Positions 1 through 64,000 of a stretch of 64,000 nt of DNA are shown piece after piece (positions within the stretch are counted from its first letter, which is position 1; each line of letters starts with the position of its first letter). The notes beneath the pieces were generated by a model, which was given only the letters and a program-made list of their open reading frames with translations, searched no databases and was not told the origin of the DNA. The translations under genes and the position numbers were made by a program. This stretch comes from Polychytrium aggregatum. Its lineage: Eukaryota; Chytridiomycota; Chytridiomycetes; Polychytriales. Where the stretch lies: positions 434,001 through 498,000 of the forward strand of contig NW_026516224.1 of NCBI RefSeq assembly GCF_025602895.1, in the 5' to 3' direction.

Positions 1-715
1 ATAGCAACCAGCACAAACCTCTCGCACAGGGCCTTGCGAACGGCAGGAGGCAGGTTGAGGGCAAAGTTGAGTGTTTTCCTGGATGGAGTTCAAAGGACAG
101 GTGAGACTCGACCCTTGACATGGCACGGAACAAGGGTTGAACATGTCCCTTGCTTGAATCGATGTTCATAGCTCCACATCCCAACATCACATCGCTGCAA
201 CAGACCAGAGATACTCACTTGCCAAGCATCCACACAGCAAACGAATAGATCATCCAGCTGGATTCGGCCTCACAGAAGGTGCCGACGGCCTCGTGGCCGT
301 CGTCGTTCCAGCCAGGGAGAGCCTTGAGAGCCTGGGCGATGGAGTAGGCTTGCTTCCACACACGGAGATAGCTGAGTCGCTCCGAGGCACCGTTCTCGTA
401 AGTGTTGATCAGAAGGGCATCGGGTTCATCGCGGGCCATGTTGATGAGACACTCGACGGGATGGAGCCAAGGGCCAAACGGATCGGGCGGAGGAGGGAAC
501 TTTGGCTGCTGGGAAACAGGGGTCTGGGTCTGGGGTTGAGTGTCAGCAGATTGGGCGACGACATCCTGGGTCTGCTCGGAGACAGGAGGCTGGCTCTGTT
601 GGGCTGCTGGTGGGTGGGTCTGCTGGTAGAGGTAGATAGGGGTCTGCTGGGAGACATCTCGGTCGTCGACCGGGTCTGTGAACCCTCCAAAACAACAGGA
701 GATGGCCCTGAGCAT
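1..715 (-). CDS. Adenylate-forming enzyme (long-chain acyl-CoA synthetase-like), 5' part, runs off left edge
   Basis: Partial gene. Exon 1 is 715..219 and a second exon (78..1) continues off the window. The donor GTGAGT and an acceptor ending in CCAG join in frame (phase 2). The protein starts MLRAISCC, followed by a Gln/Pro/Thr-rich low-complexity stretch of about 60 residues. Then comes the typical start of an AMP-binding (ANL superfamily) enzyme: PFGPWLHPVECLINMAR, LSYLRVWKQAYSIAQAL and a segment ending ESSWMIYSFAVWMLGK. In this family the enzyme activates a carboxylic acid, usually a long-chain fatty acid, with ATP and then CoA. The AMP-binding signature and the active-site lysine lie outside the window, so the substrate is open. 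The reading frame stays open upstream of 715 but that part looks non-coding, so 715 is preferred. The Cys pair near the N-terminus could be lipidated (inference). Confidence 0.7.
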
Positions 716-1597
716 GGCGGAGAGGCGGGGTGAGAGCCGAAAGGGCGAACGAGACAACGACGAGGGGAAAGTGTGAGGGAGCACCTTTTGTCGTCTGGGC
801 AGCCAGGGGAGAGCGTCTTTGGCCTGGCTGATTGCCAAATTGCATTGAATGAGTGCCCTTGCTTCCTCTCGGCTGTCCTCGATGCTGTGCTGTTGCCTCG
901 CCCAGCAAGCTGCTTGCAAATCCACTGTTCGATGAGCGAACAGTTCACTCGGTGGGAACACATGGGCATGTTTGACACTCTTATATCTTTGTATCTGGCT
1001 GCAGATATGCACGTCATCCCACAAGTCGACCACCTCCTCGTGCTCTGGCCTCGTTCTGCTGGTCAAGCCCTGATCGGTCTCCAGCCTTGCCAGTCCATCT
1101 GGCTCCGCTGTTGACGATCAACCGGCCGATTGTTGATGCGGATGCTGAGTGCCGAACCAGCGGCCGGAGTGCTGCCTGCCACGCGGTTTGACCATCGACG
1201 CACCGTCGTCGCACTGTCCCACCATCGCAGCGTCACACCAGTTGCGCGATTGCCTTGTGTGTGTGTGTCTCGCTGCATCTCTCGCCGCACGTCTCGTCCT
1301 CGCTGCGCCTGTGTATCTGTGGCTCACACAAGCCCCGCAGAGACACCGCCCTCGTCCCGTGACCGTGGCTGCGCACGGACTCATCGCCTTCGTTGTGGAA
1401 AAATCGCTGTCCTTGGCCGATTCGCCAACGCCCATCTTCCCTCATCTGCGTCCTGCCCCCCCCGGTGCATGATCGGATTTGCACGTCGACGCATCGCTCG
1501 GCCGTCCCTCCTGTTTCTGCCGGCTGCACGCCCTTCTGTCTTGCGCATTTCTGCACCTGCACCTCTCTGCATTTCCGTCTGGATCGCTCTTGCACCC
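716..1597. other. Divergent intergenic region
   Basis: 882 bp between the acyl-CoA synthetase-like gene (-) and the cysteinyl-tRNA synthetase (+), presumably holding both promoters. It is C/T-rich on the + strand close to the synthetase start. Reading frames open on both strands here show no recognisable protein. No defined regulatory site was identified. Confidence 0.6.
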
Positions 1598-4500
1598 ATG
1601 TCTTCGTCGGCCTCCCAGATCAAGCAGCCCAAGTGGCACAAGCCCGAGCCCTCCCAGGCCAACCTCAGGGTCCTCAACTCGCTCACCCGGGGCAAGGAGG
1701 AATTTATCCCGGCCAGATCCAAGCTGGTATCTTGGTACTGCTGCGGTCCCACGGTCTACTCAGACTCGCACATGGGTCATGCCAGGTAGGGCACGTCGGC
1801 AGAGGCATTTCTGAAACGTCCTTCTCCCAGTTTGCCTGTCGCATCAATCGGATCCGATGATCTGGCGTGTCCTGGAGGAGCTCCCGTCAAGCCTCCATCA
1901 CATTAACGCACTTCCGAATGTGCTGCGTAATCTTCACCCCTCTCTTTCCGCTTTATCATCGCGTCTCATTTATTCCCGCTATCATCCAACACTCGATCCC
2001 GAATGCTGTCTCGGTTCATACGTGCTTCCGAATACTATTGTAACGACAAACTGTGGTCACCGTGCTCAACCAAACGACCATTTCGACCGCAGAGCCTACA
2101 TCACCTTTGACATTCTCCGCAGAATCATGGAAGATTACTTTGGGTACGATATCAACTATGTCATGAACATCACCGACATCGACGACAAGGTAGCGATGAG
2201 CCCCCCCGAGCGGCTCGTGTGCTGCCCAGAGCATCCGCCGGATTGCTACGCCTGCCATGCTACAGCACCTTTTGCTTTGAACCCCATCTAGATCCACCCG
2301 ACCGTCGCACGCATCTCCTCTGGTCTCGCTTGCGAGCGGCTCATGCATATACCACAGCATTAACCCAGTCGCGATGATATCCCCCTGTCCAAGATCATCC
2401 TGCACGCCCGCTACAAGTACCTCTTTGATCAAGCCAAGTCTGCTGCCTCTGCCCTGACTCCTGAGCTTCTCGAAGATGTCTCCAAGGCATGGAATTTCTT
2501 TGTGGAGAAGCGCCTTGCCAAGTTCGATCCCAACGCTGCGTCGCAGTGGGATGCTTTTGCCACCAAGATCGAGACCGGTGGCGGTCCAAACCCAGCCGAC
2601 GAGCCCAAATTCCAGATGTACTTCAAGGCGGCGGTAGGCAATGCCCGGCGACACTCGTTCCCGCGTGCGCTGTGTCAACCCAGACGTGGCCATCGCTCCT
2701 ATGGATCGTCTCTCATTGGTATCCACCCTCCACATACAGGCTGCTTCCAACGAAGCCATCGAGCTCGCCAAGCGGCAAATCGCTAGCGGCACTTCAGGGC
2801 AAGAGCATGCCCATGCGCTGCTCGACTCCAGCAGAGATGTCTATTCTCTCTATCTTGATTCAATCAAGGGCTCGACCGTGACCGATCCCGCCATCTTCCG
2901 CGACTATGCTGCTTTCTGGGAAAACGAGTACTTCAAGGATATGGATGCCCTGAATGTAAGTTCGATACCGATGCCAGTTTCTGCTTCAAGTCAGACTGTT
3001 TTCCATTGATTGCGTATGCTAGCTTGCCTTGGACTTTGACGCGACGACATCCGAATGATTCAGCATGGCCGCTGCGATTGAAAGTCCCTTTTTGCATATT
3101 TACTGCCGCATACCGCACCATGCACCTGCTTGTTGTTGATTCCAATGGCATCGCCATCGTCATCGTCACTCGTGATCGCTGCAGATCCGTCGCCCCGATG
3201 TCCTCGTGCGTGTCAGCGAATACGTTCCCGAGATTGTGTCGTTTGTCGAGCGTATCATTTCCAATGGCTTTGCTTATCAATCCGAGGGATCCGTCTATTT
3301 TGACACGGCAAAGTTCGATAAGCATCCAGACCACAACTATGCTAAGCTCGAACCCTGGTCTGCTGGCAACGTTAAGCTGCTGCAAGAGGGCGAGGGTGAC
3401 CTCTCCACCAGCCATCCGCAAGGCAAGCGAAACCCGTCGGACTTTGCTCTCTGGAAGGCATCCAAGCCAGGAGAGCCCGCCTGGCCCTCTCCTTGGGGAG
3501 AGGGCCGGCCCGGATGGCACATCGAGTGCTCGGCCATGGCTGGCGAGATCCTGGGCGAGAAACTCGACATCCACAGCGGCGGAAGCGATCTGGCCTTCCC
3601 GCACCATGACAATGAAATAGCCCAGTCAGAGGTAGGCACCGACACCGACACCGGCACTGGCACTAGCGCTGGCATCCGCTTGAGGCAAACGGACCTGCGG
3701 CTTGCACAGGGAGCGGCTCTGTGGTCCAGCGATGGTCATACTGTCTCTGGCAGCCATACATGGCACTCAAGGTGCACGGATGGTCCGGGCAGCTCTGCTT
3801 CGGTGCTGCGCTGGCGATCGACAAGGCAGTGCATCCGCCCACTGTCCTTGCTGTACCCGACATCCAAGAGTATATTGGGGGAGGGAGACCAGGAAGGTTC
3901 ATGAAATTGTCGCCTCAGTGGCAACATTTTGGCTGCAACGATGGCCCTTCGGTCCCACCCCCCAATGCGAGACTCTCTGACAGTGTATCGCAAGTAGCGG
4001 ATACTGCTGTTCGTTAAAGCTCGCACAGGCACTGTCAAGAATGTGTGGAAGGGCAGCACGTCTTGATGCGTTGCGGTTCTGTTGTCGCTGATGTGTTTCA
4101 ACGGGCGAGAGACCAGCCCGTGTCGACGTAGTGGTGGCTTGAGGACCCTCAGTGTCTACTGACAAGACCTCCGACTGCCCTCCGCACAGCGGTATACGCT
4201 TTGGCGGCAGCGCAGTTTGAGGAGCTCAAGCTCAGCTCGCCGACTAACCGATATTTGCATCTCTTCCAGGGTCATTACAACTGCCACCAGTGGGTGAACT
4301 ACTTCATCCATGCGGGCCATCTCCATATTGAGGGCCAGAAGATGTCAAAGAGTCTGAAGAACTTTGTCAAGATTCAGGAAGCCCTTGCTAAGCACTCTGC
4401 GACGCAGATTCGATTCCTATTCCTGCTGCACCAGTGGAACTCTGTCCTGGACTTCAAAGAGAGCTCGATGCAAGAAGCTCGCGCTTACGAATCCGTGATC

Positions 4501-6073
4501 AACGTAAGAACGGGAGCGCACAAGGAGCAAGCGTTGTAAACCCGCGTGTCGAGGGACAGACTGGTATCCAAACACATTGTGCGATTCAGACGAATGACAT
4601 GGCCGTGATCCGCGCCATACGCTGCAGAAATCCCCTCACTCTCCCTCACTCTTCCTCACTCTCCCTCACCTGACCCCTCTGCGTTTGCTGCAACAGAACT
4701 TCTTCGACAACGTCAAGGCGCTGATCCAGGACGCCAAGAGCACCCCCGAAGTCTTCACCGGCAACCACAACTTCCACGATCTCGAGAAGAAACTCCTTGC
4801 CAGGTTAGACGCCGCAGTCGGCTACTGAGAACGATGGCATTTAGTTTCATGACCAACAGCTCGATTCGTGGACCGCTCGCCCTCCCTCCCTCAGCCTTCC
4901 TCACTAATATGCCGTACTCCTGTTTTCAGCCTCGAGGTCTCGCAGGTCAAGATCCACAACGCCCTCTGCGACAACTTTGACACTCCCACAGCCATGCAAG
5001 AGATCCGTGACCTCATCACCGTGACCAACAAGTACATTGCCGAGAAGAAGGACACCCCAAACACCGATCTCCTGGCCAAGGTTGCCAAATACATCACTCG
5101 CCTCGGCAGAATCTTTGGCATCGTTCGTGACGGCAACGCCGACATTGGCAACTCGGCAGCATCCGCCGCGGCTAGCGTATGTACACCGAGACGTATATCG
5201 ACGAGCGCGACTTGGATTATTGCCCACGACCAAACCATGCTCATCAACCCATGTGCCTTTACAACCCCTTCAGTCCGACGAGGCCATCATGCCGTACCTG
5301 CGCGCCCTCTCGAGCTTCCGTGACGGTATTCGCGAGTTGTCCCAGAAGAAGGCTGGTAAGTGGATCACGGCAGTTACCAGATGGCCCAACGACGGGTGCT
5401 GAGAATACACACGCAGGTGCAATGCTGTTCTTGGCTCTTCGTTGTGCTTACGTTGTGCACACTCCCTACGTCTATGGCTATTCCCCCCCCCACACCGTGT
5501 CAACAGATCATCGCGAGCTGCTTGCGCTCTGCGACAAGCTGCGTGATATTGATCTCGTCGAGCTGGGCGTGGCGCTCGATGATCGTGAAGACGGCAAGGG
5601 CGCCCTGGTCAAGCTTGTGGACAAGGAACTGTTGCTGAAGCAGCGACAGGAGAAGCTCGAGCGTGAGCAGCAGAAGCAAAGAGAGAAGGAGGCCCGTCTT
5701 CAGCAGGCCCATGCAAAGAAGCTGGAGAAGCTGGCCAAGGGCCAGACTCCCCCCGAGCAGATGTTCAAGAACGAAGAAGGTCTGAAGCTGTATTCGAAGT
5801 GGGACGAGAAGGTGGGTAACAGCATGTTGACGCAGGAAGCTCAATGTGCTCGGCTGTCGCTGAGGATGTGACCGAGAGTGCTGATGGGTGCAATGTCGCC
5901 TCACGAACGGTGCATTGACGTCCATCTCTTCCGCCGCTCAGGGTCTTCCCACTCACGACATTGGCGGAGAAGAGATCTCCAAGTCCAAGGGTAAGAAGCT
6001 TCAGAAGGAATACGATGCTCAAGTCAAGCTGCACGAGGAGTACAAGGCTTTCAAAGCCTCAGAACAGGCGTAA
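1598..6073 (+). CDS. CARS1: Cysteinyl-tRNA synthetase, cytosolic type (11 exons, 764 aa)
   Basis: Class I aminoacyl-tRNA synthetase that charges tRNA-Cys. Exons: 1598-1785, 2093-2189, 2394-2633, 2740-2955, 3185-3631, 4270-4503, 4697-4803, 4930-5176, 5274-5355, 5507-5811, 5942-6073; total 2295 nt, in frame. The HIGH motif appears as HMGHA (about residue 59), split by intron 1 just after it. Next come MNITDIDDK, the zinc-site segment HIECSAM with [10 protein letters not shown], and KMSKSLKNF (about residue 420). The order and the large insertions match eukaryotic cytosolic CysRS. The C-terminus has a charged Lys/Glu/Gln-rich helix (exon 10) and ends KAFKASEQA. The intron at 3632-4269 (638 bp) is unusually long for this window; no gene was recognised in it. 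ATG at 1598 is preferred because it opens directly into conserved sequence. Confidence 0.95.
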
Positions 6074-6380
6074 TGGCGCGATGGCAGTCCCTCCCCTCCC
6101 GGCCCTGCTTCCGCTTGGTTGTGCTGGGCTAAGCTTTGTCATCTGCTTTAGCAGCAGTTGCGAGGAGCAGCGGAATACGGCTGGGGTCCCGGCCACTTCT
6201 CAATAAGTATTGTTATTCGGTCCCACATGATAAGACAGAGAGGCGCACTGGCTCGTGGGAACCCCGGGGTGCTGGAAACAGCGAGAGTAGCTCTTTTCCG
6301 TGCCTGTTGTCGGTTGTGGGGCTGGCTGAACAGGGTATGGAACGGGCGTTCAGTGATCGGGAGATGAACGTCGCCATCGC
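6074..6380. other. Convergent intergenic region
   Basis: 307 bp between the 3' ends of the cysteinyl-tRNA synthetase (+) and the first PA-TM-RING gene (-). Expected to hold both 3' UTRs and poly(A) signals. No other feature seen. Confidence 0.6.
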
Positions 6381-7916
<1,536 letters not shown>

Positions 7917-8791
7917 GGTGCAGGGATCAAAGAATGCGACAGTGGAGAGACACAATTGCAGCCGCTGGAGAAATGGTGGTAGTCGTGCTAGAGCAATGCG
8001 AGGAACGGAGCAGATCTTGGTGGACAGGCCGTGGGAAACCTCCGTTTTGGTGGTCGAAGCGCAACTCGTTCGCCTTTGCCCACCCGTCTCCAGCGGCCGC
8101 TTCTGACTTTGAGCAACCTCTTTACATCTCTTCACACAGCTCCCCGGGGCAGAGACAATCCGTGCTCTTTTGAGAAATCCTGAATCCGACAGGGCCCATG
8201 AATCACGACACTGCCCGCGTGCCAATGGGTAGGGGGAGCAGGCGGCCATTCCCCAGGGCCAAGATGATTTTCAAAAATCTATGCTTTCATTTGTCGCTGC
8301 GATGGATTCGGACTGAGGTCAGAGAATGCACAGAGAAAGAGAGAGGAGGACCCCGACCCCGACCAGAGACCCCGACCAGAGACATCCATGCGAAAAACAG
8401 GAGCGATAAAGAGGCCAGTCAACAGGATGGAGATAGCGAGATCACATTGCGACAGCGGGACGACAGAACCGGAGAGAGGGGGAGCACGGTGCAGACGGTG
8501 CAGACGGTGCAGACGGTGCAGACGGTGCAGACGGTGCAGACGGTGCAGACGGTGCAGACGGTGCAGACGGTGCAGAGGGCTGGTCAGTGAGCGGCGGCCA
8601 CGCTGCCAGGACGACATTCATCTTTGATGCCTCCCTTCGTTGCCGCACATTCACTCTCTCTTCACTCTCTCACGCTCGACCCAGCGTCAAGATATGTGAG
8701 TGTGTGAGCGAGGGGAAGGTGTGGAGGTATGGGGCAGCAACGAGGGAGTGAGCCTTTGAGAAGAAAAGCAGGCAAAAAAAAAAGAATGTGC
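7917..8791. other. Intergenic region with minisatellite
   Basis: 875 bp between the start of PA-TM-RING copy 1 (-) and the end of SPC24 (-). It holds the 9-bp minisatellite at 8488-8577 and a short purine-rich tract ending in a run of A near 8775. No protein or RNA gene recognised. Confidence 0.6.
8488..8577. repeat. 9-bp minisatellite (GGTGCAGAC)x10
   Basis: Ten uninterrupted copies of a 9-bp unit, open in all frames because the unit is a multiple of three. There are no spacers and the copies are identical, so this is slippage-type satellite and not a CRISPR-like array. Confidence 0.95.
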
Positions 8792-10057
8792 TTATGTTGA
8801 TGCCAGCTCCCAGATGTAGTTGGCGTAGAAGAACTGGGAATACTGTGGGTCGAATTCGACGGTGTGGATATCGTTTTGGATGGGCGACCGCACTTGGCAG
8901 CTGCTGAAATGGCCGCGGGCGTCCTCGATCATATCAACTCCCAGCTTGCGGTAGATGTTCAGCTTCAGTCTGGATGGAGACGAATGGACATAAATAAGTA
9001 GCAAAGTCAATACAAGCGAGCACCCTGGCCTCTGGGAGATGCCAATCGACGCAAACCCAAAGGAAACTGAGGAGGGAGGAACGAACCGCGGCCCTGGTCG
9101 AACCACAGTCTCTCGGGGATGCAGAGGAAACCGGATACCTACCCTGCTGCGGGCGGGGGCTGGTTCCGTAGCGTGCGTTCTTCCTCCTCCAGACGATTCA
9201 TTTCCTCGGTCATGAGTCGATATTGTTCTTCCATATCTGTATTCGAGAAAGGAGCGGCCCGTCGGACACGGAGAGTTAAGGATATCAACGACCGATGCTT
9301 GCGCTCTGAGCCAGAGTGCCGGGCCCATGCAAGCGGGCGAGAACACAGTCGGCAGCCAATACGGTGGAGGGACGACGCGGGGAGGGGGAGGAAGGTAACA
9401 AAAAGGATATCCTATGGCCTTCTCAATATCCTGGGTGGTCTTCTCGGTGTTGAGCTGGTTGCGGCCGAGCTCGATGATCTTGCCCATATACTGCTCCGAC
9501 TCGTGGGTTGCCTTCAGCTGTTTGACGGTCTCCTGAGCAAGATTGAGCTTGAGGGTGAGACCTGCCGAGGTGCCACACCGCACCACACCGACATTGGGTG
9601 AAATTGATGGCATCGAGCAAAGGGCCCAGAGTTGGGTTGGGAAGGGGGTCTCCGGGTCAGCAACTGAGTCAACATCAGCCGTCGAGAGAGACTCGAGCCA
9701 AAGATCGGACCGTGGGGCGATTCGACCATGACCAGATATATATCCTCCCGATACCAGCAAGCCAATGGCCGGGGCCATGAGGCTCAGAGGAACCGGTGAA
9801 GGGCCTTCGGCGAGCATCTAAGGCAAATGGAGGCCATCCAAGGCAAAAGAAGGCCATTCAAGGCAAATCGGGATCGCCCTACCATTGACCTGGTACGAGA
9901 CTTCCTCGAGCTCTCGCTTTCGTGCCTCGTCAACTAGCCTCGACTTTTCCTTGATCTCTTGGATAAAGGCCAGATCCTCGGTGCAGTCGATGTAGTCGAG
10001 CACGCAGGGCACCAGGCCCAGAATGGACTCGAGGCTGGAGGTGACGTTGTTGGCCAT
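8792..10057 (-). CDS. SPC24: Kinetochore protein Spc24 (NDC80 complex), 4 exons, 202 aa
   Basis: Exons 10057..9883, 9561..9400, 9236..9143, 8969..8792 (609 nt). Spc24 pairs with Spc25 to anchor the Ndc80 complex to the inner kinetochore. The N-terminal two thirds are coiled-coil-like with many Glu/Lys/Gln residues. The C-terminal globular domain has the family signature: LKLNIYRKLGVDMIEDARG and then SQFFYANYIWEL near the end. The exon 2 donor (GTTACC) is weak but is the only one found that keeps frame into MEEQYRLMTEEMNRLEEEE. The length is close to other fungal Spc24 proteins. Confidence 0.9.
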
Positions 10058-10946
10058 GGGGAGAGGATTGTGGATGCGGCTGGGGATGAGGCTCAGTAGA
10101 CCGAGCGTGAGTTGAAATAGTAATTACGGACTGTCGGACGATTGATGCGCCGCTGTCGAGCTCTGGGTGCTGGCGTTTGTGCAGTCGGGTATCCAGAATC
10201 CAGGACGAGACGGATGGGACGGCGATGGAGACGACTCCCAAGAATCGTGTTGGTTGGCGGTTCGTCGCAAGGCGGGAATCGAGGCCGAGAACAGTTGCCA
10301 TTTTTGGACAAATATGTCCACACACACACACACGGCCGTCACTCAACCAGGGATACTGCTCGCTCGGCTGTCCATGGGCATCCCCGAGTGCCAGAGCCCA
10401 TAGCAGCATCAGGATGAGATGCAGCCACAGTGCTCCCCGAGCGGTCGCCGTTGAGATATCGGCCACGTTTCGGACCAACGACAGGCAAAGGGAGCCGCAG
10501 TCCAGAGACGATACTTCCCTCTTGGATTCACACTTGTTGCGATGTATTTTGAGAGGAGCTGCATCGGTTGCACATATGAGGATTTCGTGGGATCAAGGAC
10601 CACCGCCAATCCAGCCATATCGAAAAGTTTTATTCACCCTTCGGCTACTCGGCATTCACCGAAACCAGCATCTGTGTCGCTGGCGAGCTGGCAGACACTC
10701 GGCGACTCATCGAGTGCGCTTAAGGGTGTGGGAAACGGTGGTAAGAACGGAAACGTGGCCACGGAAGAGTGGGAAAGCGGGGGAAGCGAGGAGATGGCTT
10801 TGGGAAGTTGTAAAGGAGTGAGGCAAAGGTACTTATGGAAGGGGTTCATATCACAGCACCATAATCGAGTCTTTGGTCGAGTGGTCAAGGAAAGGGGGGT
10901 AAGACAGGTGTAGCACGAATGATCAGGTATCCTTCGGCGTCTGGGC
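10058..10946. other. Intergenic region, nothing recognised
   Basis: 889 bp between the SPC24 start and the 3' end of the CTR gene, both on the minus strand. It contains a short CA tract near 10320. One minus-strand frame near 10.4 kb has a hydrophobic stretch but no convincing gene context. Confidence 0.5.
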
Positions 10947-12135
10947 TCAGTGGCAGCAGGCATGGTCGTCGCCCGAGATGTCCTCCTGCTGAAGCGAGGT
11001 GAGCGTGAACTGGGTCTTGGCCTCTTGGGAGAAGCGGATTCTCTGGTTGGTGATGGCCTCCTTGCTCCACTGCCCAAAGACCATGGTACCAAAAACGAGG
11101 CCAAAGATGACAGCAAAGAACAGGCCGTAGTTGAAGGTCATGGTGATGAGCATGATGGAGTAACCGAGGGTCGTGGTGAGGAAGCGCAGTCCACCGCGGA
11201 CGAGGGTGATGCGGGTCTTTTGGATTCCGGACAGCCCCTTGGCGGAAACCGAGTGCTCTTGATCAAAGGCGCCTGTGTGCGATAAACAGCAGAAATCGTT
11301 AGGACACTTGTCAAGGAAGCAGACCAGGGCTTTGCTTGGACAGTCGAGCAGGCGGGAGCGACTCACCTTTGGCCTTCAGAAGCTGGTGGTTCCATTGGCT
11401 CTCCAAGACCTGAGAGTAGGCGACGATGCCCTCGTACACAAAGCTTACCAGGAGCGTGGCGACGATGTAGCCAATGTACTGCAGAGTTGTTCTGGGCACC
11501 CACGACTCAAAGAGGACATAGTCCAGGATGCCGGTGTGGAAGTACATCTTCATCGTGGGCGGGTCAAGGGCGGTGGAGACCTGGCAGAGGGTGAACTCGG
11601 GATGGGCGGAACAGAATGAGGAATAGATGGCGCACTGCTGCATGCCAGGCATCTCCTTGCACAGATTGAAGTAGGTGGTGAACATGTCGCAGTCCGAGTA
11701 GCTCGGGGGCGAGGACTTTGGCTGGGACAGGGTCGGGCACGCCTGGCAGCTGGTCATGGACATGGAGGTGCAGATGGAGTAGATCTGCTGGGCCAGACCC
11801 TGGCTGGTGGGCATCCCAGAGGGCGAAACGCAGGAAGACGTCTGGGAGGAACAGGTCGAGTTGTAGGAGGAGCAGCCAGACATGCGACCCATGCCGTCAG
11901 TGACGCAGATGTCGGTGAACAGCGACTGCGACGAGCAGTACGGGCTGGCGATGGCGTTGCTGTTCTGGGCACACAGGTTCATCAGGGTGCAGCCAGGCAT
12001 GCCGGGCATCTGCGAACACAGGTCTGTGAGGGCTGCAGAGATGTTGGTGGCCTGGGCTTGAACGGAGGAGGGAGCCAGGAGGCCGACCCAGATGGTGGCG
12101 AAGCTGGGAGCCAGAGACAAGAGGGACAGCTTCAT
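10947..12135 (-). CDS. CTR-family copper transporter with Cys-rich ectodomain (2 exons, 364 aa)
   Basis: Exons 12135..11367 and 11272..10947 (1095 nt). CTR proteins import Cu(I) as trimers. The predicted signal peptide (MKLSLLSLAPSFATIWVGLL) is followed by a roughly 180-residue extracellular region with many cysteines and Met-rich clusters (QMPGMPGC, TSMSMTSC, KEMPGMQQC). The core then follows: MKMYFHTG before TM1, a loop after TM1-type residues ILDYVLFESWVP, TM2 with the MxxxM signature (MLITMTFNYGLFF), and TM3 with GLVFGTMVFG (GxxxG). The C-terminus ends in ACCH, a copper-binding type tail. The frame stays open upstream to 12525, but the signal peptide favours 12135. The large Cys-rich extracellular domain is longer than in yeast Ctr1 or Ctr3. 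Confidence 0.9.
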
Positions 12136-14370
12136 GGCGGGCTGAGGAAGGAGAGGTGGACTGGACAAGACGGAACCATGAGCAGAGTCGGGTGAGATCA
12201 AGAAGCCATCGAGAGCGCTTGCCGACGGCGAAGCCAGGGACTGCAGGCACGAGCGCCCTGCTTGGCTATGGACTCTGACTCCAGCGCAGAGGCGGAACGG
12301 AGCCAGGGGGAAGGCGGCGACAGGCAGCGTAAACGCAGCGCTGCAAGAACAGACAGGATCGAGCCCTAGCAAACTGGGCAGCGGCGACAGAGCGGCAGCA
12401 CATACCGCGGTGCCGGTCGAAAGGGAGCCGAGACGGACAGTGGTTGGGCCGGAAAGACGGGCCAGAACGACGGGCCAGGGAGGAGCGGGTGCGATATTTT
12501 TGCGACGAGGGCGAAAGAAGCGCATTCATGGGCAAAGGGCGGGCGGACGGATGGACGGCGGCTGCGGCCCGCAGGCTGGGCGGGAAATGAAGCGATTCTG
12601 TGTCGGGAGTGTGCCTGTGCATGCGCTGCATCATGTGATGCCATTCTTGTCACGTGATTGGTTCTGTGGCTGTGCTGGCACCACAGGGCTTGTGCGCGGC
12701 GCTTGCCGGAAAGGGGTGAGGGGCAGGCACACGTGGCCATGACGGACCCTGAGTCATGCTCGGTCAGCAGCAACGGAGAGGCTGGCAGAATGGCGAAACG
12801 CAGTGCCCCTTGTGCGCCGGCTGGGTGTCTGTGCGTCTGGGCGGGAGCAAGCAAGCAAGCGAGCAAGCAAGCGAGCAAGCAAGCTGGTGGGCGACTGGCG
12901 GGATGCTTGCGGTGGCATATGCACGGGCCAGCGAAGACGGGAAAGGGCCGGCCTTCTTTGGGCGGGGTGTCCTGGCGACAAGGCACGGTGATCGAAGCCA
13001 GGCGTGGGCTTGGGGGAGACCGGGGGGCCTGCACTCGGCATCGGGAAAACGGCCCAGCGCGAGCAAGGCGACCAGCAGCAGCAGCAGCAGCAGACAAGCC
13101 CAGAAATCGCAGGCATGGCCGAGAGCAGGGGCGCCAGCGGGTGACAAGAAATTGAGGCGGATCTGCAGCAAGAACCAAAGGAGCACAGCGATAATGCCCG
13201 GGCTGACAGCGGCCCAGAGCTGCTGGTGGTGCTGGTGGTGCTGGTGGTGCTGCTGGTGCTGCTGGTGCTGCGGGATGATGCATTCGGCATCGCTCGTCCG
13301 GACGCACGATGCGGTTGGGGGGCGGGCCGTGGCCCGATGTCTGGAAGGGGGGCAGCGCCGGCGACAACAGGCATTGATGCATATCCCGGACAACATTGGC
13401 CCGAGAGCGGCGAACGTGGTGCGATCGGCAACGGGCGTGACGGACGATGAGCAAACCTGCTGCGGTGCGCCGCCGGTGGGTGTCTGGCCACGAGTGGCTG
13501 CAGCGTTCGGGGCCGTTGTACCTCCTGGGTGCAAGGCGCTGTGGGCAATGTTAAGCGCCGTGGGAGGTGTTAAGCGCCGTGGGTGGTGTTAAGCGCCAGA
13601 GTTACTTGAGTGTTAAATCGCTGTTGTTAGCATCGAGTGGTCAACACCCCGAAGCACCGCCGTCTGCTTTCGATGCCCCATATTCAACGGCAACCGGTAT
13701 CGCAATGCCTCCAAGCCGCATCCCCGGCGCATCCAAACGCCTTTCCCGCAACGCAACCCGCCCGCCACCCACAAATTCCTCCACAGCGCCATTGACACCG
13801 CCCACCCGGCATTGCCTGCTGGTATGGTTAAGCGCAGCACTCAGTGTGCATCTATCTTATCTTTCTATCCATGAATCTATTCAATCCATGTATCTACATC
13901 TCACCCATGTATCTACATCTCATCCACATCCCATCCACATCTCACCCATTAATCCACATCTCACTCATGTATCTACATCTACATCAATCTCGCCCAGGCC
14001 AGGCGCCTTGTCGCCCCTCCCCAGCAAAGACGCCGCCACTGCGGTACCGCACAAAGCCCCGGCACAAGGACTGTCCGCCGGGCCGAGCACCAACTCTGCC
14101 CGCCGCGCCCGTGGCCGTTGTCAGAAATTTTCATCGCTCCATGGGCCCCCCCCCATAAAAGATGACCCACCGCCCCAGCACCAGAGTCATCCTGTCGCTC
14201 CGACCCACCGTCCATCGCCTCGTCCGCAATCGCCCTGTCTTGGCACCCCGTCTGGCCTATAATTTGCTCTGGTCTGCCCTCGCCCATCGCCATAGCGTTT
14301 GACTTTTGACCCTGCTGCCACGACCACCCGTCCGCACATCCCATACCCACATCCCACGCCGCTCGACGCC
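12136..14370. other. Long divergent intergenic region with simple repeats
   Basis: 2.2 kb between the CTR gene (-) and the globin gene (+). It holds GCAAGCAA/GAGCAAGC repeats near 12850, a (GCA)n tract near 13075, a TGGTGC tract near 13220, three copies of a GTTAAGCGCC-containing unit at 13548-13600, and degenerate TCCACATCTCACCC-type repeats at 13890-13980. Frames of 250-360 codons open here on both strands are repeat-driven and show no family signature. Confidence 0.55.
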
Positions 14371-15984
14371 ATGAATTCCCGCGGGAACTACGTCTATCCC
14401 ACTCGCGAAGAGTGCATCATCATCCGTCAGGTTAGTGCCTGCGAACAGTCTCACCACCGCCGTACCATGCGTATTCACCACGCGTGATGTTACTGCTCTT
14501 TCGATCGACATGGAACCCAACAAATCGCCTTGTTACCACATTGTCATCTCGATCTACTCTATCCCCCGGCTACTGCCACTCCTCGCCGTGTGCCTCGTCG
14601 TGTGCCTCGCCGTGTGTCTTGCTCCCACCATGCCCTCGTTGTTCTGCGCTTTGTCCCGCCTTACTCACCGACCATCGTCTCTGTTCTGCTCTTCCGCCTG
14701 GCTCGACACTCTCAGACCTGGAACGAGATCTTGACCCCGCTCCCTGAAGACCGGGACCCATCTCCCACGACCTCGTCTTGCGGAGACTCGATCCATCAGG
14801 CCCCTATTCATGAGCCCATGCCCGAATTTTGCCCCGTGGCCCACACCAGCCCCAATCTCTCTCGCCATCCGCCAACCTCCTCCGCCACGTCCATCCACAG
14901 GGTGTATCCCAGCCCCGCAAATGGGCGGGTCGTCCAAATCGCGACCTACAACACCATTCCCGACAAGGTCCCCAATCGCCTGGTGTCTTCTCGCTCGTTT
15001 GCCGGCAGCGTCGACTCCCATCCGGGCATCTGCCCGGCCATGGGCTCGTATGTGCAGCCCTACTCCGATACCCAATCCATCCGCTCCGAGGTCACCGGCA
15101 ACACCAACACCAAGCCCAATCCAGCCACTCAGTTCACCATGCGTTTCTATGAAAACCTGTTCGTCTCCAACCCAGAGTACCGCCACATGTTCCCGGACGT
15201 CTTTCGCCAGAGTGCCGCCCTCTCCGGCATCCTCATGAAGATTGTCCGCGATGTCGATCGCATGGAGCTCGGCATGGATGCCGCCCGCCACCTCGGATAC
15301 CGGCACTTCCACAGTACGTATCCGATGCAAGTTACCGGAGTTTGATCCACACTGCGGCACATGCCTCGTACTGTGCTGTTGCTCGATTGATCAAAGACCC
15401 CCACATCGTATGATAGCGCTTCCCCCAGCCAACGGAGAATCTGCCTGCATCGATTTGACCCTTTCGTTCCCGTCCTCCCCCCTCTGCCCGCAGTCTACAA
15501 GGTCACCCCGGACATGTACGATACGATGGGTCGGAATCTCGTCGGTACCGTCCGTGAGTTCCTGATCATCCGTAAGTCAGAGCAGGCAGAGTCGGAAGGC
15601 GCTTTGGTGGCGACGACAGGGATGCAGGCTGTGTCCATCCTCCTGCTGTAGTCAACCACTACCAACCCCGTTGTTCATCCATCCCTCCATCTATCACTCC
15701 ATCCATCCCTCCCTCCGCTTGCCGCCAACCATCTTCCCACGTTACTCATCCTGGCTTGCTCATCCTCAGGCGGAAAGTGGTCCCACGAAGTCGACTGGGC
15801 CTGGATCACGGTCTGGCGCTTGCTGTCGACCTGGATGAAGGAGGGTGCCGACACCAGCTTGATCCCAGGACCATTCTCAAGTCCATATGCCCGTGACGAA
15901 CGCAGCGATCGCAGCGACCGCGGCGACCGCAACGACCGCGAGAACCGGTCCCGCGATCGTGAGAAGCACTGCATCATCTCCTAA
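14371..15984 (+). CDS. Globin-domain protein with C-terminal CaaX box (4 exons, 316 aa)
   Basis: Exons 14371-14430, 14716-15313, 15494-15571, 15770-15984 (951 nt). A helix-A-like start (CIIIRQTWNEIL, residues 14-25) is followed by an insertion of about 130 residues rich in Pro/Ser/Thr. The globin core then runs: RFYENLFVSNPEYRHMFPDV (from about residue 160), FRQSAALSGILMKIV (helix E, Gln as probable distal residue), ARHLGYRHFHIYKVTPDMYD with the probable proximal His217, and WAWITVWRLLSTWMKEGA (helix H). This matches single-domain globins that bind haem and O2 or NO. The C-terminus is a run of Arg/Asp dipeptides (RSDRSDRGDRNDR), then REKH, and ends CIIS, a farnesylation-type CaaX motif. Membrane attachment is therefore inferred. 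Confidence 0.85.
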
Positions 15985-17148
15985 ATGCCTGGGGCTCTCC
16001 CCTTCGGAGTCTGACACAAGCCTCACATTTGATCTACCAGTGCGCCTCCTTACCTCAACTTCTCCTCTCAGCGTCTCCCTCTCCCGCGCGTCTCTATTTG
16101 TCTGCTCTCTCCGTCCCAACTCCTGGTCAATGACGATCTTCCTGCTGCAGGTAGTTGCGAAACGACTGCCGCCGTGATCAGCCCCTTCCAGCAAACCCAG
16201 TTTGGCCCAATACGGTGTCTCTTCGATATGTTCTTCCTTTCGCCCGGCGCCATTCTTATCCGTCATGGATGGGAACATCCCAAAACCTCCGAGCACCTCC
16301 GGTACCAGCATCAATACCGCCCCTCACTCTCGACCAAGACCCCAATCTATTCGCCCCCCCCGTCGCAGACTTGCATGTCTGCCAGATCGTACTGCGCCAC
16401 TACCAACTCTCGCTCTCAGCAATGTCGTGCAGTCGGACAAAGCTCCCGCTCCTCACAGGTTACCCGCCGAAGCAATAGCACCGCCGCACACGCGGCCATT
16501 CGCAGGATCAATCCTCCCCCCCTCGGTTTCTTTTGTTACTTTGTGCTCTACTGCCTTTGCCTCTCTCTCCTATCTCTCTCTCTCCTATCTCTCGCTCCTA
16601 TATCTCCTTCTCTATCCATGTTCACGTCCCAATATTGTTTCTTTACCGCAATCATTTCATCGCAAGCCATCTGTAGTTTGTTCATAGAGACTCTGAAAGC
16701 ACAACACAACACAACAAAACACCTGAACTACGAAGCAACAGCGTGCAGGCACATTTCCCGCTCATCCATTTATTCATCTCTCCAAACTATTGATCCATAT
16801 ATATCCGCCCTTCCGCAACCATCTTCTCGTTTTCTCCCCATCTCCCACCCGCTCATTTACACGGACCCGATCGACCGCCACTCTGCCTCGCGGCCGGTCT
16901 AAACTCGGCTCCACTCTTCACCCTCTCTCTCCTCGCATACACACTAGAACTCCGCCTGTTGTGCTTCGATTACGTTTTCGTTTGTTGCTGCTGTTCACTT
17001 TGGAAATATATAGTTCATCATAAATGGAAATGGCATCTCACGGAGTGACTCCCTGGAGAGGCCTCCCCAGGCGATTCTTTCGCCAGGAAACATAAATATG
17101 GTGTATATTCATTCGCTTGCTTACACTACTTGCTTACTAACGATTCGC
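15985..17148. other. Convergent intergenic region
   Basis: 1.16 kb between the 3' ends of the globin (+) and CTU2 (-). Strongly C/T-rich on the + strand, with TCTCTC runs near 16560-16610 and AT-richer sequence near 16960-17100. No gene recognised. Confidence 0.5.
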
Positions 17149-20085
17149 TCAGCGGCGAGAGCTGCGAATCTTGGGTGCCCGCTTGCCATGGTGGGCCTTC
17201 GTGCCTGTTGGACTGTCCTCGATGTCATTTATTCGCACAGCCGGCTGCTGCGGCTGACTGACGGCCGTGCTGATCACCGCGTCATCTGCGGGACCGGTGG
17301 CCGTCGCTCTCTTCTCGCTCTGCTCGCCTTGATCGCCTTGATCACCTTGATCGCCTTGATCGCCTTGATCGCCTTGATCGCCTTGATCGCCTTGATCGCC
17401 TTGCTCGTCATCACTCAGGATAAAGTCAGAAATCCGGGCACGCAGGCGCTCGAGATTGGACTCGTCCCGAACAAAGGTCGGGGCTATAAAGTCGCGGTTG
17501 ATGTCGCGTGCCAGGTTCTGACAGGAGTAGCAGAGCTGCCGGATGAGGTCGTCGGGGCTGTCGCTGGTGTCGTCGCGATGGGGCGGAAGAGTTGCAACGG
17601 TTCGATGGCTGCGCCAGCGGTGCGCATCATTCTGGACGGGACTGGAGGGCCGAGGCCAAAGAGGGAGGGGGGTAGAGTATTGGCCGCATGAAAATAAGGA
17701 GGAGGAAGTGAGCGAATGCACGATCGTTGACTTTGAGATGAACCGATTCCACAGCCGGTGCGACAAACAGCACCAGCAAGCAGCATCCCAGCATGAGATG
17801 GGCATGTGCGCCACTTACCCTTCGCAAATGGAGCAGCGCAAGATATCGCGATCGGTGAACCGAGTGGTCACCTTGTGGGCTGTGCGAGTGACAGTGCTTG
17901 CCGTTGACGGAAAGTCCTTTTGCAACGCCACGATAAACTCTGGAGAGCACCATCATACCAGGCGGTCAGCTGCCTTTGCGATCACCGTCAGACCATCCAG
18001 TCCGGGCGGCGCGAAGCACATTGCAGCGATCTAGATTTCTGATAGCGACAGCATATCAGCGCCCTCCTAGGCCCGGGGAGCTGAGCGGAGGAGATCTGTG
18101 GCGATGGCGGTACCTTCGGTGCAGCGGTCAATGCTGGCCTTGACGGGCATTTTTGAGGTCAGCGAGACCGACAGTGGAGGCCGAATGTCCATGAAATGGT
18201 TGAAGATGCCGATTTCCTTGGCCTGCACGTCATGCAGAGGGCGAACGACTGTCACATCTGATGAAGGAGATCGGATAGGACCACACGAGCGGCGTTGGAT
18301 GGTGGGCTGTGAACGACTGTGGACGGCTATGGTTGTCGCAACCGGACAGACCCACGCCTCAGCCCGAGAGCCACTCACCTTTGTACCAGTTCGTTTCGAT
18401 AGCACCGTCGACAGGGAGGGCGAATCCCCGTCCCTTGCTCGTGTTCGCAATCACGTTGATGGCCAGCCTGGTGTTGCTGTCGCCAAGCAGAAGAACAGCG
18501 CACCTGTTTGTTGCCACAAAAGATGACCCCTGTTAGAACCGAAACAAAGCCTCTGCATTTTCTTGCACAGTCCTCGCTTCAGCCGAAAACACCGGTGCTG
18601 CTTGATCCATAGACATGGAGACTAGAGCCAGACTTGAAGCGACAAGTTTTATGCGCAGACCGACGGGCCTAGAGATCGCACTTACTGCTCGCGCCGAGCA
18701 CATTGCAGAAGCAGTTTGTGTCGCAGATATCGCAGCAGCTCTTCACGAGACGTCATCTTGGTGATGGCTCCGAAGGCAGCCCGGAGCTTCTCCTTGTTGC
18801 TGAGCGACCCCGACGACAGGACCATCCGCATCTTGGCGACATCTAGATGCAAGTGAGAAATGGAGCATGAGCCGGATGAGACCGGGGTGTGCGTGTGTGT
18901 TGCAGAACACAGTGCTGGTCTCGGTCGGGTCTGCGAGTCGGGGTTTGTATAGGTTTGAAGATAGTGTGATGCAGCGGCAGTGCCCAACAACAACACACAC
19001 TGGACGCAGAGTGATCTGATGGTGGTGCTCCTGACATACCTTCCGCCGTGGCCGACTCGGCGAACGAGAGCCAGCTGTCCGGATCGCCCTCGCCAAAGAC
19101 GTCTTCGAGCGGCACCCGAGCAACCTTGTAGTACTTGTCCTCGATCGCAGCGAAGCCCTCCTCCATCAGCGCTCGTTCTGCCTCGCTGAGCGGGATAACC
19201 TCGGACTCGTCAATGTGGCAAACGACGATCTCGCCGAATCGCATCGGCTTTCGTGGATCGCCAGACTTGTGGAAATCCTTGACCGCATGCAACAGGGTGC
19301 TATGGTTGTGACGGCCCCATTGCGGCAAGCGAGTTAGTACTCAACAGCCCGGCGAAATTGCCACAGCTTTGCCCATACAAGGCGGCAGTCCGCACAATCC
19401 TAGTGATTCACTTCGCCATTGCCAGTGCCGAGAGCTGAATGAGAGCGAGAAAAACGACAGCGATCGCCCTCCCCACTCCCTAGACAACAGGCAGAGACTT
19501 GCCTCGAGCTCGGCCCGCCCGAGAAGGCAATCATGATCTTGAGGCCGCCCATGACGCTCGGGACCAGCTTGCCCTTGAGGATATTCATGCGGAAGCGGTG
19601 GATGAGTGCGCTGATGAAGCAAGATCTGTCCGAGTGGAGATGGGATAAGGCCAAAGAAAGAAAGGTCCACAGTTGCCAAGGTGGAAGGATCAGCCCACGA
19701 GTTGATTCTGAGTAAAGCGATAGCTAGAGGGTACATTGCGCTGCCGAAACGGATGGCGGAGAGCCGCTGGTTCCGTGCGGATACGATACCGACCGACACC
19801 AGATCGTTCGTCTGGCCAGAACAACCGCCCTCTCGATCTTGCATTTGGCGCAGATCTTGGAGTCGGGCTTCGCTTCTGTCGACGGGGCAGACCATGGCGG
19901 ATCGGGCGAAAGACACAGCGAGTCCGAGCAGGAAGTTGAATCAGTGCATCGCAATCGGCGGCGACGATGAACAGAGCCAATCGACAGCATCGGTCCACCA
20001 GCGATAGCCAAAGCGCCCCAGGAGCCGTGGCTGGTTTCAGACCTTTGACCATAACGGGCTCGTCGATGCCGCACGAGGTGGACAT
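17149..20085 (-). CDS. CTU2: Cytoplasmic tRNA 2-thiolation protein Ctu2/Ncs2 (9 exons, 515 aa)
   Basis: Exons 20085..20043, 19875..19794, 19625..19503, 19299..19040, 18842..18686, 18503..18379, 18257..18114, 17939..17819, 17641..17149 (1548 nt, in frame). Ctu2 partners Ctu1 to thiolate U34 of tRNA-Lys, Glu and Gln after Urm1-dependent sulfur transfer. Visible signatures are the N-terminal zinc ribbon ICAKCKIERAVVL followed by WCRSCF, the PP-loop-derived segment KIMIAFSGGPSS (about residues 72-82), the CSIC knuckle, GPVQNDAHRW, and the C-terminal LCYSCQ. The tail after the zinc site carries nine Asp/Glu-Gln-Gly-type triplets (17325-17404) and a basic end. Intron 3 starts with GCAAGT, a GC-AG intron. 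No catalytic PP-loop is expected in Ctu2. Confidence 0.93.
17325..17404 (-). repeat. 9-bp coding repeat in CTU2 (Gly-Asp-Gln units)
   Basis: About eight tandem copies of GCCTTGATC on the + strand, encoding repeated Gly-Asp-Gln in the Ctu2 C-terminal tail. The unit length keeps the frame. Confidence 0.95.
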
Positions 20086-20595
20086 GGCTGTTTCGACTAT
20101 CGATGCGAGCCGGGCAGCGGGAGTGAGTGAATTGGAGATGCGCTTGACGGTGGTTGATCCGGGCGGTCCTGTCCTGGCCCCGATGCGACGGTTTTTGTTG
20201 CATTGCAGCCGGCCTGTGTCACGTCGTTGCCTGGGACTGGACAGGAACACTTCCCTCCCGGCCCCGACATGGACCGCTGCTCTGGATGCCCGGGCGGTGC
20301 CGGGTTAATGCGATGCAATACAATGCGATGCTATGCAATACAATGCGATGCTATGCAATACAATGCGATGCGATGAGATCCGATGCAATGCATGTCCCCG
20401 GGCGGCGGGAGGGCCAAGGCAGCGTCTGGGTTTTGGTCGGCCTCGCCAGCCGTCCCGGCTTTGCTGCCTTTTCTTTGCCGCCCAAATCCGTCGTGCCCTT
20501 GCTCTCCGTCTTCCCCCCTCCCAGGCCGCCTCACCCGGTTCCTCCCCGTCCACCAGCTCGCACCGCATCCGCCACGACGACAGTGCCGCAAGAGA
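20086..20595. other. Divergent intergenic region
   Basis: 510 bp between CTU2 (-) and the TRF-like gene (+), presumably a shared promoter region. It contains the 20-bp repeat at 20308-20385 and a C/T-rich stretch just upstream of the + strand start. Confidence 0.6.
20308..20385. repeat. 20-bp tandem repeat (unit CAATGCGATGCTATGCAATA)
   Basis: Two full exact copies (20321-20340 and 20341-20360) flanked by partial copies, built from smaller GATGC/ATGCAAT motifs, in a divergent promoter region. Confidence 0.9.
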
Positions 20596-23103
20596 ATGAG
20601 TCTGATCATGGATGCGATCTCGCTGTCTCTCGATCTCAAGCTCTTCATCGTTCTGGATGTGCTGCTGGTGCGCAAGTTCCATGCTCCCGACGGAACTGGC
20701 CAGCCCGTGCGAGGCTATCTCGCCAGCAAACTTGGGCTCCGGGACGAGGAAATGGCCCTGCGCGTCGCCAACGACAACCTCCAGAGCATCCTCGGTGCGT
20801 CCAGAGAGCTATCCGGCCCGATCCATATGGACTCCAGCATCCCCTCTCCCACCATCGCTCGCGGATATGCTGCCCCGCAATCGTCGATCGCCCTGCTTCT
20901 CTTCACTGCTGCCGATCCATGACATCGATCGACATCCAATCCATCTCAGACCCTCATCCAGTCGGCCATCGGCTTCTGCTGGCCGTTTCCTGATCCTGCT
21001 GACCTGACCTGATTTTGCCATTGCCCTGCCGTGTCCCTCGTCTCTGCTTTGCAGCCAGCACCGCATTCGAGCAGTGTCTCCGCACACCTGAGAGTTTTGA
21101 TCCGGTGCTGGTCTCGCGGGCACACATACTCAAGTTGGCGATGCTCTTGAGAGAGCTGCTCGAAGACAAGCCCCACGACAACAGCGGCGCTGTCTGGACC
21201 GAGGCCTACAATATCTTTGTCTCGCACAAGCACATCCCGAACATAGAGCGGGATGATCCGGAATACTATGCCCTCCTGACTCACTTCAAATATCAGGTAG
21301 GGCTGCGCGCTGGGCCATCCTGATCCAGACCACTGCCATCGGATCAGCCCAAGGATCACCGACCTTCAAGCCGATACCACCGATCGACATGGCAGGAGCT
21401 TGGATCAGGGACTGCGGTGGTGTTTCCTCGGACTGATGATGGTGGCGGGGTCTGCCTGTCAGCCAAACGTCTCGATAGCGCACAGCCAGCCGGATGCCCT
21501 ACTGTCAAATGACAGGAGCGGCCGTCGTCCTCGCTTGGCACAGCGCCGTCCGGAGCCACCAGCAACTGACGACCCGCCATTGACGTCCGGCAGGTTTATC
21601 GCCGTCTGAAGCAATCCGAGCCCGACAAGGACCTGCTCGATCGGATCTTTCCTTTCAACGACATCTCCAGCTCTCATCTCACCATGCCCGCCCGCGACTT
21701 TTACGCCGTCAGCAACAACGTCCGCGATCTGGTATGGAGAGCGAACATTCGCTTTGAACCAGCCACCTCACCGTCGGTTGCTCCGATGTGACGCCCATGT
21801 TGCTGCCAGTATTGGTGCTCGCACTGGCATCCACGACGGCGTCCATGACGGCATACATGACGGCATCCGTGATGTCCATTATGTTGTTCAAGTCAGCAAA
21901 CTACTCCACCGCTAACCCATGCTGTTTCGCCCCCCCCCCACCTGCCTAGATCCTATCCGGAGAATACACCGTTGATCAAGCCGCTGCCGTTGTGTCGTTC
22001 TTTGACCTGATATTCTCCTTTCTGGCCCTGACTTGCGGCGAGATGGAACTCCCTTTGCTGCTGCAGGTACAGCCTCTCACCGCATTCTGTCCATTGGTTG
22101 GCATGGAGTCGACCTCGGTATTGACATCTATCCTCCAACGGCAGCAGCGAGAATCAAGCCACACAGCCAGATCGCAGCCACCGGCGGTGCCCGAACGAGC
22201 AGCATTTGCTCACCGCGATTCGCCCAGGATCGATAACGCCCCAGTCGAGGTCAACGAGTATGACGATTCGGACAACGAGTACTATGAAAAGTCGGCTCTG
22301 TTCTTTGCCTTGGATCGTGAGCGAGCAGGGCAATCACCCCAGCAACAGCAGCAGCAACAGCAGCAGCAACAGTCACAGCCGCAACGGCAGAAGCCAATGC
22401 AGCAACGACCGGACTCTGGCGGGGAGGAGGTGCACACCCCGCAGCGCAGATCCATGGCCCGACGCTCGCACACCAGCCCGCCAAAGTCTCCACATGGCCA
22501 ACATCACCCTCACCGGCCGCTGCTGATCGACTCACAGTCCGAGAACGAGTCAGACCACAGCTACAACGATCCTATCAGGTGGGTGCGATCGGTCCCTTGG
22601 GCAGACATCCACATTGTCGCTGTTACTCCTCTGGCTGTATCGTGGGATTGCAACATAGGGCCACAACCCAGTTCCGTCGCGTTGCAAACGGCTCCGCTTC
22701 CTAATCTCGAGCATCGATCATGTCGGTTCCCAGCGACAGCGAAGCGCCGCCCTCTGACGACGAAAAGTATGCCGTGAGCCCCTTCCCGCTTCATCCCAAG
22801 TTCACCCCACTGGTTGCTACCAATAGCCCACGCGAGGATCGCAAAGCCAGCCCTTCAAGCCGACAGATCGTCCGACGCCGCAAGTCGCGCCCGTGGACCC
22901 AGCAAGAGGTGCAGGCACTCGAGGATGGGATCAGGATTCACGGAACCTCGTGGCGCAAGATCCTGGAGATGCACGGCAAGGAAGGGACCCAGATCCTGGC
23001 GGACCGCAGCCAAGTCAATCTGAAAGACCGAGCCCGGACTGAGAAGCGGCTGCGGCTCAAGAACAACCAGCCGCTTGGCCCGTTCGAGATTATCCAGTGC
23101 TAG
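20596..23103 (+). CDS. TRF-like telomere/telobox Myb protein (5 exons, 525 aa)
   Basis: Exons 20596-20794, 21055-21296, 21594-21731, 21950-22578, 22734-23103 (1578 nt). The C-terminal domain (about residues 452-505) is a single Myb repeat of telobox type: RKSRPWTQQEVQALEDGIR, then GTSWRKILEMHG, and helix 3 QVNLKDRARTEKR, the equivalent of the VDLKDKWRN telobox. This is the DNA-recognition domain of TRF1/TRF2, Taz1 and Tbf1. The N-terminal 230 residues are all-helical in appearance (LKLFIVLDVLLVRKF, ILKLAMLLRELLED, FYAVSNNVRDLI) and fit a TRFH dimerisation domain (inference). The middle holds a poly-Gln run near 22340 and Ser/Pro/His-rich linkers. A possible intron after 22066 was not used because the frame runs through. 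The first ATG is 20596; 20608 is an alternative. Confidence 0.8.
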
Positions 23104-23467
23104 ATCCGAGTCCTGCCCTTGTCGCTGATGCAAAGAGGGCCGTTTGCATCATGGCACACCAAAACACCATGCTGCGCTGCTGCTTATTTGCTCGTCAGAT
23201 CTGTATATCTCGTATCGGCAGGGCGGGAACAATGTACAAATCCGTGTTGCCGAAACTATCCAAGCGTGTCGGAGACAGAGCAGGACTTTGACCCCCCTTC
23301 GACAACTGGCGGGGAGGTTTGAGTCTTGTGAAATGGTGGTTGCGGGTGACAAGTACACGGGTGCATTTACAATCTACAATCCAGACAACAACGCCGTCGC
23401 TGACTATCGGCGCGGGGTGACTTTGCGATGCCGCTGGCACAATCTCTGGGCTGCCTTGAACCTCGGG
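23104..23467. other. Convergent intergenic region
   Basis: 364 bp between the 3' ends of the TRF-like gene (+) and BBS5 (-). No feature recognised. Confidence 0.55.
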
Positions 23468-25393
23468 CTACGCATTCTTCCAGAGCTGGGAAACTGAGGG
23501 CTGCTCTGGCGCAGGCATTTCGATTGCCAGGCCCAGCTCCGGTGACCAAACGATCGACGGCGCTGATGGCGGTGGTGGCGACACATCGTGCCCAGGGGTG
23601 GGGTCCTCGACCTCAAAGTGGCCCATCTCCGGCGATGGCTCGAGAATGGCCAAATCTTCCTGCGGGGTCTTGAACTGGCGTACGGAGGGCTCGGTGACCT
23701 AGACGGCATATACACACTCAGTCAGCGTCTGGATCAGAGTTGTGCCGGACCAGCGTCGATGTAGTTTCGATGCAGGAGTGACTCGAAGCCACCAGAAGCG
23801 AATATCGGATCGCAAGAGTCTAATAACCGGGATGCACTTGGACCACACATATCCACCAACTGTAATCGCGATTTGGAAGAGGAAGAGAGCGCACCGACCT
23901 GGGACTGTGGATCGACCTCAAACCAGACTCCGAATATCGGCATCTCGTGATAGATCTCGCAGAGTCTCAGAATCAGATCGGCGATTCTCTTGAGTTTCTC
24001 GGCGGGATCGATGCGGAACCCGAGAACCATGGTTCGCTGCTCATAGACCGAATGGATCGCAAGAGCCGTCCCGTATTTTGAAGCCTGCGTCACTATGCGT
24101 TTCTGGTCTCGGGAACGGACGGAACGCAGGGACAGCGGGACAGCGGAGACAGCATATCAATGAGAAGAACGGCTGTGGGAGAAAGTGGGGTAGCATTTCA
24201 AGTCTCGGATCAGCTCAGAGCTCATTCGATCCTGGCACCCGCTCACCATCTGAAGATACGGGAGGCTACAGTTGAGCGTCTCGTCCGAGACGGCATGCCA
24301 GACCACTCGGATGTTGGTGATGTGCAGCACCCCGAGGTTGCCGTTCTCGCTCGAGAGATTCCAAACACCCTCGACGATCTCGCAAATGTTCTCGCCAGGA
24401 AGGAGGTTCAGACTGCCGTTGGTGATTACGAAGCTGCGGAGCCTGGGTTCGCGATACACCCGACTCGAGGAATAGGCCCTGCGGCGGATGGAGTGCGGCG
24501 GATGGAGACAAGCACCACGGACCATCGACATGAACGACGCGTGGGAATTGTGTCAGCCAGGTGCGGTTGGAGGTCCAGACTGACGGATTTGCCTGTGTCC
24601 GCGAAGACGCAGACCAGCGAACATCTGGACCAGTGCTGACCTGGATCAATGCTTACCTGTGCATCCCGACCACCGTCGCAAACAGGGAGCCGGCTTGCGA
24701 GAGCATTTCGCCACGGACCGTGAAGTGAAACTCGAACTTGCCATCGCTCCCGCGCTGCCGGCACGATAGACAGAGACTCTCCCGTGCGGAGTAGAGCTTG
24801 GATTCGGAGCGCTGGATGGAGATGGCACGAATGGTGTGGTATCCAATACCTTGGTTTTTCGATTCGGATACCCAGAACGGAAGCGCGTGCGGCATGAAGG
24901 GAGGAGTGAGCATATGGATCGATCGAGGCCGCAACTTTGGCTTTGGCAGGATATGGCGAACGAAGTGTGCAATGTCCCATGCGTGCAGGAAGTACTGCTG
25001 TCGAAATATGCTTCGCTGAGGCTGAAAGAGTCTCAATTGGTGCTCATAACACCAACACCTTCTCCCAAGCGCATGGACGCATTACTCAGGTTACGGCGGG
25101 AGTTTCGGTTCGATGTCCAGAGCAGACGCAGGGTGGTCACCACAAAGGAGCCAGGATCCTTCGAGACGCCCTTCGAGTCTTCGACGCCATCCAAGGATGT
25201 GACAATTTCCTCGCCGACGAAGAGTCGATGGCTTCAGAATGGCCGATGCAAGATTAATCGTGAGAAGGAGGCTGCCGTGACGACTGGCGTGCAGACCGAG
25301 AACAAGCAGAGTACATCATGCAATAAAGCGAGCGTGAAGTTACCCTGGAACAACGTCGACCCGAATTTCACGATCTTGGTTGTGCAGGTTCAT
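23468..25393 (-). CDS. BBS5: BBSome subunit BBS5 (6 exons, 351 aa)
   Basis: Exons 25393..25344, 25231..25086, 24849..24657, 24478..24247, 24102..23899, 23698..23468 (1056 nt, in frame). BBS5 is the PH-domain subunit of the BBSome, which moves membrane proteins in cilia and flagella and binds phosphoinositides. The start MNLHNQDREIRVDV matches the family N-terminus. PH domain 1 has TSLDGVEDSKG, TTLRLLWTSNRNSRRNLSIG and FEFHFT. PH domain 2 has GVWNLSSENGNLG, HITNIRVVWHA and VLGFRIDPAEKL. The C-terminus keeps PELGLAIE and SQLWKNA. The first two exons are short and are found only by splice and phase matching. Length is close to the usual 340. It implies that this fungus makes flagellated zoospores. 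Confidence 0.95.
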
Positions 25394-26480
25394 AGTGTGG
25401 AAGCGAGAATCCGGGCAGATGGGGTGAGAGAGGGCACAGACCGGCGCAGGCAGCAACCGTGCCCCACCCCGATCAACATCAGGATGGATCTGGACAGATC
25501 TGACTGGCGACTCGCAGTCTTCATCCGGAGATTGCCAAAGTGGTCAGCCCAGGCACTTGGAGCATACTTGCGAGGTGTTGAACTCGTTCGTCGAGACTAT
25601 TTTGCGTTGGCTATGAATGATGGTATTGCACCGCATCACAGAATGGTCATGACCAGCCCGCGATAACATTGGGTAACAAACCATTCGGACAATGACCAAA
25701 GTGTTCAAGGGCTCATCACGCCTTCGGCCGCAATCGCAGCTCGCCCTGGCCACATCGTTCCCACAGTCAGATTGCCACCTCCTCCGCCATCGAGTGTTGT
25801 TTTGCCTTTGCATCGCTGATTGGCACTGTATCGACAGTTGAATCAACCGGTGTGCTCAACGCCCGCTTCTCTGACTATCGAGTTGACATCACTTTTCTTG
25901 CTGCATCATCCCTTTGCTTAGCGGTAGTGCGTCCCCACCAACTCAAACAGCATACTCGAGGGTCCTCTCCAATCGCCACACAAACGCATGCAGCTTTGTC
26001 AGGCATTAGGTTTGCGTCGTCTCGGATCGCACAGTATCCCCCCCCCTCGCAGGCATCCTGCGTCCTCTCGAGGGCATATCGCTTCGATTTGGAAACGTCT
26101 GCTCAGAAATGTTTGGTGCTGGAGGGCAGCACATCCACCGAACCGTTTCCTTCCTCCGAACAGCAATCAGCCAAACTCTCAGAGTCCTCAGCGAGGGCAA
26201 GCGGCTGATAAGCCCCCAAGAGCAGATACACCCTCGGCAACGACGGTCGCCTCCCACTTCATCTCCCATCCGTCTCAGGCTGGCTGGCACCGACATTTAC
26301 GATTTGCAGACGACTCTGTCGATATACATCCTGCTTCAGCGGCACCAAGCCAAACCTGGAAACCCATCGCCAGCGCTCTGACCATCGCAGCAGCAGCCAC
26401 ATTCGCATCCGCGCTGACCGAACCAGCCTGCTGTCCAGCTCGATTCAGAATCACTTACTTCCTTGTCAAGAACTCAGTAC
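25394..26480. other. Divergent intergenic region holding a transposon fragment
   Basis: 1.09 kb between BBS5 (-) and PA-TM-RING copy 2 (+). The stretch 25517-25700 is a scrambled Fanzor-element fragment, listed separately. The remainder shows no gene. Confidence 0.6.
25517..25700. mobile_element. Rearranged remnant of the Fanzor transposon
   Basis: Three pieces match the 57-61 kb element. (a) 25517-25540, read on the + strand, resembles the Fanzor C-terminal codons (VFIRRLPK here, VFTRRLPK there, where the gene is on the minus strand). (b) 25550-25595 matches 57744-57789 at 45 of 46 bases and encodes, on the minus strand, NEFNTSQVCSKC, the RuvC-II and zinc-ribbon start. (c) 25641-25680 matches the transposase-side subterminal sequence 60744-60783 at 38 of 40 bases, with weaker similarity to about 25700. 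Piece (a) is inverted relative to (b), and almost all of the element between (b) and (c) is gone. No outer inverted repeat is visible. Confidence 0.85.
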
Positions 26481-28212
26481 ATGTCCAGGGTCGAAATCAT
26501 GTCTCTCATCCTGACACTCGCTATTGTGTCATGGCTCAGCATCGCCAGCTGCCGTGCCAGCTACAAACCAGTTCTACTCGACACCACCGTCAACCTCACC
26601 ATCACGAGCGACGTCCTGGAGGTCTCGGAGGGATACAAAACAACAGTCGGCATCCCTGCGCTCTTTGGGGTTCCCTTGACCGAGACCCAAGCTTTCCCAA
26701 TCTATCCACTATCGACGGATGCTTGCGAGCCCTTCTCCGTCACGCTGCCAAACAACAAAGACTCTCGCTTCAGCAACATCATTAGGACCCAACCACATAA
26801 CCTCTCGGCCAGCGAGGAAGCCTCGCTCGGGTGGTTGGCGCTGGTGATGCGCGGCAAGTGTCCGTTCGATGTCAAGGTACTCAACATCCAAAAGGCCGGC
26901 TTTGCAGGAGCCGTCATCTACAACGACGGCCGGCGGTCGCTCTCCGGAATCGACCTCCCCGTCCGCATGGCAGCCAGCTCAGAGCCCAAGTTGCAAGACC
27001 AGATCCACATCTGGTCCATTTTCATTTCACACTTTCAAGGATTGCTGCTCAAGGAAGCCCACACCACCATCCAAGGGTTCTTTGGCCATCAGAGCCGCCT
27101 GGTTGTCACAGCATCGCCCGGCATTGCCCCGTCCTGGTACCGCGACAACGCCGACCACTTCACCCATGGTGACTCTGGGTTCTGGGGTGATATCTTCTTC
27201 CTGGTCACGGTCTTTGTCCTCTGCGGATGGGCATCGATTCTCACCTGCCTGGTGGTGACCATCTGCCGAAACTACCTGCTCTACCGCCGCATCATTATCT
27301 ACGAGCTGCAGGGGCCCCCCGTGCCGCCCAAGCTCAAGACAGTGGATTTGCCCATCAAAGTCATCACCAACGAAGACCTGGATGCCCGGCGCTCCGAGGA
27401 ATCTTTGGCCGAGAACGAGCGGCTCCTTGAGCTTGGCCTCAGCATCGGCAAAGAGTGCTGTGCGATATGCATCGAGGAATTTGAGTGCGGCAGCCGGGTC
27501 CGTGAGCTGCCGTGTCGCCACTACTTTCACGATACTTGGTGAGTCCAGGCCAACCGAATGCGATGAACGCATGTGCATCCCTTTGGCAACGGCTGCCACC
27601 CCGATGCTACTTTCCACAACAGCGAGGGTCTTGAATCACAGGCCACTCCTGGTTACGGTGTCCCAGCCCGGATAAACAGTGTCACCAGGTTGCTAACTGC
27701 CCTATCTCGTCCATGTTTCTGCCAAACGGTCGCTTGGATTCATCGTCGTTGTGGCGATGCTGTCTGGAATGGCTGTATCGCGGTCGGTTGATATCGTTGT
27801 TCCGGTGTGGTGGCCGGACATCACCGATCCGGCATCGCTTGGTCTGGCGGCACCCATTCCATATCTCAGCGTTGATCCTTGGTTGACCAAGCACACCCGC
27901 CTGTGCCCCATCTGCAAGCAGGACGTGGTCGAACTCCAGGCCGGCACATCCTCTGGCAGCGGCTCCGAGACGACGCTCGCAAGCGGGGCCGATGCCAACG
28001 ACAACATCGGCACTGCCGCCACCCAAAGCAGTCGCACCTGGATCGGGTTTTTCAGGGAGGTGCATCGGTCACTGCAGTCATCCCGACACGATAACGGCGA
28101 GCGCAGAGAGGGCTCTGCCTCGGTTCCGAATGGCATGGATCAGCCGAGCCCGGCCACGACCCTACTGTCGACTGGCAACGATGGCCAGAGCACTGTTGAG
28201 ATCCATTCGTAA
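26481..28212 (+). CDS. PA-TM-RING E3 ubiquitin ligase (RNF13-like), copy 2
   Basis: Exons 26481-27538 and 27870-28212 (1401 nt, 466 aa). Parts in order: signal peptide (MSLILTLAIVSWLSIASCRA), luminal protease-associated domain (RGKCPFDVKVLNIQKAGFAG and AVIYNDG), one TM helix (IFFLVTVFVLCGWASILTCL), and RING-H2 CAICIEEF, CRHYFHDT-C, CPICKQ with all zinc ligands. A 90-residue Ser/Thr/Asn-rich tail follows. The single intron falls at exactly the same RING codon and phase as in copy 1, so the two are paralogues, but copy 2 lacks the Asn-Ser run and has a long tail. In-frame ATGs lie at 26481 and 26499. Probable role: endosomal or vacuolar membrane ubiquitin ligase. Confidence 0.92.
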
Positions 28213-28360
28213 GATACTCATCGTTACAAGATCCGAGCGACGGCAGTCACCCAACCGCTTCGCAACGGGGGAGGAACCAAGCGGCGGATGCTGGGATGAG
28301 GGCACAGGCCCGGTGGCCTGTTCACAACAATCTTGGCTTTCTTGCGGCAGGCTTGGCCTT

Positions 28361-29881
28361 TCACAGCAAACTCTTGGTGGCAAACTGGCCGATGAATTCC
28401 TTGTAGATGGCTCTCTGGTCGGCATCCGTGGGAATAAAGTGACTTTGCGCATTCAGAGCGACAACGAGGACATTGAGTGGAAGTCAGTACGGGATGCTCC
28501 TGGATCTGCCTGGTGTCCTGTGCAGCAAGTTCGAGGCGAACTAGGCCTAGCACACTCCAGATGTGCTCGTATATCGATACGACCTGGTCCGAGCTGTCTT
28601 GCCGCTCTCGATAGGAGTCTCGCCGGATCTCGTACACGCCAGATGCTATGTTTGCTTACCCGCCCTCGTGAAAGACGACCTTGGGGTCATGGAACACCCG
28701 AGAGAGCTCCTCCGATCGCGACGGGACAATCAGGGCGTCGCTCTTGCCAATGACATGCAGCGACGGGATCGAGATGCTGTGCTCGACGAGCATCTGCTGG
28801 TGCTGCGTCGAGCGCGATCGAAACCCTGAGAATATGACCACAAATCGGGGAGCGAGACCAGCCTGCAGGAGCTCGTACGATATCAAGGGCACCAGCGCAG
28901 CGCCTGTGGAGAACAACATGGCTCAGCACATCGGGACTTTCCCTCCGACACTCGGTGAGAGAGCAGCGCAACGGAATGGGCATCGAAGTGGCCTGGATTT
29001 GGCTCGGTCCGAAACATACCTTGACTGAATCCCAAGATGCCGTCAAAGGGGCCATGCTCCTGCCAGAACCTGCCACGCAGCGCAAGATTTACTCAGCGTC
29101 AGACACACTGCCGATTGCGGCCCGTCATGGCCGTGGTCTTCTGTCTCCAAAGACTGCCCACGATACCGGTGCTGATGGTCGAGGTCGCCTAAATCGTCTT
29201 CAGCCCCGGCTCTCAGCCAATGATGCCGACTGCTGCCTCGGAAATCACATGTGAAAACATACGATTTCAAATACTCGATGGTTTCCTCATATCCCTCGTA
29301 GAAGGTACCCTCAGAATTGGCCCTCCACCAGGTGCACTGCTTCTCGTCTGAGGGGTAGGAAGCAGACGGATTGGCGATTCTATGTCAATGCCGGCGCCAA
29401 TGGAAGCGTCGATCTCAGTGCCAATGGAGGCGTCGATCCCAATGCCAGGGGATGCATGGGGTTGTGAGATGTCCGGCTGGCGCGACGGACGCACCTTCAG
29501 TGGGTGGAGGCCGGAATACCTGCGGATTGAACGAAGGAGCTTGGGCAACCTCGAACGGAGCAGAGACGTACACTGGCAGGATGCAGACGAAGGATGAGTG
29601 GGGTGGGAGGAGAGCCACAGGGATGATATCTGGGCGGGTTTGGGGCCGGATGGCTCGGCATGGCCAGGGCACGATGCGGCTCCAAATGCCGCGGTTTCCA
29701 TCTACGCATCAAGTCGAGCGAGACGAGACAGGTCGAACCCACACCACCAAGCCGATTCGCAGACCCGGCGGCACCCACCGAGCTCGGCAAGGCTCTTCAG
29801 GTCCTTGCGCAGGACGCCTGTCCGTTTGCGGAGGACGGAAGCGTTCTGGGTGTATCCGTGGAGGCAGAGGATTCGCAGCAT
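28361..29881 (-). CDS. FSH1-type serine hydrolase (6 exons, 213 aa)
   Basis: Exons 29881..29779, 29572..29495, 29347..29263, 29069..29020, 28903..28660, 28442..28361 (642 nt, in frame). Alpha/beta hydrolase of the FSH1/OVCA2 family. It begins with the family opening MLRILCLHGYTQNASVLRKR. It then has TWWRANSEG and GYEETIEYL, the nucleophile elbow GFSQG (Ser104), the acid GKSDALIVPS (Asp161) and the base in GHFIPTD (His188), so the Ser-Asp-His triad is complete. Length is typical (yeast Fsh1 is about 240). The physiological substrate of this family is poorly known; short-chain esters are hydrolysed by OVCA2. It is convergent with PA-TM-RING copy 2, with only 148 bp between them. Confidence 0.9.
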
Positions 29882-30211
29882 GGCTGGACTGTGTCGGCCG
29901 AACGTGTCGATCGTATCGCCGCGGCAGACGAGTGGCTTTCTCTGATGAGTGGTCTGTGCCGATGCCGAATGGCGAGCCGCTCTCGTCGATGGATTGTGTC
30001 GACAGGCAAACGTGCCGGCCATCGTCGCAGCCGTTGTTGTTGTCGGCCCAGCAGGAAGCCGTAACCGGCCGCTGATTGGCCGGGCTGAGGTTGCCGGCTA
30101 AGCCACACTCGTTTTTCTTTTTCGCAGACGCGAGCACCGGCCTGGTCTTGGTCTCTGGTCGACAGCCAGCAACCCGTCAGCGTTCCAAGCACCCGCCCAG
30201 CACACGCACCG
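29882..30211. other. Divergent intergenic region
   Basis: 330 bp between the FSH1-type gene (-) and RRB1 (+), probably a shared promoter. A T-rich tract followed by CGCAG near 30110-30127 could mark a 5' UTR splice acceptor (weak). Confidence 0.5.
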
Positions 30212-32470
30212 ATGCCGCCAAATCAAAAGAAGAGAATTGCCGAGGCCGACGAGACCCAGGATGTGGCCATGGGAGACTCGCCGCGAAAGGACGCCAAGGC
30301 CACCGAGGGTCTGCCAGCCCGCCTGACCGCCGAGCAGCTGGAAGAGATGGGCGAGTTTGAGGATGCCTGGGAAGACGAAATCGAGGACGACGACGAGGGC
30401 GAAGTCGTCATGGCCCCCGATAGCGACGACGAAGACTACGAGGGCGACGATATTCCCATGGAGGAAGACGAGGAAGAGGAGGAGGAGAAGCTGAATGTAG
30501 GTGTGCCTTTCGCGACTCGGTCCTGGAGCCATCCCCAATCGAGATCGACTCGAAGGGCACATACGCTGCCGTCAACATGGCGCAAAGGGCTCGGGCCCTC
30601 GCTGTCCATGCAATTTCTGACGTGCTCGTTCTGGTGCTGCATCATTCGTCTTTATTTATATCATGCTCTGTGGTGACATGGTGCTTTGGAATCGATCCGG
30701 CGACGGGTTCATAGGTGTATCTGCCCGGTCAGCAGCTCGGTCCCGACGAAGTCCTCGTTGCCGACAACAGCGCCTATGACATGCTGCACACCATGAATGC
30801 CGAATGGCCGTGCCTCAGTTTTGACATCCTGCCAGACAAGCTGGGCTTGAACCGCACGACCTATCCCGCCACAGCCTACATCGTTGCCGGCTCGCAGGCG
30901 GAGAAAGCCAAGGACAACAAGATCTACGTCATGAAGATGTCGCAGCTGCATCGAACAAAGAACGACGACAACGGTGAGTCCATCGCCACAGCCTTCCATC
31001 AGCCTCTGTAGTGCGAGTCCGGAATCCAAGCGATCGCCAGAGACACAGCACGAGCTGACCCGCTGCTTGTGCAACCCCGATACTGCCTTTCCATGCCATG
31101 CTCCGTGCTTGGGCCGGATACGATCCAAAAACCGAAAGACATGGACGACGACGACGATGACGATAACGACGACCTCGACGATGATCCGTTGCTGGAATCC
31201 AAGACCGTGCCCCATTTTGGTGGCATCAACCGGATCCGCCGGATGCCCCATCCCGAGGCCAAGATTGTCTCGACGTGGGCCGAGACTGGCAAGGTGCACA
31301 TCTGGAACCTCTCGGAGGTCGTGGACTCGATAGACACCCCCGGCATGGCCGCGCCGCGGGATCTGAAGCCAATCTACACCGTCAACAACCACAAGACGGA
31401 GGGCTATGCCATGGATTGGTCGACCCTTGGTGTTGGAAGGTAAGCCCACCTTGATCAGGAGCAAGCAAGGCATATCCACGGAACGGAGAACCCAGCACCG
31501 ATCCGATGCATTCAACCGGCCACGCCACTGACAGTATATGCTACTTCTGGATGGCACCTCGCTGCTTGCGGACACCAACATCCCCCCTTCCCCGACCTGA
31601 AACGGCGTGTTGTACACCTGCGGCGAAATCTCCGATTCCGACCAACCAACCCCCATCCGCAAGGCTGCTTACTGGCGATTGCTCAAACAAGATCTACATG
31701 ACCACCAGCAACGAAACCAGCTTTGTCACCGAAAGCCAAGCCTTTGTGGGCCACCAAGACTCGGTCGAAGATATCCAGTGGTCGCCGACACAGAAGGGCG
31801 TCTTTGCTTCGGCCTCGGTCGACGGCACCATCAAAGTCTGGGACACGAGAACGAAACAGAAGGCCCAGATCAGTGTCCTGGCACATGACAGCGACGTCAA
31901 TGTGATTTCTTGGAACAGGTAGGCTTGACCAGAGAGCAGGCTGGTGATCGTCGCCCAAGGTGTTCGATCTGCGGACTGTGGAGTGGTACAAGTGGCATAA
32001 GTGACAGTGTAGTCGAGTGGATGCTGACCGCGAAACTCTGCGTCTCGACCTGCAGAACCGCCGACCATCTGCTGGCCTCTGGCTCGGACTCGGGTGTGTT
32101 TTCGATCTGGGATCTGCGCAAGTGGCTGAGCCTTGGCCCAGGAGCACAGCCGGAGCCTGCCGCGACCTTCAACTGGCACTCCAAGTCCATCACCTCGATC
32201 GAGTGGCATCCCTCGGAAAGCTCGGTCTTTGCTGTCGCCGGAGACGATGACCAGGTCACCATCTGGGATCTGGCGCTCGAAGCCGACCACGAGGAGGTCA
32301 CCATTGCCTCGGGAGCCCAGGGCCAGCAGGTCACGGTGCCGCCACAGCTCCTGTTCATCCACCAGGGCCAAAAGTCCATCAAGGAGATCCACTGGCACCC
32401 GCAGATCACCGGCGCCATGATCACCACGTCCCTGGACGGATTCAACGTCTTCAAGACCATCAACTGCTAA
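30212..32470 (+). CDS. RRB1: Ribosome assembly WD40 protein Rrb1/GRWD1 (5 exons, 504 aa)
   Basis: Exons 30212-30496, 30715-30973, 31139-31439, 31664-31918, 32056-32470 (1515 nt). Rrb1/GRWD1 is the nuclear chaperone of ribosomal protein uL3 (Rpl3) in early 60S assembly. The N-terminus is basic then highly acidic (about residues 50-94). The CAF1C/H4-binding-like segment follows (VYLPGQQLGPDEVLVADNSA, MNAEWPCLSFDIL). A second acidic stretch precedes the propeller, whose repeats show VHIWNLS, HQDSVEDIQWSPTQKGVFAS, IKVWDTR, FSIWDLR, SIEWHPSES and VTIWDLA. It ends GFNVFKTINC. Length and acidic features match yeast Rrb1 (511 aa). Exon 3 begins after CGAAAG, a non-pyrimidine acceptor, but it keeps frame. 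Confidence 0.93.
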
Positions 32471-32970
32471 CACGAGTTTGCTTTCGACCAAGCACGGGCA
32501 GCAGGCGAGAGGGCGGCGGCCACCCAGTCGGGTTCTTCGGAAGAAATGGCCGCCCTGGTCGCCTCGTGCCTCCGGGCAATGCGGCTGGGTCGATGCTGCG
32601 ACCGGCCAATACGGCGATCTTTGGTCTGTTGTGGGGTCGTCCGACAGACCTTTCTTTCCTTCCCTCTGAGAAATCAATACACATTCATATCCTCAACAGG
32701 CACGATTGCGTCGTGCACCTGGCTCCTGCGGATGGTTGGGGCCGCGGGCCGCTTCGGCGGTCCTCGATATGGGCCGATCCGCCCAACACCAGACCCACAC
32801 AGAGAGGGCCGGGCTGGTCGCTGGTTCCGCCGCTCGTTGATCGGACACACGCGAGATCATGTGTTGCAGAAGAAGAAAAAAAAATGCGACTTGCATTCGG
32901 TTGACCCGACTTGCTGCACATTGCCCCAGATCGATCGCCCCCTCCCTCCTCCATCGACAGCTGAGCACCA
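32471..32970. other. Intergenic region between co-oriented genes
   Basis: 500 bp between RRB1 and DUS3, both +. Contains a purine-rich AAGAAGAAAAAAAA tract at 32869-32884. No gene recognised. Confidence 0.55.
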
Positions 32971-34998
32971 ATGGCCAGCGATACCGTTGCCGCCGAGCTG
33001 CGAGGCGTTGTTCGGATCAAAGCACAGTATCTCCAAGAGAGTATCGAACTCGAGACCCCAAGCGCTCCCGCCAAACGCAAGGCCGACGAGGAGCCCCAGC
33101 CCGAGTCAGGCGAGCCCAAGGACGATGCTGCAGCCCCAGCTACTGCCGACGACGATGCTGACGAGCGCGGATCCAGCACGGATCGCAAGCCTTCCAAGGC
33201 CAAGTACCAGAACCCCAAGCACAAGAAGAAGCTCAAGGGCCAGAACAAGACCCGGCCCATGACCTATTCCCGGGACGATCTGGAGCTGTGCGTAGACTTG
33301 TTCCAGGGCAAGCCGTGTCTGCGTGGCGAAAAGTGCCGCTTCACCCACAACATCCAGGAATATTATGCCGCCAAGGAGAAGGACATTGGCCCCAACTGTC
33401 ATCTCTTTGACACCTTTGGAAAGTGCCCCTACGGCATCAAGTGCCGCTTCGCGCAGGCCCACACGACGCCTGATCTGACCGACGTCGTCGACGAGGCCAA
33501 GGCTGCATCCGTGCCGCAGCTCAGCGATCTCATCAAGAACCGAGTGTCGAAGGAGACCCAGCGCCTCATCCGCGAGAAGACCTACCCGACTCCAAAGTCT
33601 GACGAGTTCCTCGAGTGGAACATCCAGGCTAAGAAGGAGAAACGCGCGCTCATTGATGTTGTTCTCGAGCGCCAGCGGATCGTCAAGGAGCAGCAAGCTG
33701 CTGTCGTCGTCGCTGCTGGCGGTGCTGATGCTTCGGATACTTCGTCTCAAAATCAATCGGACCCTACCGAGCCCACCGCCAGGCTCGCGGCCGATCCTGT
33801 GCCCAAGACCGAGTCTGGCTACAATTTGGACGATGATCTCGGCGTCAACGACACAGAAGTCAAGATCTTTGATGCCGCCCTGGAAGAACACCGCCGCAAG
33901 CTCGCCCGCTTTGAGGCTGACTTTTGGGAGACCAAGCTACGCAAGGAGGAGAGAAAGCAGATCGACTTCCGCGGCAAACTCTACGTCGCCCCTCTGACGA
34001 CGGTCGGCAACCTCCCCTTCCGCCGTATCTGCAAGCGCTTCGGGGCGGATATTACCTGCGGCGAGATGGCCCTGGCGGGCAACCTGTTTTCAGGACAAAA
34101 CACCGAGTGGAGTCTGGTTCGCCGGCACGTCTCTGAAGACATCTTTGGCATCCAAGTGACCGGCAACCAGGTCGAGCAGATCGTCAAGATTGCCGAGTTT
34201 GTCGAAAACGAGCTGGACGTGGACTTTGTGGACATCAACATGGGCTGTCCCGTCGACAGCGTTTGCAGCATGGGCGCCGGCAGCCAGCTCATGGATCGGG
34301 CGACCAAGGTCGGTGAATATGTACGTGGCATGAAGCACGTCATGACCAAACCGGTGACTGTTAAGCTTCGCATGGGTATCGTCGACTACAAACCCACGGC
34401 TCACAAGCTGATGCCCAAGCTGGTCAGCTGGGGCGTGGATCACGTCACGCTGCACGGGCGGTCGAAGCAGCAGCGCTATACCCGGGCTGCCGACTGGGAG
34501 TACATTGGAGAGTGCGCCAAGCTCGCCGGATCCTCCATGTCGTTCTTTGGCAACGGAGACTGCATGAACCAGGAAGAGTACTACCACAATATCGAACAGT
34601 ACAAGGTGGACGGCGTCCTGCTGGGGCGAGGTGCTCTGATCAAGCCATGGCTCATGACCGAGATCAAGGAGCGCCGGACCTGGGACATTTCCTCGCGCGA
34701 ACGGCTCGACATTCTCCGCGACTTTTGCAGCCATGGCCTCGAGCACTGGGGCTCCGACACTCAGGGCGTCAACAAAACCCGACGGTTCTTGTGCGAGTGG
34801 ATGTCGTTCCTGTGTCGCTACGTTCCCGTCGGGCTCCTGGAGGTACTCCCGCAGCGTATTGGTCAGCGACCCCCGCCATTCGTCGGTCGCGACGACTTGG
34901 AGACATTGATGGGCAGCACGAACGCACAGGATTGGGTCAAGATCAGCGAGATGCTGCTGGGTCCAGCCCCCGAAGACTTCAAGTTTGTTCCAAAGTAA
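32971..34998 (+). CDS. DUS3: tRNA-dihydrouridine(47) synthase Dus3 (single exon, 675 aa)
   Basis: Reduces U47 in the variable loop of cytosolic tRNAs using FMN and NAD(P)H. Two CCCH zinc fingers lie N-terminally (about residues 107-126, CVDLFQGKPCLRGEKCRFTH; and about 143-165, CHLFDTFGKCPYGIKC), as in all Dus3 proteins. A charged linker follows. The FMN barrel starts at LYVAPLTTVGNLPFRRICKR (about residue 337), then ITCGEMALAGNLFSG, NMGCPVD with the catalytic-type Cys (about residue 425), VTLHGRSKQQRYTR, FFGNGDC and GVLLGRGALIKPWL. The length matches yeast Dus3 (668 aa). It is the only intronless long gene in the window. Confidence 0.96.
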   Translation: MASDTVAAELRGVVRIKAQYLQESIELETPSAPAKRKADEEPQPESGEPKDDAAAPATADDDADERGSSTDRKPSKAKYQNPKHKKKLKGQNKTRPMTYSRDDLELCVDLFQGKPCLRGEKCRFTHNIQEYYAAKEKDIGPNCHLFDTFGKCPYGIKCRFAQAHTTPDLTDVVDEAKAASVPQLSDLIKNRVSKETQRLIREKTYPTPKSDEFLEWNIQAKKEKRALIDVVLERQRIVKEQQAAVVVAAGGADASDTSSQNQSDPTEPTARLAADPVPKTESGYNLDDDLGVNDTEVKIFDAALEEHRRKLARFEADFWETKLRKEERKQIDFRGKLYVAPLTTVGNLPFRRICKRFGADITCGEMALAGNLFSGQNTEWSLVRRHVSEDIFGIQVTGNQVEQIVKIAEFVENELDVDFVDINMGCPVDSVCSMGAGSQLMDRATKVGEYVRGMKHVMTKPVTVKLRMGIVDYKPTAHKLMPKLVSWGVDHVTLHGRSKQQRYTRAADWEYIGECAKLAGSSMSFFGNGDCMNQEEYYHNIEQYKVDGVLLGRGALIKPWLMTEIKERRTWDISSRERLDILRDFCSHGLEHWGSDTQGVNKTRRFLCEWMSFLCRYVPVGLLEVLPQRIGQRPPPFVGRDDLETLMGSTNAQDWVKISEMLLGPAPEDFKFVPK

Positions 34999-35488
34999 GT
35001 TTGGTGCTGGGACATGACGGTGTCGCCCCCTCCCATGGATGAATAGAAATGAATCACAAGTCGACTGTGACGGCTTGATGTGCAGAGAGCATGTCGTAGC
35101 CTCCTCTCGCGAGCTAACTCGACTCGGATGCTGTCATTCGATGCGACACAGACACAAATCCAACTCGTACGATCCCGAGGCCCAAGGCTGAATAAGCCGG
35201 ATCTTTGGAAGCTTGCGCAGGCTCGGCCAGTCCGTAGAATGTGGCATTTCAAGGCGGTAACTGCTATCGCAAATGGCCGGCCGAGATCGTTACTCTCAGC
35301 GCATCACCGGCTTCGTCGCTCCCACTGGAGACCGCGATCAGTCTCTGAAAACATATGCTGTGTATGAACAAGAATCATCCCTCTACCCACTGGCTTTGTC
35401 TGCGCAATCGATTCCTGTCGCAGGCAGATCGCTTCGAAATAACACTTTATTGCGCATCGATGCTGGGTACAATGATCGCAGCGGCTCT
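34999..35488. other. Convergent intergenic region
   Basis: 490 bp between the 3' ends of DUS3 (+) and the secreted miniprotein gene (-). No feature recognised; the + strand frame that opens here is antisense to the miniprotein. Confidence 0.55.
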
Positions 35489-35994
35489 TTAGCACACAGC
35501 CGTCAGGCAGCGACAGTCAAGGTTGTCGGCAAGGCAGGTCCAGCGGGTGCACGAGTACGAGCTGCCACAGCTGTTAGGATAGCCGTTAGCGGTGGCAAGA
35601 TAGTACGGCACACAGTCGCAGGCCGTGGCGGTTTCAAAGTAGTATCCGTCGCGGCAGCCATATCGGGTGCAAACACCGTTTACAGCGAGGTAGCCTTTGG
35701 GGCACTCGTTGCTGCACTCTGGTGCCGATCGGGAAGAAGTACGGGTGGATCAGCGCAAGGGCAGCAATGAAGTGACAGGCTAGCAAGGACTTGTCAACGA
35801 TAGATCAGAGCAGTGCCAGCCAGACGGCATAAGCATCGTGCGATCTGATGCACCGAACAGAAGCGCCGAATGGAAGTACCGAACGGAAGCACCAATATCC
35901 CACTCAAGCCGGACCACTACTCACGGGATTCGGCGGGCACAGCTGCAAACAAGATTGCGGCGGCGACAACAAGCACAGACTTGATGAGATGCAT
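35489..35994 (-). CDS. Small secreted cysteine-rich protein (2 exons, 99 aa, 12 Cys)
   Basis: Exons 35994..35925 and 35718..35489 (300 nt, in frame, donor GTGAGT, acceptor CACCAG). Not matched to any family I know. Exon 1 encodes a clear signal peptide (MHLIKSVLVVAAAILFAAVP, cleavage probably near AES). The mature part is about 77 residues with twelve cysteines, paired by spacing such as QCSNEC, GVCTRYGC, ACDC, SCGSSYSC, TCLADNLDCRC and a C-terminal AVC, so six disulfides are possible. It is rich in Tyr, Thr and Gly. Short length, secretion and even Cys number are typical of fungal effector-like or surface proteins; the actual role is unknown. Both exons are too short to stand out as open frames. 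Confidence 0.7.
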
Positions 35995-38086
35995 TGGGCA
36001 GAGGAGATTCGGTTGATTAGGTGGAAAGAGAAGTGTCAAGGCAAGCTTGGTGAGGCGAAGGTGCTTAGATTGCGGGTGGTGACGAGGACTAGATCGAAGC
36101 AGGCGGCCATTTTATACCCGAGCCGCGGCGGGATGATCGTTTTGATGCAGCAGTGGGGGCCATGCAGCAAATGGGAGAGGCCGCGTCGCCTCCGAGTACT
36201 CCGTCAGATGTAGTAAGCCGCATCTGATCGAGAGCGCGGGAACGACGGGTGCGATACCGCGGGCCACGAAATGCTGAGCGAAATACTGAGTGAAATGCTG
36301 AGCGAAACGGAGGGAAGACAGAGGCAACGGAGTTGCCAAGAGCTGTCAATTCCCGCCAAAAAGTGGCGACGTCCTTGGAGGCCACGCAGTTCATGTATCA
36401 TGCTGGGCAGGACCAGAGGAGGCAGCGTTCGCTGCGGCCCGCGCCAAAACAGTGAGGGGACAAGGCCGTGCACAAACGGATCCGAGCGGGTGTGGGGTGA
36501 TGTGGGGTGATGACAGACACGGAAAGATGCAGAATAATGCCACCCATATGGACGTTGGTGGACGCAGGCGGGCGGACACCCAGCTCGGATCGATATGCGA
36601 GGAAACGAGACCGCCAAGGAAAACGAGCGGGACGATACGATCGCTGGGCTCCTGTATGAATTCAAGTGCCACTGGAGACTAAGCCTCAACTCGAACGACC
36701 TCGACTCGAACGACATCGACTCGATGATATCAGTGTTGGTCGGTGGATATCAATGGAGTCGTGGGACTTGGTTCGGTGCGGCTCGCAAGCCAACTCCGAC
36801 CCAACCCGGGACAGATTTCTGTGTCGCGCTGCTGACACGCCCGGCTGGAGCCGGCTCGAGCCGCACTCGACCCGGGCTGGAATGCGCCTTTGCCTTTTTG
36901 CCCTCCGCGCAAACGCAAAAAACGAAAACAGAGGCCAGCGCCGCTTGGTTCCTGCTCTCTTGCATCTGGGACGACGCCCGCCTCGAAGTTTGACATCTGG
37001 GTAAGCACGCCGCCGACTCTGCCGCCGGCCCTCCATGCGGCAACACTCGCTCTGTGCACTAGCGGCCCGGCCAGGGGCGATTTTGCGGTCTTGCTCGACG
37101 GCGCTCGGGGGCATGCCTGTGATGCCTGCCTCTTGGATCCTTGGATGGCCATCCCGGGCTGCCATTGCGACGCCCTCGTGGCAACCGCCCTCGATCTTGC
37201 GTTCTCGCCATGCGTCCTCGCGTCGAGCACTTGGTCATAAGCACCGGAAGCTATGCATCTTGCAGCTGCGCCGGATTCCGCACATAGCTCCGCTGCGAGA
37301 CCTTGGAATCCGACAGCCTGCCACTGCGATCATAGCTGCATCGACGGATCTACGCCCAAACAATCCTGGAACAACCCTCACTCTCCGGACGAGTCGATTC
37401 GATTCAACGCTTGCAACAGTGCTGCATCATTGCTTGGGCAGCTGCACGGAATAGACTCTACCCGCCCGCGTCGGCAAATCCCTGCAAGTCCGGCGTGGAC
37501 GCGGAGAAATCCAAGGGTGCAGACAATCACAGCCTCGGCATTGGACACCGCCTGCGCCGATAGAACATCGTCAGGCTTGTGCAGGAATGGACGGATCGCA
37601 GGCACCGGTCAACAAGCGTCGAGCGCTGACTCGAAGCGCAGGACAGCGTTGCGAGGACCAACGCGATATCGCAGGACGGAGATCTGGAGCGGACTGGAGG
37701 CAACAATCGTGAGGCGACCAAGCCGATCCTGACCGGAGCGACTCGACCCGAGCCTGTTTTTTCCGCGCAGCCATGGAATGCGCCTTTAAAAAGCATTCCA
37801 GTCCAGCGTCGGGCCCGACTCCGTGCCTCATCCTGTCTGCTCGATCGACCCCGGCCGGGCTGTGTCAACCATCGGATTCCCACAATCGCCTGCGATTCAG
37901 CTCCTCCCCTACCAAGCGACCGCCCTCTCATCACCTCCCTGTTAGCCTCATCGATTTCACCTGCAGCTCCACTTGCGCTTTCGTGTGATCGCCCTGGCCA
38001 GGCCGCTGCTAACCCGTCCCAACAGACCAGATCTCCTGTGACAATCTCGAGCACTAACTCTTGCCCATCTTGATCCCAGCCCAAAC
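35995..38086. other. Long divergent intergenic region
   Basis: 2.1 kb between the secreted miniprotein (-) and NDUFV1 (+). Contains ACTGAGTGAAATGCTGAGCGAAATACT-like short repeats near 36275-36305, GATGTGGGGT doublets near 36495, and CTCGAACGAC repeats near 36690-36725. No coding signature was seen on either strand. Confidence 0.5.
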
Positions 38087-39665
38087 ATGCTCCTATCCAG
38101 ACAAAGCCTTTCCCTGGCTGCCTCGCAGGCCTCCCTCGTCTCGGCCGCCGTCCGTGTCCCTCGGGCAGGCCTCGCCACAGTGGTCCCTGCTGCTGCCACT
38201 TCGCGCACCTACGGCGGTCTGAAGGACGAGGACCGTATCTTCACCAACCTGTACGGCCGCCACGACTTCAAGCTGAACGGAGCTCTGAAGCGCGGAGACT
38301 GGCACAAGACCAAGGAAATCCTGCTCAAGGGCGACAAGTGGATCATTGACCAGGTCAAGACCTCTGGCCTCCGTGGCCGTGGTGGTGCCGGCTTCCCTTC
38401 CGGCCTGAAGTGGAGCTTCATGAACAAGCCCCCCGGTGGCCCCGTCGATACCCGTCCCCGCTACCTCGTCATCAATGCCGATGAGGGCGAGCCCGGAACC
38501 TGCAAGGATCGCGAGATCCTCCGCCACGACCCCCATAAGCTCGTCGAGGGCTGTCTCGTTGCTGGCCGCGCCATGAACGCTAACGCCGCGTACATCTACA
38601 TCCGCGGTGAGTTCTACAACGAAGCCTCGAACCTCCAGATTGCCATCAACGAGGCCTACAAGGCTGGCCTGATCGGCAAGAACGCCTGCGGCAGTGGCTA
38701 CGACTTTGATGTCTACATCCACCGTGGCGCCGGTGCCTACATTTGCGGTGAGGAGACCTCTCTGATCGAGTCGATCGAGGGCAAGCAGGGCAAGCCCAGA
38801 CTGAAGCCTCCGTTCCCTGCCGACGTCGGCCTGTTCGGCTGCCCCACCACCGTCGCCAACGTCGAGACCGTTGCTGTCGCCCCGACCATCTGCCGCCGTG
38901 GCGGCTCGTGGTTCGCCTCGTTTGGTCGCGAGCGCAACGCCGGCACCAAGCTCTTCTGCATCTCTGGCCACGTCAACAAGCCCTGCACGGTCGAGGAGGA
39001 GATGTCGATCCCGCTCAAGGACCTGATCGAGAAGCACTGCGGTGGCATCCGCGGCGGATGGGACAACCTCCAGGGCATCATCCCCGGCGGTTCGTCCGTC
39101 CCGGTCCTTCCCAAGGACATTTGCGCGACCGTGCTGATGGACTTTGACGATCTCCGTGACCACCAGTCTGGTCTCGGCACTGCCGCCGTCATTGTCATGG
39201 ACAAGAGCGTCGATATGGTCAAGGCCATCTCCCGTCTCTCGGCCTTCTACCAGCACGAGAGCTGCGGCCAGTGCACACCCTGCCGTGAGGGTACCACCTG
39301 GCTGGCCAAGATGATGAAGCGCTTCGAGGCTGGCCAGGCCAAGAGCGCCGAGATCGATATGATGGAGGAGCTGACCCGACAGATCGAAGGACACACTATC
39401 TGTGCTCTGGTAAGCGGCGGTCGATCGAAAGTGCTGTCCGTCGGACTGTGGGAACAGGGCGGACCTTCCCATAGCCTGGGTGTTGAGAAGGGCAAGAAGC
39501 AGATGACTGATTTCTCCTTCCTGCTCCAACGAAACCCTTCCCACTTGCCGCTTTCCCAAACAGGGCGATGCTGCTGCCTGGCCTGTCCAAGGCTTGATCC
39601 GCCACTTCCGCCCCGATCTCGAGCGAAAGATCGAGGAGCACCGTGCTCGCAACCCCGTCCACTGA
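38087..39665 (+). CDS. NDUFV1: NADH:ubiquinone oxidoreductase 51-kDa flavoprotein (NDUFV1), 2 exons, 474 aa
   Basis: Exons 38087-39409 and 39564-39665 (1425 nt). Mitochondrial complex I subunit that oxidises NADH with FMN and passes electrons to the N3 cluster. The N-terminal 40 residues ([14 protein letters not shown] and on, Arg/Ser/Ala-rich, no acid) are a matrix-targeting presequence. Next come the Gly-rich flavin site [15 protein letters not shown] (about residue 96), [14 protein letters not shown], the NADH-site segment [19 protein letters not shown], and the 4Fe-4S ligands in [12 protein letters not shown] plus the distal Cys in HTICAL. The second exon gives [20 protein letters not shown] and the usual end NPVH. 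The 154-bp intron has no in-frame stop, so intron retention would yield a different tail. Codon use is strongly C-ending, as for a highly expressed gene. Confidence 0.97.
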
Positions 39666-40194
39666 TCCCAGCCAATACAGCCATTGCCCTCCCCTCGTGC
39701 TTTGTATCGAACCCTCCCTCCCGTTGTTTCTGCCATACGCTTCACGACAAGCTGTCGCCGCCCCAGCAACAACAACAGCAACAGGAGTGACCAGACAGTT
39801 CCTTTCGCAATGGACGAGAGCGATTCTCCCTTTCTCTCTCTGCCATCCCCCCCCCGCCTCCCGTCCCCTCTCCCACTCCAGCTTCCGGATATCGTCGTGG
39901 CTCTGGGTGGCATGGCTTGGCCCTTGGATCAGAATTTTCGGTAATGGAGCCTTTGTCTCATGTTGCCGCTACCTGGGGATGCACAGCGGGTCGAACGGGG
40001 TTGTAACAATCACCCAGAAGAGCGACTGCGAGGAGTCCAGAGCCATCAACTCTGTCGACACTGCGTGTTGTGTCGATCTGGGTCGACAACCAGCGAGGAA
40101 AGCATCATGGGGTTGGCCAGAGGGATATATGGAGAGCTGCATGCGATGACGGCCACGGCCTCGGACGAATTCCCGGTCGATGTATGGCGGTGCC
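39666..40194. other. Convergent intergenic region
   Basis: 529 bp between the 3' ends of NDUFV1 (+) and the Wss1-like gene (-). A CAACAACAACAGCAACAG tract lies at 39770-39786. Nothing else recognised. Confidence 0.55.
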
Positions 40195-41881
40195 TCATGA
40201 TATTCCCATGTCCAACAGAGCCGCCACCGCACTTGGGGCAATCTCGAACCCGCATGCTTCGCAGAGCGCAAGGTACGGCGAGTTATCGAGTGTGCACTGC
40301 GGACATGACCATTGTCGGATGTGTCCTGTGCTGCGACCCGTTCGTCCTGAGGCAGACCGGCTTCTGGGGTCGTCATGATCATGGTCATGGTTATGGTCGT
40401 GGCCATGGTCATGATCATGGTCGTCATCGATGACGTACACAGGGAAAGGGATGCTGCCTGGACCGGTCTCCGAAGGTCGCTGCCGACTTCCAAGGTTGAC
40501 AGAGATGACCTGGAGATCATCCGAAGCTTGGTGGGTCCCTGGAGCGGGGGTATCCTCGTAAATGACACGGACATCAGGGGAATATTCATCGGGGTCAGCG
40601 GCACCAACAATGCGGATGATCTCCAGCATGTCCGCATCATCAATCTCGACGACGCTGCTGCTACTGCTGCTGCTGCTGTTGTCGCCACCGCCGAGGCACC
40701 GACATCCGCCTTCGGGCAGCTTCATCCGGCGCTTCTCGACCGCAGAGAGCAAAAACAGCTCTCCTGGTCTGAGCAGGGTCTCGAGTTCCTTCATCTCGTT
40801 GCTGCCGCCCAATCGATGGCCCGAGGATCCGGTTCCGACGACACCCGAGCCATTGGTGCCTGGTGTGGATCGTGGTGTCAGAGGAAAGCGACCATGATGG
40901 AGCCGCTGTTCGGCGGCAGCGAGGGCCGCAGACCGAGCCTGGAACAACGGCACGCCCCGTCCGCCGAGCCGGAAGCCCTCGTTGCCGTGGAAGCCTGAGG
41001 CGAGCAGGAGATCGTACTCGTCGTGCAGGGAGTCGAGGATGGCATTGAACTGGGCATCGTGAGGCCCGCGGACTGGAAGAGGAAGGGGATGGAGCAAGGG
41101 AGTCGCCTCCCCCGGGTGTGAGATTGGGCCTGGGAATGAAATGCAGAGTATCGGAGGCGACGGCATAGATGAAGCTCTACCGGGGAGGGGTGCCGTTGTG
41201 GCGCTTACCGATATGAGTGAGTCTTGCAGAGAAAGCGGAGAGGACGAGGATAGGGCGGCATCGCACACAGCATCAGGATACAGCATCAGGATACAGCATC
41301 AGGATACAGCATCAGGAAACAGCATCAGGATACAGCGACCACGAATTCGAACTTGGATCTGGCGTATCCTCGACTCGTACGTTCAAGTCACCCAACACAT
41401 CGGGCTCACTCACTCATGGAGCATTGTGCCCAGCAGGTCGTTAAAGTCGAGAAACGACCGCTCGTTGTGGGCTGGCCGCAGCCGGATCTTGATTTCTCGG
41501 CCTCGGTTGATGTTGAGCCCGAGCAAGGCCGGATTGCTGGGCAGCATTTCCGAGAGTTTCGGGACGGTCCAGCTCCGCTTCTTCATGATGGGCTCGACCT
41601 GGGTTGTGAGCAGGAGTGAGAGTGAGAGTTGGTGAGAGGCGGAGGATGACATGAGAAAGGGCCACAGGGCCACAGGGCCACAGGGCCACAGGGCCACGAT
41701 GGTGTGCTGGTTTCAAATGTCATGGCTGGACGGATGTCCCCAGAATGCGTACATGTCTGGAGAGTTTGACCAGCAGAGCCAGAGCCTCGCGGTGGTCGGG
41801 GAAGCGTTTGAGCGCCGAGCAAGCCCCGATGGATGGTGTGGGCTGCGGTGCCTGCCATGCGGGTGCTGGTCCAGGAGCCAT
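40195..41881 (-). CDS. WSS1: WLM-domain metalloprotease, Wss1-like (4 exons incl. 14-nt microexon, 401 aa)
   Basis: Exons 41881..41753, 41598..41414, 41222..41209, 41072..40195 (1206 nt, in frame). Wss1 cleaves DNA-protein crosslinks in a SUMO- and DNA-dependent way. The WLM domain shows ALKRFPDHREALALLVKL, PIMKKRSWTVPKLSEMLP, LLGLNINRGREIKIRLR, FLDFNDLLGTMLHELTH and VRGPHDAQFNAILDSL. The zinc ligands are His104 and His108 (HELTH) and probably His114 (GPHD). After it come Ser/Gly-rich linkers with SUMO-interaction-type stretches (SVVEIDD, DLQVISVNL, PVYVIDDD), an Asp-His repeat, and a C-terminal RanBP2-type zinc finger (WSCPQCTLDN with CEACGF). Exon 2 ends inside the Glu codon of HELTH and the rest of the motif is on the microexon. 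No VCP-binding SHP box was identified. Confidence 0.88.
41267..41335. repeat. 13-bp tandem repeat in intron (unit ACAGCATCAGGAT)
   Basis: Five near-perfect copies within intron 2 of the Wss1-like gene, just upstream of the microexon acceptor on the minus strand; one copy has GGAAA in place of GGATA. Confidence 0.9.
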
Positions 41882-42626
41882 GCGATCGATGCTGGCGAAA
41901 CGAGACCGGGCGGGACGGGACGGGACGGGACGGGGCGGATTCAGTGAGATGCTTGAGGGTAGCGAGAATCAAGATCGAGATCGAGATCGAGGTCGAGAGG
42001 GAAAAATGAACCGAGCGGGGGCTGGCTTTGCTCTGGATGGGGATGATGCAATATCGATCAGGAGGTCTATTTTTGGCTTCGCAGTGCGCCAATTGGTGCT
42101 GGTGGCGAAGAGACTGGGCCCGCCCGACCATCTCGATATCGAGAACCCATACTGCTGTTCAGATGACCGAATCGACCATATCCACTTGGATTGCCCACAA
42201 AGACGGTCTCTCTCGTTTCGTTCCGAACAAGTTGTATTCAACTGCCCGCCAGATAAGCCAGGCCCGTGCGACGCAACAGAGAAAAGAGAAACTAATCTTC
42301 CATCAAGAGAGTCGGGGAACGGGAAGGCAACTACCGGTTGAAGGGGAAAGGGAGAAGAGAGCTGCGTGGATACACAACCAGACGGTGAGAGGGATCGGAC
42401 AGAAGCGCAAGCGATGGCGCCCGCATAGCGATGCGATGCTATTTACATATGGGTGGGTGGAGTGGACTTTATATGCCAGATTAGAGAAGCCAGAACGAAA
42501 GGAGCGATAATAGATCCAGAGCAGAGCAGAGCAGAGCGTCGGTGGGAGGGGGGCAAGGAGGGAAGGGAGAGAGACCCCGGATATGCAAGGCGTCGAGGGA
42601 CGCCCCGTGATGGGAAAGACCGTTCT
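41882..42626. other. Intergenic region between co-oriented genes
   Basis: 745 bp between the start of the Wss1-like gene and the 3' end of MBF1, both minus. Contains GGGACGGGAC repeats near 41912-41936 and GATCGAGATCGAGATC near 41970. No gene recognised. Confidence 0.55.
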
Positions 42627-43329
42627 TTACTTGGATCCGAGCGGCTCGCCAATGTTCTTGCCTCGGAGCTTGAGACCAAGAACACGCTCCATCTTGGCAA
42701 GGACCTGCTGGTTGGGGTTGGGTGCTCGGCCGCCCTCGTAGTCGTTGACGATGGTGGGCTTCTCGTTGATCATGGTGGCAAGCTGCTTCTGGGTCAGACC
42801 CTTGGCTTGGCGACCCTGCTGGATGGCCCTGGACACGGACATGGACACCTTCTCGACGTGGAAGTCCTGGGGGGGGGAATTGAAGGACAGAGCACAGTCA
42901 GATCGGCGCGAATTGCACGAGAAGGGGGCAGGGCACTCGGTCGAGCGGGCCAGAGCCATGCTGCGAAATGTAATCGCACACACGTAGTTCGTCCCGTGCA
43001 TCCCGGGGTCAGGTCGGTTCAGTTCAGGTCAGGTCAGGTCAGATCGGTCCAATCTGACCCGATCTCATCCGACGAGATCACGCAAAAGGACAACCACAGA
43101 AAGATGTCGCCGACGGCGGGAAACACAAGAAACTCACCTCGGTCTCGTTGTCGACCTTGGCCATCTTGCCGGCGTCGTAGACGGCAGTGGCATTGGAGCC
43201 GCTGCCCTTCTTGGCGGTTTCGATGCTGGCACCGGAGCGACGGGCGGCATTCAGGGCAGCATCGGACTTGACGGTCTTGGGGGTCTCGGCGCGCTTGCGG
43301 ATGACGGTAACGTTGTCCCAGTCACTCAT
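42627..43329 (-). CDS. MBF1: Multiprotein bridging factor 1 (2 exons, 143 aa)
   Basis: Exons 43329..43138 and 42866..42627 (432 nt). MBF1 is a transcription coactivator linking TBP to bZIP activators and also guards against frameshifting on collided ribosomes. The start [20 protein letters not shown] is the conserved MBF1 N-terminus, and the family segment [14 protein letters not shown] follows. Exon 2 carries the Cro/C1-type helix-turn-helix: [40 protein letters not shown] and [16 protein letters not shown]. Length matches the family (about 145-150). Confidence 0.96.
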
Positions 43330-44462
43330 GGCTGTGTGTGTTTTTGTCGGAGGAGGAGGAGAAGGAGGTGGTGGTGGTTGAGAGATGCGGCGGATAGGCA
43401 GCAGGAACAGGGGAAGGCGCCCGTTGGGAAGCGAGGGAGAAAAAAACTTGCTCGGCAGATGGAATCGGGAGAAGCGATGGCAGAGGGCCAACGCCTTTAT
43501 AGCAGCATACAGGGCAAGGGCTATTTGTGGAAGCCCTAGTGCGACACCCGGAAGCCCTAGCGAGCCACGGCTGCGCACGGAGTGCGTGGCAGCGCCGCCG
43601 AAGGCCATGGAAGGAAATCGCGGCCTGTGGCCGTGCAGAGTGGCCGTGCGCGGTCGCTGCCGCCCGCCGCTGATTGGCTGGATTTGCGAGGTGCGGCGCT
43701 GCGGCGCGGTGGGGCAGCCGCCACACAAGGCCAAGGCGGAAATCGCCAGTGCGGGGTGACCGAGCGGCAAAGTTTCGGCGAAATCGCCGCAGGTATCCGA
43801 CGGTGCTGCGGCATCTGATGACACTGCGGCTTCGGATACCGCGCGTGGGCACATGGATGGATGGATGGACGGATGGACGGATGGATGATGTTTTCTGCTC
43901 GGCAGCTCAAGGTGCAGAGTTGTGGGGGGCGGTGGATACCCGGCGACTGTTGTATTTTCGTTATTGTATTTGGGTTGCTGGCAGGGGGGTTATTTTCTTT
44001 CAGGATATTTGGTCAGAGAAGGTTTTTTAAAAAATGGCAAGAGAGAAGGAAAAGGCAGAGGGATCGCACGCAGACACCAATTGGGAGGAGGGAGGGTCGT
44101 ATGGCTGCAGCGGCAAAAGTCGGCATTCCTTGGGAATGGCGTTGATCAGGGGCACGAGCGAACACGCCGCAGCGGTCCACAACCCTCCAAAGCATGCCAC
44201 AAGTGGTATAGAAACGGCGGTCTGAAAGCAGCGGGAACAATGTACACGAAGAAGACGCACGAAACAACACCGGCGCGGGTCAAAAAAAAAGGATTCAAGA
44301 TACAAGGCCAGGAGCGGGGGAGGATGCAGAGCTGGACGGGTCAAGGCCAAGACAGGCCCCATAACCAAGCAGGAGACAAGTCAGGGCAGGACAAGACTGG
44401 GCAGGGCAGGGCAGGTCAGGGCAGGACAAACGTGGCTTGACTTGGCAGGACCCGGCTTGTCG
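43330..44462. other. Intergenic region between co-oriented genes
   Basis: 1.13 kb between the MBF1 start and the 3' end of the LIR-motif gene. Contains GGATGGATGGAC repeats near 43855-43890 and a GGGCAGGTCAGGGCAGGACA-type G/A-rich stretch near 44385-44430. No gene recognised. Confidence 0.5.
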
Positions 44463-45188
44463 TTACGACGGGCGGACAACCCGCTTCTGCTGAGCCAGCC
44501 ATGCGGCTCGCGCGTCCATGCGGCGCTGCTTCTGGGTTCCGCGGGAGCGGGCCATGTCGACGAGGTCCAACAGGTCCAGCTCCTGCTGGTCTTGGTCGGG
44601 CTCGCTTTCTGGGCCAGACTCGCCCGAGCCCACAGAAGGCACCAGATGAGCAGGGCCGACCGGGGAGCCGCTTGCGCTGGCAGAGCCGCTGCTGCCCCGG
44701 ACAGCATGCCGAGCCGGGGTTGCAGGCAGCGACGCACCGGCCTCGGCGGACTCGGGGGCGGGGCCATTGGCATCGGTGGGCGAGACAGGGCCTCTGCGCT
44801 TTCGGCCACGGCGGGTCTTCTTGACCTGGAATTGCTTTTCGTCGCCGGACTGCGTCTTGGCCGGGCCCGGCGGGGTGGTCTCGATGACGGGTCCGGACGC
44901 CAGCTCGGTTTCCGAGTCCGAGTCGAACTGGTCCGGAAGCGACTTCATGCTGATTTCGTCGTCGGATTTGGCCAGGAAGATCCACTCGTCGTTTGAGACT
45001 TTGAGCTTGGGTGGAACTTGGTTCTGGAGGGTGGGCGACTCATCCATCGATGCAGACCGGAGGACCTGGCCTTGACTGGATGCATCCGCGATGTCGGGAA
45101 CCTTGGGGGTATCCGGGGTCTTGGGGGCAGAGGCAGGCGCAGAGGCCGCGGGCTGGGAACCAAAGACGGAAGAAACCCACGAGAGCAT
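44463..45188 (-). CDS. Putative LIR-motif protein, TP53INP-like layout (single exon, 241 aa)
   Basis: Family not firmly recognised. The protein is mostly disordered (Ser/Pro/Glu/Ala). Three parts stand out: a hydrophobic N-terminus (MLSWVSSVFG), a segment NDEWIFLAKSDDE (about residues 65-77) that fits an acidic LC3/Atg8-interacting region with core WIFL, and a basic C-terminus (ARSRGTQKQRRMDARAAWLA). A basic nuclear-localisation-like cluster (KKTRRGRKRRG) lies in the middle. An LIR near the N-terminus and a basic C-terminal motif resemble TP53INP1/2 and DOR proteins, autophagy adaptors that shuttle from the nucleus; this is inference from layout only. GC3-rich codon use supports a real gene. 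No intron is needed. Confidence 0.5.
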   Translation of the reverse strand: MLSWVSSVFGSQPAASAPASAPKTPDTPKVPDIADASSQGQVLRSASMDESPTLQNQVPPKLKVSNDEWIFLAKSDDEISMKSLPDQFDSDSETELASGPVIETTPPGPAKTQSGDEKQFQVKKTRRGRKRRGPVSPTDANGPAPESAEAGASLPATPARHAVRGSSGSASASGSPVGPAHLVPSVGSGESGPESEPDQDQQELDLLDLVDMARSRGTQKQRRMDARAAWLAQQKRVVRPS

Positions 45189-47166
45189 TGCTTGGGATTG
45201 GGCTTGAGAGCTTGAGCTTGGGCTTGAGAGCTTGAGCTTGAGCTTGAGCTTGAGAGCTTGGGTGGAGGCTTGGGTTTCGCTGGGCGAGGAAACAGGGGAC
45301 GGTAGTCTTTCGGGACACGGCCAGACCCAGGCAATTCAACCGACATGGCATTCAGCACGAACAGAGAGCCCGAATTGGGACATTGTGGCATTCAGGATTG
45401 CATCATTGGAAAGCAATGGTATGTGAGTTGGCTTGGATGGCAACGAAGTGTTGGGTGGGTTGGATGCATCGGGCCTGCTCGCCTCTGAACAGGCTTGCAT
45501 CCGTCCGCCCGCCCGTCCATCCACAATGCCGCGACCGTTGTAGTGGGGAGGGAGCTCTGCAGGATTGGTGCCGAGCGAGGCCAGCGACACGCATGCAACA
45601 TACCTGGGAACGGTGCTCAGGCAGAACAGAGTCCGGACAGAAAGTCAGATTCGTATCAAGGGAAGGCAGAGAAGGTACTCGGGTGGAGCAGAAAGTGGCA
45701 ATTCAGACGCTGTCGGTAACGAGGAGGGGTATGGGTGAGTGGGTGAGGATGTGGGTGAGAGAGATGGGAGAGGAGAGGGCAGATATGGACCAGGCGGACA
45801 ATGGAGGGGGCAAGGTTGGCTTGGTGACCGAGCAGGTGGTTGTGGGGGTTGCGGGGCGAGTCGGCCGAACTTGAGCAGCAGGACAAACTTGGACAGGCGA
45901 GTGATGCGACGCGGACGCAAACAGACGAGGAAGAAAGCAGGAGTGTTTCGAAGGACGGGTGCGGTGCGGATTTGAAATGGAGACTTGGACCGGATCGGCG
46001 GAAGGCAGAGCGATGAGCGAAAACACTGGGGCCTGAGTTGGTAAACAAAAGGGCAGGAGGCAGAATCGAGCGTGGACGAAAGCAGACGCGGACGGAGCGG
46101 GAAGCAAGACAAGGGTCGGAGATGAGGGAGGGGAGATGGCGACGAGCGGGACGCAGCGGCACAGGCGAGGTGGATTGCTCTGGCGACGAATGCGGACGGT
46201 GGGAAATGCGACGGCGAAGCTGAGCCGAAAGTGATGGGCGACTGCGGCTGGTGGGAAGGAATGGGGGGGGGTCGGATGCTGGTTGGTGGGAGCCTGGGAA
46301 AGCCAGCGAGAGTGAGAGTGGGCGACAGAGGCTGAGCGGGGGGGGGCGAGGGCGAACGAGTGATCCCAGTGGGCGAATGAGAGTCGTTCTGGCAGGCAAA
46401 ATGCGAGTGATCCTGGTATGCGATGGGGCGACGAGAGAGCGGCACAAGCAACGACGGGCTTGGCCGGCATGACGGGGCAGATGGTCAGGCCCTGTGACCA
46501 TTGCTGCGACACGCGGGGGGGATCGCCAAGTAGGATGGGATGGATTGGATGTGGATGTGGATGTGGATGTGGATGTGGATGTGGATGTGGATGTGGATGT
46601 GGATGTGGATGTGGATGTGGATGTGGATGTGGATGTGGATGTGGATGTGGATGTGGATGTATTTGATATCCTTCGATGTGTTTGATGTTATTGAATGTGT
46701 TTGATATCATTCGATGTATTTGATGTTATTGGATGTGATAGACATTAATTCAACTCGCACATGCCAATAGGGCAGTTGAATCGAATACAGTCATTTCCTC
46801 GGTGCTGCCTTTCGACTCCGTTCGAGGCGGTCGGCCTCTGTTGCCCCTCGCGCAATACCACCCGTCCTGCTCGCCATCTGCCCCTCGTCGCCATTGCTTT
46901 CGTCCATCGTGCGTGGCGTGATCATCGCCCTTGGCTGTCCGAAGAGGGTCGGCTGCCCTCCGGCCTGGCTCGGCCTGGCTCGGCCTGGCTTGACCCGCAG
47001 GGGACGAAGGCACCGACCAGGCATCGGCCATGCATCCGCCAGGCCATGGGATCAGCAGCCGGCCAGGGCAGGTATGCAAGCGACTCGATCAAGTGTCGAG
47101 CCAGGCGCCCACGAGGTCCACATGGCTGCTGTCCATTGTCCGGCGACAACTTGATCGGCGCTGTAT
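45189..47166. other. Long intergenic region with simple repeats
   Basis: 2 kb between the start of the LIR-motif gene and the 3' end of MED11, both minus. Contains AGCTTGAGCTTGAG-type repeats at 45205-45260, a G/A-rich stretch from 45.7 to 46.4 kb, and the GGATGT hexamer array at 46547-46660 followed by a degenerate TTTGATATC-containing repeat to about 46735. Frames of up to 335 codons open here on the minus strand are Pro/Ser/His-rich repeat translations. Confidence 0.55.
46547..46660. repeat. Hexanucleotide microsatellite (GGATGT)x19
   Basis: About 19 exact tandem copies of a 6-bp unit. It does not match TTAGGG-type telomeric repeats. It lies between genes. Confidence 0.95.
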
Positions 47167-47950
47167 TCAAAAATCAATCCCCAGCTGCTCCTGCTCGCTG
47201 GCTTGTTCCACCTCCATGCCGTCCAGGCTCTCTTGCCCTTCCCTTCCAAGGCCGCCATGGTGACGATGCAGCGGCCAGCTTCGCTGTGCAGAAGGCAGCG
47301 GTGCCAGGTCCAGCTGGCCCAGCCGGTGGATGGATGCCCGAAACCGCTCCAGAATCATCTCGATGCCGTCGTTGAGGATCTCGAGGTCCTTCTCATGGCC
47401 GGCGGTGGTGCCGCGATACGGAATGGTGGTGCCGGTCGAGTTGAGGATGCCCTGGGTCGACAGGATGCGAATATGCTTGCGCAGGCCGGCTTGGATTTCC
47501 TGGACAAGCGCATGGGCAAGTGCATGGGCAAGTGCATGATACGCTGTTAGCATGGGGGATGTGCCAACGGAGGGTGGGCATGCCACCATACAACCGATCG
47601 ATTGTGTCGAGCCGATGCTCGGCTGTGTCCGCTGCTTACATTCAGAATCTCAAGAAACGAGCCGACTTGCCGCTCAAAGACCTCCTTGGCATCGTGCATC
47701 GGCTGATCCTTCGACAGTACATTGATGGCTTGACTGGCAACGCTCAGCAGCGCTACCAGACGCTGTGAGCCGATTGGATCGGCGAGGATCAATGAGGATC
47801 GATGAGGATCGACATCCAGGTCTGCATCCCTACAAACCAAAGAGCAGCCCTGGGCATATGGCCGACACTCACCTTTTCGATGCCATAGACCTCCCTGATC
47901 AGCCTCTCGTTCTCGGACAAGGCCTCGGTCGAGCCTCCTTGCATCGCCAT
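47167..47950 (-). CDS. MED11: Mediator subunit Med11 (3 exons, 177 aa)
   Basis: Exons 47950..47873, 47762..47640, 47499..47167 (534 nt; all introns phase 0). Med11 is a head-module subunit of Mediator that contacts Med17 and Med22 and supports TFIIH recruitment. The N-terminal helix ALSENERLIREVYGIEK is followed by RLVALLSVASQAINVLSKDQ, then FERQVGSFLEILN and EIQAGLRKHIRILSTQG. A roughly 10-residue spacer leads to a helix with EKDLEILNDGIEMILERF. This is the family order of NERL, the AxxALxxLSK helix, and the LxxQIRYL helix. The last 45 residues (after HRLGQLDLAP) are not conserved and low in complexity. A 12-bp repeat just upstream of the exon 3 acceptor (about 47510-47545) makes nearby acceptors similar; the chosen one keeps the family frame. 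Confidence 0.75.
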
Positions 47951-48545
47951 GGCGGTGGTGAAATCGTCGCTGGGCCGGCTGGTCTGATGGGCAACAGAGG
48001 GGGAGACTGGCGACCAGGCCTCGCATCGGCTCTTGAAATCCCCCACGCCGGTCTCTGTTGCATTGCCGGATATCAGCGCCATCCAGCATCCCCTGGACGC
48101 CTGCCGCCGTTTCCGGCGCAACAGACTCGATGAGTAGCCGCCGGCAGTCCACAGCCTCTTCGGCAGGCTCTGGATGAGCACTCGCACCGCTGGGGCTGTC
48201 CCTTTGCTTGTCACCGTGCAGGTTTCTCCATCCACCAGCCCGGTCGTTGCGCCCAGGCATACCATCGAGGCATTTGCATATCCAGCCAGATCCTGCAAGG
48301 GCCTTGCAAGGTTTATTGCGTATCCGGCTCCATTGGCCTCGTTGTAGCCTTCCAGCAGAATCAGATTCGCTCTCGGAGAGGTGCTGGCAGTCCAGCCAAC
48401 CAAGCCTGCGACCGGGACCGGGACCGGGACCGGGTCGGATCGATGCGACCGCCGGCGGCGGACTGGCAGGCAAATAACGGCAGCGTTCGTTTCTTATTGG
48501 CGATCCATACATTATCGAGTCGATCCCCGTCTGTGTGCCTGGGCT
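47951..48545. other. Intergenic region between co-oriented genes
   Basis: 595 bp between the MED11 start and the end of the 51-aa protein gene. GGGACCGGGACCGGGACC repeat near 48412-48433. The MED11 frame remains open upstream but with no conserved sequence. Confidence 0.5.
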
Positions 48546-48701
48546 TCAGACGGCTGGAAAGGACGACTTTCTCGCAGCCGTGATGGCAGCACACAGCAGC
48601 ACAAAGGCGCAGAACTTGAAGACCGCGGCATTGGAGATGTCCTTTTCCTCCTTGGGCGAGCGGAACTCGTGGTAGATCTGACGGAAGTTGGGGATCGACA
48701 T
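48546..48701 (-). CDS. Small single-pass membrane protein (51 aa)
   Basis: Short single-exon frame, not assigned to a family. It starts MSIPNFRQIYHEFRSPKEEK, a charged N-terminal part, followed by a hydrophobic helix of about 17 residues (AVFKFCAFVLLCAAITAA) and a short basic tail (RKSSF). The layout, with a cytosol-facing N-terminus, one helix near the end and basic residues after it, is that of a tail-anchored or small mitochondrial/ER membrane subunit. It sits 225 bp from, and divergent to, RPB4. Evidence for coding is the clean membrane-protein layout and C-ending codons. Upstream (48720-48790) lies a GGTGTTGATGCTGGTGCTGG-type repeat. Confidence 0.5.
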   Translation of the reverse strand: MSIPNFRQIYHEFRSPKEEKDISNAAVFKFCAFVLLCAAITAARKSSFPAV

Positions 48702-48926
48702 GGCGGGGCCGATGCTGGCGCTGGTGTTGGTGTTGGAGCTGGTGTTTGATGCTGATGTCGGTGCTGGTGTTGATGCTGGTGCTGGTGCCGACGGCGCCAC
48801 ACACCAACGACGTGCCACACACACACACATCACCTGACCACGGACCTGCCCTTCTCGCCGGCCATCTGTTGCTCTGCCTCCTCAGCTCTGCTCCATCTGT
48901 CCGCCTGCGATCTGCTTCGAATCCAC

Positions 48927-50143
48927 ATGTCGCGACGACAACGAAAGGGACAGATCGAGGAGGAGGATGCCTCCTTCCTGAAGCTCGGGGAAGGTAAAAT
49001 CAGCCTGAGGGGTGGCTTCAGGACGACGCTCCCTGCCACCCGCCACTGGCCGTGTTGGTCTTCCTCTTCCTACTGTTCCTCCGCCTCCTCGAAATCGGGC
49101 AATCAGGAACAGACGGCTTATGGAATCGAGGCAGCCGGATCGGGTGCGATGTGACTGGTGGCGTATGACCTCCAGCTTCGGCGGCTGCTGACCGTTGCGT
49201 CGTGCTCGTGTCCCCTCGGCAGAGTTCAACTCGGCGCCGTGCGTGCTGATCTCGGAAGTCCGTGTCTTGCTTGAGGGCGCAAAGCAAAAGAAGCTCGAGA
49301 ACTTTGGAACCGAAAGCGCGGCAGTCTCAGAGTAAATATCGTGATGGCGATGGCAATGGAAATGGCAACGACGATGGTGGCAAACCGAGAAGCAAGAAGC
49401 GTGGTGCCAGCATCGATATCTGCTGTCCCGCATCGCCCAACTGACCTCCCTCTACTCGGCACACATCGCTCCCGCCGGAACACAGCATAATGCAAAAGAC
49501 GCTGGACTACTGTAGTCGCTTCAGCAAGTTCACGAGCAAGCAGACGGTGAAGGAGATCCGAGGGTACTGTATTGCCTCTGGGCGAGCGCGGGACTGCATT
49601 GAGACTCCTCTTCCCTCGCTGCAGCGACGATGCGTGTGCGGGTAGTAGCTAATTGGTGTTCTGGGCCCCCTATGAGCCCTATGAGCCCTATGGGCTCCTG
49701 GTTTCTCGCCTTGGACTCACCCGTTCCTGTTCTTGTTCGTCTGGATCGACACACTGCCGCTTCTCGTGCTGGCAGATTGATTCCGATTCCGCCATACCAT
49801 GAGTTTGAGGCGGCGCAGCTGGCCAATCTGTGCTGCGAGACCGTCGAGGAGGCCAAGGCCCTGATTCCAACGTGAGTATTCGCTCTGGGCAGTCTTGACT
49901 GTGGACACGATCAAACATAATCTCGCGATGGCGACGATGGGAAGGCGGAAGCAAGAATGTGAACACTTTCTTATCCAGCCACGCCAACTTTTGCCCCCCA
50001 CCTCGATCTCGGCAATACGATGCAAATATCACTCTGATCGATGCTGTGCTCTGCCAAGCAGCCTGTCCCAGCACGACGACGACGAGGTGCAGCGAATACT
50101 GGAGGAGATGCACAACCTCAAAAAGTTCCAAATCGCCGACTGA
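48927..50143 (+). CDS. RPB4: RNA polymerase II subunit Rpb4 (5 exons, 144 aa)
   Basis: Exons 48927-48993, 49223-49331, 49486-49563, 49776-49871, 50059-50143 (435 nt, in frame). Rpb4 forms the stalk of Pol II with Rpb7 and links transcription to mRNA export and decay. Signatures in order: EEEDASFLKLGEEFNSAPC and VLISEVRVLLE, then MQKTLDYCSRFSKFTSKQTV, HEFEAAQLANLCCETVEEAK and ALIPTSLSQHDDDEVQRILE, ending NLKKFQIAD. Length agrees with metazoan-type Rpb4 (142 aa) and not with yeast (221 aa), since the yeast-specific insertions are missing. All introns are short. Confidence 0.95.
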
Positions 50144-52260
50144 GCGCGCCAGACGTGCGAGTGGCACCCAAGTGAAGCGGGGCATTGTCTTTTGAGCCAT
50201 GATTGTCCCTGTTCTCAAGATGCCAATACACACCCATTCCACCATGGCCAAGCAGCGCGTCCAAGGAGACAGATGCCGTGAATGTCTTTGGGAATTGCCT
50301 CGTAGGGGCCATGGTCGCAGGCATTGCATCTGGATGCTGCGCTTCCCTCAAACCAGCAGTATGCGGCGGCCGATGTGGAAGACACCCAGGATACCGCCGT
50401 CCCGTTTCGTCCTGAACATGAAGGACCGCCTCGGGCTGCTGGCAATTCGCTCCCTGGCGATATCACGTGCTGCTCTGTGCGGCGCGTGGGCATCACCTGA
50501 GGCATGTTACACTGGATTTTTTTCAAGCGCACAGGGCGAGAACGGGCGAGAGCAGACGAGGTGCGGGCGAGGCGCAATGGCGAGAGGGTGAGGGCAGGCA
50601 GAAAGCGAGGGAGACGCCGGGCGATGCACGATGCATGATGAGCAGATGCAGACACGCAGCGACGCAGGGTGAGGCTGGATGCACGGCGAGGGCCAGGAGG
50701 GCGGGTGGCATCCGCCAACAACAGCAAGGGCACCCATGCTGCACTGCGACAGTGCGGCAGCCGCGCCACAGTCCGACACAGAACACGAGCACACACACAG
50801 ACCCATGTGGGCCAGAGCGAGAGCGAGAGCGTTCTCTCCCAGCCTTGTGCGCTCCTCGCACCGTCCTCGCACCGTCCTCGCACCGTCCTCGCTCAGCCCG
50901 CCGGCTGGCCACCAGCTGGCCACCAGCTGGCTCTTTCTGCGTTGGTCTGCCTGTGGCTTTCCCACCGTTTTTTTCGCTGGGCAACGAGCCAAAAAAATTT
51001 TTCGCCAGCCGGCAAAAGCACTTCCCGGCTCAAGCTCGGCGTCGTCTCAAATCCAAGTTGGTTCCTTCGTTCCGCCGGGCCTGCACGGAGAACTCGCCTT
51101 CTTTTGGTTTCTAATCTCTCTCCTCCCCCCCCCTCCGGCACGCCGCAGCCCTTAATTTCTGCCTCCGTGGGCCGTCCCCGTCGCCGCCCTTGGAATATCC
51201 CCGGTGCTGCTGTTGTTGCAGTACCACCACCCCGCCGGCTCGTCCCCGTCTGAGCTCCCGCTCTCTCGTGCCCTTCTTCCTGGGTGTCGCTGCCGCCCAA
51301 ACGGTCCTGCCGAGTACACGGCCGACCCCCTCCCTGTCCCTCGGTTGATGCCCCTTCTGGCCCGTCGCCTCAGTCTGCCATCCATCCGCCTCGCTCGCCC
51401 TGCCAACCCCGTCCTCAGCCGTCGCTGCCATTGGATTGCTCGCCCTTTTGGTATCATTCCTTAGTTTCCTTGGCTCTCCTCCCTCCCAGTCGCGGCTCTC
51501 GTTTTTGACCTTCAACGAAATAGAAAGAAGAGCCGCCACTCTTGTCTCCTTCCTTCCTATTTTTCTTTCTTTCCTTCTTTTTTTGCGTGTGTGTGCGTGT
51601 GTTGCCTCGGTCGTTTCGCCCTGTTCCCACCGGTTGGTCTCTATCGTCCATTTTTGATTACTATCCCCCTCTCGTATTTATTCAATCCGTCCGCAAAGGT
51701 TCGCCTCACCCGTGCCCCTTTGCCCGATAGTTTTGGATACCGTTGATTATCAGTTTTAGAAGAAGAAGAAGAAAAAAAAAAGAAGAACGAGGAAGTGGCC
51801 AGCAAAAGCTCGACGCAAACCTGGAAGAATCCTCCCGCTCGAGAAACCAGCGCTTTCCATTTGATTGCACAATATCCGCCTTGGCTTCTGCTTCCCTGCC
51901 CAGAGCCAAATCCCACACCGGTGCCATCATCAAGAGCACCCTTATCCACAACGCCCTAGAGCCCTGTAAGTTGCCACCCGCTTGCGCTTGCTCACTCGCC
52001 AGAGGAACTGCAAGCCCGTCGCTTCGGCGGCTGTTTCTGCGCCGCCAGCATCTGTCGGGCCCGTTGCCGGGGCCCATCCGAGGCGGACTCGGCATTCATT
52101 CGGGGCGCATTCCAGACTTGCTGTATTTACCTGGACGTCATGGGTTGCCATCCTTCTCCGGCAGAATACTCGGCTATCCTTTCGTCAACCGCTCGCCTCG
52201 TTTTGCTGTCCCAGTTGCCCCCAGCTCGCTTTGTCTCTGCACCCTCTGAACCTTCGAGCC
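50144..52260. other. Long intergenic region or 5' leader of the MEI2-like gene
   Basis: 2.1 kb between RPB4 and the MEI2-like start, both +. CGCACCGTCCT repeats at 50855-50890 and CAGCTGGCCAC repeats near 50908-50930. From about 51.1 to 52.25 kb the + strand is strongly C/T-rich, as for a long transcribed leader. A short + strand frame near 50.2-50.5 kb has a hydrophobic stretch but no family signature. Confidence 0.5.
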
Positions 52261-55200
52261 ATGACTCCCAACGCCCCTGCTACCTGGAATCCCCTGTCCC
52301 CCGACCAAAGCTTCAATCCCTTCAAGCCCCTCGGCCAGCAAAATCTGTTCCCGTTCAGCACCGACGACCAGCCAATGCCAAAGAACGTCTATCAGGACAA
52401 GGCAAGTTGACCTTCGACCCTGCAGGCCGACGGGCTCTGGGTCGTCTCTGTCTGGCTTCGTTTCCGTGTGCTCCCCACGGCATCGCCGACGACCCACATC
52501 TCCCATTACTTGCGACCAGCATCGTGGCATTATTGCTGTGGCGGCATCCCCGACCTGGCCGCAGCTTCGTTCCTGCTTCTTGCCCCTTCCCGCGCCTTGG
52601 TTTGGTTCCTGGTTGGTGGCCCTGTGGCTCTTGCTGCCCAGGCCAGCTTCTTGGTTCAGCCGTCCTGCACCCGCCTTCATGGCACCCATCCTATTCGCTT
52701 CTGCTCGATACCCCCGTACCAGGCGAGCACGCTTAGCAACGCTCAAACTCCTCCGCCACCACCGCCGCAACCCGTCTCGATCATTTTGGTGTTTTGTGAA
52801 TCCCGGCGTGTTTTCTGATCCTCTGCCTCTGCCCTCCCCGCACCACGACCTCGGGCCTTCCAGACCTCTGGCTCGCTGCTCGATCGACATGATCTGAAGC
52901 CCCTTAGTATAGACGATCCCTATACGCCCTCTGGATTCCCAACTGCTCCCAGCGTACGCATCTTCCCGTTCGCACCCACTTCACTCCACCTCCTCTGCCG
53001 CCTTGGTGTGCTGCGTCCGAACCAACTTTGCATCGCTCGTGTTTCTGACCCAGTGGGGCAACCTGCCTCTCGTCTGTCTTTTGTCTTGCATTCTTTGGCT
53101 TTAGACCCCGGTCTCGTTTACTTCCCCATGGTCCTCGGTCAACTCCAAGGACACGGTCGACGATTTGAGCCTGTCGGCCCTTTCGCTCAATGGTATGTGC
53201 GTTGCTGTCGTGTCTGCATCCGATTTTCGATCGAGGCACGATCGGGCCCTGGTGATGCATATCTGACTCTAACATCTCGCCCAAACCCCCCCCCCGCGCT
53301 CCAGACCGCAGGCCCTCGCCCACCGACACCGATTCGTCTCGACTCACTCGCCACGACTCCAAGGGCTTGTTCGACATTGGTCTGGGCCCGGAGCTGCTAG
53401 ACCGTCGCGAGACCCAGCGTGCCGAGCTCACTTCCCAGAGCCAGCCTTCCTCGCCCGTCTCCTATGGCAGCCTCAGCCTCGCCGACTGGAACGATGTCCC
53501 TGTCCTCCCAAAGTCGGCACCTGCCCCCCAACGGCGCTCCTCGGCCGGAACCTTTCTCCGCGAATCTACTCGCGTGGCCTCGCGCATTCTGCAGATTGAT
53601 CTGTCACTCCACGAGGACCAGATGCGCCTCGTCGACCTGTGTCAGGTAGGCAGTAAACAGCCGTATGACCGAGTCCACACACCCGCGCTTATCTTCTCCC
53701 CGGAAGCTGACCCCATCTCCATCTCTGTCCCTCACAACTCATCCTTGCTGCCTTTTCACTTTCGTCCATCAGAAATTTGGATACATCCGCGACATCTTCC
53801 GCATCGATCACTTCCTGATGGTGGTCTACTTTGACCTTCGCTCGGCGATGCACGCTCTCGAACGCATCATCGAGCGCTACGGCGAAATCGTCTACTATGG
53901 CGATGTGGCAACCATCTTTGCCTTCCTGGATCCGCTCCGTGTCGAGCAGCTCAGCAACCAGGGTGTGTTGCTGATCCAGGGGCTGTCAACCCAAGCTCTG
54001 GACAGCCAGGTCTCGATGGTACGCCTTCTGCTGATGCTGCTGCTTTGTGCGTGTGTGCGATGCGCTTGCGTCTGGCTCTGCAGCTGCGGTCGATTGACTC
54101 TATTCGATCCTCACGCTCATGGCTCTATTCTGTACGATAGGATCTGTTCCGGCGGTTTGGCGATGTCCGCGACATCTACGATCTCGGCTACGGCACCCAC
54201 CAAATGTCCTCAGCCCACCGAGCCTGTTGTGTGGTCGAGTACTTTGACACCCGCGCGGCCCACAACGCTCTCCAGTCGCTCGAGGGCCTCGAGTTTAATG
54301 TAAGACATGCAGCGCCGTCTTGCTGGCATCCGTGGGCTCAAGTTGTGGGGATACTGGATGCTGACTCATCGGGCATTTGCTCTTGCAGATGAGCGTCCTC
54401 TCCGTGTCGCTGTATAACGTCAGCCACAGCAGACGAAGCGATTTTGGCGTTGGCATGCCCGCATATCCGTCCAAGCCGCAGTTCCTGCCGCCCGGCCTCG
54501 ATATCGGCCCAAAGCCCATGGGTCTTGCCATCCAGTCCGACGGCCCCGGCGTCGGCATGCCAAAGCGACCTTATGCTTACGGCGCTGCTGGCCAGATGAG
54601 TATGTACGCAGATATGTCAGAAAACAAGGGCCCCCGCACCTCGGATCCAGACCTCCTCTTCAAGTCCAGCATGTACTCGCGCGATCAGTACTCCAAGTCG
54701 CGCCTGGATCTCCACGAGGGCATGGGTGCCAGCGTGAACCCCGGCGACCTGTTTCCGCTCGACACCTCCGCCATGGCTCCCGGATCGCAGTACATCAAGG
54801 ACTCGATCTCGTCGAGTCGTCGGTCGAGCCCGCTCTCGTTCTCAGAGTCGCACCACCACTCGTCCTCCGTCGTCGATCTCCCTTACGGCCTCTACACCAA
54901 GGAGGTCAAGTTGGTTCCCTCGGGCGGATTCCCGAGTGGCCAGAGCGAATCGGTTGTCTTCAACCCCCCGCGCCAGAACGGAGGCCGCGGGGGCATGCAT
55001 CCGTCGCAGCACCACCAGCAACTGCAACAACAGCAGCAGCAGCAACATCAATCTGGCAACTACGACGATGATTCGCGTGCATATCGGCTCCACCGCCTGA
55101 ACAGCAACGGCTATGTGATGACTCCAGATCGACTTGTCGCCGATCCTAGCATCGGCAACCCCGGACCCGCGTACATTGAGCCCGGCTATGGCAAGGGTAT

Positions 55201-56658
55201 CGGCAAGGGTGGTCACGGTGGCCACGGTGGCCATGGTGGCCATGGTGGTCACCACGGCGGTCATGGCAACCACGGCGGCGGCGGCATGGGTGAAATGTCC
55301 TACAAGAATGGAAACGTGAGCGCTGGCCAGCTCTCGCGCAAGCACTCGCACGGCCACTCGGCAGTCAACGGCTATGTCCCAAACATGCCCATGCCGCCTC
55401 CTTATCCCAACCCCGGTGCCCTCATGGTCCCGGGCAATCCGCAAAACGGCAGCGGAGGTCCACCCAACGGTGGTGGCGGCGGCGGCGGTGGTAACGGCAG
55501 AGGCGGCGGCAGCGTTTCCAGCACCCCAAAATGGAACGAACTCAATCTCTATAACATCGGTAAGTCGTAGAGGGTGGGGTGAGCGCATTTGCCACACTCT
55601 CTTTGAGCTTTTTTCACTCCTCCTCTGACGCCAGTCGCACTTGCTATCGTTGCTGACATTGCTGTTGCCCCCCCCCTCTGCAGCCAATGGGCTGGATACA
55701 AGGACAACGTTCATGATCCGCAACATTCCGAACAAGTACACTCAGGTGCGTTGCTACATCCACGATTGTCCATGACACAGCCCCTACTTGGCTGCCTCTG
55801 TGTGTCTGCTTCCCTCACGAGGCAGGCGGGGGGGGGACGTTCGTTTATGTGCCTTGGTGGCGTGTCGCTGACTCTGGCTTGCTGGGATTGCTATTTTTGC
55901 AGGAAATGCTGCTGCAGTTCATCAACCTCACCCACAACGGCAAGTTTGACTTTCTCTACTTGCGCATGGACTTTAAAAACAAGTGCAACGTTGGGTAAGT
56001 GTATCCTGTATTCTGTGTCCTGTATCATTTGGCTTGTATCCTGTATCCTGCATCCTGCATCCTGTATCCTGTATCCTGCGCGCACACTACTAACATCTGG
56101 TGCTGCAACAACGCACAGCTATGCCTTCATCAACTTTATCGATACCGAGGCTATCATTTCCTTTGCCGAGAAAGTCGTTGGTCAAAAGTGGAGCCGCTTC
56201 AACTCCGAGAAGCGCGCCATTCTCAACTATGCCAACATCCAGGGCAAGGCCGCGCTCATCGAAAAGTTCCGTAACTCGAGGTGGGTCTCGATAGACGATT
56301 GCCCTGTCGGTTTCCGGTGACGACCATCGCTCGTCCGCCTCCGTCGGTTGTGGACCGACCCTGTCCCTGGCAGTCATCACCTCCAGGTGCCAAATTTGGC
56401 CAGGCTTTTAACCATTGCGTGCTCACACACCGTGCTCGGGACTCGTTCTGTAGTGTGATGCTGGAAGACCCCTCCTACCGCCCCAAGATCTTCTACTCGA
56501 ACGGCCCCAACCGTGGCAAGGAGGAGCCTTTCCCTCCCCCAACAATTGCCGTCCGCCCCTGCAGCAACGTTCTCTACACGCGCGAGAACGCCAGCTGGAC
56601 CGATCGTGAAAAAGCCCAGAACAACAGCGTTGTTGAAGCTGCCGGCGGCGCGGCCTAA
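52261..56658 (+). CDS. Mei2-like RNA-binding protein (11 exons, 906 aa)
   Basis: Exons 52261-52401, 52900-52953, 53105-53192, 53305-53645, 53773-54018, 54141-54299, 54389-55559, 55684-55745, 55903-55994, 56119-56280, 56454-56658 (2721 nt, in frame). Mei2-like proteins regulate meiosis or development by binding RNA through an unusual C-terminal RRM. Here a degenerate RRM1 (FGYIRDIFRIDHFLMVVYFD) is followed by RRM2 (GVLLIQGLS, FRRFGDVRDIYDL, CCVVEYFD), a long disordered region with poly-Gln and His-Gly repeats, and RRM3. RRM3 reads TTFMIRNIPNKYTQEMLLQF, FDFLYLRMDFKNKCNVGYAF, KWSRFNSEKRAILNYANIQG and KAALIEKFRNS, the Mei2 hallmark. Intron 1 begins GCAAGT (GC-AG). The acceptor of exon 2 is uncertain. 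Confidence 0.92.
56003..56090. repeat. Degenerate 9-bp repeat (TGTATCCTG/TGCATCCTG) in an intron
   Basis: About seven imperfect copies in the intron between exons 9 and 10 of the Mei2-like gene. The unit shares the core TGTATCCTG with the minus-strand form of the repeat in the Wss1-like intron. Confidence 0.8.
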
Positions 56659-57440
56659 TCTCTTTCCCGCCCCCCCCCAGCGGTGCGCTCGCTGCGTTTC
56701 CTCTCTGGGAAGCCCACGCAGAGCCGCTGTCATGGGCTTTCTTGAAGGCTGTGTGGCTCGCTCCCCTCCCACCCAGCCGTCTGTTGTTCCTTCCGCCTCT
56801 GACCTTATCCGCACCGAGTGCGAACCCTTTGCGCACCCTCTCCACACCCTGGCATCGTCAACTCCCCTCCCCTCACTACCGTCGACTAGAACCACAAAAG
56901 CGATTGTACATAACCTTTTTTTTTGGAAAGGGGGGACGGTCTTGTTTCTCCAGTCTGGCCTTTTTTTTTTCTTCCTTCCATTCATCGCTCCTTTGAATCG
57001 CTTGGCTCCTGCTTTCTGTTATTTGTTTCCCATTCTCGTCATAGCTACTATTACTACAATTACAATTACTACACTACGTTTGTTTTCATCCATTTGACTG
57101 CTCTGGATATCTCTCTCTCTCTTTCTTTCTCTCTCCCACTCGATATTCATCTCGATTCTGCTGGATCATGTTATCTCGCGCTCTTTCGGCTGAAGACGGT
57201 TCTGTCCGCTCGCCGCTGCCTATTCGTTTCTTCTTGTGCCTCGCCCCCTCCTTGCACTTGCAGATGTCCTTTCTTCATCCATTTTGCTGCACTCTGTGCT
57301 ACTGCGCCTCGGCTACCCCCATCCCGCCCCTACATCCTATCCCATCCTTGGATCTTGGTTTCGCCTGTCGCTCGAGTCCTTCCTTCCGTTTCGCAGATCA
57401 ACGTTTGCTGATCTCTTCGCTCTCCCTCTCTCTCTTCCAC
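56659..57440. other. 3' flank of the MEI2-like gene up to the transposon
   Basis: 782 bp, C/T-rich, with T-runs at 56919-56927 and 56961-56970 and TACTATTACTACAATTAC-type repeats near 57047-57076. Probably the MEI2-like 3' UTR and flank. No gene recognised. Confidence 0.5.
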
Positions 57441-57450
57441 ACCGCAGTAC
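57441..57450. repeat. Left direct repeat (putative target-site duplication)
   Basis: CACCGCAGTA, identical to 60832-60841 and in the same orientation. Confidence 0.75.
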
Positions 57451-57600
57451 ACTTTATTCAGAAAAAAACGGGACAATATAGCCGTTTCCATGAACATGTA
57501 GTATGTGCTGTGCTTGCGTCTAGCAAAGCCACAAGAAATAAAAACAGATCACTTTGGCAGCCTCCGAGTGAAGACCACCGGTCGCTCTCCGATCTCCACA
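57451..57600 (-). ncRNA. Candidate Fanzor guide-RNA (fRNA/omegaRNA) region
   Basis: In TnpB and Fanzor loci the guide RNA overlaps the 3' end of the nuclease gene and runs out to the transposon end, with the guide segment taken from the flank. Here that places it on the minus strand from the last Fanzor codons (57.6 kb) to the left end, with the guide from bases below 57451. No structure was computed; placement is by analogy only. Confidence 0.25.
57464..57476. repeat. Left terminal inverted repeat core
   Basis: AAAAAACGGGACA, the exact inverse of 60812-60824. Confidence 0.8.
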
Positions 57601-59916
57601 ATCGACCTGCATACTGTGATCATGTTGCGCGCCGCATTGACGTCGCGATTCCACACTGTCCGGCAGCTGGGATTCTTGCAGCTCCTGACAAAGTGGGAAT
57701 TCGCAACACTGGGCGCATCGAGTCCTTCCAACCGAACTGGCTCCAGGCACTTGGAGCACACTTGCGAGGTGTTGAACTCGTTCGTCGAGGCCACCTTGGC
57801 GCTTCCATGATGGTGATTGGGACGGCGTCGGTGGTGCTCGAATTGCTCAAAGTACCGAGCAAACCGCTGCCTCCGAGGGCTGGATGCATAGCCCTTGCCT
57901 TGACGCCATGACTGCATTGCCAAAGGCGATCACCACATCGGTCCGTATCGGGACGTGCTTCAGGACGGCCTTGCACATCCTGTCGACGGCCACTTGGTGC
58001 CTCTTGTGGCCTGTGAATCGATGGTGACGAGCCTTCTTGCCAAGGTGGAAGTCGAGCTGCACTCGCAGCTCCGGTCGCAGGACATGGGTGAGATGGACCT
58101 TGAAAGCCTCCGAGGACGACACCTTGGGCGAGGGGGTGGTCGACATCCAGGTCTCGATGCTGAGTCGATACTTCATGGTGTTGTGCCACTCAGTATTGGA
58201 CGTATGGCCACACATGTGCTGGTAGTGGCCATTGGAGAATGAGACCACCTCGTCTTGGTGGCCCGGTGCTTGGATGACCGCAGTGAAGATGGAGCCGACT
58301 CCAGGATCGATGCCAATCCAAATGGTGCGACCTGGGGTCTGGGTCGCCGATGTGGGCCTGGATGCGCTGCTCGGCAGTCGGAGGAGGCTCGATGGTCTCG
58401 GTGCGATCGGTTCGACGCACAAACTTGACGAGACCGATGGTGCATCCAATGCCATCGGTGCTGATCTCGTAGTTGAACAGCTTCTTGTCCCTGACCCGCT
58501 CTTGGAAGAGGGAGCTACGCAGCTTGAAGCAACTGCGCCAGAGACGATCCTGGTTGTTGACACCGTCCTCACCTTCTTCCTTGAGCTTGTCCCTGGTGAG
58601 TCCAAGGCGCTTCTTTGGACCCAGGAGTTGCCAAAGAGTGACCGTGTCAATCTTGACATACTTGGCCTTGGCTGTGCATAGAGGAACTATCGTGCACACG
58701 GCGGAGGAGTGTCCAGAGCGAGCTGCTTGAGGGCCCACTTGAGTCTGGATGCCAGCTTGTTGATCTTGGCCTTGGTGGTGCCGAGCTCAGACTTGGCCGT
58801 GGTGAACCTCTTGTCGTCGGAGGGAATGCCTCTGGCAGTGAGCTTGTCCAGCTTGGCCTGGCGCTGCAACTCGGTGACTCGGAGGGCGGGCATGTCACAG
58901 TCGATCCACTTGTGGACATTGTCGACCATCTTGTCCCGGGCGAGGATTCCCACATGGTGTGAGAGGCGATGGAGGGCCCGGAAGCGGTCCTGGTCGTTGC
59001 TGTACCGAAACTCGTCCAGGACGTGGCCAAAGTCCGGGTAGAGGAACTCGAGATCGGCCTTGGGTGGAGTCTGCCCTGGTTTCTCGAAGAGCTCGAGACA
59101 AGCCTCGATGGCGTCGTGCTTGTGCTTGTTGGCAGGGAAGACGGCAGCACAGAAGCGGCGAAGGAGTCGCCAGTATGCCAGGTCGAGGTGGGTGGTGCAG
59201 TTGGTGGCATAGGCATTGACAGCCAGTGTGAGAAGCTGACTGTGAGCACCATCAGGCAGACAAGGGGCCGGAGGCAGGTCTGCGTGCCGAGTGGTCTGGT
59301 AGTCGCGAAAGGAAGCGACCAGATGCTCGTTGTATTTCTCATTGTCCCCGGTCGGGGAGAGGGCACCGTCCTGGACGATCTTGAAGCATTGGCGAACGAA
59401 AGCAGGGGTGGACTTGGAGATGACGGGGACGGGAAGATCCTGCTCGATGCACCGGAGGATGTGCAGGTTGAGCAGCCTGGATGCCTCGAACTGGATCTGG
59501 GTCATGGCCTCGACGGTGGCCTGGATCTTGTCGCGGAGAGCGGGATTGAGACAACAGCCATCCATCGTCTGCTTGAAGCAGCTGAACTGAGGGGCGGATG
59601 ACCTTCCATCCACGAGAGGGACGACGGAGCTCTTGAGGGGCCGGTATTTGGGACACTTGTTGGTGTTGCAACGTTCGTGATCGGTGCCATCGCACTGGCG
59701 ACATCGCTTGACAGGACCAGATGAGGGACCAGGCTCGGTGGGATCGACATCCATTGGATCTGCAGAAGCAGTGGTGGTGAGCGACGGAGCAACAGACGAA
59801 CAAGCATGCGTGGGGTCAGAATACGAACCAGAGACAGGCTCCGACTGTGACTTGGCTTTCTTGGGCCTGGGTGGCCGAGGCTGGCCATCACCGGTACCCT
59901 TACGCTTCGGAGGCAT
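57549..59916 (-). pseudogene. Fanzor (eukaryotic TnpB-like RNA-guided DNA endonuclease), frame-disrupted
   Basis: About 780 codons in four overlapping frames. The N-terminal part (59916..58687) starts MPPKRKGTGDGQPRP with a basic nuclear-localisation-like stretch (RPPRPKKAK) and a zinc-knuckle-like CRQCDGTDHERCNTNKC, followed by a helical region. The next frame carries KYVKIDTVTLWQLLGPKKR and KLFNYEISTDGIGCTIGLV. The third carries RuvC-I (IWIGIDPGVGSIFTAV) and HRFTGHKRHQVAVDRM. The last carries NEFNTSQVCSKC, CKNPSCRTVWNRD and VNAARNM, which hold the relocated RuvC-II Glu, a four-Cys zinc ribbon and the RuvC-III Asp. All catalytic positions are therefore still encoded. Frame changes lie near 58690-58735 (a very short GT-AG intron is also possible), near 58335-58350 (one base short) and near 57900 (one base extra). 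Size fits Fanzor1. Confidence 0.88.
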
Positions 59917-60159
59917 GGGGGCAGAGGATGCTGGATGCCTGCCAGTGGTACTGGTCAGAGCAGAGACTTTTTTTTATCGTACAATAGCGCGATGATCAGA
60001 TCAAGGCGAGATGAGGGAAGAAAGCAGCAGGACGAAGGTGTGGCATTTATACCCGAGAGCAGGAGCCCGTCGTTGCGGGCTGGTTGGGGAAGTGACCCTG
60101 TTCAAAAATCGCCGAGAGGTTCAAGACAGGGATTTGAGCGTGAAAATGGCGGCTTGATT

Positions 60160-60223
60160 GGAGGGAACTCAACCCCAAATTGGAGGAACTCAACCCCAAA
60201 TCGGTGGGGACTCAACCCCAAAG
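60160..60223. repeat. Tandem repeat (unit core ACTCAACCCCAAA, 3 copies)
   Basis: Copies at 60166-60180, 60187-60201 and 60209-60223, spaced by 6-7 bp. On the minus strand the unit continues directly from the transposase codons for the FFGVES segment, so it may derive from the transposase end. Confidence 0.9.
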
Positions 60224-60753
60224 AAGTTCTCGATGGGATTGAAGTCGGGCGAGGCAGGTGGGGTGAAGATCACTGACCATCCTCGGCGCTCGATGCAGTC
60301 CAGGACAGGCATTGTCTTGTGCATGCTGACATTGTCCATCACAATCACAGAGTCGTCTGGGAAGGTCGCTCGCTCAAAGAACTCGACCATCGAGTGTGTC
60401 TTGAATGATGTGGGGATGTACATGCGATGCAGCACACCAGAGTGGTTGATGGCAAATGCAGCCGAGACAGACTTGTGTTTCATGTGATTGCGCTGGCGAA
60501 GCGGAGCACCCTTCGGTGAGTATCCGTAAAGAGGGAAAATGGATTTCCTGATCCCCGTCTCATCGACAAAAACGAATCGCCGCGGGTCGATGGAGCGGAC
60601 CTGGTCCCTGAACTGTGCCACTCGCTCATCCAGTCGCTTGGACTTGTAGAGGTGTGTTGCCCTCTTGTGTGAGAGACCTGCTCGGTGGATGGCAGTGTGG
60701 CAGAGTGAGAGTGAAACTTTCCTCTGGAGAGTGGTTGTGTGGCGAATGGTCAT
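60190..60753 (-). pseudogene. Tc1/mariner-IS630 type DDE transposase, truncated at both ends
   Basis: 187 codons of a DDE_3-type transposase: helix-turn-helix remnant (LCHTAIHRAGLSHKRATHLY), FRDQVRSIDPRRFVFVDETGI with the first catalytic Asp, GYSPKGAPLRQRNHMKHKSV, SVIVMDNVSMHK with the second Asp, and PDFNPIENFFG with the third acidic residue. These are the hallmark blocks of the IS630/Tc1/mariner superfamily. The usual N-terminal DNA-binding domain (about 100 residues more) is missing because the frame starts only 59 bp from the inverted repeat. The C-terminus runs into a tandem repeat and stops. Probably inactive, so mobility would need another copy. Confidence 0.88.
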
Positions 60754-60811
60754 GGCCAGCGCGCGATAACATTGGGTAACAAAATATTCGATGAATGGTC
60801 AAAATCCCGGG

Positions 60812-60824
60812 TGTCCCGTTTTTT
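60812..60824. repeat. Right terminal inverted repeat core
   Basis: TGTCCCGTTTTTT, the exact inverse of 57464-57476. Confidence 0.8.
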
Positions 60825-60831
60825 ATTGGAT

Positions 60832-60841
60832 CACCGCAGTA
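60832..60841. repeat. Right direct repeat (putative target-site duplication)
   Basis: CACCGCAGTA, identical to 57441-57450. Confidence 0.75.
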
Positions 60842-61263
60842 AAATCTTGCTTCATCTCCTTTCTCCCATTCGTGTACTTCTCGCCCCATCCCCCCTCTCT
60901 CCGTGCCATGATATGCGCTCTTTGTTTCCGCTCTTGCTCTGCTCGCTTTGACCTGTCTTGTCGTTGCTCGACTTTTTGTTCAACAGCGTACCCGTTTTGA
61001 GCCAGGGCCGTCGCTTTCTCTGGGTCCCGAATGCTGCCTCGCTCTGGATCTTGAATACACACCCACCGATGATCATGTTCAGTGTTTGCCATGCCACTCC
61101 AACCCAGCCGCCCCCATGTCCGTTTCGGCCGCTTGGCCCTCTGGCGCCGGACCCTGTCTTGTCCTTGTCTGCTCAAACCCGCGAAAGGCCTCGCCTTTGC
61201 CAGTGTCATTCATCTATCGCTGCATCTCGCTCCCAGTCGACGACCACGTATCCCTCTCCAGCC
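60842..61263. other. 5' flank of the PTPA gene
   Basis: 422 bp between the transposon and the PTPA start, C/T-rich on the + strand. Presumably the PTPA promoter and 5' UTR; the insertion sits about 0.4 kb upstream of the start codon. Confidence 0.55.
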
Positions 61264-62891
61264 ATGGACTATATGCCCAAGATGCCGCCGCCGGGAACAA
61301 CGCCCCGCCAGGCAGTGCCTATCACTCTGCCGCCCGAGCCCGTCAACCAGCGTCTGGCCGTGACCCTCGACAGCAACCACACCTTCGAGGTGCCAACGAA
61401 GCGCATCCACACCACCGAGGACGTGGCCGTCTGGCTCAAGTCCGAGGCCTGCGCCCGGTTCGTCGAGTTTGTGCAGGTGCTGAACGTCCATGTCAAGAAC
61501 AAGAAGATCTCGGATCCGTGCGCCGAGTCCAAGGTTGGCCAGCACGGCAGCGATTGTTGTCTGGGCCGCCACCGCGGACAGACCAGAGACGTCCTCGCTG
61601 CAACGCAGCATAACCGGGCAAAGTGAGAACCAAACGGCAATGCAGGATGGTGTGCTGAATCTCTCTGGGTTGCGCCCCTAGGCTGTGTCGGATCTTGTTG
61701 GCCTGCTTACGACGCTGAGCATCTGGGTCGACGAGATCCCGCCGCTGGAGGGCCCAAAACGCTTCGGAAACCGAGCCTTCAAGATCTGGTACGAGAAGAT
61801 GGAGTCGGTACGAGTCGATGCTCTGTCTGGCAGTGCGATGAGCCGGCTGTCGAGACGGCTAGGCTTGGACTGACGGTCAGGCCTCTCTCTCCCTTCCTGG
61901 ATACATGGCCGTTGCTGGCCCGCTCTCCAACCCGATCTCCTTCAGAACGTCTCGACGCTGCTCTTGCCGCTGGTCCCGCCTGCCCTCGACAGGGATGAGG
62001 TTCTCAAGGAGCTCACGCCGTACTTTACGGGCTCGTTTGGGCACTCTGTGCGGCTAGACTATGGATCCGGCCACGAGCTCTCGTTTGTGGCATTCCTGCT
62101 GTGTCTCGACATCCTGCAGGTCGTTGGACCCGACGACTTCCATGCCCTGGTCACCCGTGTGTTTGTCAAGTATTTGGATCTGGTCCGCAAGATACAGACG
62201 ACGTACTCGCTCGAGCCCGCGGGTTCGCACGGTGTGTGGGGCCTCGATGATCACCAGTTCCTGCCGTACTTTTGGGGCAGCGGCCAGCTTCAGGGTAAGA
62301 GAACCGCAAGCCTGAAAGGAACATATCGAGATCGGAGACCCTGGCAGAAGCGCCATTCGCTGCAAATGAAACATCAACCACGATCGCATGACCGACCACG
62401 GAGCCTATTCCTTCTCCCGCCAGATCATCCCAGACTGCGGCCCAAGTCCATCATGCAGGTCGAGCTCGTTGACCACTTTTACAGGGAGTATCTATACTTT
62501 GGGTGCATCAAGTTCATCAACGAGGTAGGTCTGGGCGGGTTCCAACAGAGCCTGGTCGGATTGCTGGAGACGTCTTCCCAGCAGTCCGATGCGATGAGCA
62601 AGTTTGAGGACCCGGCTCTTGCGCAAGTGGCTTACCCAGTCCGTCGCTGCGGCGTTCACATCCCATCAACATCGACAACCTCACCAAATCCAGACGAAGC
62701 GCGGACCGTTCCACGAGCATTCGCCACTGCTTTACGATATCTCTGGCGTGCCCACCTGGACCAAAGTTAATAGCGGCATCCTCAAGATGTACATTGCCGA
62801 GGTGTTGATGAAGTTCCCGGTGGTGCAGCATCTGCCCTTTGGCTCGCTGCTGCCCTTCCGGGAAGCCGAACACCCGATCCGATTCAACTAG
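61264..62891 (+). CDS. RRD1: Serine/threonine phosphatase 2A activator PTPA (5 exons, 347 aa)
   Basis: Exons 61264-61533, 61682-61807, 61946-62294, 62424-62524, 62694-62891 (1044 nt). PTPA (yeast Rrd1/Rrd2) is a peptidyl-prolyl isomerase that helps load metal into PP2A catalytic subunits. Signatures in order: [57 protein letters not shown] and [83 protein letters not shown] and [18 protein letters not shown], ending [10 protein letters not shown]. Length is typical. The first donor (GTTGGC) is non-consensus but keeps frame into AVSDLVGLL. Confidence 0.94.
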
Positions 62892-63272
62892 ACTGCGGCG
62901 CTCGCGCTCGCATGGTGGACATGAACAACAGAAAGGATCAAGCGAGCTGCGAACACGGACCTTGAATGTGATGCGTCGTTCAGCCGCCGTGGTTTCGCAT
63001 GGACTCATCGTCGCAACCGCCTCTATCGCCAGTCTGGGGCGCTGGGTTTGGAACGGCATGAGGTCGTGAGATGGCAATTCCTGAGCATGGACATCTGTGA
63101 ATGTGATGAGTGTTTATTCGAGATCCAGTACACGCATGGACACGGACAATACAGGAGCAAATGATTCCCACGGCCCCAAATCTAGATCGCACAATGCATG
63201 CTTGTCGGTCGGCTTCCTCCGGGTCTCCCAAGACGACTCTCATCGGTCTGGGATCGACGTCCGCTGCTGCGA
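62892..63272. other. Convergent intergenic region
   Basis: 381 bp between the 3' ends of PTPA (+) and the FERRY3-like gene (-). No feature recognised. Confidence 0.55.
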
Positions 63273-64000
63273 TCAGGTTGTTCTAAAGATCTCCGACAGC
63301 CTCTCTTTCACACCCGCATAGACGACCGGCCCAATTCCTCGCGGGACCGAAAAGATGATCGTTCGTGGCTTGGCGGTGAACGAGCTGCCGGCGGTGCCGT
63401 TGCCGCTGCTGCCTCCCACAGCCGTCGTTGATCGAGTGTGCTCCATCATCGAGCCCTTGGTCGCCTTCATCACGTACTCGCCGCGGCGCTGGACCAGAGC
63501 CTCGGAGGCCACGCACGCCGGCGGGTCTGAGTCAAAGTCTGGCACGAGCAGCAGCGGCACCGAGACGTTGTAGATCTCACAGCGGTGGCAGGTTCGCAGG
63601 ATATTCCGGTATCCTTCAAGAATCGGTGACCTAGGAGACATCTCGCCCCGAAGCGCTGGTCGCCGTTGCAAATTGTGTCAGCCGCGCCGGCGCCCCAGCA
63701 AGCATCTGCAGCCATGACTACAAACGAGCAAACAATCAACCACGCCCACCGAGGTCGCCATGCTCGACATATCAACCAGCCACTCACATTCGTCGCCAAT
63801 GATGAGATGAAAGACCACATGGATCAGAGGCAGGTTGGAGTGCTTCGTGATGAAAAAGTCGCCTTTGGAAAGCAGCCGTAGGAGTGCGACCCCGGATGAG
63901 CCGCCCACATCGCACAGATTGCACCGGTGCTGACATCATGTCGCTGTAATCATGCTGATGTGCGAGTCGCCCGCGCCGCCTCGCTCCTTACCTTCTTCCA
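63273..64000 (-). CDS. FERRY3: FERRY complex subunit 3 (C12orf4) homologue, 3' part, runs off right edge
   Basis: Visible exons: 64000..63992 (partial), 63929..63788 and 63655..63273, joined by GT-AG introns in frame. FERRY3 is a subunit of the five-part complex that links Rab5 early endosomes to mRNAs and ribosomes in animals. The segment HRCNLCDVGGSSGVALLRLL is followed by LPLIHVVFHLIIGDE, then SPILEGYRNILRTCHRCEIY and NVSVPLLLVPD, AEALVQ-like REYVMKATKGSMME, and the end RTIIFSVPRGIGPV with EIFRTT. This block order matches what I recall of the C12orf4 C-terminus (IPLLLV, KGFMME, RTVQFLVP, IFRVSS); no alignment was run. A Gly/Ser-rich insertion separates the last two blocks. The N-terminal two thirds lie outside the window. 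Confidence 0.7.

Follow-up and report, generated by a model that had tools for sequence, protein, structure and literature searches.

Described Fanzor1-bearing elements

Fanzor1 genes carried by mariner elements have been in print since 2013 (Bao and Jurka, in passages of PMC3627910), and a passage of PMC10432273 states that what Fanzors do in nature is unknown. Spu-1 from Spizellomyces punctatus, with its nuclease SpuFz1 (PDB 8gkh), resembles the element analysed here, from the chytrid Polychytrium aggregatum (order Polychytriales), in being a chytrid Fanzor1 system with terminal inverted repeats (TIRs) and TA, in the conservation of bases before its 5' end only, and in having short ghost elements in which the guide-RNA region is retained (passages of PMC3627910 and PMC10432273). 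Passages of PMC10432273 also report omega-RNA ghost loci in S. punctatus and a CA, conserved before the 5' repeat of Spu-1, that together with TA corresponds to the measured target-adjacent motif (TAM) CATA. Spu-1 has no transposase between its repeats, whereas the P. aggregatum element holds a DD34E transposase; its TAM is CATA, compared with a predicted TTA in P. aggregatum; and the similarity between SpuFz1 and the P. aggregatum Fanzor is seen with a profile only.

The mariner elements PGv-1, PUl-1 and their kin (Bao and Jurka 2013) have the same order of genes, a transposase then Fanzor1, as well as TIRs and TA, and include relatives that have common TIRs and transposase but a different 3' portion (passages of PMC3627910). 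In these passages, the comparisons mostly concern single copies at about 78% identity, whereas the P. aggregatum copies are numerous and their Fanzor half has been swapped next to a transposase half with 97.5% DNA identity. The elements CRe-1, -2 and -3 from Chlamydomonas reinhardtii include 5'-shortened copies in which a direct repeat follows a T-rich motif, and the copy described below is likewise 6 bases short at its 5' end, with an 8-bp repeat directly after TTTTA. According to passages of PMC3627910, repeats of about 7–19 bp are found directly after TTTT in many 5'-truncated Chlamydomonas copies and these elements are Helitron-related, whereas such a repeat is clear in one P. aggregatum copy only. 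No publication joining P. aggregatum with Fanzor was found among the matches listed. With Fanzor1 known from mariner elements since 2013, the P. aggregatum element is ordinary in kind, but it is very abundant and has a testable footprint.

A broken Fanzor1 element in the window

The window (the whole stretch of 64,000 nucleotides that was analysed, located on contig C135 of a 64.7 Mb assembly of 418 contigs) contains an element of the Tc1/mariner type, whose Fanzor1 gene and DDE_3 transposase lie on the minus strand. Judged from its sequence, this element is a copy, no longer active, of a P. aggregatum Tc1/mariner transposon that bears Fanzor1. Its parts are the following:

57450..60839, no strand: whole element, 3390 bp, with TA at 57448-57449 and 60840-60841
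57450..57475, no strand: left TIR on the guide side, forming the 3' end in gene sense
60812..60839, no strand: right TIR on the transposase side, forming the 5' end in gene sense; its final 8 bases are aberrant
60832..60839, no strand: aberrant 8 bases CACCGCAG, identical to 57440-57447; YGCCTG is found here in other copies
57549..59916, minus strand: Fanzor1 pseudogene, with homology to all 790 residues of P0001 and three frame changes
60193..60753, minus strand: remnant of a DDE_3 (DD34E) transposase that has lost its N-terminal block and has a replaced C terminus

All the Fanzor motifs quoted by the first-pass annotation were retrieved from minus-strand translations: the RuvC-I motif GIDPGVG lies at about 58330-58310, and NEFNTSQVCSKC, CKNPSC and NRDVNAARNM lie in the frame 57549-57929. 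The profile search that it had proposed gave a match of PF07282 (Cas12f1-like_TNB) to the window frames (3e-10, above the cut-off). The reference protein P0001, an intact 790-aa Fanzor from a copy on contig C26, has DPG at 539, the relocated RuvC-II Glu at 715, six residues before the first zinc Cys (C722; the window frame has the same motif), zinc ribbon Cys at 722/725/748/753, and the RuvC-III Asp, with NRD at 758 in NRDVNAARN; PF07282 is above the cut-off here too. DPG and the relocated Glu are termed a molecular fingerprint of Fanzors in a passage of PMC10711439.

P0001 alone gave no match against PDB chains and, at full length, no homolog at 1e-3 among 8000 scored; its C-terminal part used as a query found four proteins. 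P0002, a protein named for P. aggregatum, also includes a Fanzor stretch. A profile (A1) built from P0001 and two homologs, P0004 and P0005 (31–32% identity), matched SpuFz1 (8gkh) with E=2.2e-8 over about 350 positions that span RuvC-I, the relocated Glu, the zinc ribbon and RuvC-III. The same profile gave E=0.25 for GtFz1 (9cer), and its best non-Fanzor1 entry was the TnpB-like L79 (1.9e-6 over about 125 positions). The motifs, the TNB domain and the profile match to the solved SpuFz1 refine the proposed Fanzor identity, supporting a sequence-based assignment of the window gene to Fanzor1. Residues 1-407, 408-530, 509-682 and 671-790 of the intact homolog map to changing frames between 59916 and 57552; since the 790-aa protein is spread over four such pieces, the window copy is a pseudogene. 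The nuclease proposed for the window is therefore upheld as a Fanzor1 homolog, but its frame is broken and cannot encode a whole nuclease.

The neighbouring DDE remnant, previously suggested to be of mariner type, is indeed recognized by PF13358 (DDE_3) on the window frames (3.9e-21, above the cut-off). It is devoid of the N-terminal block present in the copy L069, and at 60157-60222 it passes into an array of 22-nt repeats. The L069 frame matches PF13358 (4.8e-21) and, below its cut-off, HTH_23 (0.0017), and its translation has a D-34-E spacing as counted by eye. The DDE_3 domain and this spacing, with the TIRs and the TA target-site duplication that are features of Tc1/mariner elements, support the assignment of the element to this group.

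Ends of the element and duplicated target

The inverted repeat 57456-57475 / 60812-60831 is present in the window and the element does have two visible ends, although its boundaries had to be corrected to 57450-60839, between TA dinucleotides. The 10-bp direct repeat CACCGCAGTA, put forward earlier as the target duplication, consists of TA plus 8 bp, and on the right side these 8 bp replace the six terminal bases YGCCTG; the duplicated target is TA instead. In the window copy and in a copy on contig C318, which has the same ends, GGATCACCGCAG is found in place of GGATYGCCTG. TA closes all of the 44 distinct family-1 left flanks. On the other side, all of the 26 distinct right flanks retrieved with a pattern that does not require TA begin with TA, and indeed with TAA. 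That the element makes a 10-bp target duplication is hardly credible: the repeat is exact and borders both the window element and the C318 copy on either side, but none of the 27 other distinct sites with both ends read has a matching run of more than 3 bases beyond TA, and a 10-bp duplication was rejected as a rule of the family. Among all 28 distinct sites, the window site alone has an 8-bp match between its ends, the next longest run being 3.

Copies across the genome

Related copies elsewhere in the genome, on which the first-pass annotation had made its reading depend, are abundant. The copies matched are 93–100% identical among the matches listed (40 scored in each of two lists), and at least 150 PF07282 matches were scored out of 663 candidates, all above the cut-off. 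Whole-genome pattern counts gave 437 right ends (up to 2 mismatches), 239 family-1 left ends and 279 family-C left ends (both up to 3 mismatches), numbers that are not comparable with each other since the patterns differ in stringency, and some of whose rows are one site present on two contigs; a reversed-pattern control gave 0, as against these hundreds of ends. Pairing of left and right ends by coordinates delineates elements of about 3.74 kb and shorter classes. In one of them (C44:66789-70530), where a left and a right end are paired, the stop-to-stop frames reach 851 aa for the Fanzor and 325 aa for the DDE_3 transposase; many Fanzor frames of at least 800 aa and transposase frames of 325 aa are found elsewhere. 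In five short derivatives that were read (282–382 bp), about 200 nt remain at the guide end and about 100 nt at the opposite end, and the 311-bp derivatives retain the guide end.

Relative to a reference that is itself one of the copies, and for loci that are best matches with places on two contigs counted twice, pN/pS is 0.30 and 0.34 for two parts of the Fanzor and 0.23 for the transposase (28 loci each). No frameshift or stop is found in 18 and 18 loci for the Fanzor parts and in 26 for the transposase, out of 28. From these sequences, both genes look constrained during the spread of the element.

An extinct family, in which the Fanzor would have no present role and the window would show decay alone, seems unlikely. 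The window copy is broken, the 3' part of the Fanzor carries a frameshift or stop in 10 of the 28 loci, and the N-terminal block of the transposase is absent from the alignment in 14 of 28. Furthermore, no empty allele was found for 20 joined sites (searches covering the best 40 of 142 candidates in one case and 36 of 36 in the other), 13 of them being occupied on a second contig and 7 found once; such double occupancy, with none empty, indicates that most insertions are not fresh. Against extinction stand the many long Fanzor frames, the 325-aa transposase frames, the pN/pS values of 0.23–0.34 and the high identity between copies.

Predicted guide region and target-adjacent motif

The guide and target that were expected to be predictable from the window copy can be proposed from its sequence, and three further features are predicted:

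57448..57551, minus strand: candidate scaffold of the omega-RNA, starting at the Fanzor stop codon, crossing the left TIR and ending with TA; it may extend into the 3' end of the gene
57432..57447, minus strand: predicted guide, host flank 5'-CTGCGGTGTGGAAGAG-3', by analogy with SpuFz1
60840..60844, minus strand: predicted TAM side, TTTTA on the minus strand immediately before the element

The TIR and target-site duplication lie within the scaffold of other Fanzor1 RNAs according to a passage of PMC10711439. In families 1, 2 and C (compared in a set from which the family-C end L130 was left out), pairing is possible between the TIR and a segment upstream of it, while the final bases, together with TA, pair further out. 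Paired letters co-change between families as judged by eye (AAACGG/CCGTTT, AAATGGG/CCCATTT and CCAGAAAG/CTTTCTGG). Four ends fold only modestly better than shuffled sequences (z-scores of -1.95, -1.01, -2.70 and -2.43), and the minimum-energy fold of the family-2 end differs from the pairing proposed here.

Genome-wide, 218 of the 237 perfect right ends of the form GGATNNNCTG are followed by TAA and 19 by TA and another base; in the window, with both strands counted, TA is followed by A in 13.6% of cases. In a flank set from which L004, L130, L110-L127 and L133-L180 had been left out beforehand, TAA follows 41 of 41 family-1 right ends (TA being required by the pattern), and the base before the left TA is G in 13, C in 12, T in 11 and A in 8 of the 44 distinct family-1 flanks, without guide-side bias. 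Derivatives of family 2 (18 loci, 15 distinct; L110 was dropped for having no TA, L113 and L127 for a 5' end and a base that were not reached) have T in 8, A in 3 and C in 1 of 12 readable flanks before the 5' TA.

The 19 exceptional rows represent 15 loci, 8 of which show a stretch of Fanzor where one is expected (4 of family 1 and 4 of family C) and 7 none, and 5 TAA ends read likewise have such a stretch in 3 cases and none in 2; an explanation of the exceptions as elements without Fanzor was thus rejected. In one family-1 exception (L162/L145), the flank of L145 equals that of the TAA copy L057 except for the motif base. The A is not part of the element end either, since 19 of 237 ends do without it and uninterrupted paralogs have it: the right junction in L004 continues TAAATCAGACG, and the Fanzor2-type sequences L001, L002, L003, L005 and L006 are uninterrupted there, with A. 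The left flank of the L004 element (L130) is unlike those paralogs, which indicates that the place is rearranged and makes this pre-insertion case one-sided.

In Fanzor sense, the motif reads T-TA before the 5' end. As the conserved CA of Spu-1 forms, with TA, its measured TAM, TTA is the natural prediction for the P. aggregatum element, and we consider it probable that the element is what its features indicate and that TTA is its TAM. The one-sided A beside TA would then be the footprint of the Fanzor motif.

A possible lifecycle would be as follows. The transposase would excise the element and paste it at TA. The Fanzor would bind an omega-RNA made from the 3' (left) end of the element, whose guide would be the adjoining host DNA. 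Where the TTA motif is present, it would cut the re-formed empty site, and repair from the sister chromatid would restore the element. The inserted element splits the motif from the target and is proposed to protect itself in this way. Perhaps, then, the Fanzor acts in retention of the element, a role whose chances appear about even.

Transposase or Fanzor as the source of the motif

Family C allows the two genes to be considered separately. Its Fanzor (C402 copy) is 39% identical to that of family 1 and its guide end is also different, whereas its transposase half (C157 copy) is 96% identical to that of family 1 over 276 aa and 97.5% identical in DNA over 868 bases. The right-end class GGATTGGCTG has a family-C Fanzor at the expected place in 6 of 7 copies tested, C88 having none (family-C right ends L172 and L180 were dropped for having no TA, and L173 for being assigned to family 1 from its coordinates). 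A lies beside TA in 7 of 13 rows of this class versus 211 of 224 rows in all others (Fisher p=1.4e-4, on rows that are not independent); once rows with the same flanks are merged, A is found in about 5 of 10 sites of the class (C30 with C79 merged by spacing only).

The preference for TAA on one side could also be made by the transposase, with the Fanzor as a passenger: the two ends differ, so the integration complex would be asymmetric. Nearly every family-1 copy has A, including short derivatives without Fanzor, and more unselected recent insertions would be expected if retention alone selected A. But family C shares the transposase half, yet its right-end class has A in only about half of the rows, and SpuFz1 shows the same one-sided conservation, which there is the measured TAM. 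To our knowledge, no one-sided flank preference is known for Tc1/mariner transposases. On balance, the transposase seems a somewhat doubtful source of the preference, and the flank data, small in number, fit a motif that follows the Fanzor.

Origin of the odd right end

Read in gene sense, the window copy begins with TTTTA and the initial 8 nt of the predicted target; the element minus its first 6 nt comes next, and then TA and the whole target. Speculatively, this 8-bp repeat may be a repair scar. In a homing process, a Fanzor cut at the empty site, 16–21 nt beyond the motif as reported for SpuFz1, would be followed by copying of the element starting from the guide side. This copying would stop short, and its product would be joined to the motif-side end after trimming. 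Templated end joining of the ordinary sort is an equally plausible cause of this right end. L055, whose 5' end is short by about 60 bp, has a 5' junction that does not repeat the guide-side flank, which argues against a scar, and in L125, 8 of 10 bases match at a 5'-shortened junction, possibly by chance. A broader proposal would make the window copy a fossil of Fanzor homing, like the 5'-shortened Chlamydomonas copies, and the one-sided TTA a genome-wide footprint of RNA-guided retention, tied to the Fanzor cassette rather than to the transposase; taken as a whole, this appears quite improbable.

Significance for Fanzor biology

In the P. aggregatum genome, element ends number in the hundreds, there are copies in which transposase and Fanzor frames are both open, and two dissimilar Fanzor cassettes accompany almost identical transposase halves. 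With these ends, the intact pairs and the two cassettes, both the dependence of the flanks on the Fanzor motif and the retention of the element by its Fanzor become directly testable. The family also provides new candidate nucleases with a short predicted TAM.

Decayed and stacked copies

Besides the inactive Tc1/mariner-type element at 57450-60839, the window carries a second trace of a Fanzor element:

25550-25700, minus strand, Fanzor-element remnant, in which right-end-like sequence is joined to a short Fanzor stretch

Sequence comparison showed that this Fanzor stretch comprises 22 residues that are 77% identical (E=1.9e-5), and the remnant probably derives, through an old deletion, from the same kind of element as the copy at 57450-60839. 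Within that copy, a short repeat occupies the position expected for the C terminus of the transposase:

60157-60222, array of three 22-nt repeats, core ACTCAACCCCAAA

The transposase of another copy (L069) ends with the same odd tail, GVESPPIWG, and that of a further copy (L070) has a longer C terminus.

Some copies lie exactly at the TA that borders the end of another element with the same type of TIR, and are thus stacked end to end (L074, L088/L089 and L025/L028). On contig C96 (L180:1-181), a family-C right end adjoins, with no TA in between, a stretch that seems to code for part of another family-C Fanzor.

Other Fanzor-related sequences

A frame of the TnpB/Fanzor2 type was found in another stretch of the genome, L002:

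L002:1486-2916, minus strand, 477-aa open frame (PF07282, 2.4e-18; OrfB_IS605, 1.5e-8)

Its N terminus resembles a MerR-type HTH (0.0059, below the cut-off) and, by eye, also the start of a serine recombinase. The frame thus has the look of a fusion between an IS607-type tnpA and tnpB. Among the best 150 of the 663 candidates from a PF07282 search of the genome, frames of 477 aa occur in at least four places; these four form two inverted pairs with a spacing of about 5 kb.

Two P. aggregatum database proteins, a male-sterility/AMP-binding protein (P0002) and an F-box protein (P0003), include a Fanzor stretch. These stretches would represent artefacts of the gene models or, alternatively, elements that inserted within or next to host genes.
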